Assembly (NCBI RefSeq): GCF_947488135.1
Contig: NZ_CANKYW010000003.1
Location: 1-64,000, forward strand
Reading direction: 5' to 3'
DNA length: 64,000 nt
From: an uncultured Marivita sp.
GTDB taxonomy: Bacteria; Pseudomonadota; Alphaproteobacteria; Rhodobacterales; Rhodobacteraceae
The first letter of the stretch is position 1. Each line of letters starts with the position of its first letter. Below the pieces are notes generated by a model. That model was given only the letters and a program-made list of their open reading frames with translations. It made no database searches and had not been told where the DNA came from. Both the position numbers and the translations under genes were made by a program. This document shows, piece after piece, positions 1-64,000 of this stretch.

Positions 1-315
<315 letters not shown>

Positions 316-335
316 GCGGTCGTATTCAAATTGCG

Positions 336-358
336 CGGGACGGTGTCATGCCGTCCCG
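336..358 (+). other. Hairpin in the tuf-rpsJ intergenic region
   Basis: An 8-bp perfect stem (CGGGACGG paired with CCGTCCCG) surrounds a 7-nt loop, 21 bp after the tuf stop. No T-run follows, so it is not a standard rho-independent terminator. It could be a processing or attenuation site between the tuf and S10 blocks; this is inference from the fold only. Confidence 0.5.
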
Positions 359-432
359 TATCCGGTTCGAAGAAGGGGCAGGGTGGTCTTGCTTCGTCCT
401 CTCAACCGCAACGCCAATAAAGGCTAAGACCA

Positions 433-741
433 ATGCAAAGCCAAAACATTCGCATTCGGCTCAAGGCGTTTGATTACCGTGTGCTCGATGCGTCGACACA
501 GGAAATCGTGAACACCGCAAAGCGGACGGGCGCCACAGTGCGCGGCCCGATCCCGCTGCCGAACAAGATTGAGAAATTCACCGTTCTGCGGAGCCCGCAC
601 GTCAACAAGAAGTCGCGTGACCAGTGGGAAATTCGGACTCACAAGCGTCTGCTCGACATCGTTGATCCGACACCGCAAACCGTTGATGCGCTGATGAAGC
701 TCGACCTCGCCGCTGGCGTGGATGTCGAGATCAAGGTTTAA
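433..741 (+). CDS. rpsJ: 30S ribosomal protein S10
   Basis: A 102-residue protein, normal length for S10, starting [19 protein letters not shown] and containing the conserved segments GPIPLP and [10 protein letters not shown]10 binds 16S rRNA in the 30S head and, as NusE, takes part in transcription antitermination. It is the first gene of the S10 block and is followed after 12 bp by rplC, with an AGGAGG ribosome-binding site at the junction. The 117 bp between tuf and rpsJ contain a hairpin but no convincing promoter that I could pick out. Confidence 0.98.
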
Positions 742-753
742 GGAGGGTATCCC

Positions 754-1596
754 ATGATGCGCTCTGGTATCATCGCGAAAAAAGTCGGCATGACCCGGCT
801 TTTCATGGAAGACGGAAAGCAGATTCCCGTGACCGTCCTCCAACTCGACAATCTTCAGGTCGTCGCTCAGCGTACGCCTGACCAGCACGGCTACTCGGCA
901 GTTCAGCTGGGCACCGGTTCGATCAAGGCAAAGCGCGTATCCAAGGCGATGCGCGGTCACTTTGCTGCGGCGAACGTGGAGCCCAAGCGGAAGGTCGCGG
1001 AATTCCGCGTCGCGCCCGAGAACCTGATCAATGTGGGTGAAGAGATCACCGCTGACCACTACTTTGAAGGTCAGTATGTGGATGTCTCCGGCACCTCGAT
1101 CGGTAAGGGTTTTGCCGGTGCCATGAAGCGTCACAACTTCGGTGGTCTGCGCGCGTCGCACGGTGTGTCGATCTCGCACCGCTCGCACGGCTCCACCGGT
1201 CAGTGTCAGGATCCGGGCAAGGTCTTCAAAGGCAAGAAAATGGCCGGTCACATGGGCGCTGTCAAAGTGACGACCCAGAACCTCCAGGTTGTGAAGACCG
1301 ACGCAGAGCGTGGGATCATCATGATCAAGGGCGCCGTTCCCGGCTCCAAGGGTGGTTGGGTGACAGTCAAGGACGCCATGAAGAAGCCGACGCCTGACAA
1401 CATTATCCTGCCCGCCGCTCTGCGGTCGGCTGCTGATGAAGCCAAGCGTCTGGCCGAAGAAGCCGCCGCACAGGCCGCAGCAGAGGAAGCCGCCGCAGCA
1501 GAAGCCGCAGCAGCAGAGCAGGCCGCAGCAGAGGAAGCCGCTTTGAAGGAAGCCGAGGCTGAAATCGAAGCTGAGAAGAAGGAAGGCGACGAATGA
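754..1596 (+). CDS. rplC: 50S ribosomal protein L3 with long Ala/Glu-rich tail
   Basis: L3 nucleates 50S assembly near the peptidyl-transferase centre. Residues 1 to about 210 are a standard L3 ([18 protein letters not shown], then [16 protein letters not shown] and [10 protein letters not shown]). The start could be either of two adjacent ATGs (754 or 757), both behind an AGGAGG site. After about residue 215 the protein continues for some 65 residues as a low-complexity Ala/Glu/Gln tail ending EKKEGDE, built from near-repeated codon blocks and absent from the roughly 209-residue E. coli protein. It overlaps rplD by 4 bp (ATGA), which suggests translational coupling. Confidence 0.97.
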
Positions 1597-2210
1597 AACT
1601 CGACGTGATCAAACTGGACGGCGGCAAAGCCGGGTCGGTCGAGCTGACGGACGAGATCTTCGATCTCGAGCCGCGCGCCGACATCCTGCACCGTGTGGTC
1701 CGCTGGCAGCGCAACAAGGCGCAGCAGGGCACCCACAAGGTGAAAACCCGGTCCGAAGTCAGCTACTCGACCAAGAAGATCTATCGCCAGAAGGGCACCG
1801 GTGGCGCACGTCACGGCTCCCGCAAGGCACCGATCTTCCGCAAGGGTGGCATCTACAAGGGACCGACCCCGCGCAGCCACGCGCATGACCTTCCCAAGAA
1901 GGTGCGCAAGCTGGGCCTGATGCACGCTCTGTCCGCCAAGGTCAAAGACGGCTCGCTTGTCATCATCGAGAACATCGAGTCCGATGGCAAAACGTCCCAA
2001 CTGGCCAAGCAGGTCCGTGACCTGGGCTGGAAGCGTGCGCTAATCATCGACGGGGCCGAGGTGAACGAAAACTTCGCCCGCGCCGCAGCCAACATCGATG
2101 GCCTCGATGTTCTGCCGTCGATGGGGGCAAACGTCTATGACATCCTCAAGCGTGACACGCTCGTGCTCACGAAGGCGGGTGTCGAAGCACTGGAGGCTCG
2201 TCTGAAATGA
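1593..2210 (+). CDS. rplD: 50S ribosomal protein L4
   Basis: A 205-residue L4 of normal length. The extended loop that enters the exit tunnel is visible ([23 protein letters not shown], about residues 64-87), as is the C-terminal EALEARLK. It overlaps rplC and rplW by 4 bp on either side, so the three genes are probably co-translated. In enterobacteria L4 also represses its own operon; no matching leader structure was identified here. Confidence 0.98.
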
Positions 2211-2503
2211 GCGCAAAAGCAGAACATTACGATGTGATCCGCAAGCCGATCATCACCGAAAAGACCACCATGGCGTCCGAAAACGGCGCGGTTGTCTTCG
2301 AAGTGGCGATCGACGCCAACAAGCCGCAGATCAAAGAGGCCGTCGAGGCTCTGTTTGGTGTGTCGGTCAAGGCAGTCAACACGACGATCACCAAGGGCAA
2401 GACCAAGCGCTTCCGCGGCACAATGGGCCGTCGGAAAGACGTGAAGAAAGCCTACGTGACACTTGCCGAAGGCAACACGATCGACGTGACCACGGGTCTT
2501 TGA
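2207..2503 (+). CDS. rplW: 50S ribosomal protein L23
   Basis: A 98-residue L23 with the N-terminal [14 protein letters not shown] and the rRNA-binding loop [24 protein letters not shown]23 surrounds the tunnel exit and is the docking site for trigger factor and SRP. It is the last gene of the first S10 block: instead of running straight into rplB as in most bacteria, it is followed by a rho-independent terminator and a 1.1-kb stretch carrying a minus-strand toxin-antitoxin pair. Confidence 0.98.
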
Positions 2504-2539
2504 TCGCTTCGGGCTTCGGTCCGGGTTGTGAGAATGAGA

Positions 2540-2573
2540 AAGCCCCTCGCCAGTGATGGCGGGGGGCTTTTTT
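2540..2573 (+). terminator. Rho-independent terminator after rplW
   Basis: A stem GCCCCTCGCC / GGCGGGGGGC (one G:T pair) with a 6-nt loop is followed by a run of T residues, 37 bp after the rplW stop codon. It would end or attenuate the rpsJ-rplW transcript before the inserted minus-strand genes. Confidence 0.88.
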
Positions 2574-2625
2574 ATAGTTGACTACTGACGGGTGAACTAT
2601 TTCGCCCGAACAGCGGCGAAGCCGC

Positions 2626-2764
2626 CGGGCCATCGCCAGACCGCCCGGACGGGCTGGCGGGTTGGTGGCGCCGGTGCCCCGTTCAAAGGTTCTTAGGATT
2701 TGGCAGATATAAAGCGCCGTAGAACGATCATTGGATCGCCATCTCGCGGTCTGGCGATGGCCCG
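2626..2764. repeat. 139-bp element bounded by a perfect 19-bp inverted repeat
   Basis: The arms at 2626-2644 and 2746-2764 are exact reverse complements (left arm reads CGGGCCATCGCCAGACCGC) and enclose 101 bp. The interior begins with a GC-rich stretch and has no open reading frame of note. It lies between the rplW terminator and the end of brnA. It may be a small non-autonomous repeat or a very stable long hairpin. No target-site duplication was recognised. Confidence 0.7.
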
Positions 2765-2775
2765 GATTGCGCGTG

Positions 2776-2793
2776 GTGCGTGTGAACACGCAC
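2776..2793. repeat. Short palindrome of the GTGCGTG/CACGCAC family
   Basis: An 8-bp stem GTGCGTGT / ACACGCAC with loop GA, followed by CTCTA. It belongs with the closely similar palindromes near 6292, 10754, 10793 and 17871, always between genes. Confidence 0.7.
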
Positions 2794-2826
2794 TCTAAGG
2801 TGTGAAGGTAATGGAAATTGTAAGTG

Positions 2827-3087
2827 TCAAGCTTTGTGGGCGTCGGCGTAGGCTTTGAGGACTGCGGCCATGCGTTTGGTATACCCTTTGGGGTCTTCGC
2901 TTTTGAAAAACGCGATCACGTCTTCGGGGAGGCGCAGGCTGACGACGGGTTTGGTGCGGGGTGGGATGACCTGGGCGTTTTCCCAGAAGTCAGAACCGAG
3001 TTCGGAGATGTCGGAAAAGTCGATCTCGGCGTCAGGGCGCTTGGCGATCTCTTCCGCCGTCAGGGGTGTCTTGTAACGCTTGGACAT
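2827..3087 (-). CDS. brnA: BrnA-family antitoxin
   Basis: An 86-residue protein starting MSKRYKTPLTAEEIAKRPDA. The N-terminal region is the acidic toxin-binding part (EIDFSDISEL followed by FWENAQV), and residues 46-80 (PVVSLRLPEDVIAFFK and the following helix) look like a ribbon-helix-helix DNA-binding fold, the arrangement described for BrnA. The start at 3087 is chosen because homology begins there; the longer frame upstream lies inside the toxin gene. It overlaps the end of brnT by 56 bp. BrnA neutralises BrnT and represses the operon together with it (known for the family). Function is inferred from the pairing. Confidence 0.85.
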   Translation of the reverse strand: MSKRYKTPLTAEEIAKRPDAEIDFSDISELGSDFWENAQVIPPRTKPVVSLRLPEDVIAFFKSEDPKGYTKRMAAVLKAYADAHKA

Positions 3088-3349
3088 AGCGCGCGCGTTC
3101 CTGTGTATTGGCCTGCCGGGCGGAAATGATCCGACAGGTGCGATTTCGATCCGTGTGAACGACGACCAGCACCGCAATGCGCTTGACGCAGCCAATGCTC
3201 AGAACCCGAACTTCGCCATAGTCCACACGGGTGTCCAGTGCATCAACTGTGAAGCCATCGAAAATCTCAATCGCCAGTTCAAAGCTGATCCCATGCTTGG
3301 CGATGTTGGACCGGTTCTTGGTGTTGTCCCACTCAAATTTCTGCGTCAT
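3032..3349 (-). CDS. brnT: BrnT-family ribonuclease toxin
   Basis: A 105-residue protein with BrnT signatures: FEWDNTKNRSNIAKHGISF near the N-terminus (residues 5-23) and RIISARQA at 73-80. BrnT is a small RNase of RelE-like fold that arrests translation. Family members are usually about 90 residues; the extra C-terminal tail (DTPDGGRDRQAP) covers the overlap with brnA. It is transcribed against the ribosomal genes and sits inside the S10 block between rplW and rplB, an unusual location. The start ATG directly follows two 12-bp tandem repeats. Confidence 0.87.
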   Translation of the reverse strand: MTQKFEWDNTKNRSNIAKHGISFELAIEIFDGFTVDALDTRVDYGEVRVLSIGCVKRIAVLVVVHTDRNRTCRIISARQANTQERARYVQALQDTPDGGRDRQAP

Positions 3350-3373
3350 TTGTATTACATTTTGTTTTACATT
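3350..3373 (-). promoter_or_regulatory. Tandem 12-bp repeats before brnT: candidate BrnA operator
   Basis: Read on the minus strand, AATGTAAAACAA is followed directly by AATGTAATACAA (11 of 12 identical), and the second copy abuts the brnT ATG. The stretch is much more AT-rich than its surroundings. Toxin-antitoxin operons are usually autoregulated through repeats overlapping the promoter or start region, so this is a plausible operator. Binding is inferred, not shown. Confidence 0.55.
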
Positions 3374-3514
3374 GCAACTTCTGCTTGCATGTTAAGTCTT
3401 CGCTATTTCTGGTTAAGCGGTGATTAGTGCGGACATTGCCGAACACCCTGAAGGCACGAGGTATCGGAGCGCTTGACGTCGTGGCCCACACCTCCTAGTA
3501 AGCCCCAACCGCGC

Positions 3515-3540
3515 AGCCCCGGATTCGTCCGGGGCTTCGT
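3515..3540 (+). terminator. Terminator-like hairpin upstream of rplB
   Basis: A perfect 9-bp stem AGCCCCGGA / TCCGGGGCT closes a TTCG loop and is followed by TCGTTGTTG, only weakly T-rich. No gene on the + strand directly feeds it. It might be a leftover terminator or a leader attenuator of the rplB block. The surrounding 297 bp (3350-3646) hold no gene I can support. Confidence 0.5.
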
Positions 3541-3547
3541 TGTTGCG

Positions 3548-3576
3548 TTAACCGGGGACCTTCGGGGCCCTATACC
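3548..3576 (+). promoter_or_regulatory. Candidate sigma-70 promoter for the rplB block
   Basis: TTAACC and TATACC are separated by 17 nt, 71 bp upstream of the rplB start. The -10 resembles the TATACG boxes in front of rpmC, rplO and the SuhB-like gene, but the -35 is weak. Expected on logical grounds, since a terminator separates rplW from rplB. Confidence 0.4.
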
Positions 3577-3646
3577 AACGGCGGATACGTCCGCCCAAAC
3601 ATAGCGGGTCAAACAAGACCTGCACTGCTAACGGAAGACAGAAAGC

Positions 3647-4489
3647 ATGGCACTCAAGTCGTATAAGCCGACGACGCCGGGCCAGCGCGGGCTGGTGCTG
3701 ATCGACCGTTCGGAGCTGTGGAAAGGCCGTCCGGTCAAATCCCTCACAGAGGGTTTGACCAAATCGGGTGGCCGGAACAACACCGGACGTATCACATCCC
3801 GTCGTCGCGGTGGTGGGGCGAAACGCCTTTACCGTATCGTTGATTTTAAGCGGAACAAGTTTGACGTGAGCGCGACCGTCGCGCGCATCGAATATGACCC
3901 CAACCGCACCGCCTTTATCGCCCTTGTCCAGTACGACGATGGTGAGCAGGCCTATATCCTCGCACCTCAGCGCCTTGGCATCGGTGACCGCGTCGTCGCC
4001 TCGCAAAAGGCCGACGTGAAGCCGGGCAACGCGATGCCGTTCTCGGGTATGCCCATCGGCACGATCGTTCACAACATCGAGCTGAAGCCTGGAAAGGGTG
4101 GTCAGATCGCGCGTGCAGCCGGCACCTACGCTCAGTTCGTGGGCCGTGACGGCGGTTACGCTCAGATCCGTCTGAGCTCGGGCGAGCTTCGCCTGGTCCG
4201 TCAGGAATGCATGGCCACCGTGGGTGCCGTGTCGAACCCGGACAACTCGAACCAGAACTTCGGTAAAGCGGGCCGCATGCGCCACAAGGGCATCCGTCCG
4301 AGCGTGCGTGGTGTCGTCATGAACCCGATCGACCACCCGCACGGTGGTGGTGAAGGCCGGACCTCTGGTGGTCGTCACCCGGTGACGCCGTGGGGCAAGC
4401 CGACGAAGGGTAAGAAGACCCGCAACAGGAACAAGGCGTCGCAGAAGCTGATCATCCGCTCGCGTCACGCCAAGAAGAAGGGGCGGTAA
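3647..4489 (+). CDS. rplB: 50S ribosomal protein L2
   Basis: A 280-residue L2 of normal length, with [19 protein letters not shown] near the N-terminus and the conserved [21 protein letters not shown] region that reaches towards the peptidyl-transferase centre. L2 is needed for subunit association. It opens the second S10 block and lies 3 bp before rpsS. Confidence 0.98.
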
Positions 4490-4492
4490 ACC

Positions 4493-4771
4493 ATGTCGCG
4501 CTCTGTATGGAAAGGCCCGTTCGTCGATGCCTATGTCTTGAAAAAGGCAGAAGCGTCGCGTGAATCCGGCCGCAACGAAGTCATCAAGATCTGGTCGCGC
4601 CGCTCGACGATCCTGCCCCAATTCGTGGGTCTGACGTTTGGCGTCTACAACGGCCAGAAGCATATCCCAGTCAACGTCAGCGAAGACATGATCGGTCAGA
4701 AGTTCGGTGAATACTCCCCGACACGGACCTATTACGGTCACGCGGCTGACAAAAAAGCGAAGCGGAAGTAA
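4493..4771 (+). CDS. rpsS: 30S ribosomal protein S19
   Basis: A 92-residue S19 starting [20 protein letters not shown] and carrying [13 protein letters not shown] and the [11 protein letters not shown] segment, all diagnostic. S19 sits in the 30S head with S13 and contacts the tRNA region. It is spaced 3 bp from both neighbours within the rplB-rplP block. Confidence 0.98.
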
Positions 4772-4774
4772 GTC

Positions 4775-5155
4775 ATGGGCAAGGAAAAGAACCCCCGCCG
4801 CGTGGCTGACAACGAAGCCATGGCGAAGCTGCGGATGCTGCGCACCAGCCCGCAGAAACTGAACCTCGTCGCCGGTCTCATCCGCGGCAAGAAAGTGGAC
4901 AAGGCGCTGAACGATCTGACCTTCTCGAAGAAGCGGATCGCCGGCGACGTGAAGAAATGCCTTCAGTCCGCGATTGCAAACGCCGAGAACAACCACGGGC
5001 TCGACGTCGACGAACTGGTCGTTGCCGAAGCCTATGTTGGAAAGAACCTCGTGATGAAGCGTGGCCGTCCGCGGGCGCGTGGCCGGTTCGGCAAGATCAT
5101 GAAGCCGTTTTCGGAGATCACCATCAAGGTGCGTCAAGTTGAGGAGCAGGCCTAA
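4775..5155 (+). CDS. rplV: 50S ribosomal protein L22
   Basis: A 126-residue L22 with the conserved [20 protein letters not shown] and the tunnel-lining hairpin ending [16 protein letters not shown]. It lines the exit tunnel opposite L4. Its stop overlaps the rpsC start by 1 bp (TAATG), so translation is probably coupled. Confidence 0.98.
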
Positions 5156-5868
5156 TGGGTAACAAAACCAATCCGATCGGCATGCGTCTTCAGGTCAACC
5201 GCACCTGGGACAGCCGCTGGTACGCAGACAGCAAGGATTACGGCAATCTTCTGCTCGAAGATATCGCGATGCGCGAATTCATCGAGAAAGAGTGCAAGCA
5301 GGCCGGTGTCGCGCGTGTCATCATCGAGCGCCCGCACAAGAAGTGCCGCGTCACCATTCACACCGCACGCCCGGGCGTCATCATCGGCAAGAAAGGCGCG
5401 GACATCGAGACGCTCCGCAAGAAGCTGGCCGCGATGACCGACTCCGAGCTGCACCTCAACATCGTTGAAGTGCGCAAGCCGGAACTAGACGCGCAGCTGG
5501 TTGGCGAAAGCATCGCGCAGCAGCTCGAGCGTCGTGTGTCCTTCCGTCGTGCCATGAAGCGCGCCGTGCAGAACGCAATGCGCATGGGTGCCCTCGGCAT
5601 CCGCGTGAACGTTGCGGGTCGTCTTGGCGGTGCCGAGATTGCACGGACAGAATGGTACCGCGAAGGCCGTGTGCCGCTGCACACGCTGCGCGCCGACATC
5701 GACTATGCCAATGTCGAGGCGGAAACGCCCTACGGCATCATCGGCATCAAGGTCTGGATCTTCAAAGGCGAGATCATGGAACATGATCCGTCTGCGCGTG
5801 ATCGTAAGGCACAGGAACTGCAAGACGGTCCCGCACCGCGTGGTGCTGGCGGCGGTCGGAGGAACTAA
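5155..5868 (+). CDS. rpsC: 30S ribosomal protein S3
   Basis: A 237-residue S3 starting [20 protein letters not shown], with the KH-domain loop [14 protein letters not shown] (about residues 63-76) and the C-terminal [30 protein letters not shown] stretch. It lines the mRNA entry channel. The tail ends in a Gly/Arg-rich segment (GAGGGRRN). Confidence 0.98.
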
Positions 5869-5870
5869 TC

Positions 5871-6284
5871 ATGCTTCAACCAAAGCGTACAAAATTCCGT
5901 AAGATGTTCAAAGGTCGGATCAAGGGCGAAGCCAAGGGCGGCTCCGATCTGAACTTTGGCACCTTCGGCCTCAAGGCGCTTCAGCCTGAGCGTGTGACTG
6001 CACGTCAGATCGAAGCCGCCCGTCGTGCCATGACGCGTCACATGAAGCGTCAGGGCCGCGTCTGGATCCGCATTTTCCCGGATACGCCCGTGACCTCCAA
6101 GCCGACCGAAGTGCGGATGGGTAAAGGTAAGGGCTCCGTGGATTTCTGGGCCGCCAAGGTCAAGCCGGGCCGCGTGATGTTCGAAATCGATGGTGTCGGT
6201 GAGGACATCGCCCGCGAGGCGCTGCGTCTGGCCGCGATGAAGCTGCCGATCAAGACCCGCGTCGTGGTCCGCGAGGACTGGTAA
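5871..6284 (+). CDS. rplP: 50S ribosomal protein L16
   Basis: A 137-residue L16 starting [19 protein letters not shown], with [27 protein letters not shown] and EVRMGKGKG. It organises the A-site region of 23S rRNA. It is the last gene of this block: a palindromic repeat and a strong terminator follow, and then two minus-strand genes separate it from rpmC, which normally comes next. Confidence 0.98.
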
Positions 6285-6291
6285 GCGGTTC

Positions 6292-6311
6292 GGTGCGTGA
6301 GATCACGCACC
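6292..6311. repeat. Short palindrome GGTGCGTGA / TCACGCACC
   Basis: A perfect 9-bp inverted repeat with loop GA, followed by CTACG, 7 bp after the rplP stop. Its arms are identical to those of the copy at 10793-10812. Confidence 0.8.
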
Positions 6312-6323
6312 CTACGAGATTGG

Positions 6324-6356
6324 AAACCCCTGGTGCGAAAGCGCCAGGGGTTTTTT
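6324..6356 (+). terminator. Rho-independent terminator after rplP
   Basis: A long stem AAACCCCTGGTGC / GCGCCAGGGGTTT (one G:T pair) with a GAAA loop and a run of six T residues. It may also serve the minus-strand gene ending at 6359, as the stem is preceded by AAA on that side. Confidence 0.92.
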
Positions 6357-6358
6357 GC

Positions 6359-6538
6359 CTAGTCCCGCCAGGTATCAGCGAGAGGTCCGACCATAATGTC
6401 CTTCAGCGGATGGCCGTGTTTCTTGTGCCATTCCGATCGCGCTTTGAAGGCCTCGGCATTTTCCGCCAACCAAGCCCTACGCTCGCCGTTCTGGGATAGT
6501 GTTTGCTTGTCTGACTTGATTGGCCGGTCTTCCGACAT
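6359..6538 (-). CDS. 59-residue CcdA-like small protein (orphan antitoxin candidate)
   Basis: Starts ATG at 6538 with GGGAG seven bases upstream, 4 bp after the stop of the oxygenase-like gene, and ends TAG at 6359-6361. The protein begins MSEDRPIKSDKQTLSQNGER and continues with a W-x-x-ENAEAF pattern and KKHGHPLKD (about residues 23-47), which resembles the toxin-binding C-terminal part of CcdA antitoxins (ENxxAI, then HGLPL). A CcdA-type N-terminal ribbon-helix-helix is not evident and no CcdB-like toxin gene is adjacent. It may be an orphan antitoxin remnant or an unrelated small protein with the same helix; the assignment is tentative, but the coding potential and coupling look real. Confidence 0.6.
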   Translation of the reverse strand: MSEDRPIKSDKQTLSQNGERRAWLAENAEAFKARSEWHKKHGHPLKDIMVGPLADTWRD

Positions 6539-6542
6539 GGTG

Positions 6543-7163
6543 TCACTCCCATCGATAGTTGAAACTCACCGACACGCGCTCGTCCTCGGACTGGTTCATA
6601 ACCACCTCGTGCCGCAACCAGCTTTCCCAGAGCAGCACATCGCCGACCGATGGCTTTACATAGATAAACGACCGCATCTCTTCGCGCGCGTCTTTTCGGC
6701 GGGGTGGGGCGGCCATCATCATGGCGTGGCGCGGATCTTCCAGCTTCAACGCGGACGCACCTTCGGGCATTGAGACATAGGTCGTGCCCGAGATCACCGA
6801 ATGCGGATGGATGTGGGCGGCGTGGAAGCCGCCTTCGGGCAATATGTTTATCCAGAGGTCTTCCAGAACCAGCTTGCGCCCGTCCAGATCGAACTCCAGA
6901 TCCTCGGCGAAGGCCGCCACATGCGCGTCGAGCGATTTGACCAGATCGGCGAAAATCGGGAAACGCCAAGGTAGGTCGCTCAGGGACGCGTAAGAGGTAT
7001 AGCCCGGATAGGCGTTGTCCTCGCACCACTGCTGACCGGCCTCGTCATCTTCGGCGATGGCAAAACAGGAGGATTCCATTTCTTGCGGATCAATCGCCGG
7101 TCCGTGTTCGGACAAGGGCGCGCGGTAGAGGCGGGTTACGAAGAGGGAAGATATTGTGCTCAT
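6543..7163 (-). CDS. Putative 2OG-Fe(II) oxygenase, TIGR02466-type
   Basis: A 206-residue protein. The region 112-131 (GFHAAHIHPHSVISGTTYV) and the distal 179-202 segment with WLRHEV and SVSFNY match the pattern of TIGR02466 2-oxoglutarate/iron oxygenases: a His-rich metal site before SGxxYV, a distal His (H185) and an Arg (R196) for 2OG. A GAGGGAGG site immediately precedes the ATG. The substrate is unknown. It is inserted on the opposite strand between rplP and rpmC and is followed by a 59-residue CcdA-like gene in the same transcription unit. Confidence 0.75.
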   Translation of the reverse strand: MSTISSLFVTRLYRAPLSEHGPAIDPQEMESSCFAIAEDDEAGQQWCEDNAYPGYTSYASLSDLPWRFPIFADLVKSLDAHVAAFAEDLEFDLDGRKLVLEDLWINILPEGGFHAAHIHPHSVISGTTYVSMPEGASALKLEDPRHAMMMAAPPRRKDAREEMRSFIYVKPSVGDVLLWESWLRHEVVMNQSEDERVSVSFNYRWE

Positions 7164-7230
7164 TCCTCCCTCATAATATGCGTTTCCGGCATTGGCGAGA
7201 GGTCAAGGCCGAAGCTTGAATACAAAGGGG

Positions 7231-7259
7231 TTGCGCGACGCGGACATCCCGCCTATACG
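7231..7259 (+). promoter_or_regulatory. Candidate sigma-70 promoter for the rpmC/spc block
   Basis: TTGCGC and TATACG are separated by 17 nt, 87 bp upstream of the rpmC start. A terminator and two minus-strand genes isolate rpmC from rplP, so a promoter is required here. The same -10 hexamer appears before rplO. Confidence 0.6.
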
Positions 7260-7346
7260 CGCCACTTCATCCACCTCCACCGGGAATCGGGGTGACCCAC
7301 ATCAACGATGGGGCCCGCCGGTGATGTTGATAGAAAGGAATGGCGC

Positions 7347-7553
7347 ATGAACGCCAAGGAACTGCATGACAAGACACCGGATCAGCTCCGGGATGAGCTT
7401 GTTTCGCTGAAGAAAGAGGCCTTCAACCTCCGCTTTCAGCAGGCCACAAGCCAGCTTGAGAACACCGCGCGCATCCGTCAGGTGCGCCGCAACGTGGCAC
7501 GCATCAACACCGTGCTGAACCAAAAGGCGGCTGCGGCTGCCAGCGACGCGTAA
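7347..7553 (+). CDS. rpmC: 50S ribosomal protein L29
   Basis: A 68-residue L29 starting [20 protein letters not shown] at 7347, behind GAAAGGAA; the reading frame is open further upstream, but the family begins here. It has the two-helix hairpin ([20 protein letters not shown], then [16 protein letters not shown]). L29 lies at the tunnel exit next to L23. It opens the third ribosomal block and is 15 bp before rpsQ. Confidence 0.97.
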
Positions 7554-7568
7554 GAGGGAGCCAGACAG

Positions 7569-7799
7569 ATGCCCAAACGTATTCTTTCCGGCACCGTTAC
7601 ATCGACAGCAAACGCACAGACCGTGACCGTTTCCGTCGAGCGCCGCTTCAAGCACCCGGTTCTTCAAAAGACGATCCGGAAGTCCAAGAAATATCGCGCC
7701 CATGATGAGGCCGAGAAATTCGCAGTTGGGGACGTTGTCCGCATTCAGGAGTGCGCCCCCAAGTCGAAGACCAAACGTTGGGAGGTTATCGCTGAGTAA
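7569..7799 (+). CDS. rpsQ: 30S ribosomal protein S17
   Basis: A 76-residue S17 starting [20 protein letters not shown], with [23 protein letters not shown] and the OB-fold strand [21 protein letters not shown] primary 16S rRNA-binding protein of the 30S body. It is followed by 78 bp without a gene before rplN. Confidence 0.98.
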
Positions 7800-7877
7800 G
7801 CGATAGCCTTTCGGCATTTACGAAACCCCCGGGCCAATGCCTCGCTCTGAGCGGTCCGGGACGTCGGGAGACAGATT

Positions 7878-8246
7878 ATGATCCAGATGCAGACCAATCT
7901 GGATGTTGCTGACAACAGCGGCGCACGCCGTGTTCAGTGCATCAAGGTTCTGGGTGGGTCCAAGCGGAAATACGCGTCGGTGGGTGACATCATCGTTGTA
8001 TCCGTGAAGGAAGCCATCCCGCGCGGTCGCGTGAAAAAAGGGGACGTCCGCAAGGCCGTCGTCGTGCGCACCGCCAAGGAAGTCCGTCGCGAAGACGGCA
8101 CAGCCATCCGTTTTGACCGCAACGCCGCCGTGATCCTGAACAACGCAGGTGAGCCGGTCGGTACGCGTATCTTTGGACCGGTTGTGCGCGAGCTCCGTGC
8201 CAAGAACTTCATGAAAATCATCTCGCTTGCTCCGGAGGTGCTGTAA
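7878..8246 (+). CDS. rplN: 50S ribosomal protein L14
   Basis: A 122-residue L14 starting [20 protein letters not shown], with [25 protein letters not shown] and the C-terminal GPVVRELR and [11 protein letters not shown]. Forms intersubunit bridges with 16S rRNA. Its stop overlaps the rplX start by 1 bp (TAATG). Confidence 0.98.
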
Positions 8247-8557
8247 TGGCTGCCAAACTCCGCAAAGGTGACAAGGTGGTCGTGCTTGCCGGTAAAGACA
8301 AAGGCAAGTCGGGCACCATCTCGTCCGTCGATCCCAAGGCCGGCAAGGCCGTGGTCGATGGTGTGAACATGGCCATCCGCCACGTGCGCCAGTCCCAGAC
8401 GACCCAGGGCGGCCGTACACCCAAGGCGATGCCGATCGATCTGTCGAACCTGGCGATCGTCGACAAGAACGGCAAACCGACCCGCGTTGGCTTCAAGATC
8501 GAAGGCGACAAGAAGGTGCGTTTTGCGAAAACCACGGGGGACGTGATCGATGCTTGA
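8246..8557 (+). CDS. rplX: 50S ribosomal protein L24
   Basis: A 103-residue L24 with the KOW motif near the N-terminus ([21 protein letters not shown]). It is an assembly-initiator protein for the 50S. It overlaps rplN by 1 bp and rplE by 8 bp, a tightly coupled arrangement. Confidence 0.98.
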
Positions 8558-9110
8558 TACAGCAACCTACACCCCGCGTCTTCGGACCGTCTTCCGCGAC
8601 CAGATCAAGGCCGCGATGAAGGAAGAGTTCGGCTATTCGAACGACATGATGATTCCGCGCCTCGACAAGATCGTGCTGAACATCGGCTGCGGTGCCGAAG
8701 CTGTCCGTGACAGCAAGAAAGCGAAATCCGCTGTTGAAGATCTGACGAAGATCGCTGGTCAGCAGGCCGTGACCACCAAGGCAAAGAAATCCATCGCGGG
8801 CTTCCGCGTTCGCGAAGAAATGCCGCTTGGTGCCAAGGTGACCCTGCGTGGCGACCGGATGTATGACTTCCTCGATCGTCTGATCACCATCGCGATGCCC
8901 CGGATCCGGGACTTCCGCGGCGTGAAGCCGTCCTTTGATGGTCGTGGCAACTTCGCCATGGGCATGAAAGAGCACATCGTGTTCCCCGAAATCGACTTCG
9001 ACAAGGTCGACGAGGTTTGGGGCATGGATATCATCATCACGACGACCGCGAAGACCGACGCGGAAGCCAAGGCGCTGTTGAAGCACTTCAACATGCCGTT
9101 CAACGCCTGA
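8550..9110 (+). CDS. rplE: 50S ribosomal protein L5
   Basis: A 186-residue L5 with [17 protein letters not shown] near the N-terminus, [19 protein letters not shown] and the C-terminal [20 protein letters not shown]. It binds 5S rRNA and the P-site tRNA elbow. Starts 8 bp inside rplX. Confidence 0.98.
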
Positions 9111-9123
9111 GGGGACCGATACC

Positions 9124-9429
9124 ATGGCGAAGAAAGCAATGATTGAACGCGAAAAGAAGCGTCAGAAGCTGGTGGAAAAGTACGCCGCCAAGCGGGCTGA
9201 GCTCAAGGAAATCGCGAACGACGAAGGCAAGCCGATGGAAGAGCGCTTCAAGGCGCGCCTCAAGCTTGCAAAACTGCCGCGGAACAGCGCGCCCTCGCGC
9301 CTGCACAACCGTTGCCAGCTCACCGGGCGTCCGCACGCCTATTACCGTAAACTCAAGGTCAGCCGGATCATGCTTCGTGAACTTGCCAGCAATGGACAAG
9401 CCCCCGGTATGGTCAAGTCGAGCTGGTAA
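9124..9429 (+). CDS. rpsN: 30S ribosomal protein S14 (zinc-independent form)
   Basis: A 101-residue S14 of the long form without a CxxC zinc motif, starting [20 protein letters not shown] and ending [21 protein letters not shown]. It sits in the 30S head. The long form is usual in Proteobacteria, so a single copy may serve without zinc regulation. Confidence 0.98.
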
Positions 9430-9441
9430 GGAGGGCATAGA

Positions 9442-9834
9442 ATGAACGATCCTATCGGCGATATGCTCACCCGTATCCGCAACGCACAGATGCGCGGCAA
9501 GTCCACAACCATGACACCGGCGTCCAAGCTGCGTGGCCGCGTTCTCGCGGTGATGGCGGACGAAGGCTACATCCGCGGTTTCGAAGAAACCAAGGACAAG
9601 AATGGCCACCCCGCGTATGAAATCAGCCTCAAGTACTACGATGGCACCCCGGTGATCCGCGAACTCAAGCGCGTGTCCAAGCCGGGCCGTCGTGTGTACC
9701 TGGGTGTGGACGACATCCCGCAGGTCCGTCAGGGCCTGGGTGTGTCGATCGTGTCCACGTCCAAAGGCGTCATGACCGATGCAAGTGCCCGCAGCCACAA
9801 TGTTGGCGGCGAAGTACTTTGCACGCTCTTCTAA
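9442..9834 (+). CDS. rpsH: 30S ribosomal protein S8
   Basis: A 130-residue S8 starting [20 protein letters not shown], with the C-terminal signature [23 protein letters not shown]. It is a central-domain 16S rRNA binder and, in enterobacteria, the translational repressor of the spc operon. An AGGAGG site precedes it; 12 bp separate it from both rpsN and rplF. Confidence 0.98.
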
Positions 9835-9846
9835 GGAGGTCTGGTA

Positions 9847-10380
9847 ATGTCTCGCATTGGAAAACAGCCGGTCGAGCTGCCCTCGGGTGTCTCTGCATCC
9901 GTGTCTGGCCAGACCGTCGAAGTGAAGGGGCCGAAAGGCACCCAGAGCTTTCATGCGACCGATGATGTCACCATCGCGGTCGAAGACAACGTCATCACCG
10001 TCACGCCGCGCGGCAAATCCAAGCGCGCGCGTCAGCAATGGGGCATGTCCCGCACTGTTGTGGCGAACCTAGTTCACGGCGTGACCAACACCTTCAAGAA
10101 AGAGCTTGAAATTCATGGTGTTGGTTATCGTGCGCAGCTTCAGGGCAACGTCCTGAAACTGAACCTCGGTCTGTCGCATGACGTTGATTTCCAAATTCCG
10201 GACGGTGTGACTGTGACCGTGCCCAAGCAGACAGAGATCGTGATCGAAGGTCACGACGCTCAGCTTGTGGGTCAGGTGGCAGCCAACATTCGCGACTGGC
10301 GTCGGCCCGAGCCCTACAAGGGCAAAGGCATTCGCTATAAGGGCGAATTCATCTTCCGTAAGGAAGGCAAGAAGAAGTAA
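9847..10380 (+). CDS. rplF: 50S ribosomal protein L6
   Basis: A 177-residue L6 starting [20 protein letters not shown] and carrying the C-terminal [20 protein letters not shown]. It has two tandem L6 domains and lies near the factor-binding region. Preceded by AAGGAGG, 12 bp after rpsH. Confidence 0.98.
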
Positions 10381-10392
10381 GGACGCAAGGAC

Positions 10393-10746
10393 ATGGCAAA
10401 CAGTAAACGTGATCTGTTCCAAAAACGCCGCCTGCGCGTTCGGAACAAACTTCGCAAGGTCAATGCAGGGCGCGTGCGCCTGAGCGTTCACCGTTCGAAC
10501 AAGAACATCAGCGTTCAGCTGATCGACGATGTGAACGGTGTGACACTGGCATCGGCTTCCACGATGGAAAAAGACCTTGGCGGCAAAAACGATGTCGCCT
10601 CGGCCACCAAGGTTGGCGCGGCGATTGCCGAGCGGGCCAAGAAGGCCGGGGTCGAAGAAGCCTATTTCGACCGTGGCGGCTTCCTGTTCCACGGTCGCGT
10701 CAAGGCACTCGCCGACGCAGCCCGCGAAGGCGGCTTGAAAATCTGA
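10393..10746 (+). CDS. rplR: 50S ribosomal protein L18
   Basis: A 117-residue L18 with [29 protein letters not shown] and the C-terminal [24 protein letters not shown]. Binds 5S rRNA with L5. It is separated from rpsE by 170 bp that contain two palindromic repeats, a wider gap than elsewhere in the block. Confidence 0.98.
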
Positions 10747-10753
10747 TGGGGCG

Positions 10754-10812
10754 GCGCGTGCAAGCGCGCACCCTACCTTCATAAAACCGTGGGGTGCGTG
10801 ATTTCACGCACC
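10754..10812. repeat. Two palindromic repeats between rplR and rpsE
   Basis: A degenerate copy (GCGCG at 10754-10758 and CGCGC at 10765-10769, followed by ACCCTACC) is followed by a perfect copy at 10793-10812 (GGTGCGTGA, TT, TCACGCACC). The latter has the same 9-bp arms as the repeat after rplP. Neither has a T-run, so they are not simple terminators; they may act as mRNA stabilising or processing hairpins. Confidence 0.75.
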
Positions 10813-10916
10813 TTGCGCTTGCGGAAGGGCCAACCCCTTCCCGATGATCCGGGAGCGCCAAGAGCTCACCTGGATTGGACAACGGGCCAGAGGCCCACAA
10901 CACAAAGGATGCCTAC

Positions 10917-11501
10917 ATGGCAGAACGTGATAACAATCGTCGGGGCAATCGCCGCGACCGTGAAGAGCAGGCGCCGGAATTCGCGGATCGCCTTGTCGCA
11001 ATCAACCGGGTGTCCAAGACCGTCAAGGGTGGTAAGCGTTTCGGCTTCGCCGCGCTTGTCGTTGTGGGCGACCAGAAGGGCCGTGTCGGTTTTGGCAAAG
11101 GTAAGGCCAAGGAGGTCCCCGAGGCCATCCGCAAGGCGACCGAGCAAGCCAAGCGCAAGATGATCCGCGTGCCGCTGCGCGAAGGCCGTACGCTGCACCA
11201 CGACATGGAAGGCCGTCATGGCGCCGGTAAGGTGGTCATGCGCACAGCACCGACCGGTACTGGTATCATCGCCGGTGGTCCGATGCGTGCCGTCTTCGAA
11301 ATGCTGGGTGTGCAGGACGTCGTCGCCAAGTCGATCGGTTCGCAGAACCCGTACAACATGATCCGCGCCACGCTGGACGGCTTGTCCAAAGAGGCAAGCC
11401 CGCGCTCCGTCGCACAGCGTCGCGGCAAGAAAGTGGCCGACATCCTGCCCAAGCGTGAAGACACGCCGCAGGAAAGCGGCCAGGTTGCTGAGGAGGCCTG
11501 A
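10917..11501 (+). CDS. rpsE: 30S ribosomal protein S5
   Basis: A 194-residue S5 starting [20 protein letters not shown] at 10917 behind AAAGGA. The S5 dsRNA-binding-like domain has [24 protein letters not shown], and the C-terminal domain has [29 protein letters not shown]. It affects decoding fidelity. It is 5 bp before rpmD. Confidence 0.98.
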
Positions 11502-11506
11502 TCCAA

Positions 11507-11695
11507 ATGGCAAAGACAATCATAGTCAAGCAGGTCGGTTCCCCGATCCGCCGCCCCGGTATCCAGCGTCAGACGCTGATCGGCCTGGGCCTGAACAAGA
11601 TGCACAAGACCCGCGAGCTTGAGGACACACCCGCCATCCGTGGCATGGTCCGTAAAGTGTCTCACATGGTCGAGATCATCGAAGAGCGCGGCTAA
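11507..11695 (+). CDS. rpmD: 50S ribosomal protein L30
   Basis: A 62-residue L30 with [26 protein letters not shown], the standard short bacterial form. It ends the third ribosomal block, since a strong terminator follows 23 bp after the stop. Confidence 0.97.
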
Positions 11696-11717
11696 GCCAG
11701 CGCCAGATACAGCGTAG

Positions 11718-11749
11718 AAAGCCCGCCGGAGAAATCTGGCGGGCTTTTT
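11718..11749 (+). terminator. Rho-independent terminator after rpmD
   Basis: A stem AAAGCCCGCC / GGCGGGCTTT, extended inward by GGA/TCT, with a GAAA loop and five T residues. It separates rpmC-rpmD from rplO-secY-adk. Confidence 0.9.
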
Positions 11750-11792
11750 CGTTGGACGTCCTGTTTTGCGGGTCTTTGGGGCATGTGCCCCC

Positions 11793-11821
11793 TTGATCCA
11801 CTTCGGCCAACCTTCTATACG
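11793..11821 (+). promoter_or_regulatory. Candidate sigma-70 promoter for rplO-secY-adk
   Basis: TTGATC and TATACG are separated by exactly 17 nt, 98 bp upstream of the rplO start and 44 bp after the rpmD terminator. It shares its -10 with the candidate rpmC promoter. Confidence 0.62.
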
Positions 11822-11918
11822 CCCTCGGTGGACCACAGGGTCCGCGACTCATAATCAAGAAATGCCGTGTGCCGCTCTCGTTCGCTTCGGGGCGGAGGTC
11901 CGGCGAAGGAGAAGCGAT

Positions 11919-12392
11919 ATGAAACTGCATGAACTGCGCGACAATCCCGGCGCAACCAAACGTAAAAAGCGCGTCGGACGTGGCCCGGGTTCGGGCATGG
12001 GCAAGATGGGTGGCCGTGGTATCAAGGGCCAGAAATCCCGTTCGGGTGTGGCCATTGCCGGTTACGAAGGCGGCCAGATGCCGCTCTACCAGCGTCTTCC
12101 GAAGCGTGGCTTCAACAAGCCGAACCGCAAGGCGTTCGCCGTGGTCAATCTCGGCCTGATCCAGAAATTCGTCGACGCCGGCAAGCTCGACGCGAAGGGC
12201 ACCATTGACGAGGACGCGCTGGTCGCTTCCGGTCTGGTGCGCCGCAAGCTGGACGGTATCCGCGTTCTGGCCAAGGGTGACATCACCGCGAAAGTGACGC
12301 TCAACGTCACCGGTGCATCGAAATCCGCGATCGAAGCGGTGGAGAAGGCTGGTGGGTCGCTGACGGTCACAACCGCGCAGGCCGCTGAATAA
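11919..12392 (+). CDS. rplO: 50S ribosomal protein L15
   Basis: A 157-residue L15 starting [20 protein letters not shown] at 11919 behind AAGGAG; the frame runs open further upstream but the family begins here. It has the Gly-rich N-terminus [21 protein letters not shown] and [18 protein letters not shown] late 50S assembly protein. Confidence 0.98.
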
Positions 12393-12496
12393 GAGGTTGT
12401 GAGCGGCGCACCTGCCGCTTACATACCCTCAAGAGCTTTCCAAACGCCGCCTGAGCCGGACCGCTCATGGCGGCGTTCATCATAAAAGAGACCCGC

Positions 12497-13861
12497 ATGG
12501 TATCAGCAGCAGAACAAATGGCCGCGAACACAAGCTGGTCTGCGCTCGGTAAAGCCACCGATCTGCGCAACCGGATTTTCTTCACGCTCGGCCTTCTGAT
12601 CGTTTACCGCATCGGCACGTTCATTCCGGTTCCCGGGATCGACGGTATCGCCTTGCGCGACTTCATGGAGCAAGCGAGCGTCGGCATCGGCGGCATGCTC
12701 AGCATGTTCACCGGCGGTGCTTTGGGCCGTATGGGGATCTTCGCCCTTGGCATCATGCCCTATATTTCGGCCTCAATCATTGTTCAGCTTCTGGCGTCGA
12801 TGGTGCCATCGCTGGAACAGCTCAAGAAAGAGGGTGAGGCGGGGCGCAAGAAGATCGCGCAATACACCCGCTACGGCACGGTGCTGCTGGCCACGTTCCA
12901 GGCGTATGGGCTTGCCGTGAGCCTTGAGGCGGGCGATCTCGTCACCGATCCGGGCTGGTTCTTCCGTGCCTCCTGCGTCATCACGCTGGTTGGTGGTACG
13001 ATGTTCCTGATGTGGCTGGGTGAGCAAATCACCGCACGCGGCGTCGGCAACGGTATCTCGCTCATCATCTTCGTCGGCATCATCGCCGAGGTTCCTGCCG
13101 CTCTGGCACAGTTCTTCGCGTCCGGTCGGTCCGGCGCCATCAGCCCTGCCGTGATCGTGGGGGTGATCCTCATGGTCATTGCGGTGATCATGTTCGTGGT
13201 CTTCATGGAGCGGGCGCTCCGAAAAATCACGATCCAGTATCCCCGCCGCCAGATGGGCATGAAGATCGCAGAGGCGCAGAACAGCCACCTGCCGGTCAAG
13301 GTCAACCCGTCGGGCGTGATCCCGGCGATCTTCGCCAGCTCGCTTTTGCTGCTGCCGACGACGATCAGCACCTTCAGCGGTCAGAATTCCGGCCCTGTAA
13401 TGTCGACGATCCTCGCTTATTTCGGGCCGGGGCAGCCGCTTTACCTGTTGTTCTTCGGCGCAATGATCGTGTTCTTCGCCTACTTTTATACCTTCAACGT
13501 ATCGTTCAAGGTGGAAGACGTGGCCGACAACCTTAAGAACCAGAACGGTTTTGTGCCGGGCATCCGTCCGGGCAAGAAGACGGCCGAGTATCTTGAATAC
13601 GTGGTGAACCGCGTGTTGGTCCTGGGTTCGGCCTATCTGACGGCGGTCTGTCTGCTTCCGGAAATCCTGCGCGGCCAGTTCGCGATCCCGTTCTACTTCG
13701 GGGGCACCTCGGTGCTCATCGTGGTCTCGGTGACGATGGACACGATCCAACAGGTGCAAAGCCATCTGCTTGCGCATCAATACGAAGGTCTTATTCAAAA
13801 GTCGCAACTGCGCGGCAAGGGTAAGTCCAAAGGCAAAAGAAGGACGCCGGCGCGCCGATGA
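12497..13861 (+). CDS. secY: Protein translocase subunit SecY
   Basis: A 454-residue, ten-helix membrane protein, normal length for SecY. Recognisable parts are [11 protein letters not shown] before TM2, the plug region with [26 protein letters not shown], and the cytoplasmic loop with YPRRQMGMK. It is the channel of the Sec translocon. The start [11 protein letters not shown] at 12497 was preferred over an in-frame ATG 30 bp upstream because it fits the family N-terminus. It overlaps adk by 4 bp (ATGA). The C-terminus is strongly basic ([15 protein letters not shown]). Confidence 0.97.
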
Positions 13862-14502
13862 ATATCATATTGTTGGGCCCGCCGGGTGCGGGCAAAGGCA
13901 CACAGGCGCGGTTCCTTTGCGACGAGCGTGACATGATCCAACTGTCCACCGGCGACATGCTTCGCGAAGCCAAGGACAGCGGCACCGAGATGGGCAAGAT
14001 CGTCGCCGACGTCATGGCCCGCGGTGAGTTGGTGACGGACGAGATCGTCATCGGCCTGATCCGTGAAAAGCTGAAGGGCGACAAGAAGGGGGGCTTCATC
14101 TTCGACGGGTTCCCCCGGACCCTGGCTCAGGCTGATGCTTTGGCAGAGCTTCTCGCCGAAGAAGGCGAAACCCTCGACGCCGTGATCGAAATGCAGGTCG
14201 ACGACAACGCGCTGGTCGCCCGCATCACCGCGCGGTCAACCTGCGCCAATTGCGGTGAGGTCTACAACGACAACACTAAGCCGATCCCGGCGGACGGCAA
14301 ATGCTCCAATTGCGGCGGCACCGAATTCAAGCGCCGTGCGGACGACAACGAGGAAAGCCTCAAGCAGCGTCTGATGGAGTACTACAAGAAAACCTCGCCA
14401 CTGATCGGCTATTACTATGCCAAGGGGCAGTTGTCCTCGATCGACGGTCTGGGCGAGATGTCTGCCGTGAAAGCGGACATTTCCAAGGTGCTGGACGCCT
14501 GA
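13858..14502 (+). CDS. adk: Adenylate kinase, long zinc-lid form
   Basis: A 214-residue adenylate kinase (ATP + AMP to 2 ADP). The P-loop GPPGAGKGT is at residues 7-15 and the FDGFPRT segment at 82-88. The LID domain contains four cysteines, C129, C132, C149 and C152, in two CxxC pairs, indicating a structural zinc site as in Gram-positive and many alphaproteobacterial enzymes. It is coupled to secY by a 4-bp overlap. Confidence 0.97.
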
Positions 14503-14520
14503 ATCCGGCAAAGGAGTCCG

Positions 14521-14551
14521 ACAGGCCTTGTGAGTTTCCAATGAGGCCTGT
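14521..14551 (+). terminator. Hairpin between adk and rpsM
   Basis: A perfect 8-bp inverted repeat ACAGGCCT / AGGCCTGT with a 15-nt loop, 18 bp after the adk stop. There is no real T-run (CTGGCTCTTG follows), so termination here would be partial at best. It directly precedes the candidate rpsM promoter. Confidence 0.4.
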
Positions 14552-14558
14552 CTGGCTC

Positions 14559-14587
14559 TTGACGCGACAGCCAAACGCTCCTATCTA
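14559..14587 (+). promoter_or_regulatory. Candidate sigma-70 promoter for rpsM-rpsK
   Basis: TTGACG and TATCTA are separated by 17 nt, close to consensus at both boxes, 156 bp upstream of the rpsM start. It implies independent expression of the alpha block. Confidence 0.65.
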
Positions 14588-14742
14588 CCGCCATCTCTTA
14601 ACGAGAATCATCGTCACAAAGCGGGTCGCTCCCCTTTGTGGATCACCTGATCAGCTGGGGGCCCCAAGGGTAAAACCGACGGGCCTTATGTTGTGAAAAA
14701 AGGGTCTGGCGTTACGGACCCGCAACGAAAAGGAAGACCTAC

Positions 14743-15111
14743 GTGGCACGTATTGCTGGCGTGAACATTCCCACAGGGAAGCGTGTTCCAATCGCCCTCA
14801 CCTATATCACCGGTATTGGCCATACCTCCGCAAAAGCGATCTGCGAGGCCGTCAATATCGATCCCGCCCGTCGTGTGAACGAACTGAGCGATGCCGAAGT
14901 GCTCGCCGTGCGTGAACATATCGACGCCAACTACACAGTCGAAGGTGACTTGCGTCGCGAAACGCAGATGAACATCAAGCGCCTGATGGACCTTGGTTGC
15001 TATCGCGGCTTGCGTCACCGCCGGAACCTGCCCGTACGCGGTCAGCGGACCCACACCAACGCTCGTACTCGCAAAGGCCCCGCAAAGGCCATTGCCGGTA
15101 AGAAGAAATAA
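14743..15111 (+). CDS. rpsM: 30S ribosomal protein S13 (GTG start)
   Basis: A 122-residue S13 beginning at a GTG codon (14743) behind AGGAAG; the sequence starts [20 protein letters not shown]. It contains the C-terminal basic tail [20 protein letters not shown]. It contacts tRNA and forms head-body bridges. It lies 15 bp upstream of rpsK. No rpmJ (L36) gene lies between adk and rpsM, unlike in E. coli. Confidence 0.98.
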
Positions 15112-15126
15112 GGGAGGTCCGAACCA

Positions 15127-15519
15127 ATGGCACGTGATACCCGTCGCGGAGGCAAGAAGAAGGTCTCCAAGAACATCGCTGCTGGCGTCGCACATGTGAA
15201 CTCCAGCTTCAACAACACCAAGATCCTGATCTCCGACGTACAGGGCAACGCCATTTCGTGGTCGTCTGCCGGTACAATGGGCTTCAAAGGCTCGCGGAAA
15301 TCCACACCCTACGCAGCCCAGCTGGCTGCCGAGGATGCGGGCCGCAAGGCGCAGGAACATGGCGTCAAGACGCTCGAAGTCGAAGTTCAGGGCCCCGGTT
15401 CGGGTCGTGAATCGGCGCTCCGCGCTCTGGCCGCAGTTGGCTTCAACATCACGTCGATCCGTGATGTGACCCCGATGGCCCATAACGGCTGTCGTCCGCC
15501 GAAGCGTCGCCGCGTCTAA
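15127..15519 (+). CDS. rpsK: 30S ribosomal protein S11
   Basis: A 130-residue S11 with the conserved [19 protein letters not shown] and the C-terminal [20 protein letters not shown]. It lies on the 30S platform near the mRNA exit. An AGGGAGG site precedes it. A terminator-like hairpin follows before rpoA. Confidence 0.98.
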
Positions 15520-15537
15520 GACGTACCGATTTTCAGG

Positions 15538-15569
15538 CATGGCTCTGCCCTTTGGCGGAGCCATGTTTT
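15538..15569 (+). terminator. Terminator-like hairpin between rpsK and rpoA
   Basis: A 12-bp stem CATGGCTCTGCC / GGCGGAGCCATG (one G:T pair) with a CTTT loop and four T residues. It may attenuate rather than block transcription into rpoA, which has no obvious separate promoter. Confidence 0.7.
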
Positions 15570-15634
15570 CGTCATTTTAACCTCGGGCGTTTCTGCCTTT
15601 CGGACATGGGGCAGGAACAAGAATGGAGGGACGC

Positions 15635-16651
15635 ATGATCCATAAAAACTGGGCAGAACTGATCAAGCCGACGCAGCTTGAGGTCAAGCCGGGCGCCGAT
15701 CCGTCGCGCGTGGCAACGGTTGTTGCCGAACCGCTCGAGCGGGGCTTCGGTCTCACGCTGGGCAACGCGCTGCGCCGCGTGCTTCTGTCGTCGCTCCAGG
15801 GCGCGGCCATCACATCCGTTCAGATCGACAACGTGCTGCACGAATTCTCCAGCGTCGCTGGTGTGCGCGAAGACGTGACAGACATCGTTCTGAACCTCAA
15901 GGGCGTCTCGCTCCGCATGGAAGTCGAAGGCCCCAAGCGCGTGTCGATCAACGCCAAGGGTCCGGGCGTCGTCACCGCCGGTGACATCTCGGAAACCAAC
16001 GGCATCGAAGTGCTGAACGGCGACCACGTGATCTGCCACCTCGACGAGGGTGCAGACCTCTACATGGAACTGACGGTCAACACCGGCAAGGGCTATGTCT
16101 CTGCCGACAAGAACAAGCCGGAAGATGCGCCCATCGGCCTGATGCCGATCGACGCGATCTATTCGCCGGTCAAGAAGGTCGCCTATGATGTGCAGCCCAC
16201 CCGCGAGGGCCAGGTGCTGGACTATGACAAGCTGACCATGAAGATCGAAACGGACGGCTCTTTGACCCCCGAAGACGCGGTCGCCTATGCGGCACGTATC
16301 GTTCAGGATCAGCTGTCGATCTTCGTCAATTTCGACGAACCGGAATCGGCGCGTCAGGCGGATGAGGATGACGGTCTCGAGTTCAACCCGCTTCTGCTCA
16401 AGAAAGTGGACGAGTTGGAACTGTCGGTCCGTTCGGCGAACTGCCTGAAGAACGACAACATCGTCTATATCGGCGACCTCATTCAGAAAACCGAAGCCGA
16501 GATGCTCCGCACCCCGAACTTCGGCCGCAAGTCCCTGAACGAGATCAAGGAAGTGCTGTCCGGCATGGGCCTGCACCTTGGCATGGACGTCGAGGATTGG
16601 CCGCCAGACAACATCGAAGACCTGGCGAAAAAGCTGGAAGACAACTTTTAA
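15635..16651 (+). CDS. rpoA: RNA polymerase subunit alpha
   Basis: A 338-residue alpha subunit starting [17 protein letters not shown] at 15635; a strong GGAGGGA precedes this ATG and itself overlaps an in-frame ATG 12 bp upstream, which decides the start. The N-terminal assembly domain has [23 protein letters not shown], and the C-terminal domain has [15 protein letters not shown] and [16 protein letters not shown], the part that binds UP elements and activators. Confidence 0.98.
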
Positions 16652-16773
16652 GGATTTTGGGTGAGGGAACACTCTCACCCAAACGGGCACCCGCCCCAAG
16701 GAGAGCCGCTGACACGCATCGGTGGCCGGACAAAGCAAAAACGCCCGTAGAGGGCACGATTTGGAGAAGACAC

Positions 16774-17196
16774 ATGCGTCACGCACGAGGCTACCGCCGC
16801 CTGAACCGCACCCATGAGCACCGCAAGGCGCTTTTCGCGAACATGGCCGGCTCGCTCATCGAACATGAGCAAATCAAGACAACCCTGCCCAAGGCAAAAG
16901 AACTGCGCCCGATCGTGGAAAAGCTGATCACGCTCGGCAAGCGCGGCGATCTGCACGCCCGCCGTCAGGCACGCGCATCGCTCAAGCAGGACATGCACGT
17001 TGCCAAGCTGTTCGAGGTCCTTGGCCCGCGCTTTGCAGACCGCAAGGGCGGCTATGTCCGCATCCTGAAGGCCGGTTTCCGCTACGGTGACATGGCGCCA
17101 ATGGCGATCATCGAATTCGTCGACCGCGATGTCGACGCGAAGGGCGCCGCCGACAAGGCCCGCATCGCCGAGTTCGAGGCTGCCGACGAAGAATAA
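16774..17196 (+). CDS. rplQ: 50S ribosomal protein L17
   Basis: A 140-residue L17 starting [20 protein letters not shown] behind GGAGAAG, with the basic N-terminal RNA-binding part and the C-terminal fold ([28 protein letters not shown]). It closes the alpha block; a strong terminator lies 27 bp later. Confidence 0.98.
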
Positions 17197-17223
17197 GACC
17201 TGACCCGTCAAGGGAAGGTAAAG

Positions 17224-17252
17224 GCCCCGCTGGTTTCAGCGGGGCTTTTTTT
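17224..17252 (+). terminator. Rho-independent terminator after rplQ
   Basis: A perfect 9-bp stem GCCCCGCTG / CAGCGGGGC with a GTTT loop and seven T residues, ending the ribosomal superoperon. Confidence 0.95.
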
Positions 17253-17261
17253 GTGTGGGAC

Positions 17262-17305
17262 GGAAACCCTTCGAAGGGTTTCCCGAGACTTTTCGAAAAG
17301 TCTCG
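17262..17305. repeat. Two abutting perfect 22-bp palindromes
   Basis: Positions 17262-17283 (half-site GGAAACCCTTC) and 17284-17305 (half-site CGAGACTTTTC) are each exact 22-bp palindromes without any loop, joined with no spacer. Both are centred on TTCGAA-type cores. As loop-free palindromes they could bind dimeric proteins or form cruciforms. They start 10 bp after the rplQ terminator, in a gene-free region. Confidence 0.85.
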
Positions 17306-17589
17306 CCCCCGCACGGTCCATTTCCGCGTGCTTAACGCTTTGCCGGGATACCTTTGCCCATTGGATCCAAAACCCGTTCCGTCTTTTGGCGGAACACCCC
17401 AAGAGACTACCCTCTCTCTACGGACGCTCGATGTGCGTTCAGACCATGAGAGACGCGTTTCAGTAGGCCTCGTCAGAGGTACAGGTTCGGAGCCTCGCCA
17501 GAGGCTCTGCACAGGGGAGAGGATGTCCACCCAACTCAGGTGACGTCACCTCTTTTTGGTTCCTGACAAGAACCGTCGCAGAAACACTC
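17306..17589. other. Gene-free stretch, first half of the rplQ-parE intergenic region
   Basis: The whole interval 17253-17892 between rplQ and the end of parE has no supportable gene: frames open here show no recognisable domain and no ribosome-binding site. This part contains only GC-rich unstructured sequence and a weak inverted repeat around CCTCGCCAGAGG near 17493. The rest of the interval is taken up by repeats listed separately. Confidence 0.6.
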
Positions 17590-17656
17590 GTCATCCTCGG
17601 GCTCGACCCGAGGACCTCAGGCCATATCAGATCCTCGGGCCAAGCCCGAGGATGAC
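17590..17656. repeat. 67-bp double-hairpin intergenic repeat, RIME-like
   Basis: The left arm (17590-17614) and right arm (17631-17656) are near-complementary, both starting from the outer GTCATCCTCGGGC. Each arm also folds on itself (CCTCGGG/CCCGAGG left; CCTCGGGC/GCCCGAGG right). This double-hairpin layout resembles the short mosaic elements dispersed in alphaproteobacterial genomes; family membership is an inference from shape and sequence. Confidence 0.7.
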
Positions 17657-17731
17657 GGTACGTTGTGTTTGCCTACGGCTGGTGAATAGAAAACACGGGT
17701 CGAGCAATTCAGCCCGTCCGAAGGGCGGGCC

Positions 17732-17851
17732 GCGCCCGACCCTCCCCCCGGGAGGGCGCATTGGCGTGGCGTGTTGTCGGAACTGCCGTTGTGCGCGTGA
17801 CTCCGTCTCGCACTGGTCGGAGGGTGTAAGCGCCCACCCAGGGTCGGGCGC
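17732..17851. repeat. 120-bp element bounded by a 12-bp inverted repeat
   Basis: GCGCCCGACCCT at 17732-17743 and AGGGTCGGGCGC at 17840-17851 are exact reverse complements enclosing 96 bp. The left arm is followed by CCCCCCGGGAGGG. The right arm is followed by TTTT. At 17871-17885 a degenerate member of the TGCGT/ACGCA palindrome family follows. On the minus strand this lies downstream of parE and might include its terminator. Confidence 0.6.
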
Positions 17852-17892
17852 TTTTGCTGGTTCAGCAGGATGCGTGAATAACGCACCTTCTA

Positions 17893-19851
17893 TCAAACAT
17901 CCAACTCCTCAACAAACCGCGCATTCTCTTGGATATACTGGAACCGTAGCTCGGGTTTCTTCCCCATCAGCCGCTCCACCAGATCACCCGTCTCGCCCGG
18001 CTCATCCTCGTCAATCGTCACGCGGATCAATTTCCGTGACGCCGGGTCCATCGTGGTTTCCTTCAGATCCTTCGCGTCCATCTCGCCCAGACCCTTGAAG
18101 CGTTGGACGTCGATCTTGCCTTTGCCGCCAAGGCCCTTTTCCATCATCAGGTCCTTCTCGGCGTCGTCGGCCACGTAAAGCCGCTTGGCCCCCTGCGTCA
18201 GTCGGTAAAGCGGCGGGCAGGCGAGGTACAGATGCCCGGCGTCGATCATCGGGCGCATTTGGGTGAAGAAGAATGTCATCAAAAGCGACGCGATATGCGC
18301 GCCGTCGACGTCAGCATCCGTCATGATGATAATCTTTTCGTAACGCAGATCATCGACATTGAACTTGGTGCCCAAACCCACACCCAACGCCTGTGTCAGA
18401 TCGCTGATCTCGGCATTGGTCCCCAGTTTTGAGGAGGCAGCCCCAAGAACGTTCAAAATCTTGCCCCGCAGCGGCAGCAAGGCCTGCGTTTTTCGGTCCC
18501 GCGCCATCTTGGCCGATCCACCGGCCGAGTCGCCCTCGACAATGAAAAGCTCGGTGCCTTCACGGGTGCCCGATGAGCAATCCACCAGCTTGCCCGGAAG
18601 CCGCAGCTTCTTGGTCGCGGATTTGCGCTGCGTTTCCTTCTCCTGCCGCCGCCGCAGCCGTTCCTCGGCGCGCAGCACGAGGAAGTCGAGGATCGCGCCC
18701 GCCGATTTGGTATCCGCCGCCAGCCAGTTGTCGAAATGGTCCCGCACCGCGCCTTCGACCATGCGTTGCGCTTCGGTCGTGGCCAGCCTGTCCTTGGTCT
18801 GGCCGACGAACTCAGGCTCGCGGATGAAGCAGGACACCAGCGCACAGCCACCCGTGATCAGGTCATCCCGCGTGATCTGCGCGGCCTTCTTGTTGTTCGA
18901 CAACTCGCCGTAAGCGCGGATGCCCTTTAGGATCGCCGCCCAGAACCCGGCCTCGTGCGTGCCGCCTTCGGGGGTCGGCACGGTGTTGCAATAGGACTGG
19001 ATGAACCCGTCCCGCGACGGGGTCCAGTTGATCGCCCATTCCACCTTGCCCGGCGCGTTGAATTTCTCTCGGAAATCAACCGTGCCGGCGAAAGGTTTGT
19101 CCGCATAGGTCGACGCGCTGCCCAGCGTTTCGGTGAGGTAATCGCTCAGACCGCCGGGGAAGTGGAACGTGGCCTCGGTCGGCGTTTCGCCATCGTCGAT
19201 CGCCGATTTCCAGCGAATCTCGACCCCCGAGAACAGGTAGGCCTTGGATCGCACCATCTTGAGCAACCGCGCCGGTTTGAACCGGTGCGAGCCGAAAATC
19301 TCTTCGTCCGCGTGAAACGTGACCGTGGTGCCGCGCCGGTTCGGGGCTTGGCCCACCTTGGCCACCGGCCCCAGGGGCACCCCGCGCGAAAACCGCTGTT
19401 CGTAGACTTCCTTGTTGCGCGCGACCTGCACGACCATCGAGTCCGACAGCGCGTTCACCACCGACGCGCCGACGCCGTGCAAACCGCCCGAGGTCTCGTA
19501 GGCCTTGCCCGAAAACTTGCCGCCCGCGTGCAGGGTGCAGAGGATCACCTCAAGCGCGGATTTGTCCGGAAACTTCGGGTGCGGATCAATCGGGATACCG
19601 CGCCCGTTGTCGCGGATGGTCACGGCGAAATCGTCGTGAAGCTCCACTTCGATCCGGTTCGCGTGCCCCGCCACCGCCTCGTCCATGGAGTTGTCGAGCA
19701 CTTCGGCCACAAGGTGATGCAGCGCGCGTTCGTCGGTGCCGCCGATATACATGCCGGGGCGTTTGCGGACGGGTTCCAGCCCCTCCAGAACTTCGATCGA
19801 GGAGGCGTCGTAGTCGGTCGGTTCGTGTCCGGAGAGGAGGTCTTCGGCCAT
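17893..19851 (-). CDS. parE: DNA topoisomerase IV subunit B
   Basis: A 652-residue ParE from ATG 19851 (a GTG at 19884 would add 11 residues). The GHKL ATPase domain is at the N-terminus (LEGLEPVRKRPGMYIGGTDE, DNGRGIPID and GGLHGVGASVVNALS). The TOPRIM domain has ELFIVEGDSAGGSAKMARDR and TDADVDGAHIASLL, followed by the C-terminal PLYRL and QRFKGLGEM segments. It decatenates replicated chromosomes with ParC, which is not in the window. The absence of the long insertion seen in GyrB favours ParE. Confidence 0.93.
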   Translation of the reverse strand: MAEDLLSGHEPTDYDASSIEVLEGLEPVRKRPGMYIGGTDERALHHLVAEVLDNSMDEAVAGHANRIEVELHDDFAVTIRDNGRGIPIDPHPKFPDKSALEVILCTLHAGGKFSGKAYETSGGLHGVGASVVNALSDSMVVQVARNKEVYEQRFSRGVPLGPVAKVGQAPNRRGTTVTFHADEEIFGSHRFKPARLLKMVRSKAYLFSGVEIRWKSAIDDGETPTEATFHFPGGLSDYLTETLGSASTYADKPFAGTVDFREKFNAPGKVEWAINWTPSRDGFIQSYCNTVPTPEGGTHEAGFWAAILKGIRAYGELSNNKKAAQITRDDLITGGCALVSCFIREPEFVGQTKDRLATTEAQRMVEGAVRDHFDNWLAADTKSAGAILDFLVLRAEERLRRRQEKETQRKSATKKLRLPGKLVDCSSGTREGTELFIVEGDSAGGSAKMARDRKTQALLPLRGKILNVLGAASSKLGTNAEISDLTQALGVGLGTKFNVDDLRYEKIIIMTDADVDGAHIASLLMTFFFTQMRPMIDAGHLYLACPPLYRLTQGAKRLYVADDAEKDLMMEKGLGGKGKIDVQRFKGLGEMDAKDLKETTMDPASRKLIRVTIDEDEPGETGDLVERLMGKKPELRFQYIQENARFVEELDV

Positions 19852-19914
19852 GGCAGCTGCTCTGTGTTTGTTGCTTTGCGACACTATGGCAGAGCGCGGC
19901 GCAGGGGGGAAGCG

Positions 19915-20328
19915 TCAGCTGTCCTGATCGCCCTTCAAGAGCCGGTCCGCCTTGCGCCGAACCAGCACGCCGCGCAGATCGTGCATGGCCAGCAGAAGCG
20001 AATCCGTCACCAGGTCGAGCTGTTCGTCGGTGGCGCGCGACTGCGCCCATTGGGTCGTCAGGTTGAGGTGATCCACCGCGCGCAGAATGTCGTCGACATC
20101 GCGTTCCGCCAGAACGGTCTGCCGTTCGGCCATCCAGTTGCGGATGACCTCGATATCCTCATCGCTCAGCGTACGGTCGCCATGCGGTTTGATTTCCCCG
20201 TTGCGGATATTGACCACCGCGATCTGGTCCATCTCGATCCGGCGCTGACGGTTCTCGGTGTCGACGCGAAAGACCAAGGCGCCGTTTTCGCGCACCCTGA
20301 AATAATAGTCAGGAAGATCGCCTGCCAT
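19915..20328 (-). CDS. Conserved hypothetical protein, 137 residues
   Basis: Starts MAGDLPDYYFRVRENGALVF and ends KADRLLKGDQDS. No signal peptide or membrane segment; the N-terminal half is beta-rich and the C-terminal half (from about residue 60) is helical and charged. I do not recognise the family. It lies 64 bp upstream of parE on the same strand and 138 bp downstream of the aminotransferase gene. Good codon structure and start context support it being real; function unknown. Confidence 0.75.
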   Translation of the reverse strand: MAGDLPDYYFRVRENGALVFRVDTENRQRRIEMDQIAVVNIRNGEIKPHGDRTLSDEDIEVIRNWMAERQTVLAERDVDDILRAVDHLNLTTQWAQSRATDEQLDLVTDSLLLAMHDLRGVLVRRKADRLLKGDQDS

Positions 20329-20465
20329 TGAAACCTCGCACCTGCTTCCGGGCGCAGGCTAAAGCCTTGCGTTGGGATCCGCCAGTCAGGGCGAATTGTG
20401 CAGGGAAACTAACCGGAGCTATGGTTGCCTTACCACATCGGGCGTCGTACCCGCGTCGGCCTGCC

Positions 20466-21725
<1,260 letters not shown>

Positions 21726-21753
21726 TCAAGCGAGGATCGTGAAAGGAGAACCG

Positions 21754-22146
21754 ATGACCGAGAACGACCAGAACTGGTACGCGCCCGAAATCGCCACGTT
21801 CGGTGACCGCATGACCGCCGCCCGCGAGGCCGCCGGCATGACACAAGAGGCACTGGCCAAGCGGTTGGGCGTCAAGAAAAGCACGCTGCGCAGCTGGGAA
21901 GACGACCTGTCCGAACCGCGTGCGAACCGCCTGTCGATGCTGGCGGGCCTGTTGAACGTCTCGATGATGTGGCTGATCAACGGCGAGGGCGAAGGCGTCG
22001 AAAACCCGGATGCCGAAACCATGCCTTCGGATCTGACCGAGATCATCCTTGAAATCCGCGAGATGAAATCAGAGCTTCACCGCAAGGCCGAACAACTGGC
22101 GCGGCTCGAAAAACGACTGCGCAATCTGATGGTGAGTGACCAATGA
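21754..22146 (+). CDS. XRE-family helix-turn-helix regulator
   Basis: A 130-residue protein starting MTENDQNWYAPEIATFGDRM at 21754 behind GAAAGGAG. The HTH is at about residues 15-70 (AAREAAGMTQEALAKRLGVKKSTLRSWE); the C-terminal third is a probable coiled coil (EIREMKSELHRKAEQLARLEKRLR). The 4-bp overlap (ATGA) with the following sdhE-like gene implies co-translation. The targets are not known; it may regulate its own operon or the divergent aminotransferase. Confidence 0.88.
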   Translation: MTENDQNWYAPEIATFGDRMTAAREAAGMTQEALAKRLGVKKSTLRSWEDDLSEPRANRLSMLAGLLNVSMMWLINGEGEGVENPDAETMPSDLTEIILEIREMKSELHRKAEQLARLEKRLRNLMVSDQ

Positions 22147-22403
22147 GCGAAACCCGCGAACATCGGCTGAAACGGCTGTCCATGCGCTCCATGCGGCGCG
22201 GGATCAAGGAGATGGACATCATCCTGTCGCGCTATGCAGAGCTTCGTCTCAGCGGACTGGATGATGCCGCGCTCGATCGCTACGACGCGTTGCTGTCTGA
22301 AAACGATCAGGACCTTTACCAATGGGTAAGCGGTCAAAAACCGCCGCCGGAACCGCTGCGGGATCTCATTTCGGACATCTCCGAGGTCGCGTTCCAAAGG
22401 TGA
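22143..22403 (+). CDS. sdhE: Succinate dehydrogenase flavinylation factor SdhE
   Basis: An 86-residue all-helical protein with the SdhE/YgfY (DUF339) signature: the RGxxE motif at 19-23 (R-G-I-K-E) and the conserved YAELRLSGLDDAALDRYDALL run, with QDLYQWVSG near residue 58. SdhE promotes covalent FAD attachment to SdhA. No succinate dehydrogenase genes are near; instead it is coupled to an XRE regulator. Confidence 0.9.
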   Translation: MSETREHRLKRLSMRSMRRGIKEMDIILSRYAELRLSGLDDAALDRYDALLSENDQDLYQWVSGQKPPPEPLRDLISDISEVAFQR

Positions 22404-22485
22404 TCTGAAAAGAGTTTTACCCGCTTAACCGATTGTTCGGGTTTATCCCCGATGCTCCGTCATAACAGATAAGGCGGAGAAACGA

Positions 22486-22983
22486 ATGAGCATTCATGCA
22501 TCTGTTGAGCAGGGCCGCTCCAACGTCGTGTTGGAAGGCTATCTGGAGGCACTGGCACTGGTGGAACGTCTCCACCGGTTGCTTCTGGACGTGATCAAGG
22601 ACGAATTCGAACGGGTCGGCATCATCGAAATCAACGCGGTCCAGGCGCTGCTGCTGTTCAATATCGGCGATAACGAGGTGACGGCGGGCGAATTGAAAAC
22701 CCGTGGCTACTACCAGGGCAGCAATGTCAGCTACAATCTCAAGAAACTGGTCGAAATGGGCTACATGCATCACCAACGCTGCGAGATCGACAGGCGATCC
22801 GTTCGGGTGCGGCTCACCGCGCGGGGTCGCGAAATCCGCGATCTGATCTCGGCCCTGTTTGCGCGCCACGCCGACGGTCTGATCGAAAAGGACGTCATTG
22901 ACCACGACACGCTGGGCGATATGAGCGATACGCTTCGCCGGATGGAGCGGTACTGGACCGATCAAATCCGCTACATCTACTAG
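22486..22983 (+). CDS. LdtR-like MarR-family winged-helix regulator
   Basis: A 165-residue protein. The core (LALVERLHRLLLDVIKDEFERVG, then NAVQALLLFNIGD and NVSYNLKKLVEMGYMHH) is the pattern of the alphaproteobacterial MarR regulator LdtR, which controls L,D-transpeptidase and osmotic-stress genes in Liberibacter and Rhizobiales. The wing is RCEIDRRSVRVRLTARG. It stands alone with a GGCGGAG ribosome-binding site. The role in this organism is inferred from the family. Confidence 0.85.
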   Translation: MSIHASVEQGRSNVVLEGYLEALALVERLHRLLLDVIKDEFERVGIIEINAVQALLLFNIGDNEVTAGELKTRGYYQGSNVSYNLKKLVEMGYMHHQRCEIDRRSVRVRLTARGREIRDLISALFARHADGLIEKDVIDHDTLGDMSDTLRRMERYWTDQIRYIY

Positions 22984-22985
22984 GA

Positions 22986-23696
22986 TCAGCCGGGTCGCGC
23001 GCTCTCAACGGGTCGTGCGGTCAGGATCCGGTCGTTCAATTCGCGATACAGCTTTCGGGTCATCGCGTCGCGGTAGCCCTCATATCCTTCGGAGGTTTCG
23101 ACAAAGGCGCCATGTCCGTAACGCACCTCGCGATGGAAGTAGTCGAGCACGTCCGCCGATCCGCCAAGAACCGCAAGACCGTTCACGGTGACGTTGGAAA
23201 ACGGGAAGTTCTTGTAGGCCAATCGGGGTGAGAACCCGTCATTGTTTTCACCATCGCCCGACAGGTCGATCACGCGTCGGTCACAGGTCGGACCGCGCGA
23301 CAACAGCGTCGCGCCGAACCCCAACGCATATCCCATGGCGGTGGGAAACCGCGAATGGCTGCGCGGTGCAGAGGTGAGCGATCGGATCAGTCCGTTCAGT
23401 GCCGCATCATCGGTCAAGGCCACCCAATCGCTGACCATGGCGCTCTGGCGGCGGCCGCTCCATTCATAGATGGCGGCAGCTACATGTCCGTCGCCCTCCA
23501 GGATCGCAGAGCGGATCAGCGGATCGTCCAGCGCGGCCGCCAATCCGTCCCGTTGCAGCGCGTATTCTGCGGCATCGACCGAAGACGATACGTCAAGAGC
23601 CAGAACCAGCGCCAACCTGCAATGGTCCTGCGCCTGGGCGGTCTGTGCCAGACCGCCCCAGACCGCCAGTCCCAATGCTACGCACCAGCGCCACAT
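22986..23696 (-). CDS. DUF1194 VWA-like exported protein
   Basis: A 236-residue protein with an N-terminal signal peptide (MWRWCVALGLAVWGGLAQTAQA) and a von Willebrand A-type fold: the MIDAS-like DVSSSVD is at about residues 35-41 (LALVLALDVSSSVDAAEY), with a later IDLSGDGENNDG segment. DUF1194 proteins are predicted periplasmic metal-ion-dependent adhesion or binding proteins of unknown role. The start at 23696 is placed at the signal peptide. It lies 5 bp downstream of the glyoxalase gene and is probably co-transcribed. Confidence 0.85.
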   Translation of the reverse strand: MWRWCVALGLAVWGGLAQTAQAQDHCRLALVLALDVSSSVDAAEYALQRDGLAAALDDPLIRSAILEGDGHVAAAIYEWSGRRQSAMVSDWVALTDDAALNGLIRSLTSAPRSHSRFPTAMGYALGFGATLLSRGPTCDRRVIDLSGDGENNDGFSPRLAYKNFPFSNVTVNGLAVLGGSADVLDYFHREVRYGHGAFVETSEGYEGYRDAMTRKLYRELNDRILTARPVESARPG

Positions 23697-23701
23697 CGGT
23701 T

Positions 23702-24130
23702 TTACCAATGCCCGGTGTTTTCCATGCTGGCCCACGGTTCCTGCGGTGGCAGCGAATCGCCCGCTTGCAGCAGTTCGATGGAAATGTTGTCGGGCGAACG
23801 CACGAACGCCATATGCCCGTCGCGCGGCGGACGATTGATCGTCACGCCATTGTCCATGAGGTGCTGGCACATGTCGTAAATGTTGTCGACGCGGTAGGCG
23901 AGGTGACCAAAATGACGGCTGTCGGATGGCAACCCGTCATCGCCGTCCCAGTTGTAGGTCAACTCCACGGGGCAGTCTTCCTGCCCTTCCGGTGCCATGA
24001 AGATCAGGGTGAACCGCCCCTTTTCATTCTCCATGCGCCGGGTCTCTTTCAGCCCCAGCAAGCTGTAGAATTTCATCGAGGCGTCGAGGTCTTTGACCCG
24101 AACCATGGTGTGCAAATAACGAAGTGGCAT
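23702..24130 (-). CDS. gloA: Lactoylglutathione lyase (glyoxalase I)
   Basis: A 142-residue VOC-fold protein with the four expected metal ligands of the Ni-type enzyme: H7 (YLHTMVRV), E56 (CPVELTYNW), the His in HFGHLAYRV near 74, and the Glu in ISIELLQ near 121. It converts the methylglyoxal-glutathione hemithioacetal to S-lactoylglutathione. Normal length. Followed directly by the DUF1194 gene. Confidence 0.92.
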   Translation of the reverse strand: MPLRYLHTMVRVKDLDASMKFYSLLGLKETRRMENEKGRFTLIFMAPEGQEDCPVELTYNWDGDDGLPSDSRHFGHLAYRVDNIYDMCQHLMDNGVTINRPPRDGHMAFVRSPDNISIELLQAGDSLPPQEPWASMENTGHW

Positions 24131-24200
24131 AGCGTCCCCTTGAAGTGATTTCTCCCAAGGCTAGGCCAATTTCACACGATGTCGAGAGAGAATGCAGGTC

Positions 24201-25550
24201 TCAGAACGCGGACCGGATACCCAACTGGATGCCGTAATTCTCGGTCTCATAGAGACCGATATTCGCTTCGGTCCGCTCCGCATTGAACGTGATGGTCGGA
24301 ATGAACCCGTAGAAGTCCATGTCGGGCAGGGCGGCTGTGACGGTCGCCTTTACGCCGCGTTCGTCGCGGCCATCCGGGCTCAGGCCTGACCGTTCATGTG
24401 ACTTGTCCGAGAATGTCAGACCGAAATCCAACAAGGCGGGTCCAACGGGTTTCGCCATCCCGTAATTCACGGAAATCGCGCGCTGTGTGTAGTCCAGATA
24501 GTCGGCATCGCTTTCCGATTCCGAAAAGCTTGTCGACAGCGAGAGCTGATTGCCGTTGGCCAATGCCATGCCGTAGCCAAATCCCGCGCTCCAGATCACG
24601 GCATCGTCGCGGCCGTTTTCGCCGAATTGTTCCTCCCGGTTGAGCGACACGTTGATGAGACCATTCTTTCCGGCCGTTCTGCGATAGGTCGCGCCAAGGC
24701 GGGTGTAGTTCAAGAGCGGGTCCCCGCCATACCACGTGCGCCCCAACCGCGCGTCCCACCCCAGCCGGGAGGCGCCACCCGGCAGAACGTAATCCTCCTG
24801 CAAGCCGACAAAGACAGAGCTGGTGGCGAAATCCGCACCATCTGCATCGGGCGCGATATCCTTGGCGTCGTCCGACAGAACGAAGGTCCGATGCGTCAGG
24901 CCAAAGAGAAGGTTCGTGCGCTTTCGCTCCGAATTGGTTAGCCGGTACCGCGTGCTCAGCCCGGTCGAGATTTCCACACCGGACAGCGCGCGCGCCTCGC
25001 CCTCAAGCGCGAATTCGAAGGGCAAACCGAAAAGCTCGGACGTTTCGTTGCGGCTGCCATTGTTGATGTTGGAGCTTGGCGACACGGAAAATCGCAGCGC
25101 CGTCGCCCAAGGGTTGCGCCGACGGACGTAAGTGAAGTCTCGGGCTGCTTGCGCTTTTTGCGCCTCGGTCGGCGCGATGTGAATCGCACGGCGCAACCAG
25201 AGTTGCGCCGCGGTCCTACGGCCAGAGGAAGAGAGGGCCTGCGCCATCGCCAGCGCGGACGCGTATCGCGCGTCGCTTTCCTCAGCAAGCGCCCAGGCGC
25301 GCCGTGCATGGATCAATGCGTCGTCGTCCCGCCCAAGATCGCGCGCCGCGCGTGACCGGATCAGATGGGCGTTGAGGTCCGTCTCATCCCGCTCGATCAG
25401 CGCGCCGCTCAGATCGTAGGCCAGACCAGCTTGTCCGGCAAACACCGCCTGACCTGCAAGTTCACGCATTTCACTCGGGCTGAGGACAGCCTGAGCGGAC
25501 GCCTGCCCCGCCGCGATGGAGAGACCGAGGAAAACAATTCTCGCAAGCAT
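24201..25550 (-). CDS. Slam-like outer-membrane protein (TPR plus beta-barrel)
   Basis: A 449-residue protein with a signal peptide (MLARIVFLGLSIAAGQASA), helical TPR-like repeats over about residues 25-150 (AYDLSGALIERDETDLNAHL is one unit), and a C-terminal region of alternating amphipathic strands from about 155 that ends IQLGIRSAF with a terminal Phe, the outer-membrane barrel signature. This layout matches Slam (surface lipoprotein assembly modulator, DUF560 barrel). Its ATG overlaps the stop of the upstream lipoprotein gene by 1 bp, so the two products are probably made together. Role inferred: export of that lipoprotein to the cell surface. Confidence 0.75.
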   Translation of the reverse strand: MLARIVFLGLSIAAGQASAQAVLSPSEMRELAGQAVFAGQAGLAYDLSGALIERDETDLNAHLIRSRAARDLGRDDDALIHARRAWALAEESDARYASALAMAQALSSSGRRTAAQLWLRRAIHIAPTEAQKAQAARDFTYVRRRNPWATALRFSVSPSSNINNGSRNETSELFGLPFEFALEGEARALSGVEISTGLSTRYRLTNSERKRTNLLFGLTHRTFVLSDDAKDIAPDADGADFATSSVFVGLQEDYVLPGGASRLGWDARLGRTWYGGDPLLNYTRLGATYRRTAGKNGLINVSLNREEQFGENGRDDAVIWSAGFGYGMALANGNQLSLSTSFSESESDADYLDYTQRAISVNYGMAKPVGPALLDFGLTFSDKSHERSGLSPDGRDERGVKATVTAALPDMDFYGFIPTITFNAERTEANIGLYETENYGIQLGIRSAF

Positions 25551-26656
25551 TACTGCCGGACGGCAATAAAACCGCCAGTTTCGCGTTCTGTCACACCTGG
25601 CTGCCGAGGGTCATCTGTTTCAGTAACAATTATTCCTACGATTTCTCCGCCCGGAAGGCTTGTATGATCGCCAGCCATGACTGCGTAGTAGGCTCCGCTG
25701 GGAAGATTGTTGGTCTGGTCAACTCCCGGATCACCTGATCCGGACAACAGAGTGCCAACATTTTCACCATTTAGGTCTGCAACACCATCGCCGATGAAAA
25801 AGGTAAGCACGGGCATGTTTTGAAATGTTGCTTCGTTGGAAACACCCAGTGCGTCCAAATAGTCTCCGGTTATGTCGGTTCCGTCCGGCAGAAAAATTCG
25901 GCGGTTTGTTATTCGACCGCGTACCGCATTGTCGCATTCTGGAGGTGTGCAATTTCCACGAAAAGCGCTGAAGTCTATGTCAACGGTGGCTTGACCTGTT
26001 GCATATTCCAGTCCGCCGCGCCCGTTAAAATCTCGCAATGCAGCGTATGGTCCGGAGTATGTGCCCTGACCTTCGGAAGGCAGCGTCACCTCCCCATTGC
26101 GCTGATAGATGAATCCTCCGAAACCATAGTTGATATAGGCTCCAGTTCGAACAATCGCGAACTCTGTTTCACCACTCCCGGACACGCCGTAGATGGCTCT
26201 GGTCTCAAACTGCGGAATCTGTGTACCCGTTACAGAATCTGGAAATGTAGGCGGTGCCTCGTACAAAGCATAAGGTCCCAAATTGCCAAACGGTGTGGAC
26301 CGCGTATAGCGTTGACCATCCGGTTGGTCGCCGTCAAACCCCAAGCCGTCGACAAAAAAAGTATCGTCATCGGCGTTGTAACGATATGAGTTTGCATAAC
26401 CGTTCCCCCCGGCGTCACGAGGTTCGCGTCTGACGATTGCGTTGCTGGCTGTCGGCGACTCAGTTCCTGGTGGTAACTCCCGATCACTTTCGATCGGGGT
26501 GTCGTCATCGCCGTCAGAACTGTCGCCGTTGTCAGAACCGTCGCCGCCATCCGGATCGGTCGCTTCATCCGTTGGCGCTTGCAAAACATCACCGCCGCCG
26601 CTGTCGCAAGCGGCCACGAAACCCAAACACAGGATGAGGAAAAAAATGCGCGTCAT
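25550..26656 (-). CDS. Lipoprotein with TbpB-like barrel, candidate Slam substrate
   Basis: A 368-residue lipoprotein. The signal ends in lipobox V14-A15-A16-C17, followed by an Asp/Gly/Ser-rich linker (about residues 18-60), typical of surface-anchored lipoproteins. The C-terminal half has the pattern of TbpB-type barrels: GTYSGPYAALRDF, GLEYATGQATVDIDFSAF, and the closing GGEIVGIIVTE and GGFIAVRQ. An internal pair of Cys (NCTPPEC) may form a loop disulphide. Base composition is visibly lower in GC than the neighbours, suggesting acquisition. The ligand is unknown. First gene of a two-gene unit with the Slam-like barrel protein. Confidence 0.75.
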   Translation of the reverse strand: MTRIFFLILCLGFVAACDSGGGDVLQAPTDEATDPDGGDGSDNGDSSDGDDDTPIESDRELPPGTESPTASNAIVRREPRDAGGNGYANSYRYNADDDTFFVDGLGFDGDQPDGQRYTRSTPFGNLGPYALYEAPPTFPDSVTGTQIPQFETRAIYGVSGSGETEFAIVRTGAYINYGFGGFIYQRNGEVTLPSEGQGTYSGPYAALRDFNGRGGLEYATGQATVDIDFSAFRGNCTPPECDNAVRGRITNRRIFLPDGTDITGDYLDALGVSNEATFQNMPVLTFFIGDGVADLNGENVGTLLSGSGDPGVDQTNNLPSGAYYAVMAGDHTSLPGGEIVGIIVTETDDPRQPGVTERETGGFIAVRQ

Positions 26657-26869
26657 GGAAGATACTGCCCCGGATAGCCTTGGTCTTTTTTGCGACCTCT
26701 CGGACGAAAATCCGGCAGGCGGGTTTGAAAGTCAACGCAAAGCAGGATGCTTTTGACGAAAAAGCGCGGCAGTGAGGCGAAGATGCATGATACCATCCTT
26801 GGTGGTTCCTTGCGCACCACCCCCGAGATATAGTCGGCGTCGACTCATCCTAGTGGGAAAGGATTCGCC

Positions 26870-27778
26870 ATGCCCCTGTCGCCGGAACAAGATGCCGAAA
26901 TCAAAGAGCTGCGCAGCACGCCGCAACCGACGCTGCGCGCGGTCAGTGAAGGCATGGAGGCGCATCTTTACACCGCCTATCCGGTGCTGGACCACGGGTT
27001 CGTCCGGGTTGTCGATTACATGGGCGACGACGCGGCGATCTGTCAGGCGGCGCGGGTGTCGTATGGCAAGGGCACCAAGTCGGTGCAGAACGACGAAGGG
27101 TTGATCCGCTACCTGATGCGGCACTGGCATTCGACGCCGTTCGAGATGTGCGAGATCAAGCTGCACGTCAAACTGCCGGTCTTTGTGGCGCGGCAGTGGA
27201 TTCGGCACCGGACGGCCAACGTCAACGAATACTCGGCCCGGTATTCGATACTCGACCGGGAGTTTTATATTCCCGCGCCCGAACACCTTGCCGCGCAGTC
27301 GGTGGTGAACAACCAGGGCCGCGGTGCGGCATTGGAGGGCGAGGAAGCGGACCGCGTGCTGCGCCTGCTGCGCGATGACGCGATGCGCTGCTACGATCAT
27401 TACGAAGAGATGATCAGCCAGGACGGCCAACAGGGGCTGGCCCGCGAACTGGCCCGGATGAACCTGCCCGCGAATATCTACACGCAATGGTACTGGAAGG
27501 TCGATCTGCACAACCTGCTCCATTTCCTCCGATTGCGCGCAGATTCGCACGCGCAGTATGAAATAAGAGTTTACGCCGACGAGATTTGCAAGGTCGTCGC
27601 CGACTGGGTCCCGTTCGCGTTTCGCGCGTTCGAGGATTACCGCATTGGGGGCGCGACGTTGTCTTCGACCGCGCTGGATTGCGTGCGTCGGATGCTGAAG
27701 GGCGAGAGTGTGACGCAGGAGAACTCCGGCATGTCCAAGGGGGAATGGCGGGAGTTTGAGGGGTTGTTGGGGAAATGA
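26870..27778 (+). CDS. thyX: Flavin-dependent thymidylate synthase
   Basis: A 302-residue ThyX with the diagnostic RHRxxxxNExSxR motif at residues 112-124 ([13 protein letters not shown]). It makes dTMP from dUMP using methylene-THF and FAD, so a ThyA enzyme may be missing. The 213 bp upstream contain a GGTGGT/ACCACC inverted repeat and a possible TATAGT -10 but no gene. The downstream gene starts within its stop codon (ATGA). Confidence 0.96.
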
Positions 27779-28359
27779 CCGAAACCACAAACAAGCTGCT
27801 CGAGGTTCTTTCTTCGATTGTGAAGCCGAACCACCTTGTTCTCGCTTGCTTCTGCATTTCGACATTGCTTCTGCTTAACCCTTATCGTTTGTCTGAGAAC
27901 CTCGCTATTGCGGAACAAGTCGAAAAATATCGCTTCTACTTTTTCATTGCTTCGTCACTCTTTGGCTTGATCGTCTTATTTTCCCTACTTGAGATGATGT
28001 TACCGACAGTGAGGGCAGTCTATTTTGGCCTGAGAGATCATGTGAAATCGTATATTTTGCCAATAGGAAATGGGGAAAAGGTGTTACTATTGGCAATGGA
28101 GCAAAAAAGGCCGAACTCATTGCGGATGAATACAGAGCATCCGTCTGTAATTGAACTCAGAAAACATGGTCTAATCGAGTATGCGGCGATTTCAATGTCC
28201 AGCGACTTTCAGCATTTCAAACTCACCAGATTGGGATGCCTGACCGCACGCAGAATCAAAACAGAGTTTCTCGGCAGGTTCGATCTCAAAACAGTTTCAG
28301 AGTTTCTGCGAGATGTGACAGGTCTTACCCCTAAAGAAAATCCGTTCCAGCGGCTTTGA
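27775..28359 (+). CDS. AT-rich two-TM protein, SieB-like
   Basis: A 194-residue protein with two N-terminal hydrophobic segments (about residues 20-35 and 53-72) and a soluble C-terminal part. The layout and the N-terminal pattern ([20 protein letters not shown]) resemble SieB-type superinfection-exclusion proteins, but similarity by eye is limited. The gene is strikingly AT-rich and uses codons such as TTA and AGA that are rare in its neighbours, a sign of horizontal transfer. It overlaps thyX by 4 bp, so it would be translated with it. A prophage remnant or defence gene is possible; nothing else phage-like is adjacent. Confidence 0.6.
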
Positions 28360-28406
28360 CCAAGAGATGCGATGGTTCTTCATGCCGATTTTGGCTAACA
28401 GCGAGA

Positions 28407-28859
28407 CTACCCCATAATCCCCGGCCAATTCGCCTCTCCCTTGGCGATGTTGCCCGGCACGTCCTGCAACCACAGCTCGCGGGCGCGAAGGTTGGCGTTG
28501 AGGTAGAGGCGGTCTTCGTAGATCGTCCAGGCCTCGGGCGTTGTCGGCGCGAGGTAGCCGCGGGAGGCGGCGAAGGCGCAGTAGCCTCCGAAGGCGGGGG
28601 CGTAGGCTGTGGGGTTGGCGGCGAAGGCGTCGGCGGAGGCCGGATCGGCAAAGCGCCAGGTGGCGCCTTTATAGTCTACGGTCACATCGCCGCCGGGCAC
28701 CGGGCCGTTCGTGGTGAAATAGCCAACCGGGTCAGAGCCGTCGATGGCGATGCCGCCTTCCTGATAAATCTCGGGTTCGCGGGCGAGCGCCGGGCGGGCG
28801 AGCCAGAGGGCCGGTGCGGCCAGGGCGAGAGCGGAAAAGGTACGGCGGTGCATGGGCAT
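28407..28859 (-). CDS. YHS-domain exported protein
   Basis: A 150-residue protein with a cleavable or Tat-like signal (HRRTFSALALAAPALWLARPALA) and a YHS-type domain: GGIAIDGSDPVGYFTTNG followed by ADAFAANPTAYAPAFGGYCAFA. YHS proteins bind or sense metals in several systems; the substrate here is unknown. It ends in ANWPGIMG. Single gene between the SieB-like gene and the SuhB-like gene. Confidence 0.82.
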   Translation of the reverse strand: MPMHRRTFSALALAAPALWLARPALAREPEIYQEGGIAIDGSDPVGYFTTNGPVPGGDVTVDYKGATWRFADPASADAFAANPTAYAPAFGGYCAFAASRGYLAPTTPEAWTIYEDRLYLNANLRARELWLQDVPGNIAKGEANWPGIMG

Positions 28860-28963
28860 TCATCCTTTTTTCACGACTGTGGGGCATAGATGGCAGGTGC
28901 CGCAACGGAAAGAAGGAGATTGATACAAACCTCCGTGCCTCGTGATGGAACGTCATCGCCCCC

Positions 28964-28992
28964 TTGGCATTGGCCCATGTCCCGCTTATACG
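28964..28992 (+). promoter_or_regulatory. Candidate sigma-70 promoter of the SuhB-like gene
   Basis: TTGGCA and TATACG are separated by 17 nt, about 31 bp upstream of the likely ATG. Shares its -10 with the candidate rpmC and rplO promoters. Confidence 0.6.
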
Positions 28993-29025
28993 CCCGGTCT
29001 GATCCCGAACAGCCGGAGGCCCATG

Positions 29026-29817
29026 ATGCAGGGCAGCGCCAATCTCAACATCATGATCAAGGCCGCCCGCAAGGCGGGTCGGTCGCTCAACAAGGATTTC
29101 CGCGAGGTCGAGAACCTACAGACCTCGGCCGTCAGCGCTGCGGATTTCGTTGCGCGGGCGGGCAGTTCCGCAAGCGATCTGGTGCGCGATGACTTGATGG
29201 GTGCGCGCGGCACGTATGGATACCTTGATTCGCGCGGTGAGACGGATGGCGAGGATCCGACGCGGCGCTGGATCGTAAACGCCCTTGAAGGGGCGACCAA
29301 CTATCTGCACGGCCAGCCGCATTTCGCGGTGTCGATCGCGCTGGAGCACAAGGGCCAGATCGTGTCGGCAGTGGTGTTCGATCCTGCAAAGGACGAGATG
29401 TTCTACGCCGAAAAGGGGCAGGGGGCCTGGCTCAACGACAACAAGCGCGTGCGCGTGTCGAGCCGGACCAAGCTGGTCGAGGCGGTACTGGGCCATGCGG
29501 TTCCGTTCGGTGTGAAGCGGACGCTGCCAGCCACGCTGAAGGACTTGGCGCGGGTGATGCCGGAATGCTCGGGCCTGCGGGCCTCTGGGTCGTCGGCGCT
29601 TGATCTGGCTTATGTCGCCGCGGGTCGGTTCGACGGGTTCTGGCAGCGCGAAGGTCACCGCGTCGATCTGGCGGCAGGTCTGCTGATCGCCGCCGAAGCC
29701 GGTGCTTTGGTCGAGGGCGTTCGGCCCGGGCAATCGCCGCTGGAGGATGGGACGGTGCTTTGCGCCAACAACCAGATCTTCGGGGCGCTGGCCAAGGTCA
29801 TCCGCAGCACCGACTGA
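29026..29817 (+). CDS. Inositol monophosphatase-family protein with altered active site
   Basis: A 263-residue protein starting MQGSANLNIMIKAARKAGRS (an adjacent ATG at 29023 is equally possible). It aligns over its whole length with SuhB/IMPase. However, the metal-binding motif DPIDGTTN reads NALEGATN (residues 85-92), the GEE motif after YGYL is replaced by DSR, and the tryptophan of WDxAAG is replaced (VDLAAG). Three of the usual metal ligands are therefore missing or changed. It is probably catalytically weak or inactive and may keep an RNA-polymerase or RNA-linked role like SuhB; that is speculation. A second, normal IMPase elsewhere in the genome would be expected. Confidence 0.85.
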   Translation: MQGSANLNIMIKAARKAGRSLNKDFREVENLQTSAVSAADFVARAGSSASDLVRDDLMGARGTYGYLDSRGETDGEDPTRRWIVNALEGATNYLHGQPHFAVSIALEHKGQIVSAVVFDPAKDEMFYAEKGQGAWLNDNKRVRVSSRTKLVEAVLGHAVPFGVKRTLPATLKDLARVMPECSGLRASGSSALDLAYVAAGRFDGFWQREGHRVDLAAGLLIAAEAGALVEGVRPGQSPLEDGTVLCANNQIFGALAKVIRSTD

Positions 29818-29880
29818 CGAAGGGCTGTCCCGGCCCGTCGCCTTGTGTATCATGCCGCCACGCAACACGTGGGGGACAAG

Positions 29881-30714
29881 ATGCGCCTGAGAGGAATTCG
29901 CGGCAGCCGGAATATCGAGGACCGGCGTCGCAGCGGTGGTGGCGGCAAGGCCGGGATCGGTGGTGTCGGATTGCTGGTGGTTCTGGCCATCGGGTATTTC
30001 GCCGGCATCGATGTCACGCCGCTGTTGCAGCAGACCAGTCAGCCGTCGTCGGCACCGCGTGAACTGAGTGCCGAAGAAGAGCGCGCGGCGGAATTCACCT
30101 CGCGCGTTCTGGCCACAACGGAACAGGTCTGGGGTGAGATATTCCCGAGCCAGGTGGGTCGACCTTACGATCCCCCGGTGCTGGTGCTTTTTTCCGGCGT
30201 CACCGCATCGCCCTGTGGCAACGCGAGCGGAGCGACTGGGCCTTTCTACTGTCCGGCGGACGAAAAAGCCTATTTGGACACGGCCTTTTTCGCGACCCTG
30301 TCCCGACAGTTGGGCGCGCGCGGCGATTTCGCGGCGGCCTACGTGATCGCGCACGAGGTGGCGCACCACGTGCAGAATGAACTGGGCATCCTAGGTCAGG
30401 TCAACGAACGCCGTCAGGTCGCGGGGCAAACGCAGGCCAATGCGCTGACCGTCCGGCTTGAATTGCAGGCCGATTGCCTGTCCGGCGTCTGGGCGCGGTC
30501 GGTCGACGGGCTGTTGGAGCCGGGCGATCTGGAAGAGGCGCTGAATGCCGCGCGCATGATCGGTGATGATCACCTTCAGGAGCGGGCGGGCCGGGTGCCG
30601 CAGCCGCATACCTTTACGCACGGAACATCCGAACAGCGGTCGCGCTGGTTCGCCACCGGGTATGACACCGGCGACATCCGCAGCTGTGATACGTTCGGGG
30701 CGCAAAGGCTGTGA
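29881..30714 (+). CDS. Neutral zinc metallopeptidase, YpfJ/KPN_02809 family
   Basis: A 277-residue protein starting MRLRGIRGSRNIEDRRRSGG at 29881. A single TM segment (about 28-45) is followed by a periplasmic protease domain with the zinc motif HEVAH at 158-162 and the downstream ELQADCLSGVWA that supplies a further ligand. Family PF04228; the substrate is not known. Its stop overlaps no gene, but the phosphatase starts 2 bp after it. Confidence 0.9.
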   Translation: MRLRGIRGSRNIEDRRRSGGGGKAGIGGVGLLVVLAIGYFAGIDVTPLLQQTSQPSSAPRELSAEEERAAEFTSRVLATTEQVWGEIFPSQVGRPYDPPVLVLFSGVTASPCGNASGATGPFYCPADEKAYLDTAFFATLSRQLGARGDFAAAYVIAHEVAHHVQNELGILGQVNERRQVAGQTQANALTVRLELQADCLSGVWARSVDGLLEPGDLEEALNAARMIGDDHLQERAGRVPQPHTFTHGTSEQRSRWFATGYDTGDIRSCDTFGAQRL

Positions 30715-30715
30715 G

Positions 30716-31225
30716 ATGATCATTTATGCGGTTCCCGTCGGCGCAGGCATCCTGGCGATTTCGCCAATTCCGGGTGCGGAGGGCGACTACGCGGGGGATG
30801 TGCAGCACGTGATCGAATGGAAGCCGGCGATCGTCATGTCGTTGGTGACGGAAACCGAGCTTGTGTCCGCGGGCGCTTCCGGCATCTGGCAGAAACTGGT
30901 CGAGGCCGGCACGCGATGGGAACATCTGCCCATCAGCGATTTCGGCGTGCCGGATGACCTGTTCGAAGATGCGTGGCCCGAGGTCAGCGCCAACGCGCGC
31001 CGGGCGCTGATGGGCGGCGGGCGCATTTTGGTGCATTGCCGTGGCGGATGCGGCCGATCCGGGATGGTCGCTTTGCGGCTGATGATCGAGATCGGCGAAG
31101 CCCCGGACGACGCGCTGGCCCGGTTGCGCGCGGTGCGACCCTGCGCGGTCGAGACCGACGGGCAGATGCGCTGGGCGCTCGAGGCGAAGCGCGAACCGGC
31201 CGTATTTCTACGCCACGAGGACTGA
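30716..31225 (+). CDS. Protein tyrosine/dual-specificity phosphatase
   Basis: A 169-residue protein starting MIIYAVPVGAGILAISPIPG. The catalytic CX5R loop is VHCRGGCGRSG with C108 and R114; a likely general acid is D75 in LPISDFGVP. Typical small cysteine phosphatase of the DSP/PTP type, substrate unknown. It starts 1 bp after the metallopeptidase stop, so they form an operon. It ends just before the minus-strand SRP RNA. Confidence 0.85.
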   Translation: MIIYAVPVGAGILAISPIPGAEGDYAGDVQHVIEWKPAIVMSLVTETELVSAGASGIWQKLVEAGTRWEHLPISDFGVPDDLFEDAWPEVSANARRALMGGGRILVHCRGGCGRSGMVALRLMIEIGEAPDDALARLRAVRPCAVETDGQMRWALEAKREPAVFLRHED

Positions 31226-31240
31226 AAAAGAGGAAAAGGT

Positions 31241-31334
31241 GAGAGGCTGGACAACGACCCAAGCGTGGCTCGTTACGGCTGCTTCCTTCCGGACCTGACC
31301 GGGTTGGCGAGGTGCTCGCCCGCGCCAACCTCTC
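31241..31334 (-). ncRNA. ffs: Signal recognition particle RNA (4.5S, small bacterial type)
   Basis: On the minus strand the conserved apical segment GGTCAGGTCCGGAAGGAAGC is present, with the GGAA tetraloop and the asymmetric loop that binds Ffh. The 5' end (GAGAGGTTGG) pairs with the 3' end (CCAGCCTCTC), giving a hairpin of about 94 nt, the usual size. T-rich sequence follows the 3' end (reading CCTTTTCCTCTTTTTC). It lies convergent to the phosphatase gene and divergent from nudC. Ends are estimates from the fold. Confidence 0.93.
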
Positions 31335-31459
31335 GACACCTCAAATAGGCAAAGCGACGGGTGATTGCAAGCCCGGGTCGGCGGCAAATTCATTGGTCTG
31401 CGCATTGTTCTTTTGGTTCCAGCGTGGCACTCGCGGGAAAAGACTTCAACGCGGTGAAC

Positions 31460-32431
31460 ATGATGCGAAATGCAGAGCAGGTCACATTTGGGGGTTCCGG
31501 GCTGGACCGGGCGGCGGAGATTCGCGGCAACGTGCCGGCCTGCGCGGCGGCGTTGCAGCATCCGGATACACGGACGATCGTGCTCTGGAAAGGCAAGCCC
31601 CTGCTGTCCGGAGAGGGCGGGGCCCGGGCGCTTGTCCGGCTGCCCCTCACGCATCCGATTCTGAAAGAGGCCCGGAATGCGCCGATCCTTTTGGGGCGCG
31701 AGGATGGTGCGGCGCGGTTTGCGCATGATATCTCGGGCTGGGTGCCCGAGGATGATACCAGCGAGGTCGGTGCGTTTATCGACAGGAGCGAACAGCGCCA
31801 TCCAAGCTTGCCTGACGGTCATGGTTTTGCCGAATTGCGCAGCGCCATGACCGCGTTGAGCCCGCGTGACGCGGAACTGGCGGCGACGGCCAAGGCGATC
31901 ATCGGCTGGCACGACATTCACGGTTTCTGTGCGCGCTGCGGGGCACGGTCCGAGGTCACGCAAAGCGGCTGGCAGCGCGTCTGTCCCGACTGTGGCGCGA
32001 GTCATTTCCCGCGCACCGATCCGGTGGTGATCATGCTCATTACCCACGGGAACAAGGTGCTGCTTGGCCGATCGCCGGGCTGGCCGGAGGGCATGTATTC
32101 CTGCCTTGCCGGATTTGTGGAGCCGGGTGAAACCATCGAAGCGGCCGTGCGTCGCGAAGTATGGGAGGAAGCGGGCGTGCGCGTCGGCGAGGTGCGTTAC
32201 CTGTCCAGCCAGCCTTGGCCGTTCCCGGCGTCCCTCATGTTCGGGTGTCACGGGGTCGCGCTGACCGAGGACATCACGATCGATCCGTTGGAGATCGAGG
32301 ACGCGCTTTGGGCGAGTCGGGAAGACGTGATGGACGCGCTGGCCGGGCGGCGCGAGGGGCTTTTGCCAGCGCGCAAAGGGGCGATTGCCCATTTTTTATT
32401 GCGGAACTGGCTTGCCGATACGCTCGAATGA
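31460..32431 (+). CDS. nudC: NAD(H)/deNADding pyrophosphatase NudC
   Basis: A 323-residue protein. The zinc ribbon has two CxxC pairs (CARCG and CPDCG), the Nudix box is GFVEPGETIEAAVRREVWEEAG, and the NudC-specific SQPWPFPxS segment is present. It hydrolyses NADH to NMNH and AMP and removes NAD caps from RNA. The start is uncertain among ATG 31460, ATG 31463 and a GTG 6 bp upstream of the first. Confidence 0.92.
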   Translation: MMRNAEQVTFGGSGLDRAAEIRGNVPACAAALQHPDTRTIVLWKGKPLLSGEGGARALVRLPLTHPILKEARNAPILLGREDGAARFAHDISGWVPEDDTSEVGAFIDRSEQRHPSLPDGHGFAELRSAMTALSPRDAELAATAKAIIGWHDIHGFCARCGARSEVTQSGWQRVCPDCGASHFPRTDPVVIMLITHGNKVLLGRSPGWPEGMYSCLAGFVEPGETIEAAVRREVWEEAGVRVGEVRYLSSQPWPFPASLMFGCHGVALTEDITIDPLEIEDALWASREDVMDALAGRREGLLPARKGAIAHFLLRNWLADTLE

Positions 32432-32470
32432 CGCAAGTCTTGGGGAACCAGATCGAATGAGAGCGACCCG

Positions 32471-32938
32471 ATGCAAGTGACAGCCACCGAAGACGTAGCG
32501 GCACCAATCGACCACGTCTTTGCCGAACTGACCGCGTTCGATGCCATCGAGCGGCAGGCGCTTCGACGCGGGATCGATGTCCGCCGAAAGTTTCGCACGG
32601 GCAGGCCGGCCATCGGCGATGGGTGGGAAGCCCAGTTCCGTTTCCGCGGTAAAGAGCGCACGGCGAGCATCGAGTTGATCGGGTACGAGGCGCCGAACCT
32701 CTTGCACTTTTCCGGGGCGTCGGGGGGACTGGAGACATCGACTTTGATCGAATTGGTGCCGTTGTCGCCCAACCGGACCCGGGTGAACGTGACGTTCAAG
32801 ATGGCGCCGAAAACCCTCTCCGCACGTCTTCTGGTGCAGTCTTTCAAGCTGGCCCGGTCCAGCATCAACACAAGGTTCAAGAAACGCATGGCACAATACG
32901 CACGCGACATCGAAGGCAAATTGGCGAAATCGGCATGA
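32471..32938 (+). CDS. SRPBCC-superfamily protein
   Basis: A 155-residue protein starting MQVTATEDVAAPIDHVFAEL, the typical first strand and helix of the START/Bet v1-like SRPBCC fold, with ELIGYEAPNLLHFSGASGGL in the middle. These proteins bind hydrophobic ligands; none can be named here. It overlaps the DUF4198 gene by 4 bp. Confidence 0.78.
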   Translation: MQVTATEDVAAPIDHVFAELTAFDAIERQALRRGIDVRRKFRTGRPAIGDGWEAQFRFRGKERTASIELIGYEAPNLLHFSGASGGLETSTLIELVPLSPNRTRVNVTFKMAPKTLSARLLVQSFKLARSSINTRFKKRMAQYARDIEGKLAKSA

Positions 32939-33741
32939 TGCTGCGAGCGTTGGTTCTGGCCACCTATGCAGTGGGTCTGCCTTTTGCCGCTGGCGCGCAT
33001 GAATTCTGGATCGAGCCGGACGCCTATCAGGTCGATCCAGGCGAGGCGATGACCGCGCGTTTGCGTGTTGGAGAAACCTTTGCAGGCGCCGAGCAAACCT
33101 ACCTGCCGCGCAATTTCGAGCGGTTCGATATGCAGTGCGACGGGACCTTGTCAGAAGTCCCCGGCCGGGCGGGCGACCGTCCCGCGCTGAATGTTGAAGC
33201 GCCCGAAGAAGGTCTGTGCGTGATCATTCACCAGACCCGCGATTACACGCTGACCTACCGTGACTGGCAGAAATTCGTCAATTTCGTCGAGCACAAAGAT
33301 TTTGATGGTGTCCTCCAAGACCATGCCGCGCGCGGATTGCCCGAGACGGATTTTGTCGAGCTGTATAGCCGCTACGCCAAAAGCCTGATCGCGGTTGGCG
33401 ATGGGGCTGGGGCCGATACAGAGGTCGGTTTGCTGACCGAGATCGTGGCCGAGGCGAACCCCTATACCGACGACTTGTCAGAAGGCTTGCCGCTCCGCGT
33501 GCTCTTCGATGGCGCGCCGCGGGAGGATGCGCAGGTCGAGCTGTTTGCCAAGGCTCCGGACGGACAGGTCGATGTGACGCTGCACCGTACGGACGGCGAG
33601 GGGCGCGTGACCATTCCGGTGCAAGCGGGGTATGCCTATCTGGCGGATGCCGTCGTGTTGCGCGCGCTGTCCCCCGAAGAGGACGATGATCCTGTCTGGG
33701 AAAGCCTTTGGGCGTCGCTTACCTTTGCCGTTCCGGAGTGA
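32935..33741 (+). CDS. DUF4198 periplasmic protein
   Basis: A 268-residue protein with a signal peptide ending GAHEFWIEPDAYQVDPGEAM. DUF4198 proteins begin the mature chain with this H-x-F-W pattern and are linked to metal (Ni/Co) uptake in several genomes; a metal role is only inferred here. The C-terminal region has an EGRVTIPVQAGYAYL beta-sandwich-like segment. It is translationally coupled to the SRPBCC gene and convergent with hemC. Confidence 0.75.
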   Translation: MMLRALVLATYAVGLPFAAGAHEFWIEPDAYQVDPGEAMTARLRVGETFAGAEQTYLPRNFERFDMQCDGTLSEVPGRAGDRPALNVEAPEEGLCVIIHQTRDYTLTYRDWQKFVNFVEHKDFDGVLQDHAARGLPETDFVELYSRYAKSLIAVGDGAGADTEVGLLTEIVAEANPYTDDLSEGLPLRVLFDGAPREDAQVELFAKAPDGQVDVTLHRTDGEGRVTIPVQAGYAYLADAVVLRALSPEEDDDPVWESLWASLTFAVPE

Positions 33742-33753
33742 TCGGCGCGGCGA

Positions 33754-34704
33754 TCAGGTGCCGTGCCAGTCGAAAAAGCCCGGACCCGCGCGGTCAAGCA
33801 ATGTGAGTGCCAGCGATTTGCCCATTTCGGCACCGTCCGCGATCGGACCGCTGACTTCATCCGCATGAGAGACCGACCCGTCCGGGCGCAACACCTCGCC
33901 CCGCAGATGTAGGCTGTCGCCGTTCAGTTCGGCCAGACCGGCAATCGGGGTCTCGCAGGAGCCGTCGAGTTCGGCGAGAAACGCGCGTTCGGCAGCGAGC
34001 CGTTGTCCGGTTTGCGTGTCATAGATCGCTTCCAGCATTTCGGCGGCGCGGCTGTCGTTGGCGCGGCGTTCGATGCCGATAGCGCCTTGGGCCACGGCGG
34101 GGAGCATGTCGGTCGTGTCGATGGCGGTTTTCGGCACCTCGTCCATGCGCAGCCGGTTCAGCCCGGCCATCGCGAGGAAGGTGCAGGAGGCCACGCCGTC
34201 ATCCAGCTTTTTTAACCGGGTTTGCAGGTTGCCGCGGAATTCGACCACGTTCAGATCGGGCCGCCGGTTGAGCAACTGCGCACGACGGCGCAGCGAGGAT
34301 GTGCCGACAATCGCGGCCTCCGGCAATTGGGCGATCCCGGAAAATTCGGGCGAGATGAACGCGTCGCGCACGTCTTCGCGCGGCAGGTAGGTGTCAAGCA
34401 GCAGACCCTCGGGTTGCAGCACCGGCATGTCCTTCATCGAATGGACCGCGATGTCGATCTTGCCCGACAGCATGTCGTCTTCGATCTCGCGCGTGAAAAG
34501 CCCCTTACCGCCGATTTCCTTCAAGGGGCGGTCGATGATCTTGTCCCCGGTCGTCTTGATGACAACGATGGTAAACGCCTCGAAAGGCAGATCAAAAGCC
34601 TTGGCAAGCCGTTCGCGGGTTTCGTTTGCCTGGGCCAGCGCAAGCGGGGAACCGCGTGTGCCGATCTTCAGGGGTTGGTCGGGTGTAGGCAGATCAATCG
34701 TCAT
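33754..34704 (-). CDS. hemC: Hydroxymethylbilane synthase
   Basis: A 316-residue porphobilinogen deaminase starting MTIDLPTPDQPLKIGTRGSP at 34704. It shows VHSMKDMP (about 88-95), LRRRAQLL, and the cofactor cysteine C250 in DGSCETPIAG, to which the dipyrromethane is attached. It polymerises four porphobilinogens in heme and tetrapyrrole synthesis. It is divergent from hemE with a 101-bp shared upstream region, so both are probably co-regulated. Confidence 0.96.
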   Translation of the reverse strand: MTIDLPTPDQPLKIGTRGSPLALAQANETRERLAKAFDLPFEAFTIVVIKTTGDKIIDRPLKEIGGKGLFTREIEDDMLSGKIDIAVHSMKDMPVLQPEGLLLDTYLPREDVRDAFISPEFSGIAQLPEAAIVGTSSLRRRAQLLNRRPDLNVVEFRGNLQTRLKKLDDGVASCTFLAMAGLNRLRMDEVPKTAIDTTDMLPAVAQGAIGIERRANDSRAAEMLEAIYDTQTGQRLAAERAFLAELDGSCETPIAGLAELNGDSLHLRGEVLRPDGSVSHADEVSGPIADGAEMGKSLALTLLDRAGPGFFDWHGT

Positions 34705-34805
34705 GAATCGATCTTTATGCGTGTAAACCTGTCCTGACAACCATGCTTGTCTTGACATATGCCTTTCGACGGTTGATCCGAAGGCATGAGACAAGGAAAG
34801 ACCTG

Positions 34806-35840
34806 ATGAGCCAGACAAAAACCATCCTGCGTGCCCTTGCGGGCGAGACCCTTCCGACCCCGCCGATCTGGATGATGCGTCAGGCCGGGCGCTATCTGCC
34901 CGAGTACCGCGCGACCCGCGCGCAGGCCGGGGATTTCCTGTCCTTGTGCTACAATTCCGAACTGGCCGCCGAAGTCACCTTGCAGCCCATTCGCCGCTAC
35001 GGGTTTGATGCGGCGATCCTTTTTGCCGACATCCTCCTGTTGCCGCAGGCGCTGGGCGCGGACCTGTGGTTCGTCACCGGCGAGGGGCCGCGTTTGTCGA
35101 CGATCACCACGCAGGCCGAGTTCGACAAGCTGGGCCGTGGTGAGATGATCCATGACACGCTGAACCCGATTTACGAAACCGTGCGGATTTTGCGGCGCGA
35201 ATTGCCGGAAGAAACAACTTTGATCGGTTTCGCAGGTGCGCCCTGGACGGTGGCCACTTACATGATCGCGGGCAAAGGCACGCCTGATCAGGGGCCTGCA
35301 CATGCGCTGAAGGACGAAAACCGCGCGGTGTTCGAGGCGATCATCGACCGGCTGACCGAAAGCACGATCGACTACCTTTCAGCGCAGATCGACGCCGGTG
35401 CCGAAGTGGTCAAGATCTTCGACAGCTGGGCCGGGTCGCTCAAGGGCGAGGACTTTCAGCGCTACGCGCTCGAACCCGCCAAGACCATCACCCAAGAGAT
35501 CAAGCGCCGCCATCCGGGCATTCCGGTCATCGCCTTTCCACGTCAGGCCGGTGACAATTACATCGGTTTCCATGCCGCCACGGGCGCGGATTGTGTTGCG
35601 GTCGATGACAGCGTCAGCCCGGAATGGGTGGCCGAACACGTGCAGCCGGGCGGCTGTGTGCAAGGCAATCTTGCCTCGCGTCACATGGTGACGGGTGGGC
35701 AGGCACTGGTGGATGAGACCCGCAAGGTGGTGGACGCGCTCAAGAACGGGCCGCATATCTTCAACCTTGGACACGGGATCACGCCGGATGCGGACCCGGA
35801 AAACGTGCAGTTGATGATCGACACGGTGCGCGGCGGCTAA
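34806..35840 (+). CDS. hemE: Uroporphyrinogen decarboxylase
   Basis: A 344-residue HemE starting [20 protein letters not shown] at 34806. The signature [20 protein letters not shown] is present, with the active-site Asp in [12 protein letters not shown] and the Tyr in [10 protein letters not shown]. It converts uroporphyrinogen III to coproporphyrinogen III. Its stop overlaps by 3 bp the stop of the convergent EamA gene. Confidence 0.96.
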
Positions 35841-36817
35841 CGTCGCGCGGCCACGTGTTTGCTCGCCGGGGTGCGTTTGCCTTTCTGGCGTTCGCGCAGA
35901 AAGACAAAAAGCCCCGCGCCAAGGATCATGGCGCACCCCGCCCAGATCGCCGGTGTCGGCCATTCGGCAAAGAACAACCACCCCCAGAAGATCGCCAGCG
36001 GCAGCCCGATATATTCGAAGGGCGCGATGCTGGCCGATGGGGCCATGCGATAGGCCGAGGTGATGCAATAGGCGACGATGCCGTTGCAGATGCCCGTCAA
36101 AATGAACAGCGGCCAATCCTGCGCCGTGGGCCAGACCCAGGCGCGCAGCAGGAAGTGCAGGCTGGGCGCGTCCGGTCCGGGATCGGCCTGACCCTGACCG
36201 ACGATCAGGTAGAAGAGGCCAGAAACCAGCAGAAACATCAGTTGGTTGTAGATGGTCAGCGCCGCCGCGGTGCTTTGCACCCCCAGCGCACGGGTCATGA
36301 CCGCCATTGACGCATAAAGCGCCGCCGCGATCACCGGTAGCGCGAAGAGCCAGGGCGGGCCGTAATCCGATCCGCTGCTCCACGGCTCCTGCATGACGAT
36401 GACACCCATGAATCCCACAACGATGGCGCTCAGTCGCAAGGGCCCGACCTTTTCGCGCAGGAAGAGGAAGGAAAATAGCGTGATGAAGAGCGGCCCAACG
36501 TAAAACAGCGCCGTGGTCAGCCCGAGCGGCAGCGCGGCAAGCGAGGCGAAGAAGGTCATGTTGGCCGCCACCAGCGTGAGGCCACGCAGGATATGCAGAC
36601 CGGGGCGCGAGGTGCGCAACAGCGTCAGACCACCTTCGAGATGCAGCATCAGGAAGGACAGCCAGATCCCGATAGCCGTGCGCGTGAACACGATCTGGTG
36701 CAGCGGGTAGCCCCCCGACAGCGCCTTGATCAACAGGTCGTTTACCGAAATGGCAAAGACGCCTACGCAAATCAGGGTGATGCCGCGCGCAACGCTGGAG
36801 TCGGTCTGGGTGGTCAT
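35837..36817 (-). CDS. EamA/DMT-family transporter
   Basis: A 326-residue membrane protein of ten predicted helices with two EamA repeats (about 10-140 and 165-310). It shows [21 protein letters not shown] at the N-terminus and [20 protein letters not shown] near the C-terminus. DMT exporters/importers carry amino acids, sugars or SAM; the substrate is undetermined. The C-terminus is basic ([15 protein letters not shown]). Confidence 0.85.
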
Positions 36818-36965
36818 GGGTCCTGACTAGTGCGGACGGCGACCGAGGTCAGCCTCAAAAACGACCTGCACAGCGCATGCGTGCTGATGCACGTCTTTCG
36901 GGATTGCGTCTTTGGCGTGCGGGACTAGGTTGCGCCCTTGTTCGACGACAGGGGAGGACCGAGCC

Positions 36966-37898
36966 ATGCCGATGGTCCGAATTTCAGATGTGCGCAAGGC
37001 CTATGCCGACGGGTTCGAGGCGCTCAAGGGTGTGTCCCTCGACATTCACGAGGGCGAGATCCTCGCGCTTCTTGGCCCCAATGGTGCGGGCAAGACGACG
37101 CTGATCTCCACGATCTGCGGGATCACGCAGCCCACCTCCGGCTCGATCACCGTGGGCGGGCATGATGTTGTGGCCGACTATCGCGGCGCACGGTCGTTGG
37201 TGGGTCTGGTGCCACAGGAGATCAATCTCGAGCCATTCGAGCGGGTGATGAACACGGTAAGGTTTTCGCGCGGGTTGTTCGGCAAACCCAAAGATGATGC
37301 GTTGCTGGAACGGATCCTGCGGCAGTTGTCGCTGTGGGACAAACGGAACAACCGCATCATGGAGCTCTCGGGCGGGATGAAGCGCCGGGTGCTGATCGCC
37401 AAGGCGCTGTCGCATGAGCCGCGCGTCCTGTTCCTCGATGAGCCGACCGCCGGGGTCGATGTCGAGTTGCGGCGCGATATGTGGGACATCGTGGCGGGGC
37501 TGAAAGAGGCGGGCGTGACCATCATCCTGACCACCCATTACATCGAGGAAGCCGAGGCGATTGCCGACCGGGTCGGGGTGATTAACAAGGGGCAGATCCT
37601 GCTGGTCGAGGAAAAGACCGCGCTGATGACGCGGCTGGGCCAGAAAGAGCTGCGCATCGAATTGCACGACCCCGTGGCCGAGATGCCCGCCGCACTTGCG
37701 GATCGCGGGTTGCGGATCGAGGAGGGCGGGCAGGTGCTTGTCTATACCTACGATACCACGCAGGACCGCACCGGTATCGCCACGCTGATCCGAGAGATCA
37801 GCGAGGCGGGGCTTGTGCTGCGCGACTTGCAGACGCGGCAGAACTCGCTCGAGGATATCTTTGTCGGGCTGGTCACCGAACAGGAGGACGCGGCATGA
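36966..37898 (+). CDS. ABC-2 exporter ATP-binding protein
   Basis: A 310-residue ATPase with Walker [10 protein letters not shown] at about residues 38-46, signature LSGGMKRR, Walker [14 protein letters not shown] and the switch His in [10 protein letters not shown]. The extended C-terminal domain (from about 225) is typical of YadG/CcmA-like drug or polysaccharide exporters. The start ATG 36966 is preceded by GGGGAGGA. It overlaps the permease gene by 4 bp. Substrate unknown. Confidence 0.92.
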
Positions 37899-38656
37899 AC
37901 TGGCAGGCGATCCGCGCGATCTACGTGTTCGAGATGTCGCGCTTCTTTCGGACATTGATGCAAAGCTTCGTGTCGCCGGTGATCTCGACGTCGCTGTATT
38001 TCGTGGTCTTCGGGGCCGCCATCGGCAGCCGTATCGACGAGGTTGACGGCGTATCCTATGGCGCCTTCATCGTGCCGGGGTTGATCATGCTGTCGGTGAT
38101 GACGCAGGCGATCTCGAACGCGTCTTTCGGCATCTATTTCCCGAAATTCATCGGCACGATCTATGAGTTATTGTCGGCGCCCATCAACTTTCTGGAAATC
38201 GTTATGGGCTATGTGGGGGCCGCGGCGACCAAGGCGTTGTTCATCGGGGTCGTGATCCTTGGGACCTCGGCGCTGTTCGTGGACCTGACGATCCAGCACC
38301 CGCTCGCGATGCTGGCCTTTATGGTGCTGACCTGCCTGAGCTTCGCGCTGTTCGGCTTCATCATCGGGATCTGGGCGGGCAATTTCGAACAGTTGCAGTT
38401 GATCCCGCTTCTTGTGGTGACTCCGCTCGTGTTTCTTGGCGGGTCGTTCTATTCGATTTCGATGCTGCCGCCGGTCTGGCAGACGATCTCGTTCTTCAAT
38501 CCGGTGGTGTACCTCGTGTCCGGCTTCCGCTGGTCGTTCTTCGGTCTGGCGGATGTGCCCATCGGATTGTCGCTCTTGGCGATTTCGGGCTTCACCGTTC
38601 TGTGCCTCGTGATCATCTGGCTGATCTTCAAGACGGGCTGGCGCATCCGGCAGTAA
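37895..38656 (+). CDS. ABC-2 exporter permease
   Basis: A 253-residue, six-helix ABC-2 permease (YadH-like), starting [20 protein letters not shown]. It has the family segment [24 protein letters not shown] and the closing [15 protein letters not shown] motif. It pairs with the preceding ATPase to form a two-gene exporter. Confidence 0.9.
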
Positions 38657-38702
38657 GCGCTGTGGTTCCGCGCTCTGATCTATTCGCGGATATAAGGCCG
38701 CT

Positions 38703-39032
38703 TCAAAAGCTGACGATGACCACCCCTGTCACGACCAAGGCCCCTCCGGCGAGTTCGCGGGTGGAGAGGGGCTGCCCGACAAAGTAGGTCGCAGCGAGCA
38801 CGAGGAGCGTCTCGGTCGCGATGATCGCGATATAGGCGATGCCCAGATCCACCTGTCGCAGGAGCAGGATCTCGGCCGTGACCACAGCCGTCAGCAGAAG
38901 GGCAATCGCGCTGAGCACGAAAAGGGTCGTGCTTTCTGACGCGATTTTCATCAAGAGCGTGGCGACCGCGTACCCAACACCGGCCGTGATCGCCAAAAGG
39001 GTTTTGTTCGAAAAGAGATCGACAACAAGCAT
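38703..39032 (-). CDS. Small four-helix membrane protein (SMR/DMT-like)
   Basis: A 109-residue protein with four predicted TM helices, the size and layout of small multidrug-resistance proteins, ending TRELAGGALVVTGVVIVSF. The characteristic Glu of SMR helix 1 is not evident (GVGYAVATLLMKIASES), so drug efflux cannot be claimed. It may be a half-size DMT component. Confidence 0.7.
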   Translation of the reverse strand: MLVVDLFSNKTLLAITAGVGYAVATLLMKIASESTTLFVLSAIALLLTAVVTAEILLLRQVDLGIAYIAIIATETLLVLAATYFVGQPLSTRELAGGALVVTGVVIVSF

Positions 39033-39154
39033 AATGTCACCGTTCGAAAATGTGCGAAATCAGAAATCAATATCCTTGAGGATAGCATGATTTCGGGTCA
39101 TGCGGAGAGAGGAATCCTCAACTCACACTGAATTCGCACTTTTGAACGGCGTGG

Positions 39155-40216
39155 TCAGACCGCGGCAGGTTGGCCGCGACCGCCCATGACAAGGTCCATG
39201 CTCATCCCGCCGATCCACATGCAGAAGAGCGCGAGCCACGCGGTGCCGGCAAAGATCGACCCTCCGGTGACGCCTGCACCAATCGCGCAGCCGCCTGCGA
39301 GCATGCCGCCGAACCCCATCAGGGCCGCACCGATCATCGCGTTGCGCATGGGCGTTGGGCCTTCGAAGCCCTGGAACTTGAGCTCTCCGGTGAAGAACGC
39401 GGCGAGGAACGATCCGATCACCACGCCCGGCACCAAGCCGACGTCGAATTCCAGGATCGACGAACGGTCGAGGAAGAACATCAAGGTGTTGGCCGAGGGG
39501 CCTGTGAAGGTGGCGCTTTCGATCTGCACAGGATCGAAGGCCACGAGGCTGAGCGCGTAGGTGAAGGCCCAGCCCATTGCGACGGCGAACCCGACGCCCG
39601 ACGCAAAGACAAGCCGCTGCCAGCCGATCTGGTTGCGGCGCGACAGCTCGAGCGCCAAGAGCGCCGTGGCAAGACCGAACACCAGGCCTGAACCTTCGGG
39701 CAGGTGAAGCGTGGTCAGCAGGTCCATGTTGCGCCCGCCCTTGGTGATCCACATCGCTGCCAGTTGATCGCGGATCGGGGCCAGCCAGCCGGTGATGCTC
39801 ATTTGTGCGACCACGGCGAAGATCAGGCCCGAGACCACGGAGCGCAGGTTGCCGGTTGCTGCGAGCACCAGCAAGCGGCCCGAACAGCCGCGCGCCAGAA
39901 CCATACCCGCGCCAAACATCAACCCGCCGATGATTGCGCCGGACCAGCTTCCGGGCACGGCCATCATGCGCGCCTCGGTCGTGTCGATCAGGCCGAACAT
40001 CTGTGCCGCCTGCACCCAGACCACAGCGGTGGAGAAGGTCAGAAGCCAGACCGCCACCTTGTCCTGCATCATGCCGCGGGCGAATTCGACCGTGGCCGCG
40101 CGCAGGCAGAATCGCGATCGCTGCGCCGCGACGCCGAAGGTGATGCCGGTGACAAGGCCGAACAGCGCCGCGGTGGGAGCTTCGCCGATCCGATCCACAA
40201 GGGTGATGAGGTCCAT
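39155..40216 (-). CDS. YeeE/YedE-family transporter (thiosulfate importer-like)
   Basis: A 353-residue integral membrane protein starting MDLITLVDRIGEAPTAALFG at 40216, with GGAGA upstream; a longer start at 40246 exists. It has the fused YeeE/YedE repeats with conserved cysteines C37 (QRSRFCLRA), C111 (ARGCSGRLL) and C310 (AGGCAIGAG), matching the three-cysteine relay described for the thiosulfate transporter TsuA. The substrate, thiosulfate or another sulfur species, is inferred. No sulfur-oxidation genes are adjacent. Confidence 0.85.
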   Translation of the reverse strand: MDLITLVDRIGEAPTAALFGLVTGITFGVAAQRSRFCLRAATVEFARGMMQDKVAVWLLTFSTAVVWVQAAQMFGLIDTTEARMMAVPGSWSGAIIGGLMFGAGMVLARGCSGRLLVLAATGNLRSVVSGLIFAVVAQMSITGWLAPIRDQLAAMWITKGGRNMDLLTTLHLPEGSGLVFGLATALLALELSRRNQIGWQRLVFASGVGFAVAMGWAFTYALSLVAFDPVQIESATFTGPSANTLMFFLDRSSILEFDVGLVPGVVIGSFLAAFFTGELKFQGFEGPTPMRNAMIGAALMGFGGMLAGGCAIGAGVTGGSIFAGTAWLALFCMWIGGMSMDLVMGGRGQPAAV

Positions 40217-40445
40217 GCCGGTCTCCAATTCGATTTGGCCATGCATGCGCGTGTCTGAATGTAATTGCCTTGATTTGGATCAGATCGCCGCGCCGGAATT
40301 TACAAAATCGCAGGGTTTTCGCAGCAGAACGCAGGGAAGTGCGGTGTTTTCAGGAGGTGCGGCGCATGACGTGATCTTGGCAGAAAGCGCATTTGGCGGC
40401 TGCTTGACACTCGCCAAAGGGAAAAAGCAGGCGTAAGGGAAAGGA

Positions 40446-41678
40446 ATGAAGCGGATCGTTCCCCTTGCCGAGGCGCGTGACCTGCCGATGTATCGGCGAC
40501 CCATCACGCTGCTGTTCCTGATGGCGATTGCCATGCCCTTGTCCTTCGCGACATGGTCGGCGCTGCTCAACAACTTCGTCATCGAAGTGGCGCAGTTCGA
40601 TGGGGCCGATATCGGCTGGCTGCATACGGTGCGGGAAATCCCCGGCTTTCTGGCCGTCGGGGTCATCGCGGTGATCCTGTTTGTTCGGGAACAGACGCTG
40701 GCGATGATCTCGCTCGCCATGCTGGGTGTCGCGACGGCGCTGACCGCCTATTTCCCGTCGATGGGCGGGCTGTTGTTCATCACGCTGATCAGTTCGATCG
40801 GCTTTCACTACTACGAAACGGTAAACCAGTCGCTGCAACTGCAATGGTTGCCGAAGGATCGCGCGCCGCAGATGCTGGGTCTGCTGGTGTCGGCCGCGTC
40901 GGCCGCGACGTTGGTCGCTTATGGCGTGATCGTCGTGACGTGGCGCGCCTACGACCTGAGCTACAACTTCGTCTACATGGTGTCCGGCGCGCTGACGCTG
41001 ATCATCGTGGCCTATTGCGTTGTCATGATGCCGCATTTCGAAGCGCCCAATCCGCAGATCAAGAAATTCGTCCTGCGCAAGCGATACTGGCTTTACTACG
41101 CGCTGCAATTCATGTCGGGCGCACGGCGACAGATCTTCGTGGTATTCGCCGCTTTCATGATGGTCGAGCGCTTTGGTCTGGGGGTCGACCAGATCACCAA
41201 GCTGATGCTGGTGACTCTCGTCGCGAATATGGTGCTGGCGCCGATACTCGGGCAGGTGGTGCACCGGTTCGGAGAGCGCAATGCGATGGTCTTTGAATAT
41301 GTCGGGCTGGTCGTCGTCTTCGTGCTCTACGGCGGCATCTACTGGTTCGGCTGGGGTGTGTTCCTGGCGACCGTTCTTTATATCGCGAACAACATCTTTT
41401 TCGCGCTCGCTTTGGCGTTGAAAACCTATTTCCAGAAGATCGCCGATCCGGGCGACATCGCCCCGACGGCCGCCGTGGCCTTTACCATCAACCACATCGC
41501 GGCGGTGTTTCTGCCTGCGGTGCTGGGATACCTGTGGCTGATTTCGCCGGGGGCGGTTTTCGCGCTGGCGGCTGGAATGGCGCTCGTATCGCTGATGCTC
41601 GCCCTGATGATCCCACGCCACCCGGAGCCGGGCAACGAAACCGTCTTTTCGGTCTTCGCCCCGGCCCCGGCGGAATGA
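40446..41678 (+). CDS. Major facilitator superfamily transporter
   Basis: A 410-residue, 12-helix protein. It lacks a clear antibiotic- or sugar-specific motif; HTVREIPGFLAVGVIAVILF follows TM2 and a second half begins near residue 215. Substrate unknown. It ends exactly where the convergent symporter gene begins (no gap). Confidence 0.83.
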   Translation: MKRIVPLAEARDLPMYRRPITLLFLMAIAMPLSFATWSALLNNFVIEVAQFDGADIGWLHTVREIPGFLAVGVIAVILFVREQTLAMISLAMLGVATALTAYFPSMGGLLFITLISSIGFHYYETVNQSLQLQWLPKDRAPQMLGLLVSAASAATLVAYGVIVVTWRAYDLSYNFVYMVSGALTLIIVAYCVVMMPHFEAPNPQIKKFVLRKRYWLYYALQFMSGARRQIFVVFAAFMMVERFGLGVDQITKLMLVTLVANMVLAPILGQVVHRFGERNAMVFEYVGLVVVFVLYGGIYWFGWGVFLATVLYIANNIFFALALALKTYFQKIADPGDIAPTAAVAFTINHIAAVFLPAVLGYLWLISPGAVFALAAGMALVSLMLALMIPRHPEPGNETVFSVFAPAPAE

Positions 41679-43274
41679 TCACCAAAAGCCGATCAGAATT
41701 CCAAGCATGGCCGCGACGAGAAGTCCTGCCCAGAGTTTGATATTGGCATAGAACGGCGCGTCATCGGCCATCGCCTCTGTCGCCATTTCGGGAGACCAGG
41801 TCACGCTGTCGATATCTTCATCCGGACCGTGATCACCGGCAAGGCTGACCGCGACGAAGATCACCGTGCTGACGGCCGTCATGACACCGACATTCGTGGT
41901 GAAATGCAGCGGCCAGTAGCCCAGTTGCGTCGCGATGAAGACGCCAATGGCGATCGCGTGTCCGGCCCCCAAGGTGATGATGGCGGCGTTGCCGGTGCCG
42001 CGCTTCCACAGCGCCCCAAGCAGAAAGATTGTCACCACCGGCGGAACCAGGATGGAAAAGGCCTGTTGCAGGTAATCCCACAGACCGCCCATGTCGTCGA
42101 TGAAGGGCGCCCAGAGAACGGCGATGACCATCAGGATCAGCGTCGTGACACGCCCGATATTGCGCTGTTCCTTCGGGTCGCGGTCGCCCACATCGAGAAA
42201 ATCGTGGCTGATCAGCGTCGACGAGGAATTGAGCGTCGAATCTACGCTGGACATGATCGCGGCAACCAAGCCCGCCAGCACCAGTCCGGTCAGCCCTGCG
42301 GGCAGCACGGTCGTTGTGATCGTCGGGAACACCATGTCCGCATTCTCAAGGTCGGGGACGATGCTGATGGCCATGACACCGGGTAGCACCATGATGAACA
42401 TGGGGATGATCTTGAGAAAACCACCAAGAAGAGCGCCGCGCTGGGCATCGCGCAGGGATCGTGCGCCCAACACCCGTTGTACGATGTACTGGTTCGTGAC
42501 CCAGTACCAGAAGCCAAGCAGGGGCACGCCCAGAAACAGTCCCGGCCACGGCAGGATCGGGTCGTCGAGCGGCTGGATCAGGGACAGGTGGTTCGGGTCG
42601 GGAATGCTGTCCTTGACCGCTTGCCACGAGAAGTCCATCTGACTGAACAGGATGTAAGTTATCGCGGCGCTGCCGAAAATCAGGACGACAGCCTGCAAGA
42701 CATCCGTGTAGACTACGGCGCGCAGGCCACCGGATGCGGTGTAGAGCCCAGCGAAGATGCCTATGGCGATGCAAGTTTGTCAGATCGGGATGTCGGGGAA
42801 AAAGGTCTGAACGACGACGCCGCCGGCATAAAGCCCACCCCCGGTGTCCACGATCACTGTCAGGATGATCGTGACCGCGATGAAATAGAGCCGCGCGCGG
42901 CGATCGAACCGGCGTTCCAGCCATTCGGGGATCGTGGTCACGCGGGATTTGAAAAACAGCGGTGCAAAAATGAAGGCCAGAAGGATCAGCGGGATCCCCG
43001 CCATCCATTCATAGGCCGATGTCGCAATACCGGTCGTGTAGGCCGCGCCGGTTAGCCCGATGAGCGTGGTGGACGAGATATTTGAGGCGAAGAGCGAAAA
43101 CCCGACGACACCCCATGTCAGGGCGCGCCCGGCAAGGAATAGGTCGTCTCCGCTTTCGGTGCGTCGGCTGACCCAGACGCCAATAATGATCACAATTGCG
43201 AAGTATGCGGCGAGAACCCAAAGATCGAGTGACGTGATCGCGCCTGCCACGCCTTGCGAGTTGCCGCTTTCCAT
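41679..43274 (-). pseudogene. Sodium:solute symporter interrupted by one in-frame TGA
   Basis: A full-length SSS (SGLT-like) gene of about 531 codons from ATG 43274. Frame is kept throughout, but a TGA at 42780-42782 interrupts it after VVQTFFPDIPI, where the continuing frame reads QTCIAIGIFAGLYTASGGLR. Family members usually have a Trp at this place, so TGG to TGA is the simplest explanation. Upstream part: SRRTESGDDLFLAGRALTWG (TM1-2); downstream part: the conserved SSVDSTLNSSSTL and QRVLGARSLRDAQRG. No frameshift is needed. Either a recent nonsense mutation, a sequencing error, or readthrough. Confidence 0.88.
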
Positions 43275-43355
43275 GCGAAATCCCCGAAATTGCTTGCAGG
43301 TACTCAATGAGAATTGATGCTGAACGGTTCCCTCGTTGCTGTCCGGATGTTTGCC

Positions 43356-44231
43356 ATGACAACCTTCACCGCCTTCACCACCCTGTCGGAAAAGACGTCA
43401 GCCGAGGCGCTGGGCGAAGCGCTTGAGGGGCTGGAGCCCGAACCCTACGGCGTCGGTGTCTTCGAGATCGAGGACGGCAGCGGGATGTGGGAAGTCGGCG
43501 GCTATTTCATGGACGCGCCGGACGACATTGCCCTTGCCCTGCTGGCGGCGGCGCATGGGGCGAAGCCCTTTGTCATATCCGAATTGCCCGAGACCGATTG
43601 GGTTGCGAAGGTCCGGCGCGAACTGGTGCCGGTGCATGCCGGGCGGTTCTACGTCTACGGAAGCCACGATGCCGACACTGTGCCCGAGGGGGTTGAGCCG
43701 CTTTTGATCGAAGCGGCGATGGCTTTTGGCACCGGACATCACGGCACGACACAGGGCTGTCTGCGCGCGCTTGACCGGCTGATCGAGGCGGGGGTGACGT
43801 GTCACAACGTGGCCGATATCGGGTGCGGGACCGCCGTGTTGGCGATGGCGGCGGCGCGAGTTTGGCCCGAGACGGTGCTGGCCAGCGACATGGATCAGGT
43901 GGCCGTCGACGTGGCCGAGGCGAATGTCGCGGCCAATGATCTCTCCGGTCGGGTCGTCTGTCTCGAGGCGATGGGATTCGAGCATCCGCAGATTCACGAC
44001 GCCGCGCCGTTCGATCTGGTGTTCGCGAATATCCTCAAACAGCCGTTGATCGACCTTGCGCCGGATATGGCGCGTCACCTCGCGCCGCAGGGATTCGCCA
44101 TCCTCTCGGGCATTCTCAACGATCAAGGCGATGAGGTGGCAGAGGTTTATGCACGAAACGGCATCAATACCTGGCATCGCGAAGAGATTGGTGACTGGAC
44201 GACACTGACGCTCCGGAAAGCCGCTTCATAA
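43356..44231 (+). CDS. prmA: Ribosomal protein L11 methyltransferase
   Basis: A 291-residue SAM-dependent methyltransferase starting MTTFTAFTTLSEKTSAEALG (an in-frame ATG 42 bp upstream is less likely). It has the PrmA segment EAAMAFGTGHHGTTQGCL, SAM motif I DIGCGTAVLAMAAARV and NILKQPLIDLAPD, the NxxK-type catalytic loop. It trimethylates L11 lysines. Divergent from the broken symporter. Confidence 0.93.
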   Translation: MTTFTAFTTLSEKTSAEALGEALEGLEPEPYGVGVFEIEDGSGMWEVGGYFMDAPDDIALALLAAAHGAKPFVISELPETDWVAKVRRELVPVHAGRFYVYGSHDADTVPEGVEPLLIEAAMAFGTGHHGTTQGCLRALDRLIEAGVTCHNVADIGCGTAVLAMAAARVWPETVLASDMDQVAVDVAEANVAANDLSGRVVCLEAMGFEHPQIHDAAPFDLVFANILKQPLIDLAPDMARHLAPQGFAILSGILNDQGDEVAEVYARNGINTWHREEIGDWTTLTLRKAAS

Positions 44232-44364
44232 ACCTGCCGCATTTCCCGGTTCGCGCGGATTTTCGCCGCAATTTCATCGAATTTGCCACGATTGCCCCAT
44301 TCTTGCCACATTCTGCCCCTATCCCGGTCACATCCGGTGGGGGCCGGAACAAAGGCTGCTTCAC

Positions 44365-44712
44365 ATGACCAATCAGCAGGACATGTTTGACCAGAGGTAC
44401 CGCAAGGTCCTCAAGCGCCACCGCCAGTTGTCGCGTGGCTATGTCACCAAACTCGAAAAGACCGGTGTCATCACCCATCGCCCGATCCGCCATATTCGCG
44501 AGGCGGTCTCGTTTTCGGCGCTGCTTTTGCCGTTCGGCATTCTGTTTTTCCTCAAGGCCAGCGTCGTGACGGTGCTGGGCGAGGAAGCCTACCGCCAGCA
44601 GGTCGATTTTTTGCGCGAAGGCGGTTTCGTCGAACAGATGGGCGCTGTGTTCATGCAGATCGATCCGATCACCGCACCGCTTTCGCGGCTTCTGGCCTAC
44701 GTGATCAACTGA
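44365..44712 (+). CDS. Conserved hypothetical protein with one membrane segment
   Basis: A 115-residue protein starting MTNQQDMFDQRYRKVLKRHR. A strongly basic N-terminal half (RYRKVLKRHRQLSRGYVTKL) precedes one TM helix (about 48-65, FSALLLPFGILFFLKASVV). I do not recognise the family. It lies 133 bp after prmA and is followed by a bidirectional terminator. Confidence 0.75.
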   Translation: MTNQQDMFDQRYRKVLKRHRQLSRGYVTKLEKTGVITHRPIRHIREAVSFSALLLPFGILFFLKASVVTVLGEEAYRQQVDFLREGGFVEQMGAVFMQIDPITAPLSRLLAYVIN

Positions 44713-44739
44713 TCGACCATTCTCTTGCTTGCTCGCACG

Positions 44740-44777
44740 AAAAAAGCCGTGTCAGTTCTCCTGACACGGCTTTTTTT
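44740..44777. terminator. Bidirectional rho-independent terminator
   Basis: A stem AAAAAGCCGTGTCAG / CTGACACGGCTTTTT with a TTCTC loop, flanked by an A-run on the left and a T-run on the right, sits between the convergent hypothetical gene and the DUF1127 gene. Confidence 0.93.
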
Positions 44778-44796
44778 CGTTGCGCTGATGTATGGA

Positions 44797-44988
44797 TCAG
44801 AGCGAATTGATGTCGCCGCGGGTCAGGCCGATGTCATCGAGTTCATGATCGCTGAGCTGGCTCAGCGCGATGCGGGTCTGACGGCTGTCGTTCCATGCGG
44901 TGAAAGCGGCAATCAGGGAGGAGATGAATGCACCGAAGCCTTTGCGGCCAGCGGCGTAGGTGGGGCGGGATGTGTCGAAAGCGGCCAT
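44797..44988 (-). CDS. DUF1127 (YjiS-like) small protein
   Basis: A 63-residue protein with the DUF1127 signature at the C-terminus (WNDSRQTRIALSQLSDHELDDIGLTRGDI). The start ATG at 44988 has AAGGA 8 bp upstream; an ATG 6 bp before it would place that site only 2 bp away and is less likely. Small DUF1127 proteins in alphaproteobacteria are linked to sRNA and stress/phosphate regulation. It stands alone, upstream of a 317-bp gene-free region. Confidence 0.88.
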   Translation of the reverse strand: MAAFDTSRPTYAAGRKGFGAFISSLIAAFTAWNDSRQTRIALSQLSDHELDDIGLTRGDINSL

Positions 44989-45305
44989 GGCCATGTTCCT
45001 TGGAAAAAAGATCGGGGTGTGTTTGTCTGAGGCGCACTTAGTTGCCGAATTCCCGGTCTGCAATTGCCCTTTTCGCATAGTTTTTATGCGGTTTGTGCAT
45101 GGCTCAAAAATGTGGCGAAAGCGCCTTATTTCATGGCGCAAACCCGTCACTTCAGGTGTCGTTTTCAGGCCATTTGGCGCGATTGCGACAGGGCCAAGCC
45201 CGTTCCCGACATGAGCCCTACACACCGGCAATTTGTTTTGAATGCTTGGCGTTTGTTCGCGTTTCGTGCTAGCCGTGATGCAAAAGCAACAAGGGCGCGA
45301 GCAGC
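44989..45305. other. Gene-free region between DUF1127 gene and ruvC
   Basis: No supportable gene. It must hold divergent promoters. On the minus strand TTGCAG and TAAGTG with a 17-nt spacer are possible -35/-10 boxes for the DUF1127 gene. Towards ruvC there is an AT-rich stretch and a LexA-like half-site pair, listed separately. Confidence 0.5.
45255..45269 (+). promoter_or_regulatory. Imperfect LexA-like box upstream of ruvC
   Basis: GTTC-N7-GTGC, 37 bp before the ruvC start, differs by one base from the alphaproteobacterial LexA operator GTTC-N7-GTTC. ruvCAB is often part of the SOS regulon, so the site is plausible, but a short motif with a mismatch can occur by chance. Confidence 0.35.
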
Positions 45306-45794
45306 ATGCGTGTTTTGGGGATCGATCCGGGCCTGCGTTTCCTTGGCTGGGGCGTGATCGAGGTCGAAGGAAGCCGTTTGCGTCACATCGCGAACGGGGT
45401 GTGTCTGTCTGGAACCGGAGAGCTGGCGCAGCGTTTGTTGGCGCTGCATGTCGGCCTGACCGAGATCTTCGAGCGGTTCCAGCCGGTAACTGTTGCCATC
45501 GAAAAGACCTTTGTGAACAAGGATGCCGTGGGCACGTTGAAGCTTGGCCAGGCGCGCGGAGTCGCGCTTTTGGTGCCCGCGCAATTCGGGCTTGAGGTGG
45601 GGGAGTATTCGCCCAATTCGGTCAAGAAAACCGTCGTGGGCGTGGGCCATGCCGACAAGCGGCAGGTGGAACACATGGTCAAGATGCAACTGCCCGGGGC
45701 GCAGATCAACGGCTCTGACGCCGCCGATGCGCTGGCGATCGCGATTTGCCATGCCCATCACATGACGGGGCCGGGCATGAGGATGCGCGCATGA
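45306..45794 (+). CDS. ruvC: Holliday junction endonuclease RuvC
   Basis: A 162-residue RuvC with the four acidic residues in the expected places: D7 (GIDPGL), E66 (VAIEKTF), D138 and D141 (GSDAADAL). It resolves Holliday junctions together with RuvAB. Its stop overlaps ruvA by 4 bp (ATGA). Confidence 0.97.
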
Positions 45795-46459
45795 TCGGGC
45801 GGATCGCGGGACGGGTCGAATACAAGGGCGACGATCACGTGCTGATCGACGTGCGGGGCGTCGGCTACGTGGTCTATTGCTCGGACCGGGTGCTGGCCGG
45901 ACTACCCGGCGCCGGTGAGGCGACGGCGCTTTATACCGACCTTCTGGTGCGCGAGGATATCCTTCAGTTGTTCGGCTTTCCCACGCGTGTCGAAAAGGAA
46001 TGGCACCGGCTGCTGATGTCGGTTCAGGGGGTCGGGGCCAAGGCATCATTGGCGATCTTGGGCGCGCTGGGGCCTGACGGGGTGAGCCGCGCGATTGCGC
46101 TGGGCGACTGGAATTCGGTCAAGGCGGCCAAGGGGATAGGCCCCAAGACGGCGCAACGGGTCGTCAACGAACTCAAGGACAAGGCACCGACGGTGATGGC
46201 GATGGGTGGCGCCGCGTCGGTTGCGGCGGTGGCGTCGGATGACGACGCGGTGATCGAACCCGCGACTGCGGCACCCGTGCAGCCCGCCCCAAAGGTGTCG
46301 GCCTCAGCCCAGGCCGAGGCGCTGTCGGCGCTGGGCAATCTGGGCTATGCACCGGGTGAGGCGGCAGGAGCGGTCGCGCAGGCGGCAGGCGATGCGCCGG
46401 GTGCCGAGACGCCCGAGTTGATCCGCGCGGCGCTCAAGCTTTTGGCGCCGAAGGGGTAG
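45791..46459 (+). CDS. ruvA: Holliday junction helicase accessory subunit RuvA
   Basis: A 222-residue RuvA starting [20 protein letters not shown]. Domain I is followed by the two HhH motifs ([15 protein letters not shown] and [17 protein letters not shown]). The linker from about residue 135 to 185 is long and Ala/Pro-rich. The C-terminal domain III binds RuvB ([20 protein letters not shown]). Confidence 0.97.
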
Positions 46460-46544
46460 GGGATGCGAATGCTCATCTTCCATTTTCGGCCTCTATGCTT
46501 CGATGGCACCACGAGAACAGGTCGTAAGTGCTTGAGGAGCGGCC

Positions 46545-47573
46545 ATGTCGTCTGACCCGATCATGCGCCCCGACCCGCTGCCCGAGGACCGGGACCGCGC
46601 CTTACGGCCCCAGATGCTTGAGGATTTCGTCGGACAAGCCGAAGCGCGGGCCAATCTGCGCGTGTTCATCCAGTCGGCACGTCAACGGGGCGAGTCGATG
46701 GACCACACCCTGTTTCACGGGCCGCCGGGGCTGGGGAAAACGACTCTGGCGCAGATCATGTCGCGCGAGCTTGGGGTCGGGTTTCGCATGACCTCGGGAC
46801 CGGTGCTGGCCAAGGCGGGTGATCTTGCGGCGATCCTGACCAATCTCGAAGCGCGCGACGTGCTGTTCATCGACGAGATCCACCGCCTGAATCCGGCGGT
46901 GGAAGAGGTGCTTTACCCGGCGATGGAGGATTACGAGCTTGATCTCGTGATCGGCGAAGGCCCGGCGGCGCGGACGGTTCGGATCGAATTGCAGCCCTTT
47001 ACGCTTGTCGGCGCGACGACGCGGCTGGGTCTTTTGACGACGCCCTTGCGGGATCGGTTCGGCATTCCGACGCGGTTGAATTTCTACACCGAGGACGAGC
47101 TTGACCTGATCGTTGCGCGCAATGCCGTGAAGCTGGGGGTCGAAGCGGCCCCGGAAGGCACGCGCGAGATTGCACGGCGGTCGCGCGGCACGCCCCGGAT
47201 CGCGGGTCGCCTGTTGCGCCGCGTGGTGGATTTCGCGGTGGTGGATGGTGATGGCGTTGTCACCAAGGACCTGGCCGACAGTGCCTTGACCCGGCTGGGG
47301 GTGGACGGGCTTGGCCTTGATGCGGCGGACCGGCGATATCTGCGGCTGATCGCCGAGAATTACCAGGGTGGGCCCGTGGGGATCGAGACGCTGTCGGCGG
47401 CGCTGTCGGAAAGCCGGGATGCGCTGGAAGAGGTGATCGAGCCATACCTGTTGCAACAGGGCCTTATCCAGCGCACGCCGCGCGGGCGGATGCTGGCCCA
47501 GAAGGGTTGGAGCCATCTGGGGCTGGCCGTGCCGCCCTCTCCCGGGCAGTCGGACCTCTTCGGTCGCGCCTGA
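46545..47573 (+). CDS. ruvB: Holliday junction helicase RuvB
   Basis: A 342-residue AAA+ motor with [12 protein letters not shown], Walker [13 protein letters not shown], Walker [12 protein letters not shown], and the arginine-finger region with [18 protein letters not shown]. It drives branch migration with RuvA. An 85-bp gap separates it from ruvA. Confidence 0.98.
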
Positions 47574-47605
47574 CTTGCCGCGCGCGGCACCCTGTGCCAG
47601 AGGTC

Positions 47606-47633
47606 GGATTTACGTATTTGGAAAGAGAAGAAG
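47606..47633 (+). repeat. Upstream motif GGAT..TATTTG..AGAAGAAG, copy 1
   Basis: A 28-bp stretch identical at 22 of 28 positions to the one at 59926-59953 in front of folD. It ends 17 bp before the next gene's first ATG. Confidence 0.5.
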
Positions 47634-47650
47634 CAGGGGGTCGGTGCCTC

Positions 47651-48292
47651 ATGATGGACGCAGCCGAGGTTGAACGGTTCTTTACGCGATCGGATGGATC
47701 CTACCTCTTTGCGCGCTGGGGGCGGCCAATCGCGCCAATCGTGTTCGGTGTCGAGGACGCAACGCTGTCCGTGGTCAAAGGCGCGTTCGAGGCGGTGTGC
47801 GCCATGGCGGGGCACCAGATGGCGGAAACCGATCCCGAACTGGGCACCAATGTCATGGTGTTTTTCTTTCGCGAGTGGGCCGAATTGCTCGAGGTGCGCG
47901 ATCTGGATCGGCTGATTGACGGCCTTGCCCCGCTGGTGGCGCGGCTGTCGGAGGCGGAGGCCAATCAGTACCGGGTGTTTCGCTTCGACGAGTCGGGCGC
48001 GATCAAGGCCTGTTTCATTTTCCTGCGGATGGACGCGGTCATGTCGGCGCAGCCTGCCGAAACGCTGGCCTTGGCGCAGGTGGTGCAATCCATGCTGCTC
48101 TGGTCCGATCTGGCCTTCACAGATCGGTCTCCGCTGGGACAATTGGACGATGGGCGTGTCGTGCTCAGGCCCGAGATCGGGGCGCTGATCCGGGCGGCAT
48201 ATGATCCGGTGATGCCGGCCATGGCAGACGATCCGAGCCACGCCTTGCGGCTGGCTGCACGGATGCAGGTGGCACAGGGGAGTGTGAGCTGA
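47651..48292 (+). CDS. Conserved hypothetical protein preceding ybgC
   Basis: A 213-residue protein starting MMDAAEVERFFTRSDGSYLF (ATG 47651 or 47654). No signal peptide or TM helix; mixed alpha/beta with GVEDATLSVVKGAFEAVCAM in the N-terminal third. I do not recognise the family. It overlaps the ybgC start by 1 bp and so appears to be the first gene of the tol-pal unit. The start is preceded by the AGAAGAAG motif shared with folD. Confidence 0.78.
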   Translation: MMDAAEVERFFTRSDGSYLFARWGRPIAPIVFGVEDATLSVVKGAFEAVCAMAGHQMAETDPELGTNVMVFFFREWAELLEVRDLDRLIDGLAPLVARLSEAEANQYRVFRFDESGAIKACFIFLRMDAVMSAQPAETLALAQVVQSMLLWSDLAFTDRSPLGQLDDGRVVLRPEIGALIRAAYDPVMPAMADDPSHALRLAARMQVAQGSVS

Positions 48293-48681
48293 TGGTGCAT
48301 GAACTTGCCGTGCGGGTGTATTACGAGGACACCGACATGGGCGGAATCGTCTATTACGCCAACTATCTGCGCTATATCGAACGCGCGCGGTCTGATTGGG
48401 TGCGGTCGCTTGGAGTCGATCAAAACGCCATGCGCGAGGACGACGGTGTGGTCTTTGTCGTGCGCCGGGTCGAGGCCGATTACTTGATGCCCGCGAAATT
48501 CGACGACGACCTGGTGGTGCGCACGGTGGTGAAAGCGGTCACCGGGGTGCGCCTGATCATGTCGCAAGAGGTGCTTCGTGGCGAAGATCTGCTGTTCCAG
48601 GCCGAGGTGACGGTGGTCTGCGTGAACCAGCTCGGAGCGCCCGCCCGGCTTCCGGCAAATATCCGCCGTCAGATTCACTAG
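48292..48681 (+). CDS. ybgC: Tol-Pal-associated acyl-CoA thioesterase YbgC
   Basis: A 129-residue hotdog-fold thioesterase with YYEDTDMGGIVYYANYLRYIERAR, where the Asp in the DTD region is catalytic. It is the gene that opens tol-pal clusters in many Proteobacteria. Overlaps the preceding gene by 1 bp. Confidence 0.94.
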   Translation: MVHELAVRVYYEDTDMGGIVYYANYLRYIERARSDWVRSLGVDQNAMREDDGVVFVVRRVEADYLMPAKFDDDLVVRTVVKAVTGVRLIMSQEVLRGEDLLFQAEVTVVCVNQLGAPARLPANIRRQIH

Positions 48682-48798
48682 CCGGCCGAATTGCGCATGA
48701 AGTGACGCCATTGTGTTGGCGTTTCCCCTGCAATTGCGGTATTGAGGCTGCTAATCAGAGCCCGATCAATTGGGGCCAACCGGCTAAAGAGCAGGCAG

Positions 48799-49494
48799 AT
48801 GGAAGCAGAAACACTTGCGTTGGCGCAGGAGATTGATTTCTCCATGTGGGGACTTTTCGCGCGCGCGACGCTGACAGTCAAACTCGTGATGGTCATGTTG
48901 ATCATCGCGTCCTTCTGGGCGTGGGCGATCATTTTCGAAAAGCTGATCTCCTATCGCAAGGCGCGCGCCGAAGCGGCCGAATTCGACCGGGCGTTCTGGT
49001 CGGGCGAGCCGCTGGACGAATTGTTCGATCAGGTCGGCCCGGACCCGGACGGGCGTGCCAAGAAGGTCTTTGCCGCCGGGATGACCGAATGGCGCCGCTC
49101 GCATCGCGACGATGGCGGGTTGATCGCCGGGGCGCATGCGCGGATCGATCGGTCGATGGATGTGGCGATCCAGAAGGAAGCCGAGGATTTGCAGAAAAAC
49201 CTTGCCGTTCTGGCAACGGTCGGCTCGGTCGCGCCGTTTGTCGGGCTGTTCGGGACGGTCTGGGGCATCATGCACGCCTTCGTCGAGATTGCACAGCAGC
49301 AGAATACGTCGCTTGTTGTCGTGGCGCCCGGTATTGCCGAGGCGTTGCTGGCGACAGGTCTTGGCCTGCTCGCCGCGATCCCGGCGGTCGTGTTCTATAA
49401 CAAGCTGTCGGCGGACAGCGACCGTATCCTGGCCGGGTACGAATCCTTTGCCGACGAATTCTCGACCATCCTCAGCCGCCAGTTGGACAGCTGA
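48799..49494 (+). CDS. tolQ: Tol-Pal proton channel subunit TolQ
   Basis: A 231-residue, three-TM MotA/TolQ/ExbB protein starting MEAETLALAQEIDFSMWGLF at 48799 (in-frame ATGs upstream are less likely). It shows the conserved VAPFVGLFGTVWGIMHAF and ATGLGLLAAIPAVVFYN segments. With TolR it uses the proton gradient to energise TolA. It is 3 bp before tolR. Confidence 0.96.
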   Translation: MEAETLALAQEIDFSMWGLFARATLTVKLVMVMLIIASFWAWAIIFEKLISYRKARAEAAEFDRAFWSGEPLDELFDQVGPDPDGRAKKVFAAGMTEWRRSHRDDGGLIAGAHARIDRSMDVAIQKEAEDLQKNLAVLATVGSVAPFVGLFGTVWGIMHAFVEIAQQQNTSLVVVAPGIAEALLATGLGLLAAIPAVVFYNKLSADSDRILAGYESFADEFSTILSRQLDS

Positions 49495-49497
49495 GCC

Positions 49498-49968
49498 ATG
49501 GGAGGAGGCGTTGTCAGACAAGGAGGAGGCGGCGGGCGCAGGCGGAGAAAAGGCCGCGCGATGCCGATGTCCGAAATCAACGTCACGCCCTTCGTCGACG
49601 TGATGATGGTGTTGCTCATCATCTTCATGGTGGCGGCGCCCTTGTTGACGGTTGGTGTGCCCGTGGAATTGCCGAAGACAGCCGCGTCGGCCCTGCCGTC
49701 GGAAACCGAAGAGCCGCTCACCGTGACCATCGGGGCCGACGGGATCGTGTCGATCCAGAATACCGAAGTCGCCCGTGAGGAGCTTGTGCCGCGCCTTCAG
49801 GCGATTGCGGCGGAACGCTCGGATGACCGCGTGTTCATGCGTGCCGACGGGGCCGTGACCTACGAGGTCGTGGCACAGGTCATGGGCGCGCTGAATGCCG
49901 GTGGATTCAGCTCCATCGGGCTTGTGACCGATATCGGGGGGCCGGCTCTTGACGGGTCGGATGGCTGA
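49498..49968 (+). CDS. tolR: Tol-Pal subunit TolR
   Basis: A 156-residue ExbD/TolR protein. The N-terminus is unusually Gly/Arg-rich (GGGVVRQGGGGGRRRRKGRA) before MSEINVTPFVDVMMVLLIIF, which carries the conserved Asp of the TM helix. A periplasmic domain follows. Confidence 0.96.
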   Translation: MGGGVVRQGGGGGRRRRKGRAMPMSEINVTPFVDVMMVLLIIFMVAAPLLTVGVPVELPKTAASALPSETEEPLTVTIGADGIVSIQNTEVAREELVPRLQAIAAERSDDRVFMRADGAVTYEVVAQVMGALNAGGFSSIGLVTDIGGPALDGSDG

Positions 49969-49976
49969 GGCGCGCA

Positions 49977-51116
49977 GTGCATACGGGCCATTATATATCC
50001 GGCACCGCTCATGGAGTGTTGATCCTTTGGGCTTTGTTCGGGGGTGTTTTTCGAAGCGACCCCCCAGAGGTTCAGGTGTCTGAGGTCTCGGTCATCTCGG
50101 AGGCGCAATTCGCCGCGATGATGCAGCCGCAGCCTGCGCCGGTTTTGGGCGCCGAACCGGCCGCCTTGCCTGAGCCGGATGTAACGGAACCCGTACCCGA
50201 ACCGCCGGTCGAAGAGACACCGCCCGCGCCGACGCCCGATCCGGTCGAACCGGAAGCCGTCGCGCCGGATCCCGTTCCCGAACCCGTCGCACCTTTGCCG
50301 GAACCACCTGCGGCCGAGGACTTGCCGCAGCCGCCCGCACCGGAACCGGTGCCCGAGGTGGAGGCGCCGGACGTGGCGTTGCGCCCCATCCCGCGCCCCG
50401 CGCCGCGCGTGGCCCCCGAGGCCGTACCGGAACCCGCGCCCGAGGCAGAGATCGCGCCGGAGGTGCAGGAAACCGTGGAGCAGTCGGAGACACCGGATGT
50501 GACCGACGCCGAGGAACAGCAGGCGACGGCACCCGAAGCGGCCGCCACCGAGATCGTGACCGAAGCCGAAGAACCGGCCCGGGCGCCGACGGCCTCGATT
50601 CGTCCGCAGACACGCCCGAACCGTCCGACTGCGCCCACGCAGACGGTGGCGGCACCGCCCGCCACCGCCGAGCCGGACCCTGCGCCCGCGCCGACACCGG
50701 CCGAGCCGGACACAGCGGCGGATGCGACCGCGTCAGCGATTGCCGGGGCGCTTGAAGAAGCGCTATCGGGTGCTGCTTCGGGCACGCCGGACGGCCCGCC
50801 CCTGACGACGGGCGAACGCGACGGCTTCCGGATCGCGGTTCAGGAGTGCTGGGTCGTCGATGTCGGGTCGCAAGCGGCGAATGTGACTGTTACTGTGGGC
50901 TTCGAGATGGACCGCTCGGGTCGGGTCGTCACGTCGAGCCTGCGGATGCTGGCGGCCAGCGGCGGAGATGGATCGGCTGCGGAAACCGCGTTCCAGGCCG
51001 CGCGCCGGGCTATTCTGCGGTGCCAAGGGGATGGTTATGCCTTGCCCGCCGAGAAATTTGATCAGTGGAAGACCGTCGAGATGACGTTCAACCCAGAGAG
51101 TATGAGGATCCGATGA
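49977..51116 (+). CDS. tolA: TolA with Pro/Glu-rich spacer (GTG start)
   Basis: A 379-residue protein starting at GTG 49977 with a single N-terminal TM (about 8-25). The middle domain, about residues 50-260, is not the Lys/Ala-rich helix of E. coli but a Pro/Glu/Ala spacer of PEPV-type repeats. The C-terminal domain III from about 275 has [20 protein letters not shown] and [17 protein letters not shown]. It bridges TolQR to Pal across the periplasm. It overlaps tolB by 4 bp. Confidence 0.9.
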
Positions 51117-52438
51117 AACAGATCGTTGCGTCGTTTTTGACTGTTTTGATGTTGGCCATCTGCGCGCCGCTCGCGGCGCTGGCGCAGAGCGGGCCGTTGC
51201 GGATCGAAATCACCGAAGGGGTTGTCGAACCGTTGCCCTACGCGGTGCCGGATTTCGTCGCCGAAAGCGCCGGGGCGCAACAATTGGCGCAACAGATCGC
51301 GCGCGTCGTGGCCGAGGACCTGACAGGAACGGGCCTCTTCCGCGAAGTGCCGCGCGAGGCGCATATCAGCCAGGTGACGAGCTTCGGCAGCCCGGTCCAG
51401 TTCGCCGACTGGAAAGCCATCAACGCGCAGGCGCTCATCACCGGTGCCGTCAGCGAAGAGGGCGGGCGCGTCGTGGTCAAGTTCCGCGTCTGGGACGTGT
51501 TCGCCGGGACCGAACTGGGTCAGGGAATGCAATTTGCGGGCACGCCTGACGGCTGGCGTCGCATGGCGCACAAGGTGGCCGATCAGGTCTACAGCCGGAT
51601 CACCGGCGAAAGCGGATATTTCGACAGCCGTGTCGTGTTCGTGTCCGAAAGCGGCCCCAAGGACCAGCGCGCGAAACGCCTTGCGGTCATGGATTACGAC
51701 GGGGCGAATGTGCAGTACCTGACGGGCAGCAACGCGCTTGTTCTGGCGCCGCGCTTTTCGGAAGATGGGCAGCGCGTGCTTTACACCAGCTATGAAACCG
51801 GAATGCCGCGCGTGCATGTGCTCGAGGTGGGAACGGTGCAAAGCCGGATCCTGCAAGGCCAGGATGGCGTTATGAGCTTTGCCCCCCGGTTCGCGCCGAA
51901 TGGGCAGACGGTGGTTTATTCCCTGACGCGGGGATCAAACACAGATATCTGGGCAATGGATATCGGCAGCGGCGGGACCCGGCAGCTGACGAACGCGCCG
52001 TCGATCGAAACCGCGCCCAGCTATTCTCCGGATGGCAGTCAGATCGTTTTCGAAAGCGACCGCTCTGGCACGCAGCAGCTTTACGTCATGCCCGCAGGCG
52101 GCGGTGAGGCGCGGCGGATCAGCTTTGGTCAGGGACGCTATTCCACGCCGGTCTGGTCCCCGCGCGGTGACATGATCGCGTTCACCAAGCAGAACGCGGG
52201 TCGGTTCCATATCGGTGTGATGCGGACGGATGGCTCCGAAGAGCGTCTGCTCACCGCGTCGTTCCTCGATGAGGGTCCGACCTGGGCTCCGAATGGGCGG
52301 GTCATCATGTTCGCGCGGGAAACGCAGGGCGCGCAGGGGGCGTCATCGCTTTATACCGTCGACATTTCGGGCCGGAACCTCAAGCGCGTGCGCACACCGG
52401 AAGGGGCGTCGGACCCGAGCTGGGGACCCTTGCAGTGA
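51113..52438 (+). CDS. tolB: Tol-Pal periplasmic beta-propeller TolB
   Basis: A 441-residue protein starting [20 protein letters not shown] with a signal peptide cut after ALA. An N-terminal domain and a six-bladed propeller with repeats such as [19 protein letters not shown] and [15 protein letters not shown] follow. It binds Pal. Followed by a 24-bp palindrome before pal. Confidence 0.96.
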
Positions 52439-52474
52439 CGCGTGCGACTTCACCAGAAATTAATGTGGAGCGCC

Positions 52475-52498
52475 CAGAATTTTCGTACGAAAATTCTG
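52475..52498. repeat. Perfect 24-bp palindrome between tolB and pal
   Basis: The half-site CAGAATTTTCGT and its exact reverse complement meet without a loop. The region is 137 bp long and otherwise gene-free. No T-run follows, so it is not a classic terminator; it could be a protein-binding site or a dispersed repeat. Confidence 0.8.
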
Positions 52499-52575
52499 AA
52501 ACACCGCAGATGACTAGGCGCGGCAGCGATGCTGTGATAAATTCCGTTCAAAGATAAAAGAGAGCAGGACATCTC

Positions 52576-53094
52576 ATGCGACTTTCCGCAAAAATCACGA
52601 TGCTGATGGCCGTATTGGCCGTGTCAGCCTGTACCAACGCCAATCGCTTCGACAACGACGCCGTGGATCTCAACGCAGCCACTGGTCAGGCCGGGGGCAT
52701 CGTTCCCGGCAGCGCGAGCGACCCCAGCTCCCCCGCCTATTTCCAGCAGACCGTCGGGGACCGGGTGCTTTTCGCGGTGGATCAATCCACGCTCAGCCCC
52801 GAGGCGCGTGCGACGCTGGACGGTCAGGTCCAATGGCTGCGCACCAATGCCGATTACAACGCGGTGATCGAAGGCCATGCCGACGAACAGGGGACGCGCG
52901 CGTACAACCTCGCGCTCGGCGCGCGCCGGGCCAACGCGGTGATGGAGTACCTGATCGCGCAGGGCATTCCGTCCAACCGTCTGCGTTTTGTCAGCTACGG
53001 CAAGGAACGCCCCATTGAAATTTGCTCGGAAGAGGCGTGTTATGCCAAGAACCGGCGGGCGGTGACCATCATCTCCGCAGGTTTGACGAGCTGA
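52576..53094 (+). CDS. pal: Peptidoglycan-associated lipoprotein Pal
   Basis: A 172-residue OmpA-domain lipoprotein: lipobox V16-S-A-C19 (LAVSAC), then an OmpA-like domain with VIEGHADEQGTRAYNLALGARRA binding peptidoglycan. It links TolB/TolA to the outer membrane. The nearest upstream promoter is unknown. Confidence 0.96.
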   Translation: MRLSAKITMLMAVLAVSACTNANRFDNDAVDLNAATGQAGGIVPGSASDPSSPAYFQQTVGDRVLFAVDQSTLSPEARATLDGQVQWLRTNADYNAVIEGHADEQGTRAYNLALGARRANAVMEYLIAQGIPSNRLRFVSYGKERPIEICSEEACYAKNRRAVTIISAGLTS

Positions 53095-53105
53095 CGGAGT
53101 CCTGA

Positions 53106-53924
53106 ATGCGCCTTGCGGCAATCTTACTGAGTTGTGCCATCGCGGTCGCGCCCCTTGGGGTGCGGGCGCAGGAAACCCTGGCGGACATCCGTCAGGATCT
53201 GTCGGTATTGTCCGTCGAGGTCCAGAAACTCAAACGCGAGTTGAGCACAACCGGCGGCACATCCATCGTGCTGCCCAGCGGTGCGCTTGACCGGATCAAT
53301 GCGATCGAAGCGGAATTGCAGCGTCTGACCGCCAAGACTGAAGAGCTGGAGTTCCGCGTCAGCAGCGTCGCCGAAGACGGCGCACAGCGCGTGGGCGATC
53401 TTGAATTCCGGCTCTGTGAATTGGAACAAGGCTGCGACATCGGCGCTTTGGGCAAGACACCGACTTTGGGTGGGGAGACCGCAGCGGTCGCTCCGCCGGT
53501 GGTGTCTCCGGCATCGCAAACGGGCAACACGGAATTGGCTGTCGGCGAAGAAACCGACTTTCGGCGAGCTGGGGAGGCGCTCGCCCAAGGTGACTTTCAA
53601 TCCGCCGCAGAGCAGTTTGCGACCTTTCGCCAGACCTATCCGGGTGGACCGCTAGAGGCCCAGGCGCTTGTCGCCGAGGGTCGTGCGCTCGAAGGATTGG
53701 GCAATACGCGCGATGCCGCGCGGCGGTATCTGGATGCCTATGCCGGCTACCCTGACGATGCCGCCGGGCCAGAGGCGCTGTGGCGGTTGGGCGTCGCTCT
53801 TGGAACGCTCGGCAATGTCTCCGAAGCCTGTGTGACCCTGTCCGAGGTCGCTGGCCGGTATCCCGGCAGCAGTGATGCCATCGCCGAGGCCAACGCCGCC
53901 AAGGCCCGGTTCAACTGCCAGTGA
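53106..53924 (+). CDS. cpoB: Cell division coordinator CpoB (YbgF)
   Basis: A 272-residue protein: signal peptide (cut near VRAQ), N-terminal coiled coil (about residues 25-110, VLSVEVQKLKRELST and IEAELQRLTAKTEELEFRV), then TPR repeats (FRRAGEALAQGDFQSAAEQF). It coordinates peptidoglycan synthesis with outer-membrane constriction. It ends in a 4-bp overlap with tilS. Confidence 0.93.
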   Translation: MRLAAILLSCAIAVAPLGVRAQETLADIRQDLSVLSVEVQKLKRELSTTGGTSIVLPSGALDRINAIEAELQRLTAKTEELEFRVSSVAEDGAQRVGDLEFRLCELEQGCDIGALGKTPTLGGETAAVAPPVVSPASQTGNTELAVGEETDFRRAGEALAQGDFQSAAEQFATFRQTYPGGPLEAQALVAEGRALEGLGNTRDAARRYLDAYAGYPDDAAGPEALWRLGVALGTLGNVSEACVTLSEVAGRYPGSSDAIAEANAAKARFNCQ

Positions 53925-55270
53925 AGGACACGCCGCTAGCGCAGCGGTTTGCCGACACGATGGGCCAGCTTCTTGGTCCCGATTTTCCATCCGATCTTGG
54001 GCTTGCGGTCTCCGGTGGTGGGGACAGCATGGCCATGCTTTATCTCGCCCATAACTGGACACGCCAATATGGTGTGCGGCTTTGGGTGGTGACTGTCGAT
54101 CATCGGTTGCGACCCGAAAGCGCGTCCGAGGCCGCGATGGTGGCGGAGGAATGCGCTGCACTTGGCTGGCCCCATACCACGGTCCGCTGGCAGTGGGATG
54201 GTCGCGGCAACGTGCAGAATGCCGCCCGGCGGGCCAGGCTCTCCTTGATTGATAGGTGGCGCGGCAATCTGCGCCACGTTCTGTTCGCGCATACACAGGA
54301 CGATCAGGCGGAAACGGTGTTGATGCGGTTGATGCGCGGGTCGGGCGTGGACGGTCTGGCCGGGATGCGTGCGGTCCGCGAGGTGACGCCGCATCCGGTG
54401 TCGATACCGGCATTGGACCCTGAGACCGTCTCCGGTGATCTGCCGGATCGGGGCCAGGTCTCGCCCGGGTTTTCGTTGGTGCGTCCTTGCCTGGAGTTCC
54501 AGCGCGAGGAGTTGCGGCACTTTGCAGGCGTGCTCAAGGGCCGCTGGGTCGAAGACCCGACAAACGACGATCGAACCTACGATCGGGTACGCGTTCGGCA
54601 TTTGTTAGGACATTTGCGGCAAGAAGGGCTTACCGCAGAGGTGCTGGTCGAAACGTCCCATCGCATGGCGCGGGCGCGGGACGGGTTGCAGGCGCGTCTG
54701 GTCGATGCCTTTCGGCAGATTTCCGTTCCGGCGCCACTGGGGCAGGTGCGCGTCGAACGGGACGGGTTCGCGCGTTTGGACAGCGAAACGCAGCTTCGGC
54801 TGCTGACATCGGCGCTGTGTTACGTGGCGTCGTCCGAATACAGGCCGCGCGCAGTGTCGAGCGAGGGGCTGCTGACGCAGGTGCTGTCGGGAAAAGGCGG
54901 CACCCTGCACGGCGCAGACGTGATTGTGGAGCGGGACCATATTCGCATCGTGCGCGAAGCCGCGGCTGTAGAGAAGGGCCGGTGCAGTCTTGAGCATCTT
55001 TGGGATGGCCAATGGCTGCTTTGCGACGATGACCGCGCCTTGCCTCAGGATGCGGTGGTCGGCGCATTGACCGAGGCGGGTTGGGCCCAGATCGCGGATC
55101 GCTCGGATCTGGGCGTGCCGCACCGGGCGGCGCTTGGTCTGCCCGCGGTCTGGTCAGGTGACGCTTTGATCGCGTGTCCGGCTCTTGGCGTGGGGCCCGG
55201 GATTACGGTGCGGCGCTTTGTCCTTGGGCGGCCCGACACCGGTTTTGAGGCATTTTGTCTTTCGCATTGA
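53921..55270 (+). CDS. tilS: tRNA(Ile)-lysidine synthase (GTG start)
   Basis: A 449-residue protein beginning at GTG 53921. The PP-loop reads SGGGDSMAML (canonical SGGxDS), and RVRHLLGHLRQEGLT lies in the middle domain. It makes lysidine at C34 of tRNA-Ile(CAU). It overlaps the cpoB stop. Confidence 0.92.
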   Translation: MKDTPLAQRFADTMGQLLGPDFPSDLGLAVSGGGDSMAMLYLAHNWTRQYGVRLWVVTVDHRLRPESASEAAMVAEECAALGWPHTTVRWQWDGRGNVQNAARRARLSLIDRWRGNLRHVLFAHTQDDQAETVLMRLMRGSGVDGLAGMRAVREVTPHPVSIPALDPETVSGDLPDRGQVSPGFSLVRPCLEFQREELRHFAGVLKGRWVEDPTNDDRTYDRVRVRHLLGHLRQEGLTAEVLVETSHRMARARDGLQARLVDAFRQISVPAPLGQVRVERDGFARLDSETQLRLLTSALCYVASSEYRPRAVSSEGLLTQVLSGKGGTLHGADVIVERDHIRIVREAAAVEKGRCSLEHLWDGQWLLCDDDRALPQDAVVGALTEAGWAQIADRSDLGVPHRAALGLPAVWSGDALIACPALGVGPGITVRRFVLGRPDTGFEAFCLSH

Positions 55271-55348
55271 ACACGCGCTGCGCATGTCTATGTTAAAGGC
55301 CAAGAGACACGGGCCCATTCGCCCCTGTCACAATCAGGAGAAATTTCC

Positions 55349-57271
<1,923 letters not shown>

Positions 57272-57291
57272 CGATCGGCAAAACCAAGATC

Positions 57292-57328
57292 AAAAGCCCC
57301 GATGTTCATGCGAACGTCGGGGCTTTTT
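57292..57328 (+). terminator. Rho-independent terminator after ftsH
   Basis: A stem AGCCCCGATGTTC / GAACGTCGGGGCT (one G:T pair) with an ATGC loop, a preceding A-run and five T residues. Confidence 0.92.
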
Positions 57329-57409
57329 CGTTGCGGTACCACTCGTTTTGGCTTGTCCTCAGGGACGCTCCGGGGTTCTTTCCCACCAATCATGATCGGA
57401 GGGATCGGT

Positions 57410-58006
57410 ATGCCTGCTTTGAAACCCACGGAGTTTTCCGCGACCGTCAGGTGGATCGGTCGGGTGCCGGTCGAGGGTGAGGCCATCTTGTCCGCCGCAA
57501 TCGATACGCTCGACCTGGGATTTGACGGTCCGGTCGGGGAACGCCATTCCGGCCGGACACGGCCTTCATGCAGCCGCGTGACCTCGCAACACGCGCGCGG
57601 TATCGAGATTGCCAATGTGCGGCAGCTTTCCATCGTCTCTGCCGAGGAACTGGCCGAGATCGCGTCGGAGATGGACCTCGACCGGATCGACCCCACTTGG
57701 TTGGGAGCAACTTTGGTCATCGAAGGGATCCCGGAATTCACCCTTGTGCCGCCGTCGTCCCGTTTGCAGGGTCCGGACGGGGTGACGCTGATCGTGGATA
57801 TGGAAAACCGCCCATGCCATTTGCCCGCGCGGGAGATCGAAGCGCTGCATCCGGGCAAGGGCAAGGCATTCAAGACCGCCGCGAAGAACATGCGCGGTGT
57901 GACCGCCTGGGTGGAGCGTCCCGGGCGGCTGACACTTGGCGACAGCCTACGGCTGCATGTTCCGGATCAGCCGGTTTGGTCGCATCTGGGGGCGGCGCGC
58001 GCCTGA
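57410..58006 (+). CDS. MOSC-domain protein
   Basis: A 198-residue protein starting MPALKPTEFSATVRWIGRVP at 57410 behind GGAGGGA. It shows GLGFDG-like LDLGFDGPVGERHSG and the MOSC-type NMRGVTAWVERPGRLTLGDSL. MOSC domains bind a molybdenum cofactor or a sulfur carrier; substrate not known. The conserved MOSC cysteine could be C53 (RPSCSR). A free-standing gene. Confidence 0.82.
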   Translation: MPALKPTEFSATVRWIGRVPVEGEAILSAAIDTLDLGFDGPVGERHSGRTRPSCSRVTSQHARGIEIANVRQLSIVSAEELAEIASEMDLDRIDPTWLGATLVIEGIPEFTLVPPSSRLQGPDGVTLIVDMENRPCHLPAREIEALHPGKGKAFKTAAKNMRGVTAWVERPGRLTLGDSLRLHVPDQPVWSHLGAARA

Positions 58007-58108
58007 CAAAACGTGCGGAGGTTTCCGATTGGCGACGGTAAGACGTCGATCCCGCCGCTGTTTCGTCGGGAAGTGTCGGTTTCGCAGCGCCTTGCCTCTG
58101 GTGTGCGA

Positions 58109-58131
58109 CTGTATGCCTTTGGCACATACAG
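58109..58131 (+). other. Hairpin in the fhs leader
   Basis: CTGTATG pairs with CATACAG around a 9-nt loop, 21 bp before the fhs start. I could not match the 146-bp leader to a known riboswitch (ZTP or THF types do not fit by eye). Confidence 0.35.
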
Positions 58132-58152
58132 GTCCGAACAGGGGAGCCCTTC

Positions 58153-59829
<1,677 letters not shown>

Positions 59830-59925
59830 TGTGATGACGGGTGGGCGCTCGGGCTGCGCCCATCGCCCCACCCGCTATCCCATCTCGCGCTGTTACTCAG
59901 CCCTTGCCGATTTTGGGCCAGCGGT

Positions 59926-59953
59926 GGATATGCATATTTGTGAAAAGAAGAAG
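59926..59953 (+). repeat. Upstream motif GGAT..TATTTG..AGAAGAAG, copy 2
   Basis: 22 of 28 positions match the copy at 47606-47633; it ends 8 bp before the folD ATG and may contain its ribosome-binding site (GAAGAAGG). Confidence 0.5.
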
Positions 59954-59961
59954 GACGGACC

Positions 59962-60864
59962 ATGAGCGCAAAGATCATTGACGGGAAAGCTTTTGCGGCG
60001 ACGGTTCGCGAGAAAGTGGCAGGGCATGTCGCGCGCCTGAAAGAGGAGCACGGGTTGACGCCGGGCTTGGCCGTGGTGCTGGTGGGCGAAGACCCGGCGA
60101 GCCAAGTCTATGTTCGCTCCAAGGGCAAGGCCACGAAGGAAGCGGGTATGCTCGGGGTCGAGTACCGGCTCGATGTCGATGCGCCGCAGGGCGAATTGCT
60201 CCGCCTGATCGATGATTTGAACGCGAACCCAGCGATCCATGGCATTCTGGTGCAGTTGCCTTTGCCGTCGCATATCGATGCGGATCTCGTCATCAACGCC
60301 ATCGATCCGGCCAAGGACGTGGACGGGTTTCACATCTCGAATGTCGGGTTGCTGGGCACGGGACAGAAAAGCATGGTGCCCTGCACGCCGCTGGGCTGCC
60401 TGATGATGTTGCGCGACCATCATGGATCGCTGTCGGGCATGGACGCGGTGGTGATCGGGCGGTCGAATATTGTGGGCAAGCCGATGGCGCAGCTTTTGCT
60501 GGGCGAGAGTTGTACCGTTACCATCGCGCATTCGCGGACGAAGGATCTGCCCGAGGTGGTGCGCCGTGCCGATATCGTTGTGGCGGCCGTCGGTCGACCC
60601 GGGATGGTGACAGGAGACTGGATCAAACCCGGTGCCACGGTGATGGATGTCGGCATCAACCGGATCGATGCGCCCGAAAAGGGTGAGGGCAAGACCCGGC
60701 TTGTCGGGGATTGCGATTTCGACAGCTGCGCAGAGGTGGCCGGTGCGATCACGCCGGTTCCCGGCGGCGTTGGGCCCATGACTATCGCCTGTCTGTTGGC
60801 GAACACGGTGACCGCGTGCCGTCGGATCAACGGCCTGGCCGAGCCGGAGGGCCTGACCGCCTGA
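59962..60864 (+). CDS. folD: Methylene-THF dehydrogenase/cyclohydrolase
   Basis: A 300-residue FolD with the catalytic Lys in [24 protein letters not shown] and the NADP site [17 protein letters not shown]. It interconverts methylene-THF and formyl-THF, together with fhs. A TGGGCGC/GCGCCCA hairpin at 59842-59862 lies between fhs and folD. Confidence 0.96.
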
Positions 60865-60877
60865 CCGCCTGACGGCG

Positions 60878-61825
60878 TTAGCCGGTCTGCGCCTTTGGCA
60901 GAGCGCAGAGCATCTCGAACAAGAGGTTCGACGCGATCAGCGCCGTGGTGCCGGTGGCGTCGAAGGGTGGGGACACTTCGACCAGATCGCCGCCCACCAG
61001 GTTCAGCCCGGCGCACCCGCGCACGATTTCCAGCGCCTGCCACGTGCTGAGCCCGCCCATTTCCACGGTCCCCGTACCGGGCGCAAAAGCGGGGTCGAGG
61101 CTGTCGATGTCGTAGCTCAGGTAGACGGGCACATCACCGATCTTATTCCGAATATCGGCCATGAGCGGGGCCAGCGATTTGTACCAGCACTGTTCCGCTG
61201 GGATCACCGTCCAGCCCTGATCGCGGGCCCAGTTCCAGTCGTCCGGGCTGTAGCCCGAGCCGCGCAGGCCGATCTGCCAGACCTTGTCGTTTTGCAGGCA
61301 GCCTTCCTCCCAGGCGCGGCGAAACGGGGTGCCGTGGGCTTCTTTTTCGCCGAACATCTCGTCGCTGGTGTCGGCATGGGCATCGACATGTATGAGCGCG
61401 ACGGGCCCGTGCTTTTCCTTGATCGCGCGCAGGATTGGCCAGGTCAGCGTGTGGTCGCCGCCAAGGGTCAGCGGGATCGCACCGTGCTTCAGGATATCGC
61501 GGTAGTGATCGGCGATGATGCCGATGGTTTTCTTCAGATCGAAGGTGTTGATCGGAACATCGCCGATATCGGCCACCTGCATGTGTTCGAAGGGCGCGGC
61601 CCCGGTCGCCATATTATAGGGGCGCATCATCCGGCTTTCCTCGCGGATTTGGCGCGGACCAAGACGGGTGCCGGGGCGATTCGACGCGCCGTGATCCATG
61701 GGTATGCCGACGAAACAGGCGTCCAGCCCTTCGGCGGTCGGCTGCGCGGGCAGGCGCATCATGGTGTTCGGGCCGGAAAACCGGGGAGAATCATTGCCGC
61801 CAAGCGGCTGGTTGAACGTGGCCAT
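60878..61825 (-). CDS. speB: Agmatinase/arginase-family ureohydrolase
   Basis: A 315-residue ureohydrolase with the manganese-binding motifs GGDHTLTWPILRAI, HVDAHADTSDEM and SYDIDSLDPAFAPGTGTVE. By length and motifs closest to agmatinase (agmatine to putrescine and urea), but guanidinobutyrase or guanidinopropionase are possible. It is convergent to folD with 13 bp between stops. Confidence 0.85.
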   Translation of the reverse strand: MATFNQPLGGNDSPRFSGPNTMMRLPAQPTAEGLDACFVGIPMDHGASNRPGTRLGPRQIREESRMMRPYNMATGAAPFEHMQVADIGDVPINTFDLKKTIGIIADHYRDILKHGAIPLTLGGDHTLTWPILRAIKEKHGPVALIHVDAHADTSDEMFGEKEAHGTPFRRAWEEGCLQNDKVWQIGLRGSGYSPDDWNWARDQGWTVIPAEQCWYKSLAPLMADIRNKIGDVPVYLSYDIDSLDPAFAPGTGTVEMGGLSTWQALEIVRGCAGLNLVGGDLVEVSPPFDATGTTALIASNLLFEMLCALPKAQTG

Positions 61826-61838
61826 CGGGCGTATCCTT

Positions 61839-62252
61839 CTAAAGATCGACGGGCATCATCGTGCCCATGAGACAGGCGACATGGCGTTCGGTGCGATCGG
61901 TTTCGGCGTAGACGTCAGAGGCCACGACAATCAGACGCCGCCCCGGTTTCACGACGCGACCGCGCGCAATCAACCGATCTCCCTTGGCAGGGGCGAGCAG
62001 GTTGATCTTGATCTCGGCGGTGACCACTTCCTGATGCACCGGGATCAGGGTTAGGGCGGCATATCCGGCAGCGCTGTCGCCGATGGAGAATGTCAGTCCC
62101 GCGTGTCCGAAGCCCTGTTGCTGCATCGCTCCGGGCAGGATCGGCGCGGTGATCGTGGCGCTGCCATCACCGGCTTGGATCAGTTGCGCGCCAAGCGTGG
62201 CCATCATGGACTGTCGGTCGAAACTGGCCTGGATGCGTGGGTCGATGGTCAT
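61839..62252 (-). CDS. PaaI-type hotdog thioesterase
   Basis: A 137-residue protein starting MTIDPRIQASFDRQSMMATL at 62252. The hotdog fold has the GFGHAGLTFSIGDSAAGYAAL segment, with the acid/base pocket typical of PaaI thioesterases. It cleaves acyl-CoA thioesters; substrate unknown. It starts 26 bp after the PdeM-like stop on the same strand. Confidence 0.83.
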   Translation of the reverse strand: MTIDPRIQASFDRQSMMATLGAQLIQAGDGSATITAPILPGAMQQQGFGHAGLTFSIGDSAAGYAALTLIPVHQEVVTAEIKINLLAPAKGDRLIARGRVVKPGRRLIVVASDVYAETDRTERHVACLMGTMMPVDL

Positions 62253-62278
62253 GCCGAACAGTGAGCATGCCGCGCGCG

Positions 62279-62959
62279 TCAAGACAAGGGGGCGAGCCCC
62301 GGCATCGGGATTTGGCAGGGGCGTGCACCGGTCAGGATCGCTTGCGCGCTGGGGGACATGAGCCGCGTCAGGGCCGGGTCATGGCAGTGCAACCCGCCCG
62401 TGAACGCGCCGTAGGCAGGCAGGATAAGGCGCGTGTCGTCGTAGAGAAAACAGGGCCGGGTGAGGGCGCGTCCGCGCAGCGACAGGGTTGCCTTTGGATG
62501 GTAATGGCCGGTGACTTCCCCTTTGGTCGGGGCGGCTTCGGCGATGTGGCGGAAGTGCAAGGGCCCGATGATCAAGCTGCGCCGATGGGTTCCGCCCAAT
62601 TGCACCGGACCGGGGTCGTGGTTGCCTTCGATCCAGACCCAGTCAAGCCCGGCTTGCAGGGTTGTCAGCGTCAGGAGGTCGGCTTCGGGCAGCACCGACT
62701 GAAGCGCCGGTGCGTCGAAACTGTCACCAAGGCAAATGACACGTTTCGCCCCGGTTGCGCTTAGGTCGTTGGCAAGGCGGGTCAGCGTTTCCGTGGTTTC
62801 ATAGGGCGGCAGTTGTGCGCCGCCAAACCGTGCCGCGCGGGCCGATTTGCCGAGATGCAAGTCGGAGACCACAAGCAGGGATTCGGAGGGCCAGAACAAG
62901 CCACCGCTCGGCAGGGCGTGCAGGGATTGGTTGCGGAAAGAAAAGTCGAGCGCGTTCAT
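62279..62959 (-). CDS. PdeM-like metallophosphoesterase
   Basis: A 226-residue calcineurin-type phosphoesterase with SDLHLGK (residues 32-38), LGDSFDA, GNHD and GHYHPKA, the dinuclear-metal motifs. These are the hallmarks of the ligase-associated DNA-damage-response endonuclease PdeM. In other genomes PdeM is next to a DNA ligase and an Lhr-like helicase; neither is visible here. Function inferred. Confidence 0.82.
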   Translation of the reverse strand: MNALDFSFRNQSLHALPSGGLFWPSESLLVVSDLHLGKSARAARFGGAQLPPYETTETLTRLANDLSATGAKRVICLGDSFDAPALQSVLPEADLLTLTTLQAGLDWVWIEGNHDPGPVQLGGTHRRSLIIGPLHFRHIAEAAPTKGEVTGHYHPKATLSLRGRALTRPCFLYDDTRLILPAYGAFTGGLHCHDPALTRLMSPSAQAILTGARPCQIPMPGLAPLS

Positions 62960-63010
62960 GATTTGTTCATGGCTTACATGATCAATGAAGGCAAGAGGTC
63001 CGGACCTCTC

Positions 63011-63997
63011 TCACAGCATCGCGGGAACCACCTGATCGGGTGGCCGATGCCCATCGGCAAAGGTTTTGACATTGATGATGACTTTCTCGCCCATCTCGAG
63101 GCGACCTTCCTCGGTGGCAGACCCCATATGGGGAAGCATGACGACATTGGGCATGTCGCGCAGTTCGGGATTGCCGCGATGGCCGTGTTCGTAGACGTCG
63201 AGCCCGGCACCAGCCAGATCACCCGCCTTGAGCATGCGGGTCAGGGCGTTCTCGTCGATCACCTCTCCGCGCGAGGTGTTCACGATGACCGCGCTGGGTT
63301 TGAGCAATTTCAGACGCCGGGCATTGAGCAGGTGGAAGGTGGACGGCGTGTGCGGGCAATTGACGGACAGAACATCCATCCGCGCGACCATCTGATCGAG
63401 ACTTTCCCAATAGGTCGCCTCGAGAGCCTCTTCGATCTCGGGACGCAGGCGGCGGCGATTGTGGTAGTGGATCTGCATCCCGAAGGCTTTGGCGCGGCGC
63501 GCGACGGCCTGACCGATGCGGCCCATGCCAAGGATGCCAAGGCGGCGTCCGCCCAGACGACCACCCAGAAACGCGGTGGGGGCCCATCCCTCCCATTCGC
63601 CTTTCTGCATGACGTTCAGCCCTTCCTGGATGCGTCGGGTGACGCCTAGCATGAGGGCCAGAACCATATCGGCCGTGTCTTCCGTCACGACGCCCGGCGT
63701 GTTGGAGACAAGGATTCCCCGGCTGCGCGCGGTGTCAACATCGATGTGATCGACACCCGCGCCGAAATTCGCGATCAGGCGAAGCTGGTCACCGGCCTGA
63801 CCGATCAGTCCCGCGTCGATCTTGTCGGTCAGCGTTGGAACAAGCACGTCCGCCTCCTTGACGGCGGCGATCAGTTCGGCCTGAGTCATCGGCGCGTCCG
63901 TGTCCCGTAGCGAAACGTCGAAAAGCTCTTTCAGGCGGGTCTCAACGGCGTCCGGCAAACGTCGCGTGACGACAACACTCAGACGTTTTGATGGCAT
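63011..63997 (-). CDS. D-2-hydroxyacid dehydrogenase (glyoxylate reductase-like)
   Basis: A 328-residue protein starting MPSKRLSVVVTRRLPDAVET, with the NAD site GILGMGRIG (GMGRIG at 157-162) and the catalytic Arg in VNTSRGEV, Glu in DVYEHG and His in LPHMGSA. It reduces glyoxylate or hydroxypyruvate type substrates. The start ATG is just inside the right edge of the window. Confidence 0.9.
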   Translation of the reverse strand: MPSKRLSVVVTRRLPDAVETRLKELFDVSLRDTDAPMTQAELIAAVKEADVLVPTLTDKIDAGLIGQAGDQLRLIANFGAGVDHIDVDTARSRGILVSNTPGVVTEDTADMVLALMLGVTRRIQEGLNVMQKGEWEGWAPTAFLGGRLGGRRLGILGMGRIGQAVARRAKAFGMQIHYHNRRRLRPEIEEALEATYWESLDQMVARMDVLSVNCPHTPSTFHLLNARRLKLLKPSAVIVNTSRGEVIDENALTRMLKAGDLAGAGLDVYEHGHRGNPELRDMPNVVMLPHMGSATEEGRLEMGEKVIINVKTFADGHRPPDQVVPAML

Positions 63998-64000
63998 GGT

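Follow-up and report, generated by a model that had tools for sequence, protein, structure and literature searches.

A pair of overlapping genes, one for a lipoprotein and the other for an outer-membrane barrel, raises the question of whether a marine alphaproteobacterium possesses a surface-lipoprotein export system of the Slam type, as an earlier note on this DNA had proposed. The genes are the two open reading frames within 24201-26656 of the window, by which we mean the whole stretch of 64,000 nucleotides analysed from an uncultured Marivita sp., and both lie on the minus strand. The cargo lipoprotein gene (25550..26656, 368 aa) is assigned from its reading frame, a family profile and a predicted structure, and the predicted Slam/T11SS-type outer-membrane protein gene (24201..25550, 449 aa) from its reading frame, an alignment, a model and a profile-profile match. 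Base 25550 is common to the TAA stop of the lipoprotein gene and the ATG of the barrel gene, which confirms the 1-base coupling that had been claimed, and a TGATG or TAATG junction is also found in 10 of 12 named relatives. The lower GC content ascribed to the lipoprotein gene was likewise measured, at 0.537 (0.497 in third positions) versus 0.620 (0.731) for the barrel gene. This need not signal recent arrival, because the cargo frame has the lower GC in all 12 named relatives. The channel protein has relatives at 75-79% identity in 10 named records, seven of them from Marivita. The pair is flanked divergently by ThyX, a flavin-dependent thymidylate synthase (26870..27778, plus strand; PF02511, 1.2e-56), and on its other side by a glyoxalase-family gene (23702..24130, minus strand; PF00903, 2.1e-17), with a DUF1194 (vWA-like) gene as a further neighbour (22986..23696, minus strand; PF06707, 6.6e-63; start codon picked by eye). 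Beyond ThyX, a reading frame at 27775-28359 has a sub-threshold match to the phage superinfection-exclusion protein SieB (23.2 vs 26 bits).

The channel protein begins with a signal-like stretch, judged by eye, and its model contains seven TPR-type helices in residues 25-145 (25116..25478, minus strand), a domain that we take to be periplasmic, followed by a barrel domain of residues 148-449 (24204..25109, minus strand) with 14 strands of at least 11 residues within residues 148-447. Sequence and model thus bear out the signal-peptide/TPR/beta-barrel protein with terminal Phe proposed at the outset. The protein ends in RSAF, with a terminal Phe in 28/28 aligned sequences, the window's included (28 of the first 30 loci; L016 has an internal stop and L021 is cut). 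A crude lipoprotein-like reading frame ends at the start of the barrel frame in 54 of 65 testable cases. The same holds for 10/132 glyoxalase frames, 3/109 of ThyX, 0/52 of aminotransferase and 12/136 of DUF1194 in these loci. Given the conserved Phe and this upstream frame, the lipoprotein/barrel layout is not a product of chance.

Family membership was not apparent from direct searches. Pfam, NCBIfam and PDB sequence searches with either window protein gave no significant match, the window channel alone scored 15 bits against SlipAM (cut-off 22), and direct searches with PF04575 found no match in this genome or in the control genomes, nor any at E <= 1e-20 among the same-family genomes listed. 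Since direct searches were weak, family alignments were needed. When the channel family was compared as a profile with 14 PF04575 proteins, the match reached E 3.7e-26 (hhalign) at 14% identity over the alignment, and 22 of 28 channel-family members matched SlipAM (PF04575) at E <= 0.01. Of 21 PF04575 places, 14 supplied these proteins; those set aside were L189, L191 and L192, which belong to the same class, a frame interrupted by a stop, two fragments of a single gene and an incomplete sequence. Structural comparison might appear to point elsewhere, toward a BcsC/PelB-like polysaccharide channel with the lipoprotein as an accessory: the top Foldseek matches of the channel model are the polysaccharide channels BcsC (E 1.2e-11) and PelB (2.2e-8). 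Their TM-scores are low, however (0.29-0.39), and the barrels of BcsC and PelB have 16 strands, unlike the 14 of the model. Among the VIA barrel matches, CymA and OmpG, both 14-strand barrels, rank best, and the barrel of Slam outer-membrane proteins also has 14 strands. With the SlipAM profile match, and with no polysaccharide genes among the nine neighbouring proteins scanned, we consider the polysaccharide channel very improbable. No Slam structure appeared among the Foldseek or VIA matches listed for the channel model, which is evidence neither way.

The lipoprotein has the features expected of a Slam-type cargo. Its SPII signal peptide ends in the lipobox VAAC (residues 1-17, Cys17; 26606..26656, minus strand), as judged by pattern rather than by a signal-peptide program, and Cys17 is invariant in 27/27 aligned cargos, which were themselves chosen partly by a lipobox pattern. 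An acidic, Gly/Asp-rich linker, assigned from composition and model (residues 18-64; 26465..26605, minus strand), comprises 47 residues, among them 13 Asp, 3 Glu and 9 Gly, and model confidence is below 50 over most of residues 15-53. There follows a predicted N-terminal handle or effector region (residues about 65-186; 26099..26464, minus strand), delimited by the model and by alignments with hemophilin/HphA that begin at residues 71-72, and then a C-terminal eight-strand beta-barrel of the TbpB/fHbp type (residues about 187-368; 25553..26098, minus strand). Although the window cargo alone matches no Pfam family, the best structural matches of its model are Slam-type cargo structures; identity to the hemophilin/HphA and fHbp structures 8gmm, 7rea and 8bk2 is 12-17%, and, as a further difference from these, His is not conserved at any position of the cargo family. 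The earlier description of a lipoprotein with an acidic linker and a TbpB-like C-terminal barrel therefore holds in all its parts, with one refinement: the 368-residue model is a single TbpB-type module, whose size and architecture resemble those of fHbp or hemophilin more than those of TbpB with its two handle-plus-barrel lobes. Two details of the region after Cys17 may concern sorting. The window cargo has Asp at position +2 (26603-26605), as do 7/27 cargos, and Asp at +2 in E. coli lipoproteins favours inner-membrane retention, a point against export, so that the sorting rule in these cargos may differ. In 22/27 cargos the 13 residues that follow the lipid cysteine contain an NPF-like motif, [NQS][PS][FLWH]; the window cargo (26567-26605) lacks this motif, which is possibly a sorting or recognition tag.

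Whether channel and cargo belong together was assessed in 149 genomes of the family, with a strong-channel cut-off (E < 1e-14) set after the table had been inspected. A channel match was found in 82 of these genomes, strong in 76 and weaker only in six, and a cargo-profile match in 74, all of them within the 82. The cargo is present in 73 of the 76 strong-channel genomes versus 1 of the 73 others (p 1e-37). The profile was trained on 27 lipoproteins adjoining channels, for which the result is circular, but outside the 27 training genomes the cargo is still found in 46/49, with G060 and G061 there giving partial hits on other contigs. The cargos of L011, L016 and L023 had been missed by the script that looks for a start and lipobox, and the profile later picked up a cargo in each of the genomes concerned. 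A cargo gene precedes the channel on the same strand at 72 of 82 strong channel places, no more than 1.5 kb away (no more than 180 bases at 68 of the 72). Where the two flanks fall within 8 kb, the gene order is exactly that of ThyX, cargo, channel and glyoxalase at 55 of 59 places. A profile search of 149 genomes of the order matched 74, all labelled as the same genus or the same family, while 72,556 plasmid records yielded no cargo match and a close-relative search of viral contigs no channel relative. Within the family, pairing of channel and cargo is near-obligate.

Ten strong places have no linked, profile-matching cargo (G060, G061, G067, G079, G129 with two, G140, G087, G114 and G133); those in G087, G114 and G133 are channel pieces on other contigs. 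Conversely, G115 has a cargo with no adjacent channel, its sole channel match being weak and on another contig. At the cassette site of G067 (L109, 3438-4493) there is a barrel fragment that has neither TPR domain nor cargo, which looks like joint decay of channel and cargo, and in G079 a smaller, divergent lipoprotein, recognised by eye, lies upstream of the channel. The channel homologues L148 and L149 (G129) and L133 (G140) lie off the ThyX-glyoxalase site, and the stretches read directly upstream of them contain no lipoprotein-like gene. In G001, a distant channel (L147, 2434-3438) is directly preceded by a lipoprotein that passes the TbpB_B_D cut-off (32.1 vs 26 bits), and this is a second, distant type of pair in the family.

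Taken together, the profile match, the TPR domain joined to a 14-strand barrel, the cargo-type C-terminal barrel and the conserved pairing support the Slam/T11SS reading, and sequence and models make it very probable that the window encodes an export pair of the Slam kind (T11SS, DUF560/SlipAM) that belongs to "cluster 3" of the Rhodobacteraceae. The consulted parts of PMC12282271 (2025), which in the literature searched is the only paper to join two of T11SS, DUF1194 and Rhodobacteraceae, describe, in 11 Rhodobacteraceae/Roseobacteraceae strains, a "marine cluster 3 T11SS" locus whose neighbours are ThyX, glyoxalase and DUF1194, with a cargo (SPII signal, C-terminal 8-strand barrel) predicted in 10 of the 11. 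By family group and by its gene set of ThyX, cargo, channel, glyoxalase and DUF1194, the present locus is the same. A Slam pair in a marine alphaproteobacterium, as the earlier note proposed, is thus very probable, but such a setting for the system had been described before: although "Marivita" is absent from the main text of that paper, the window pair is a new member of a system already predicted in related marine bacteria. Those same parts report TbpBBD at 8/145 loci by co-occurrence count, set out three explanations and leave the linked cargo of these channels open. In contrast, our profile matches a cargo at nearly every channel, and the flanks are also seen without the pair. The consulted parts of the paper do not state that the cargo is near-universal, that there are sites free of the pair or, as described below, that a TonB association is lacking and that channel and cargo co-diverge. 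The likeness to Slam1/Slam2 with TbpB, fHbp and HpuA in Neisseria and others, as given in the consulted parts of PMC5449769 and PMC9090332, lies in an adjacent lipoprotein and a SlipAM barrel with an N-terminal repeat domain. Unlike those systems, the one here is known from sequence and models, with 14% identity to PF04575 proteins, a single-module cargo and no linked TonB receptor.

This last difference bears on what the cargo might do. It could act in a relay of the TbpB/TbpA kind, in which the lipoprotein catches iron, heme or another ligand and passes it to a TonB-dependent receptor; the cargo fold is indeed common to TbpB, HpuA and hemophilin. A search of the genome for such a partner found a single PF00593 receptor and no TbpA-type partner, linked or otherwise. 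The receptor is encoded on another contig, adjoining a periplasmic binding protein, and its best NCBIfam match is a B12 receptor below cut-off (221 vs 600 bits). Across the family, TonB receptors (PF00593), counted at E <= 1e-15, a threshold on which the counts hinge, occur in 41 of 76 strong-channel genomes versus 42 of 73 others (p 0.74), and 35 channel-bearing genomes have none. Moreover, neither His nor Trp, nor Met beyond the start, is the commonest residue at any cargo position in at least 60% of cargos. Because receptors are equally common with and without the channel, a TbpB-TbpA relay is unlikely as the general function. The earlier suggestion that the cargo may bind a ligand other than transferrin is reasonable.

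The neighbours offer a different candidate partner. In the consulted parts of PMC12282271 it is suggested that the channel exports, or works with, the DUF1194 proteins, which occur at 102 of its 145 loci and lie beside the glyoxalase gene in 47 of our 66 channel genomes with room to see. Where a strong channel is lacking, however, DUF1194 still lies beside glyoxalase in 37 of 67 genomes; a weak excess with the channel is possible (odds ratio 2.0, Fisher p 0.07). Nor does it clearly follow the channel on the tree, as the cargo does: in four supported tree pairs it changes the same way as the channel in 1.2 on average, the opposite way in 0.4 and shows no difference in 2.4, too few for significance. 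Its association with the pair is at most weak, and we regard this proposal as quite improbable. ThyX and glyoxalase were considered as functional partners and rejected, since the two genes are also together without the channel: among the 73 genomes that lack a strong channel both are present in 56 and within 8 kb of each other in 53 (the cargo holder G115 among them), and in 43 of the 53 the gap is below 400 bp, versus 2.4-3.1 kb in 55 of 59 strong-channel genomes. As they usually adjoin in channel-free genomes, they look like fixed flanks, and the folate and glyoxalase links drawn in PMC12282271, as far as its consulted parts go, are best read as positional, the DUF1194 link mostly so.

The two genes also diverge together. 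Channel and cargo distances correlate at 0.533 (partial 0.534, 0/999 permutations, n=51). Over the same 51, channel distances correlate with those of ThyX at 0.009 and of glyoxalase at 0.069, cargo distances at 0.108 and 0.084, and ThyX with glyoxalase at 0.311; saturation could be part of the cause of the near-zero channel-ThyX value. On a quick ThyX+glyoxalase tree of 114 genomes, with few supported branches, we count at least 25 presence changes, and the cargo changes the same way as the channel in 4.9 of 5 supported pairs, a number of pairs that cannot reach p 0.05. Divergence of channel and cargo with each other, and not with their flanks, suggests a swappable two-gene cassette, and gain, loss or exchange of both as one unit would be the simplest reading.

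By analogy with neisserial Slam, we infer that the lipoprotein would pass through Sec, be acylated at Cys17 and cross the periplasm unfolded, with chaperones. The Slam-type protein would recognise it through its C-terminal barrel, and the cargo would then cross the outer membrane and fold outside, where the lipid anchor and flexible acidic linker would present the small N-terminal domain at the surface. Its likeliest role would be surface capture or attachment without need of a TonB receptor, a guess whose chances we put a little short of even. More speculatively, and on balance somewhat doubtful in our view, the pair could be an exchangeable Rhodobacteraceae cassette for surface display, situated at a fixed site between ThyX and glyoxalase, and swapped, gained or lost together via recombination in the conserved flanks. 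Its cargo would then serve, independently of TonB receptors, as a variable receptor or adhesin at the surface, possibly directed at algae or particles. For the family, the comparison answers the doubt over a cargo in the marine group: a cargo is linked to the channel but scores below library thresholds. The links to folate, glyoxalase and DUF1194 now look mainly positional, a TonB relay as general function is argued against, and the pair becomes a predicted module for surface display in this large family of marine bacteria.
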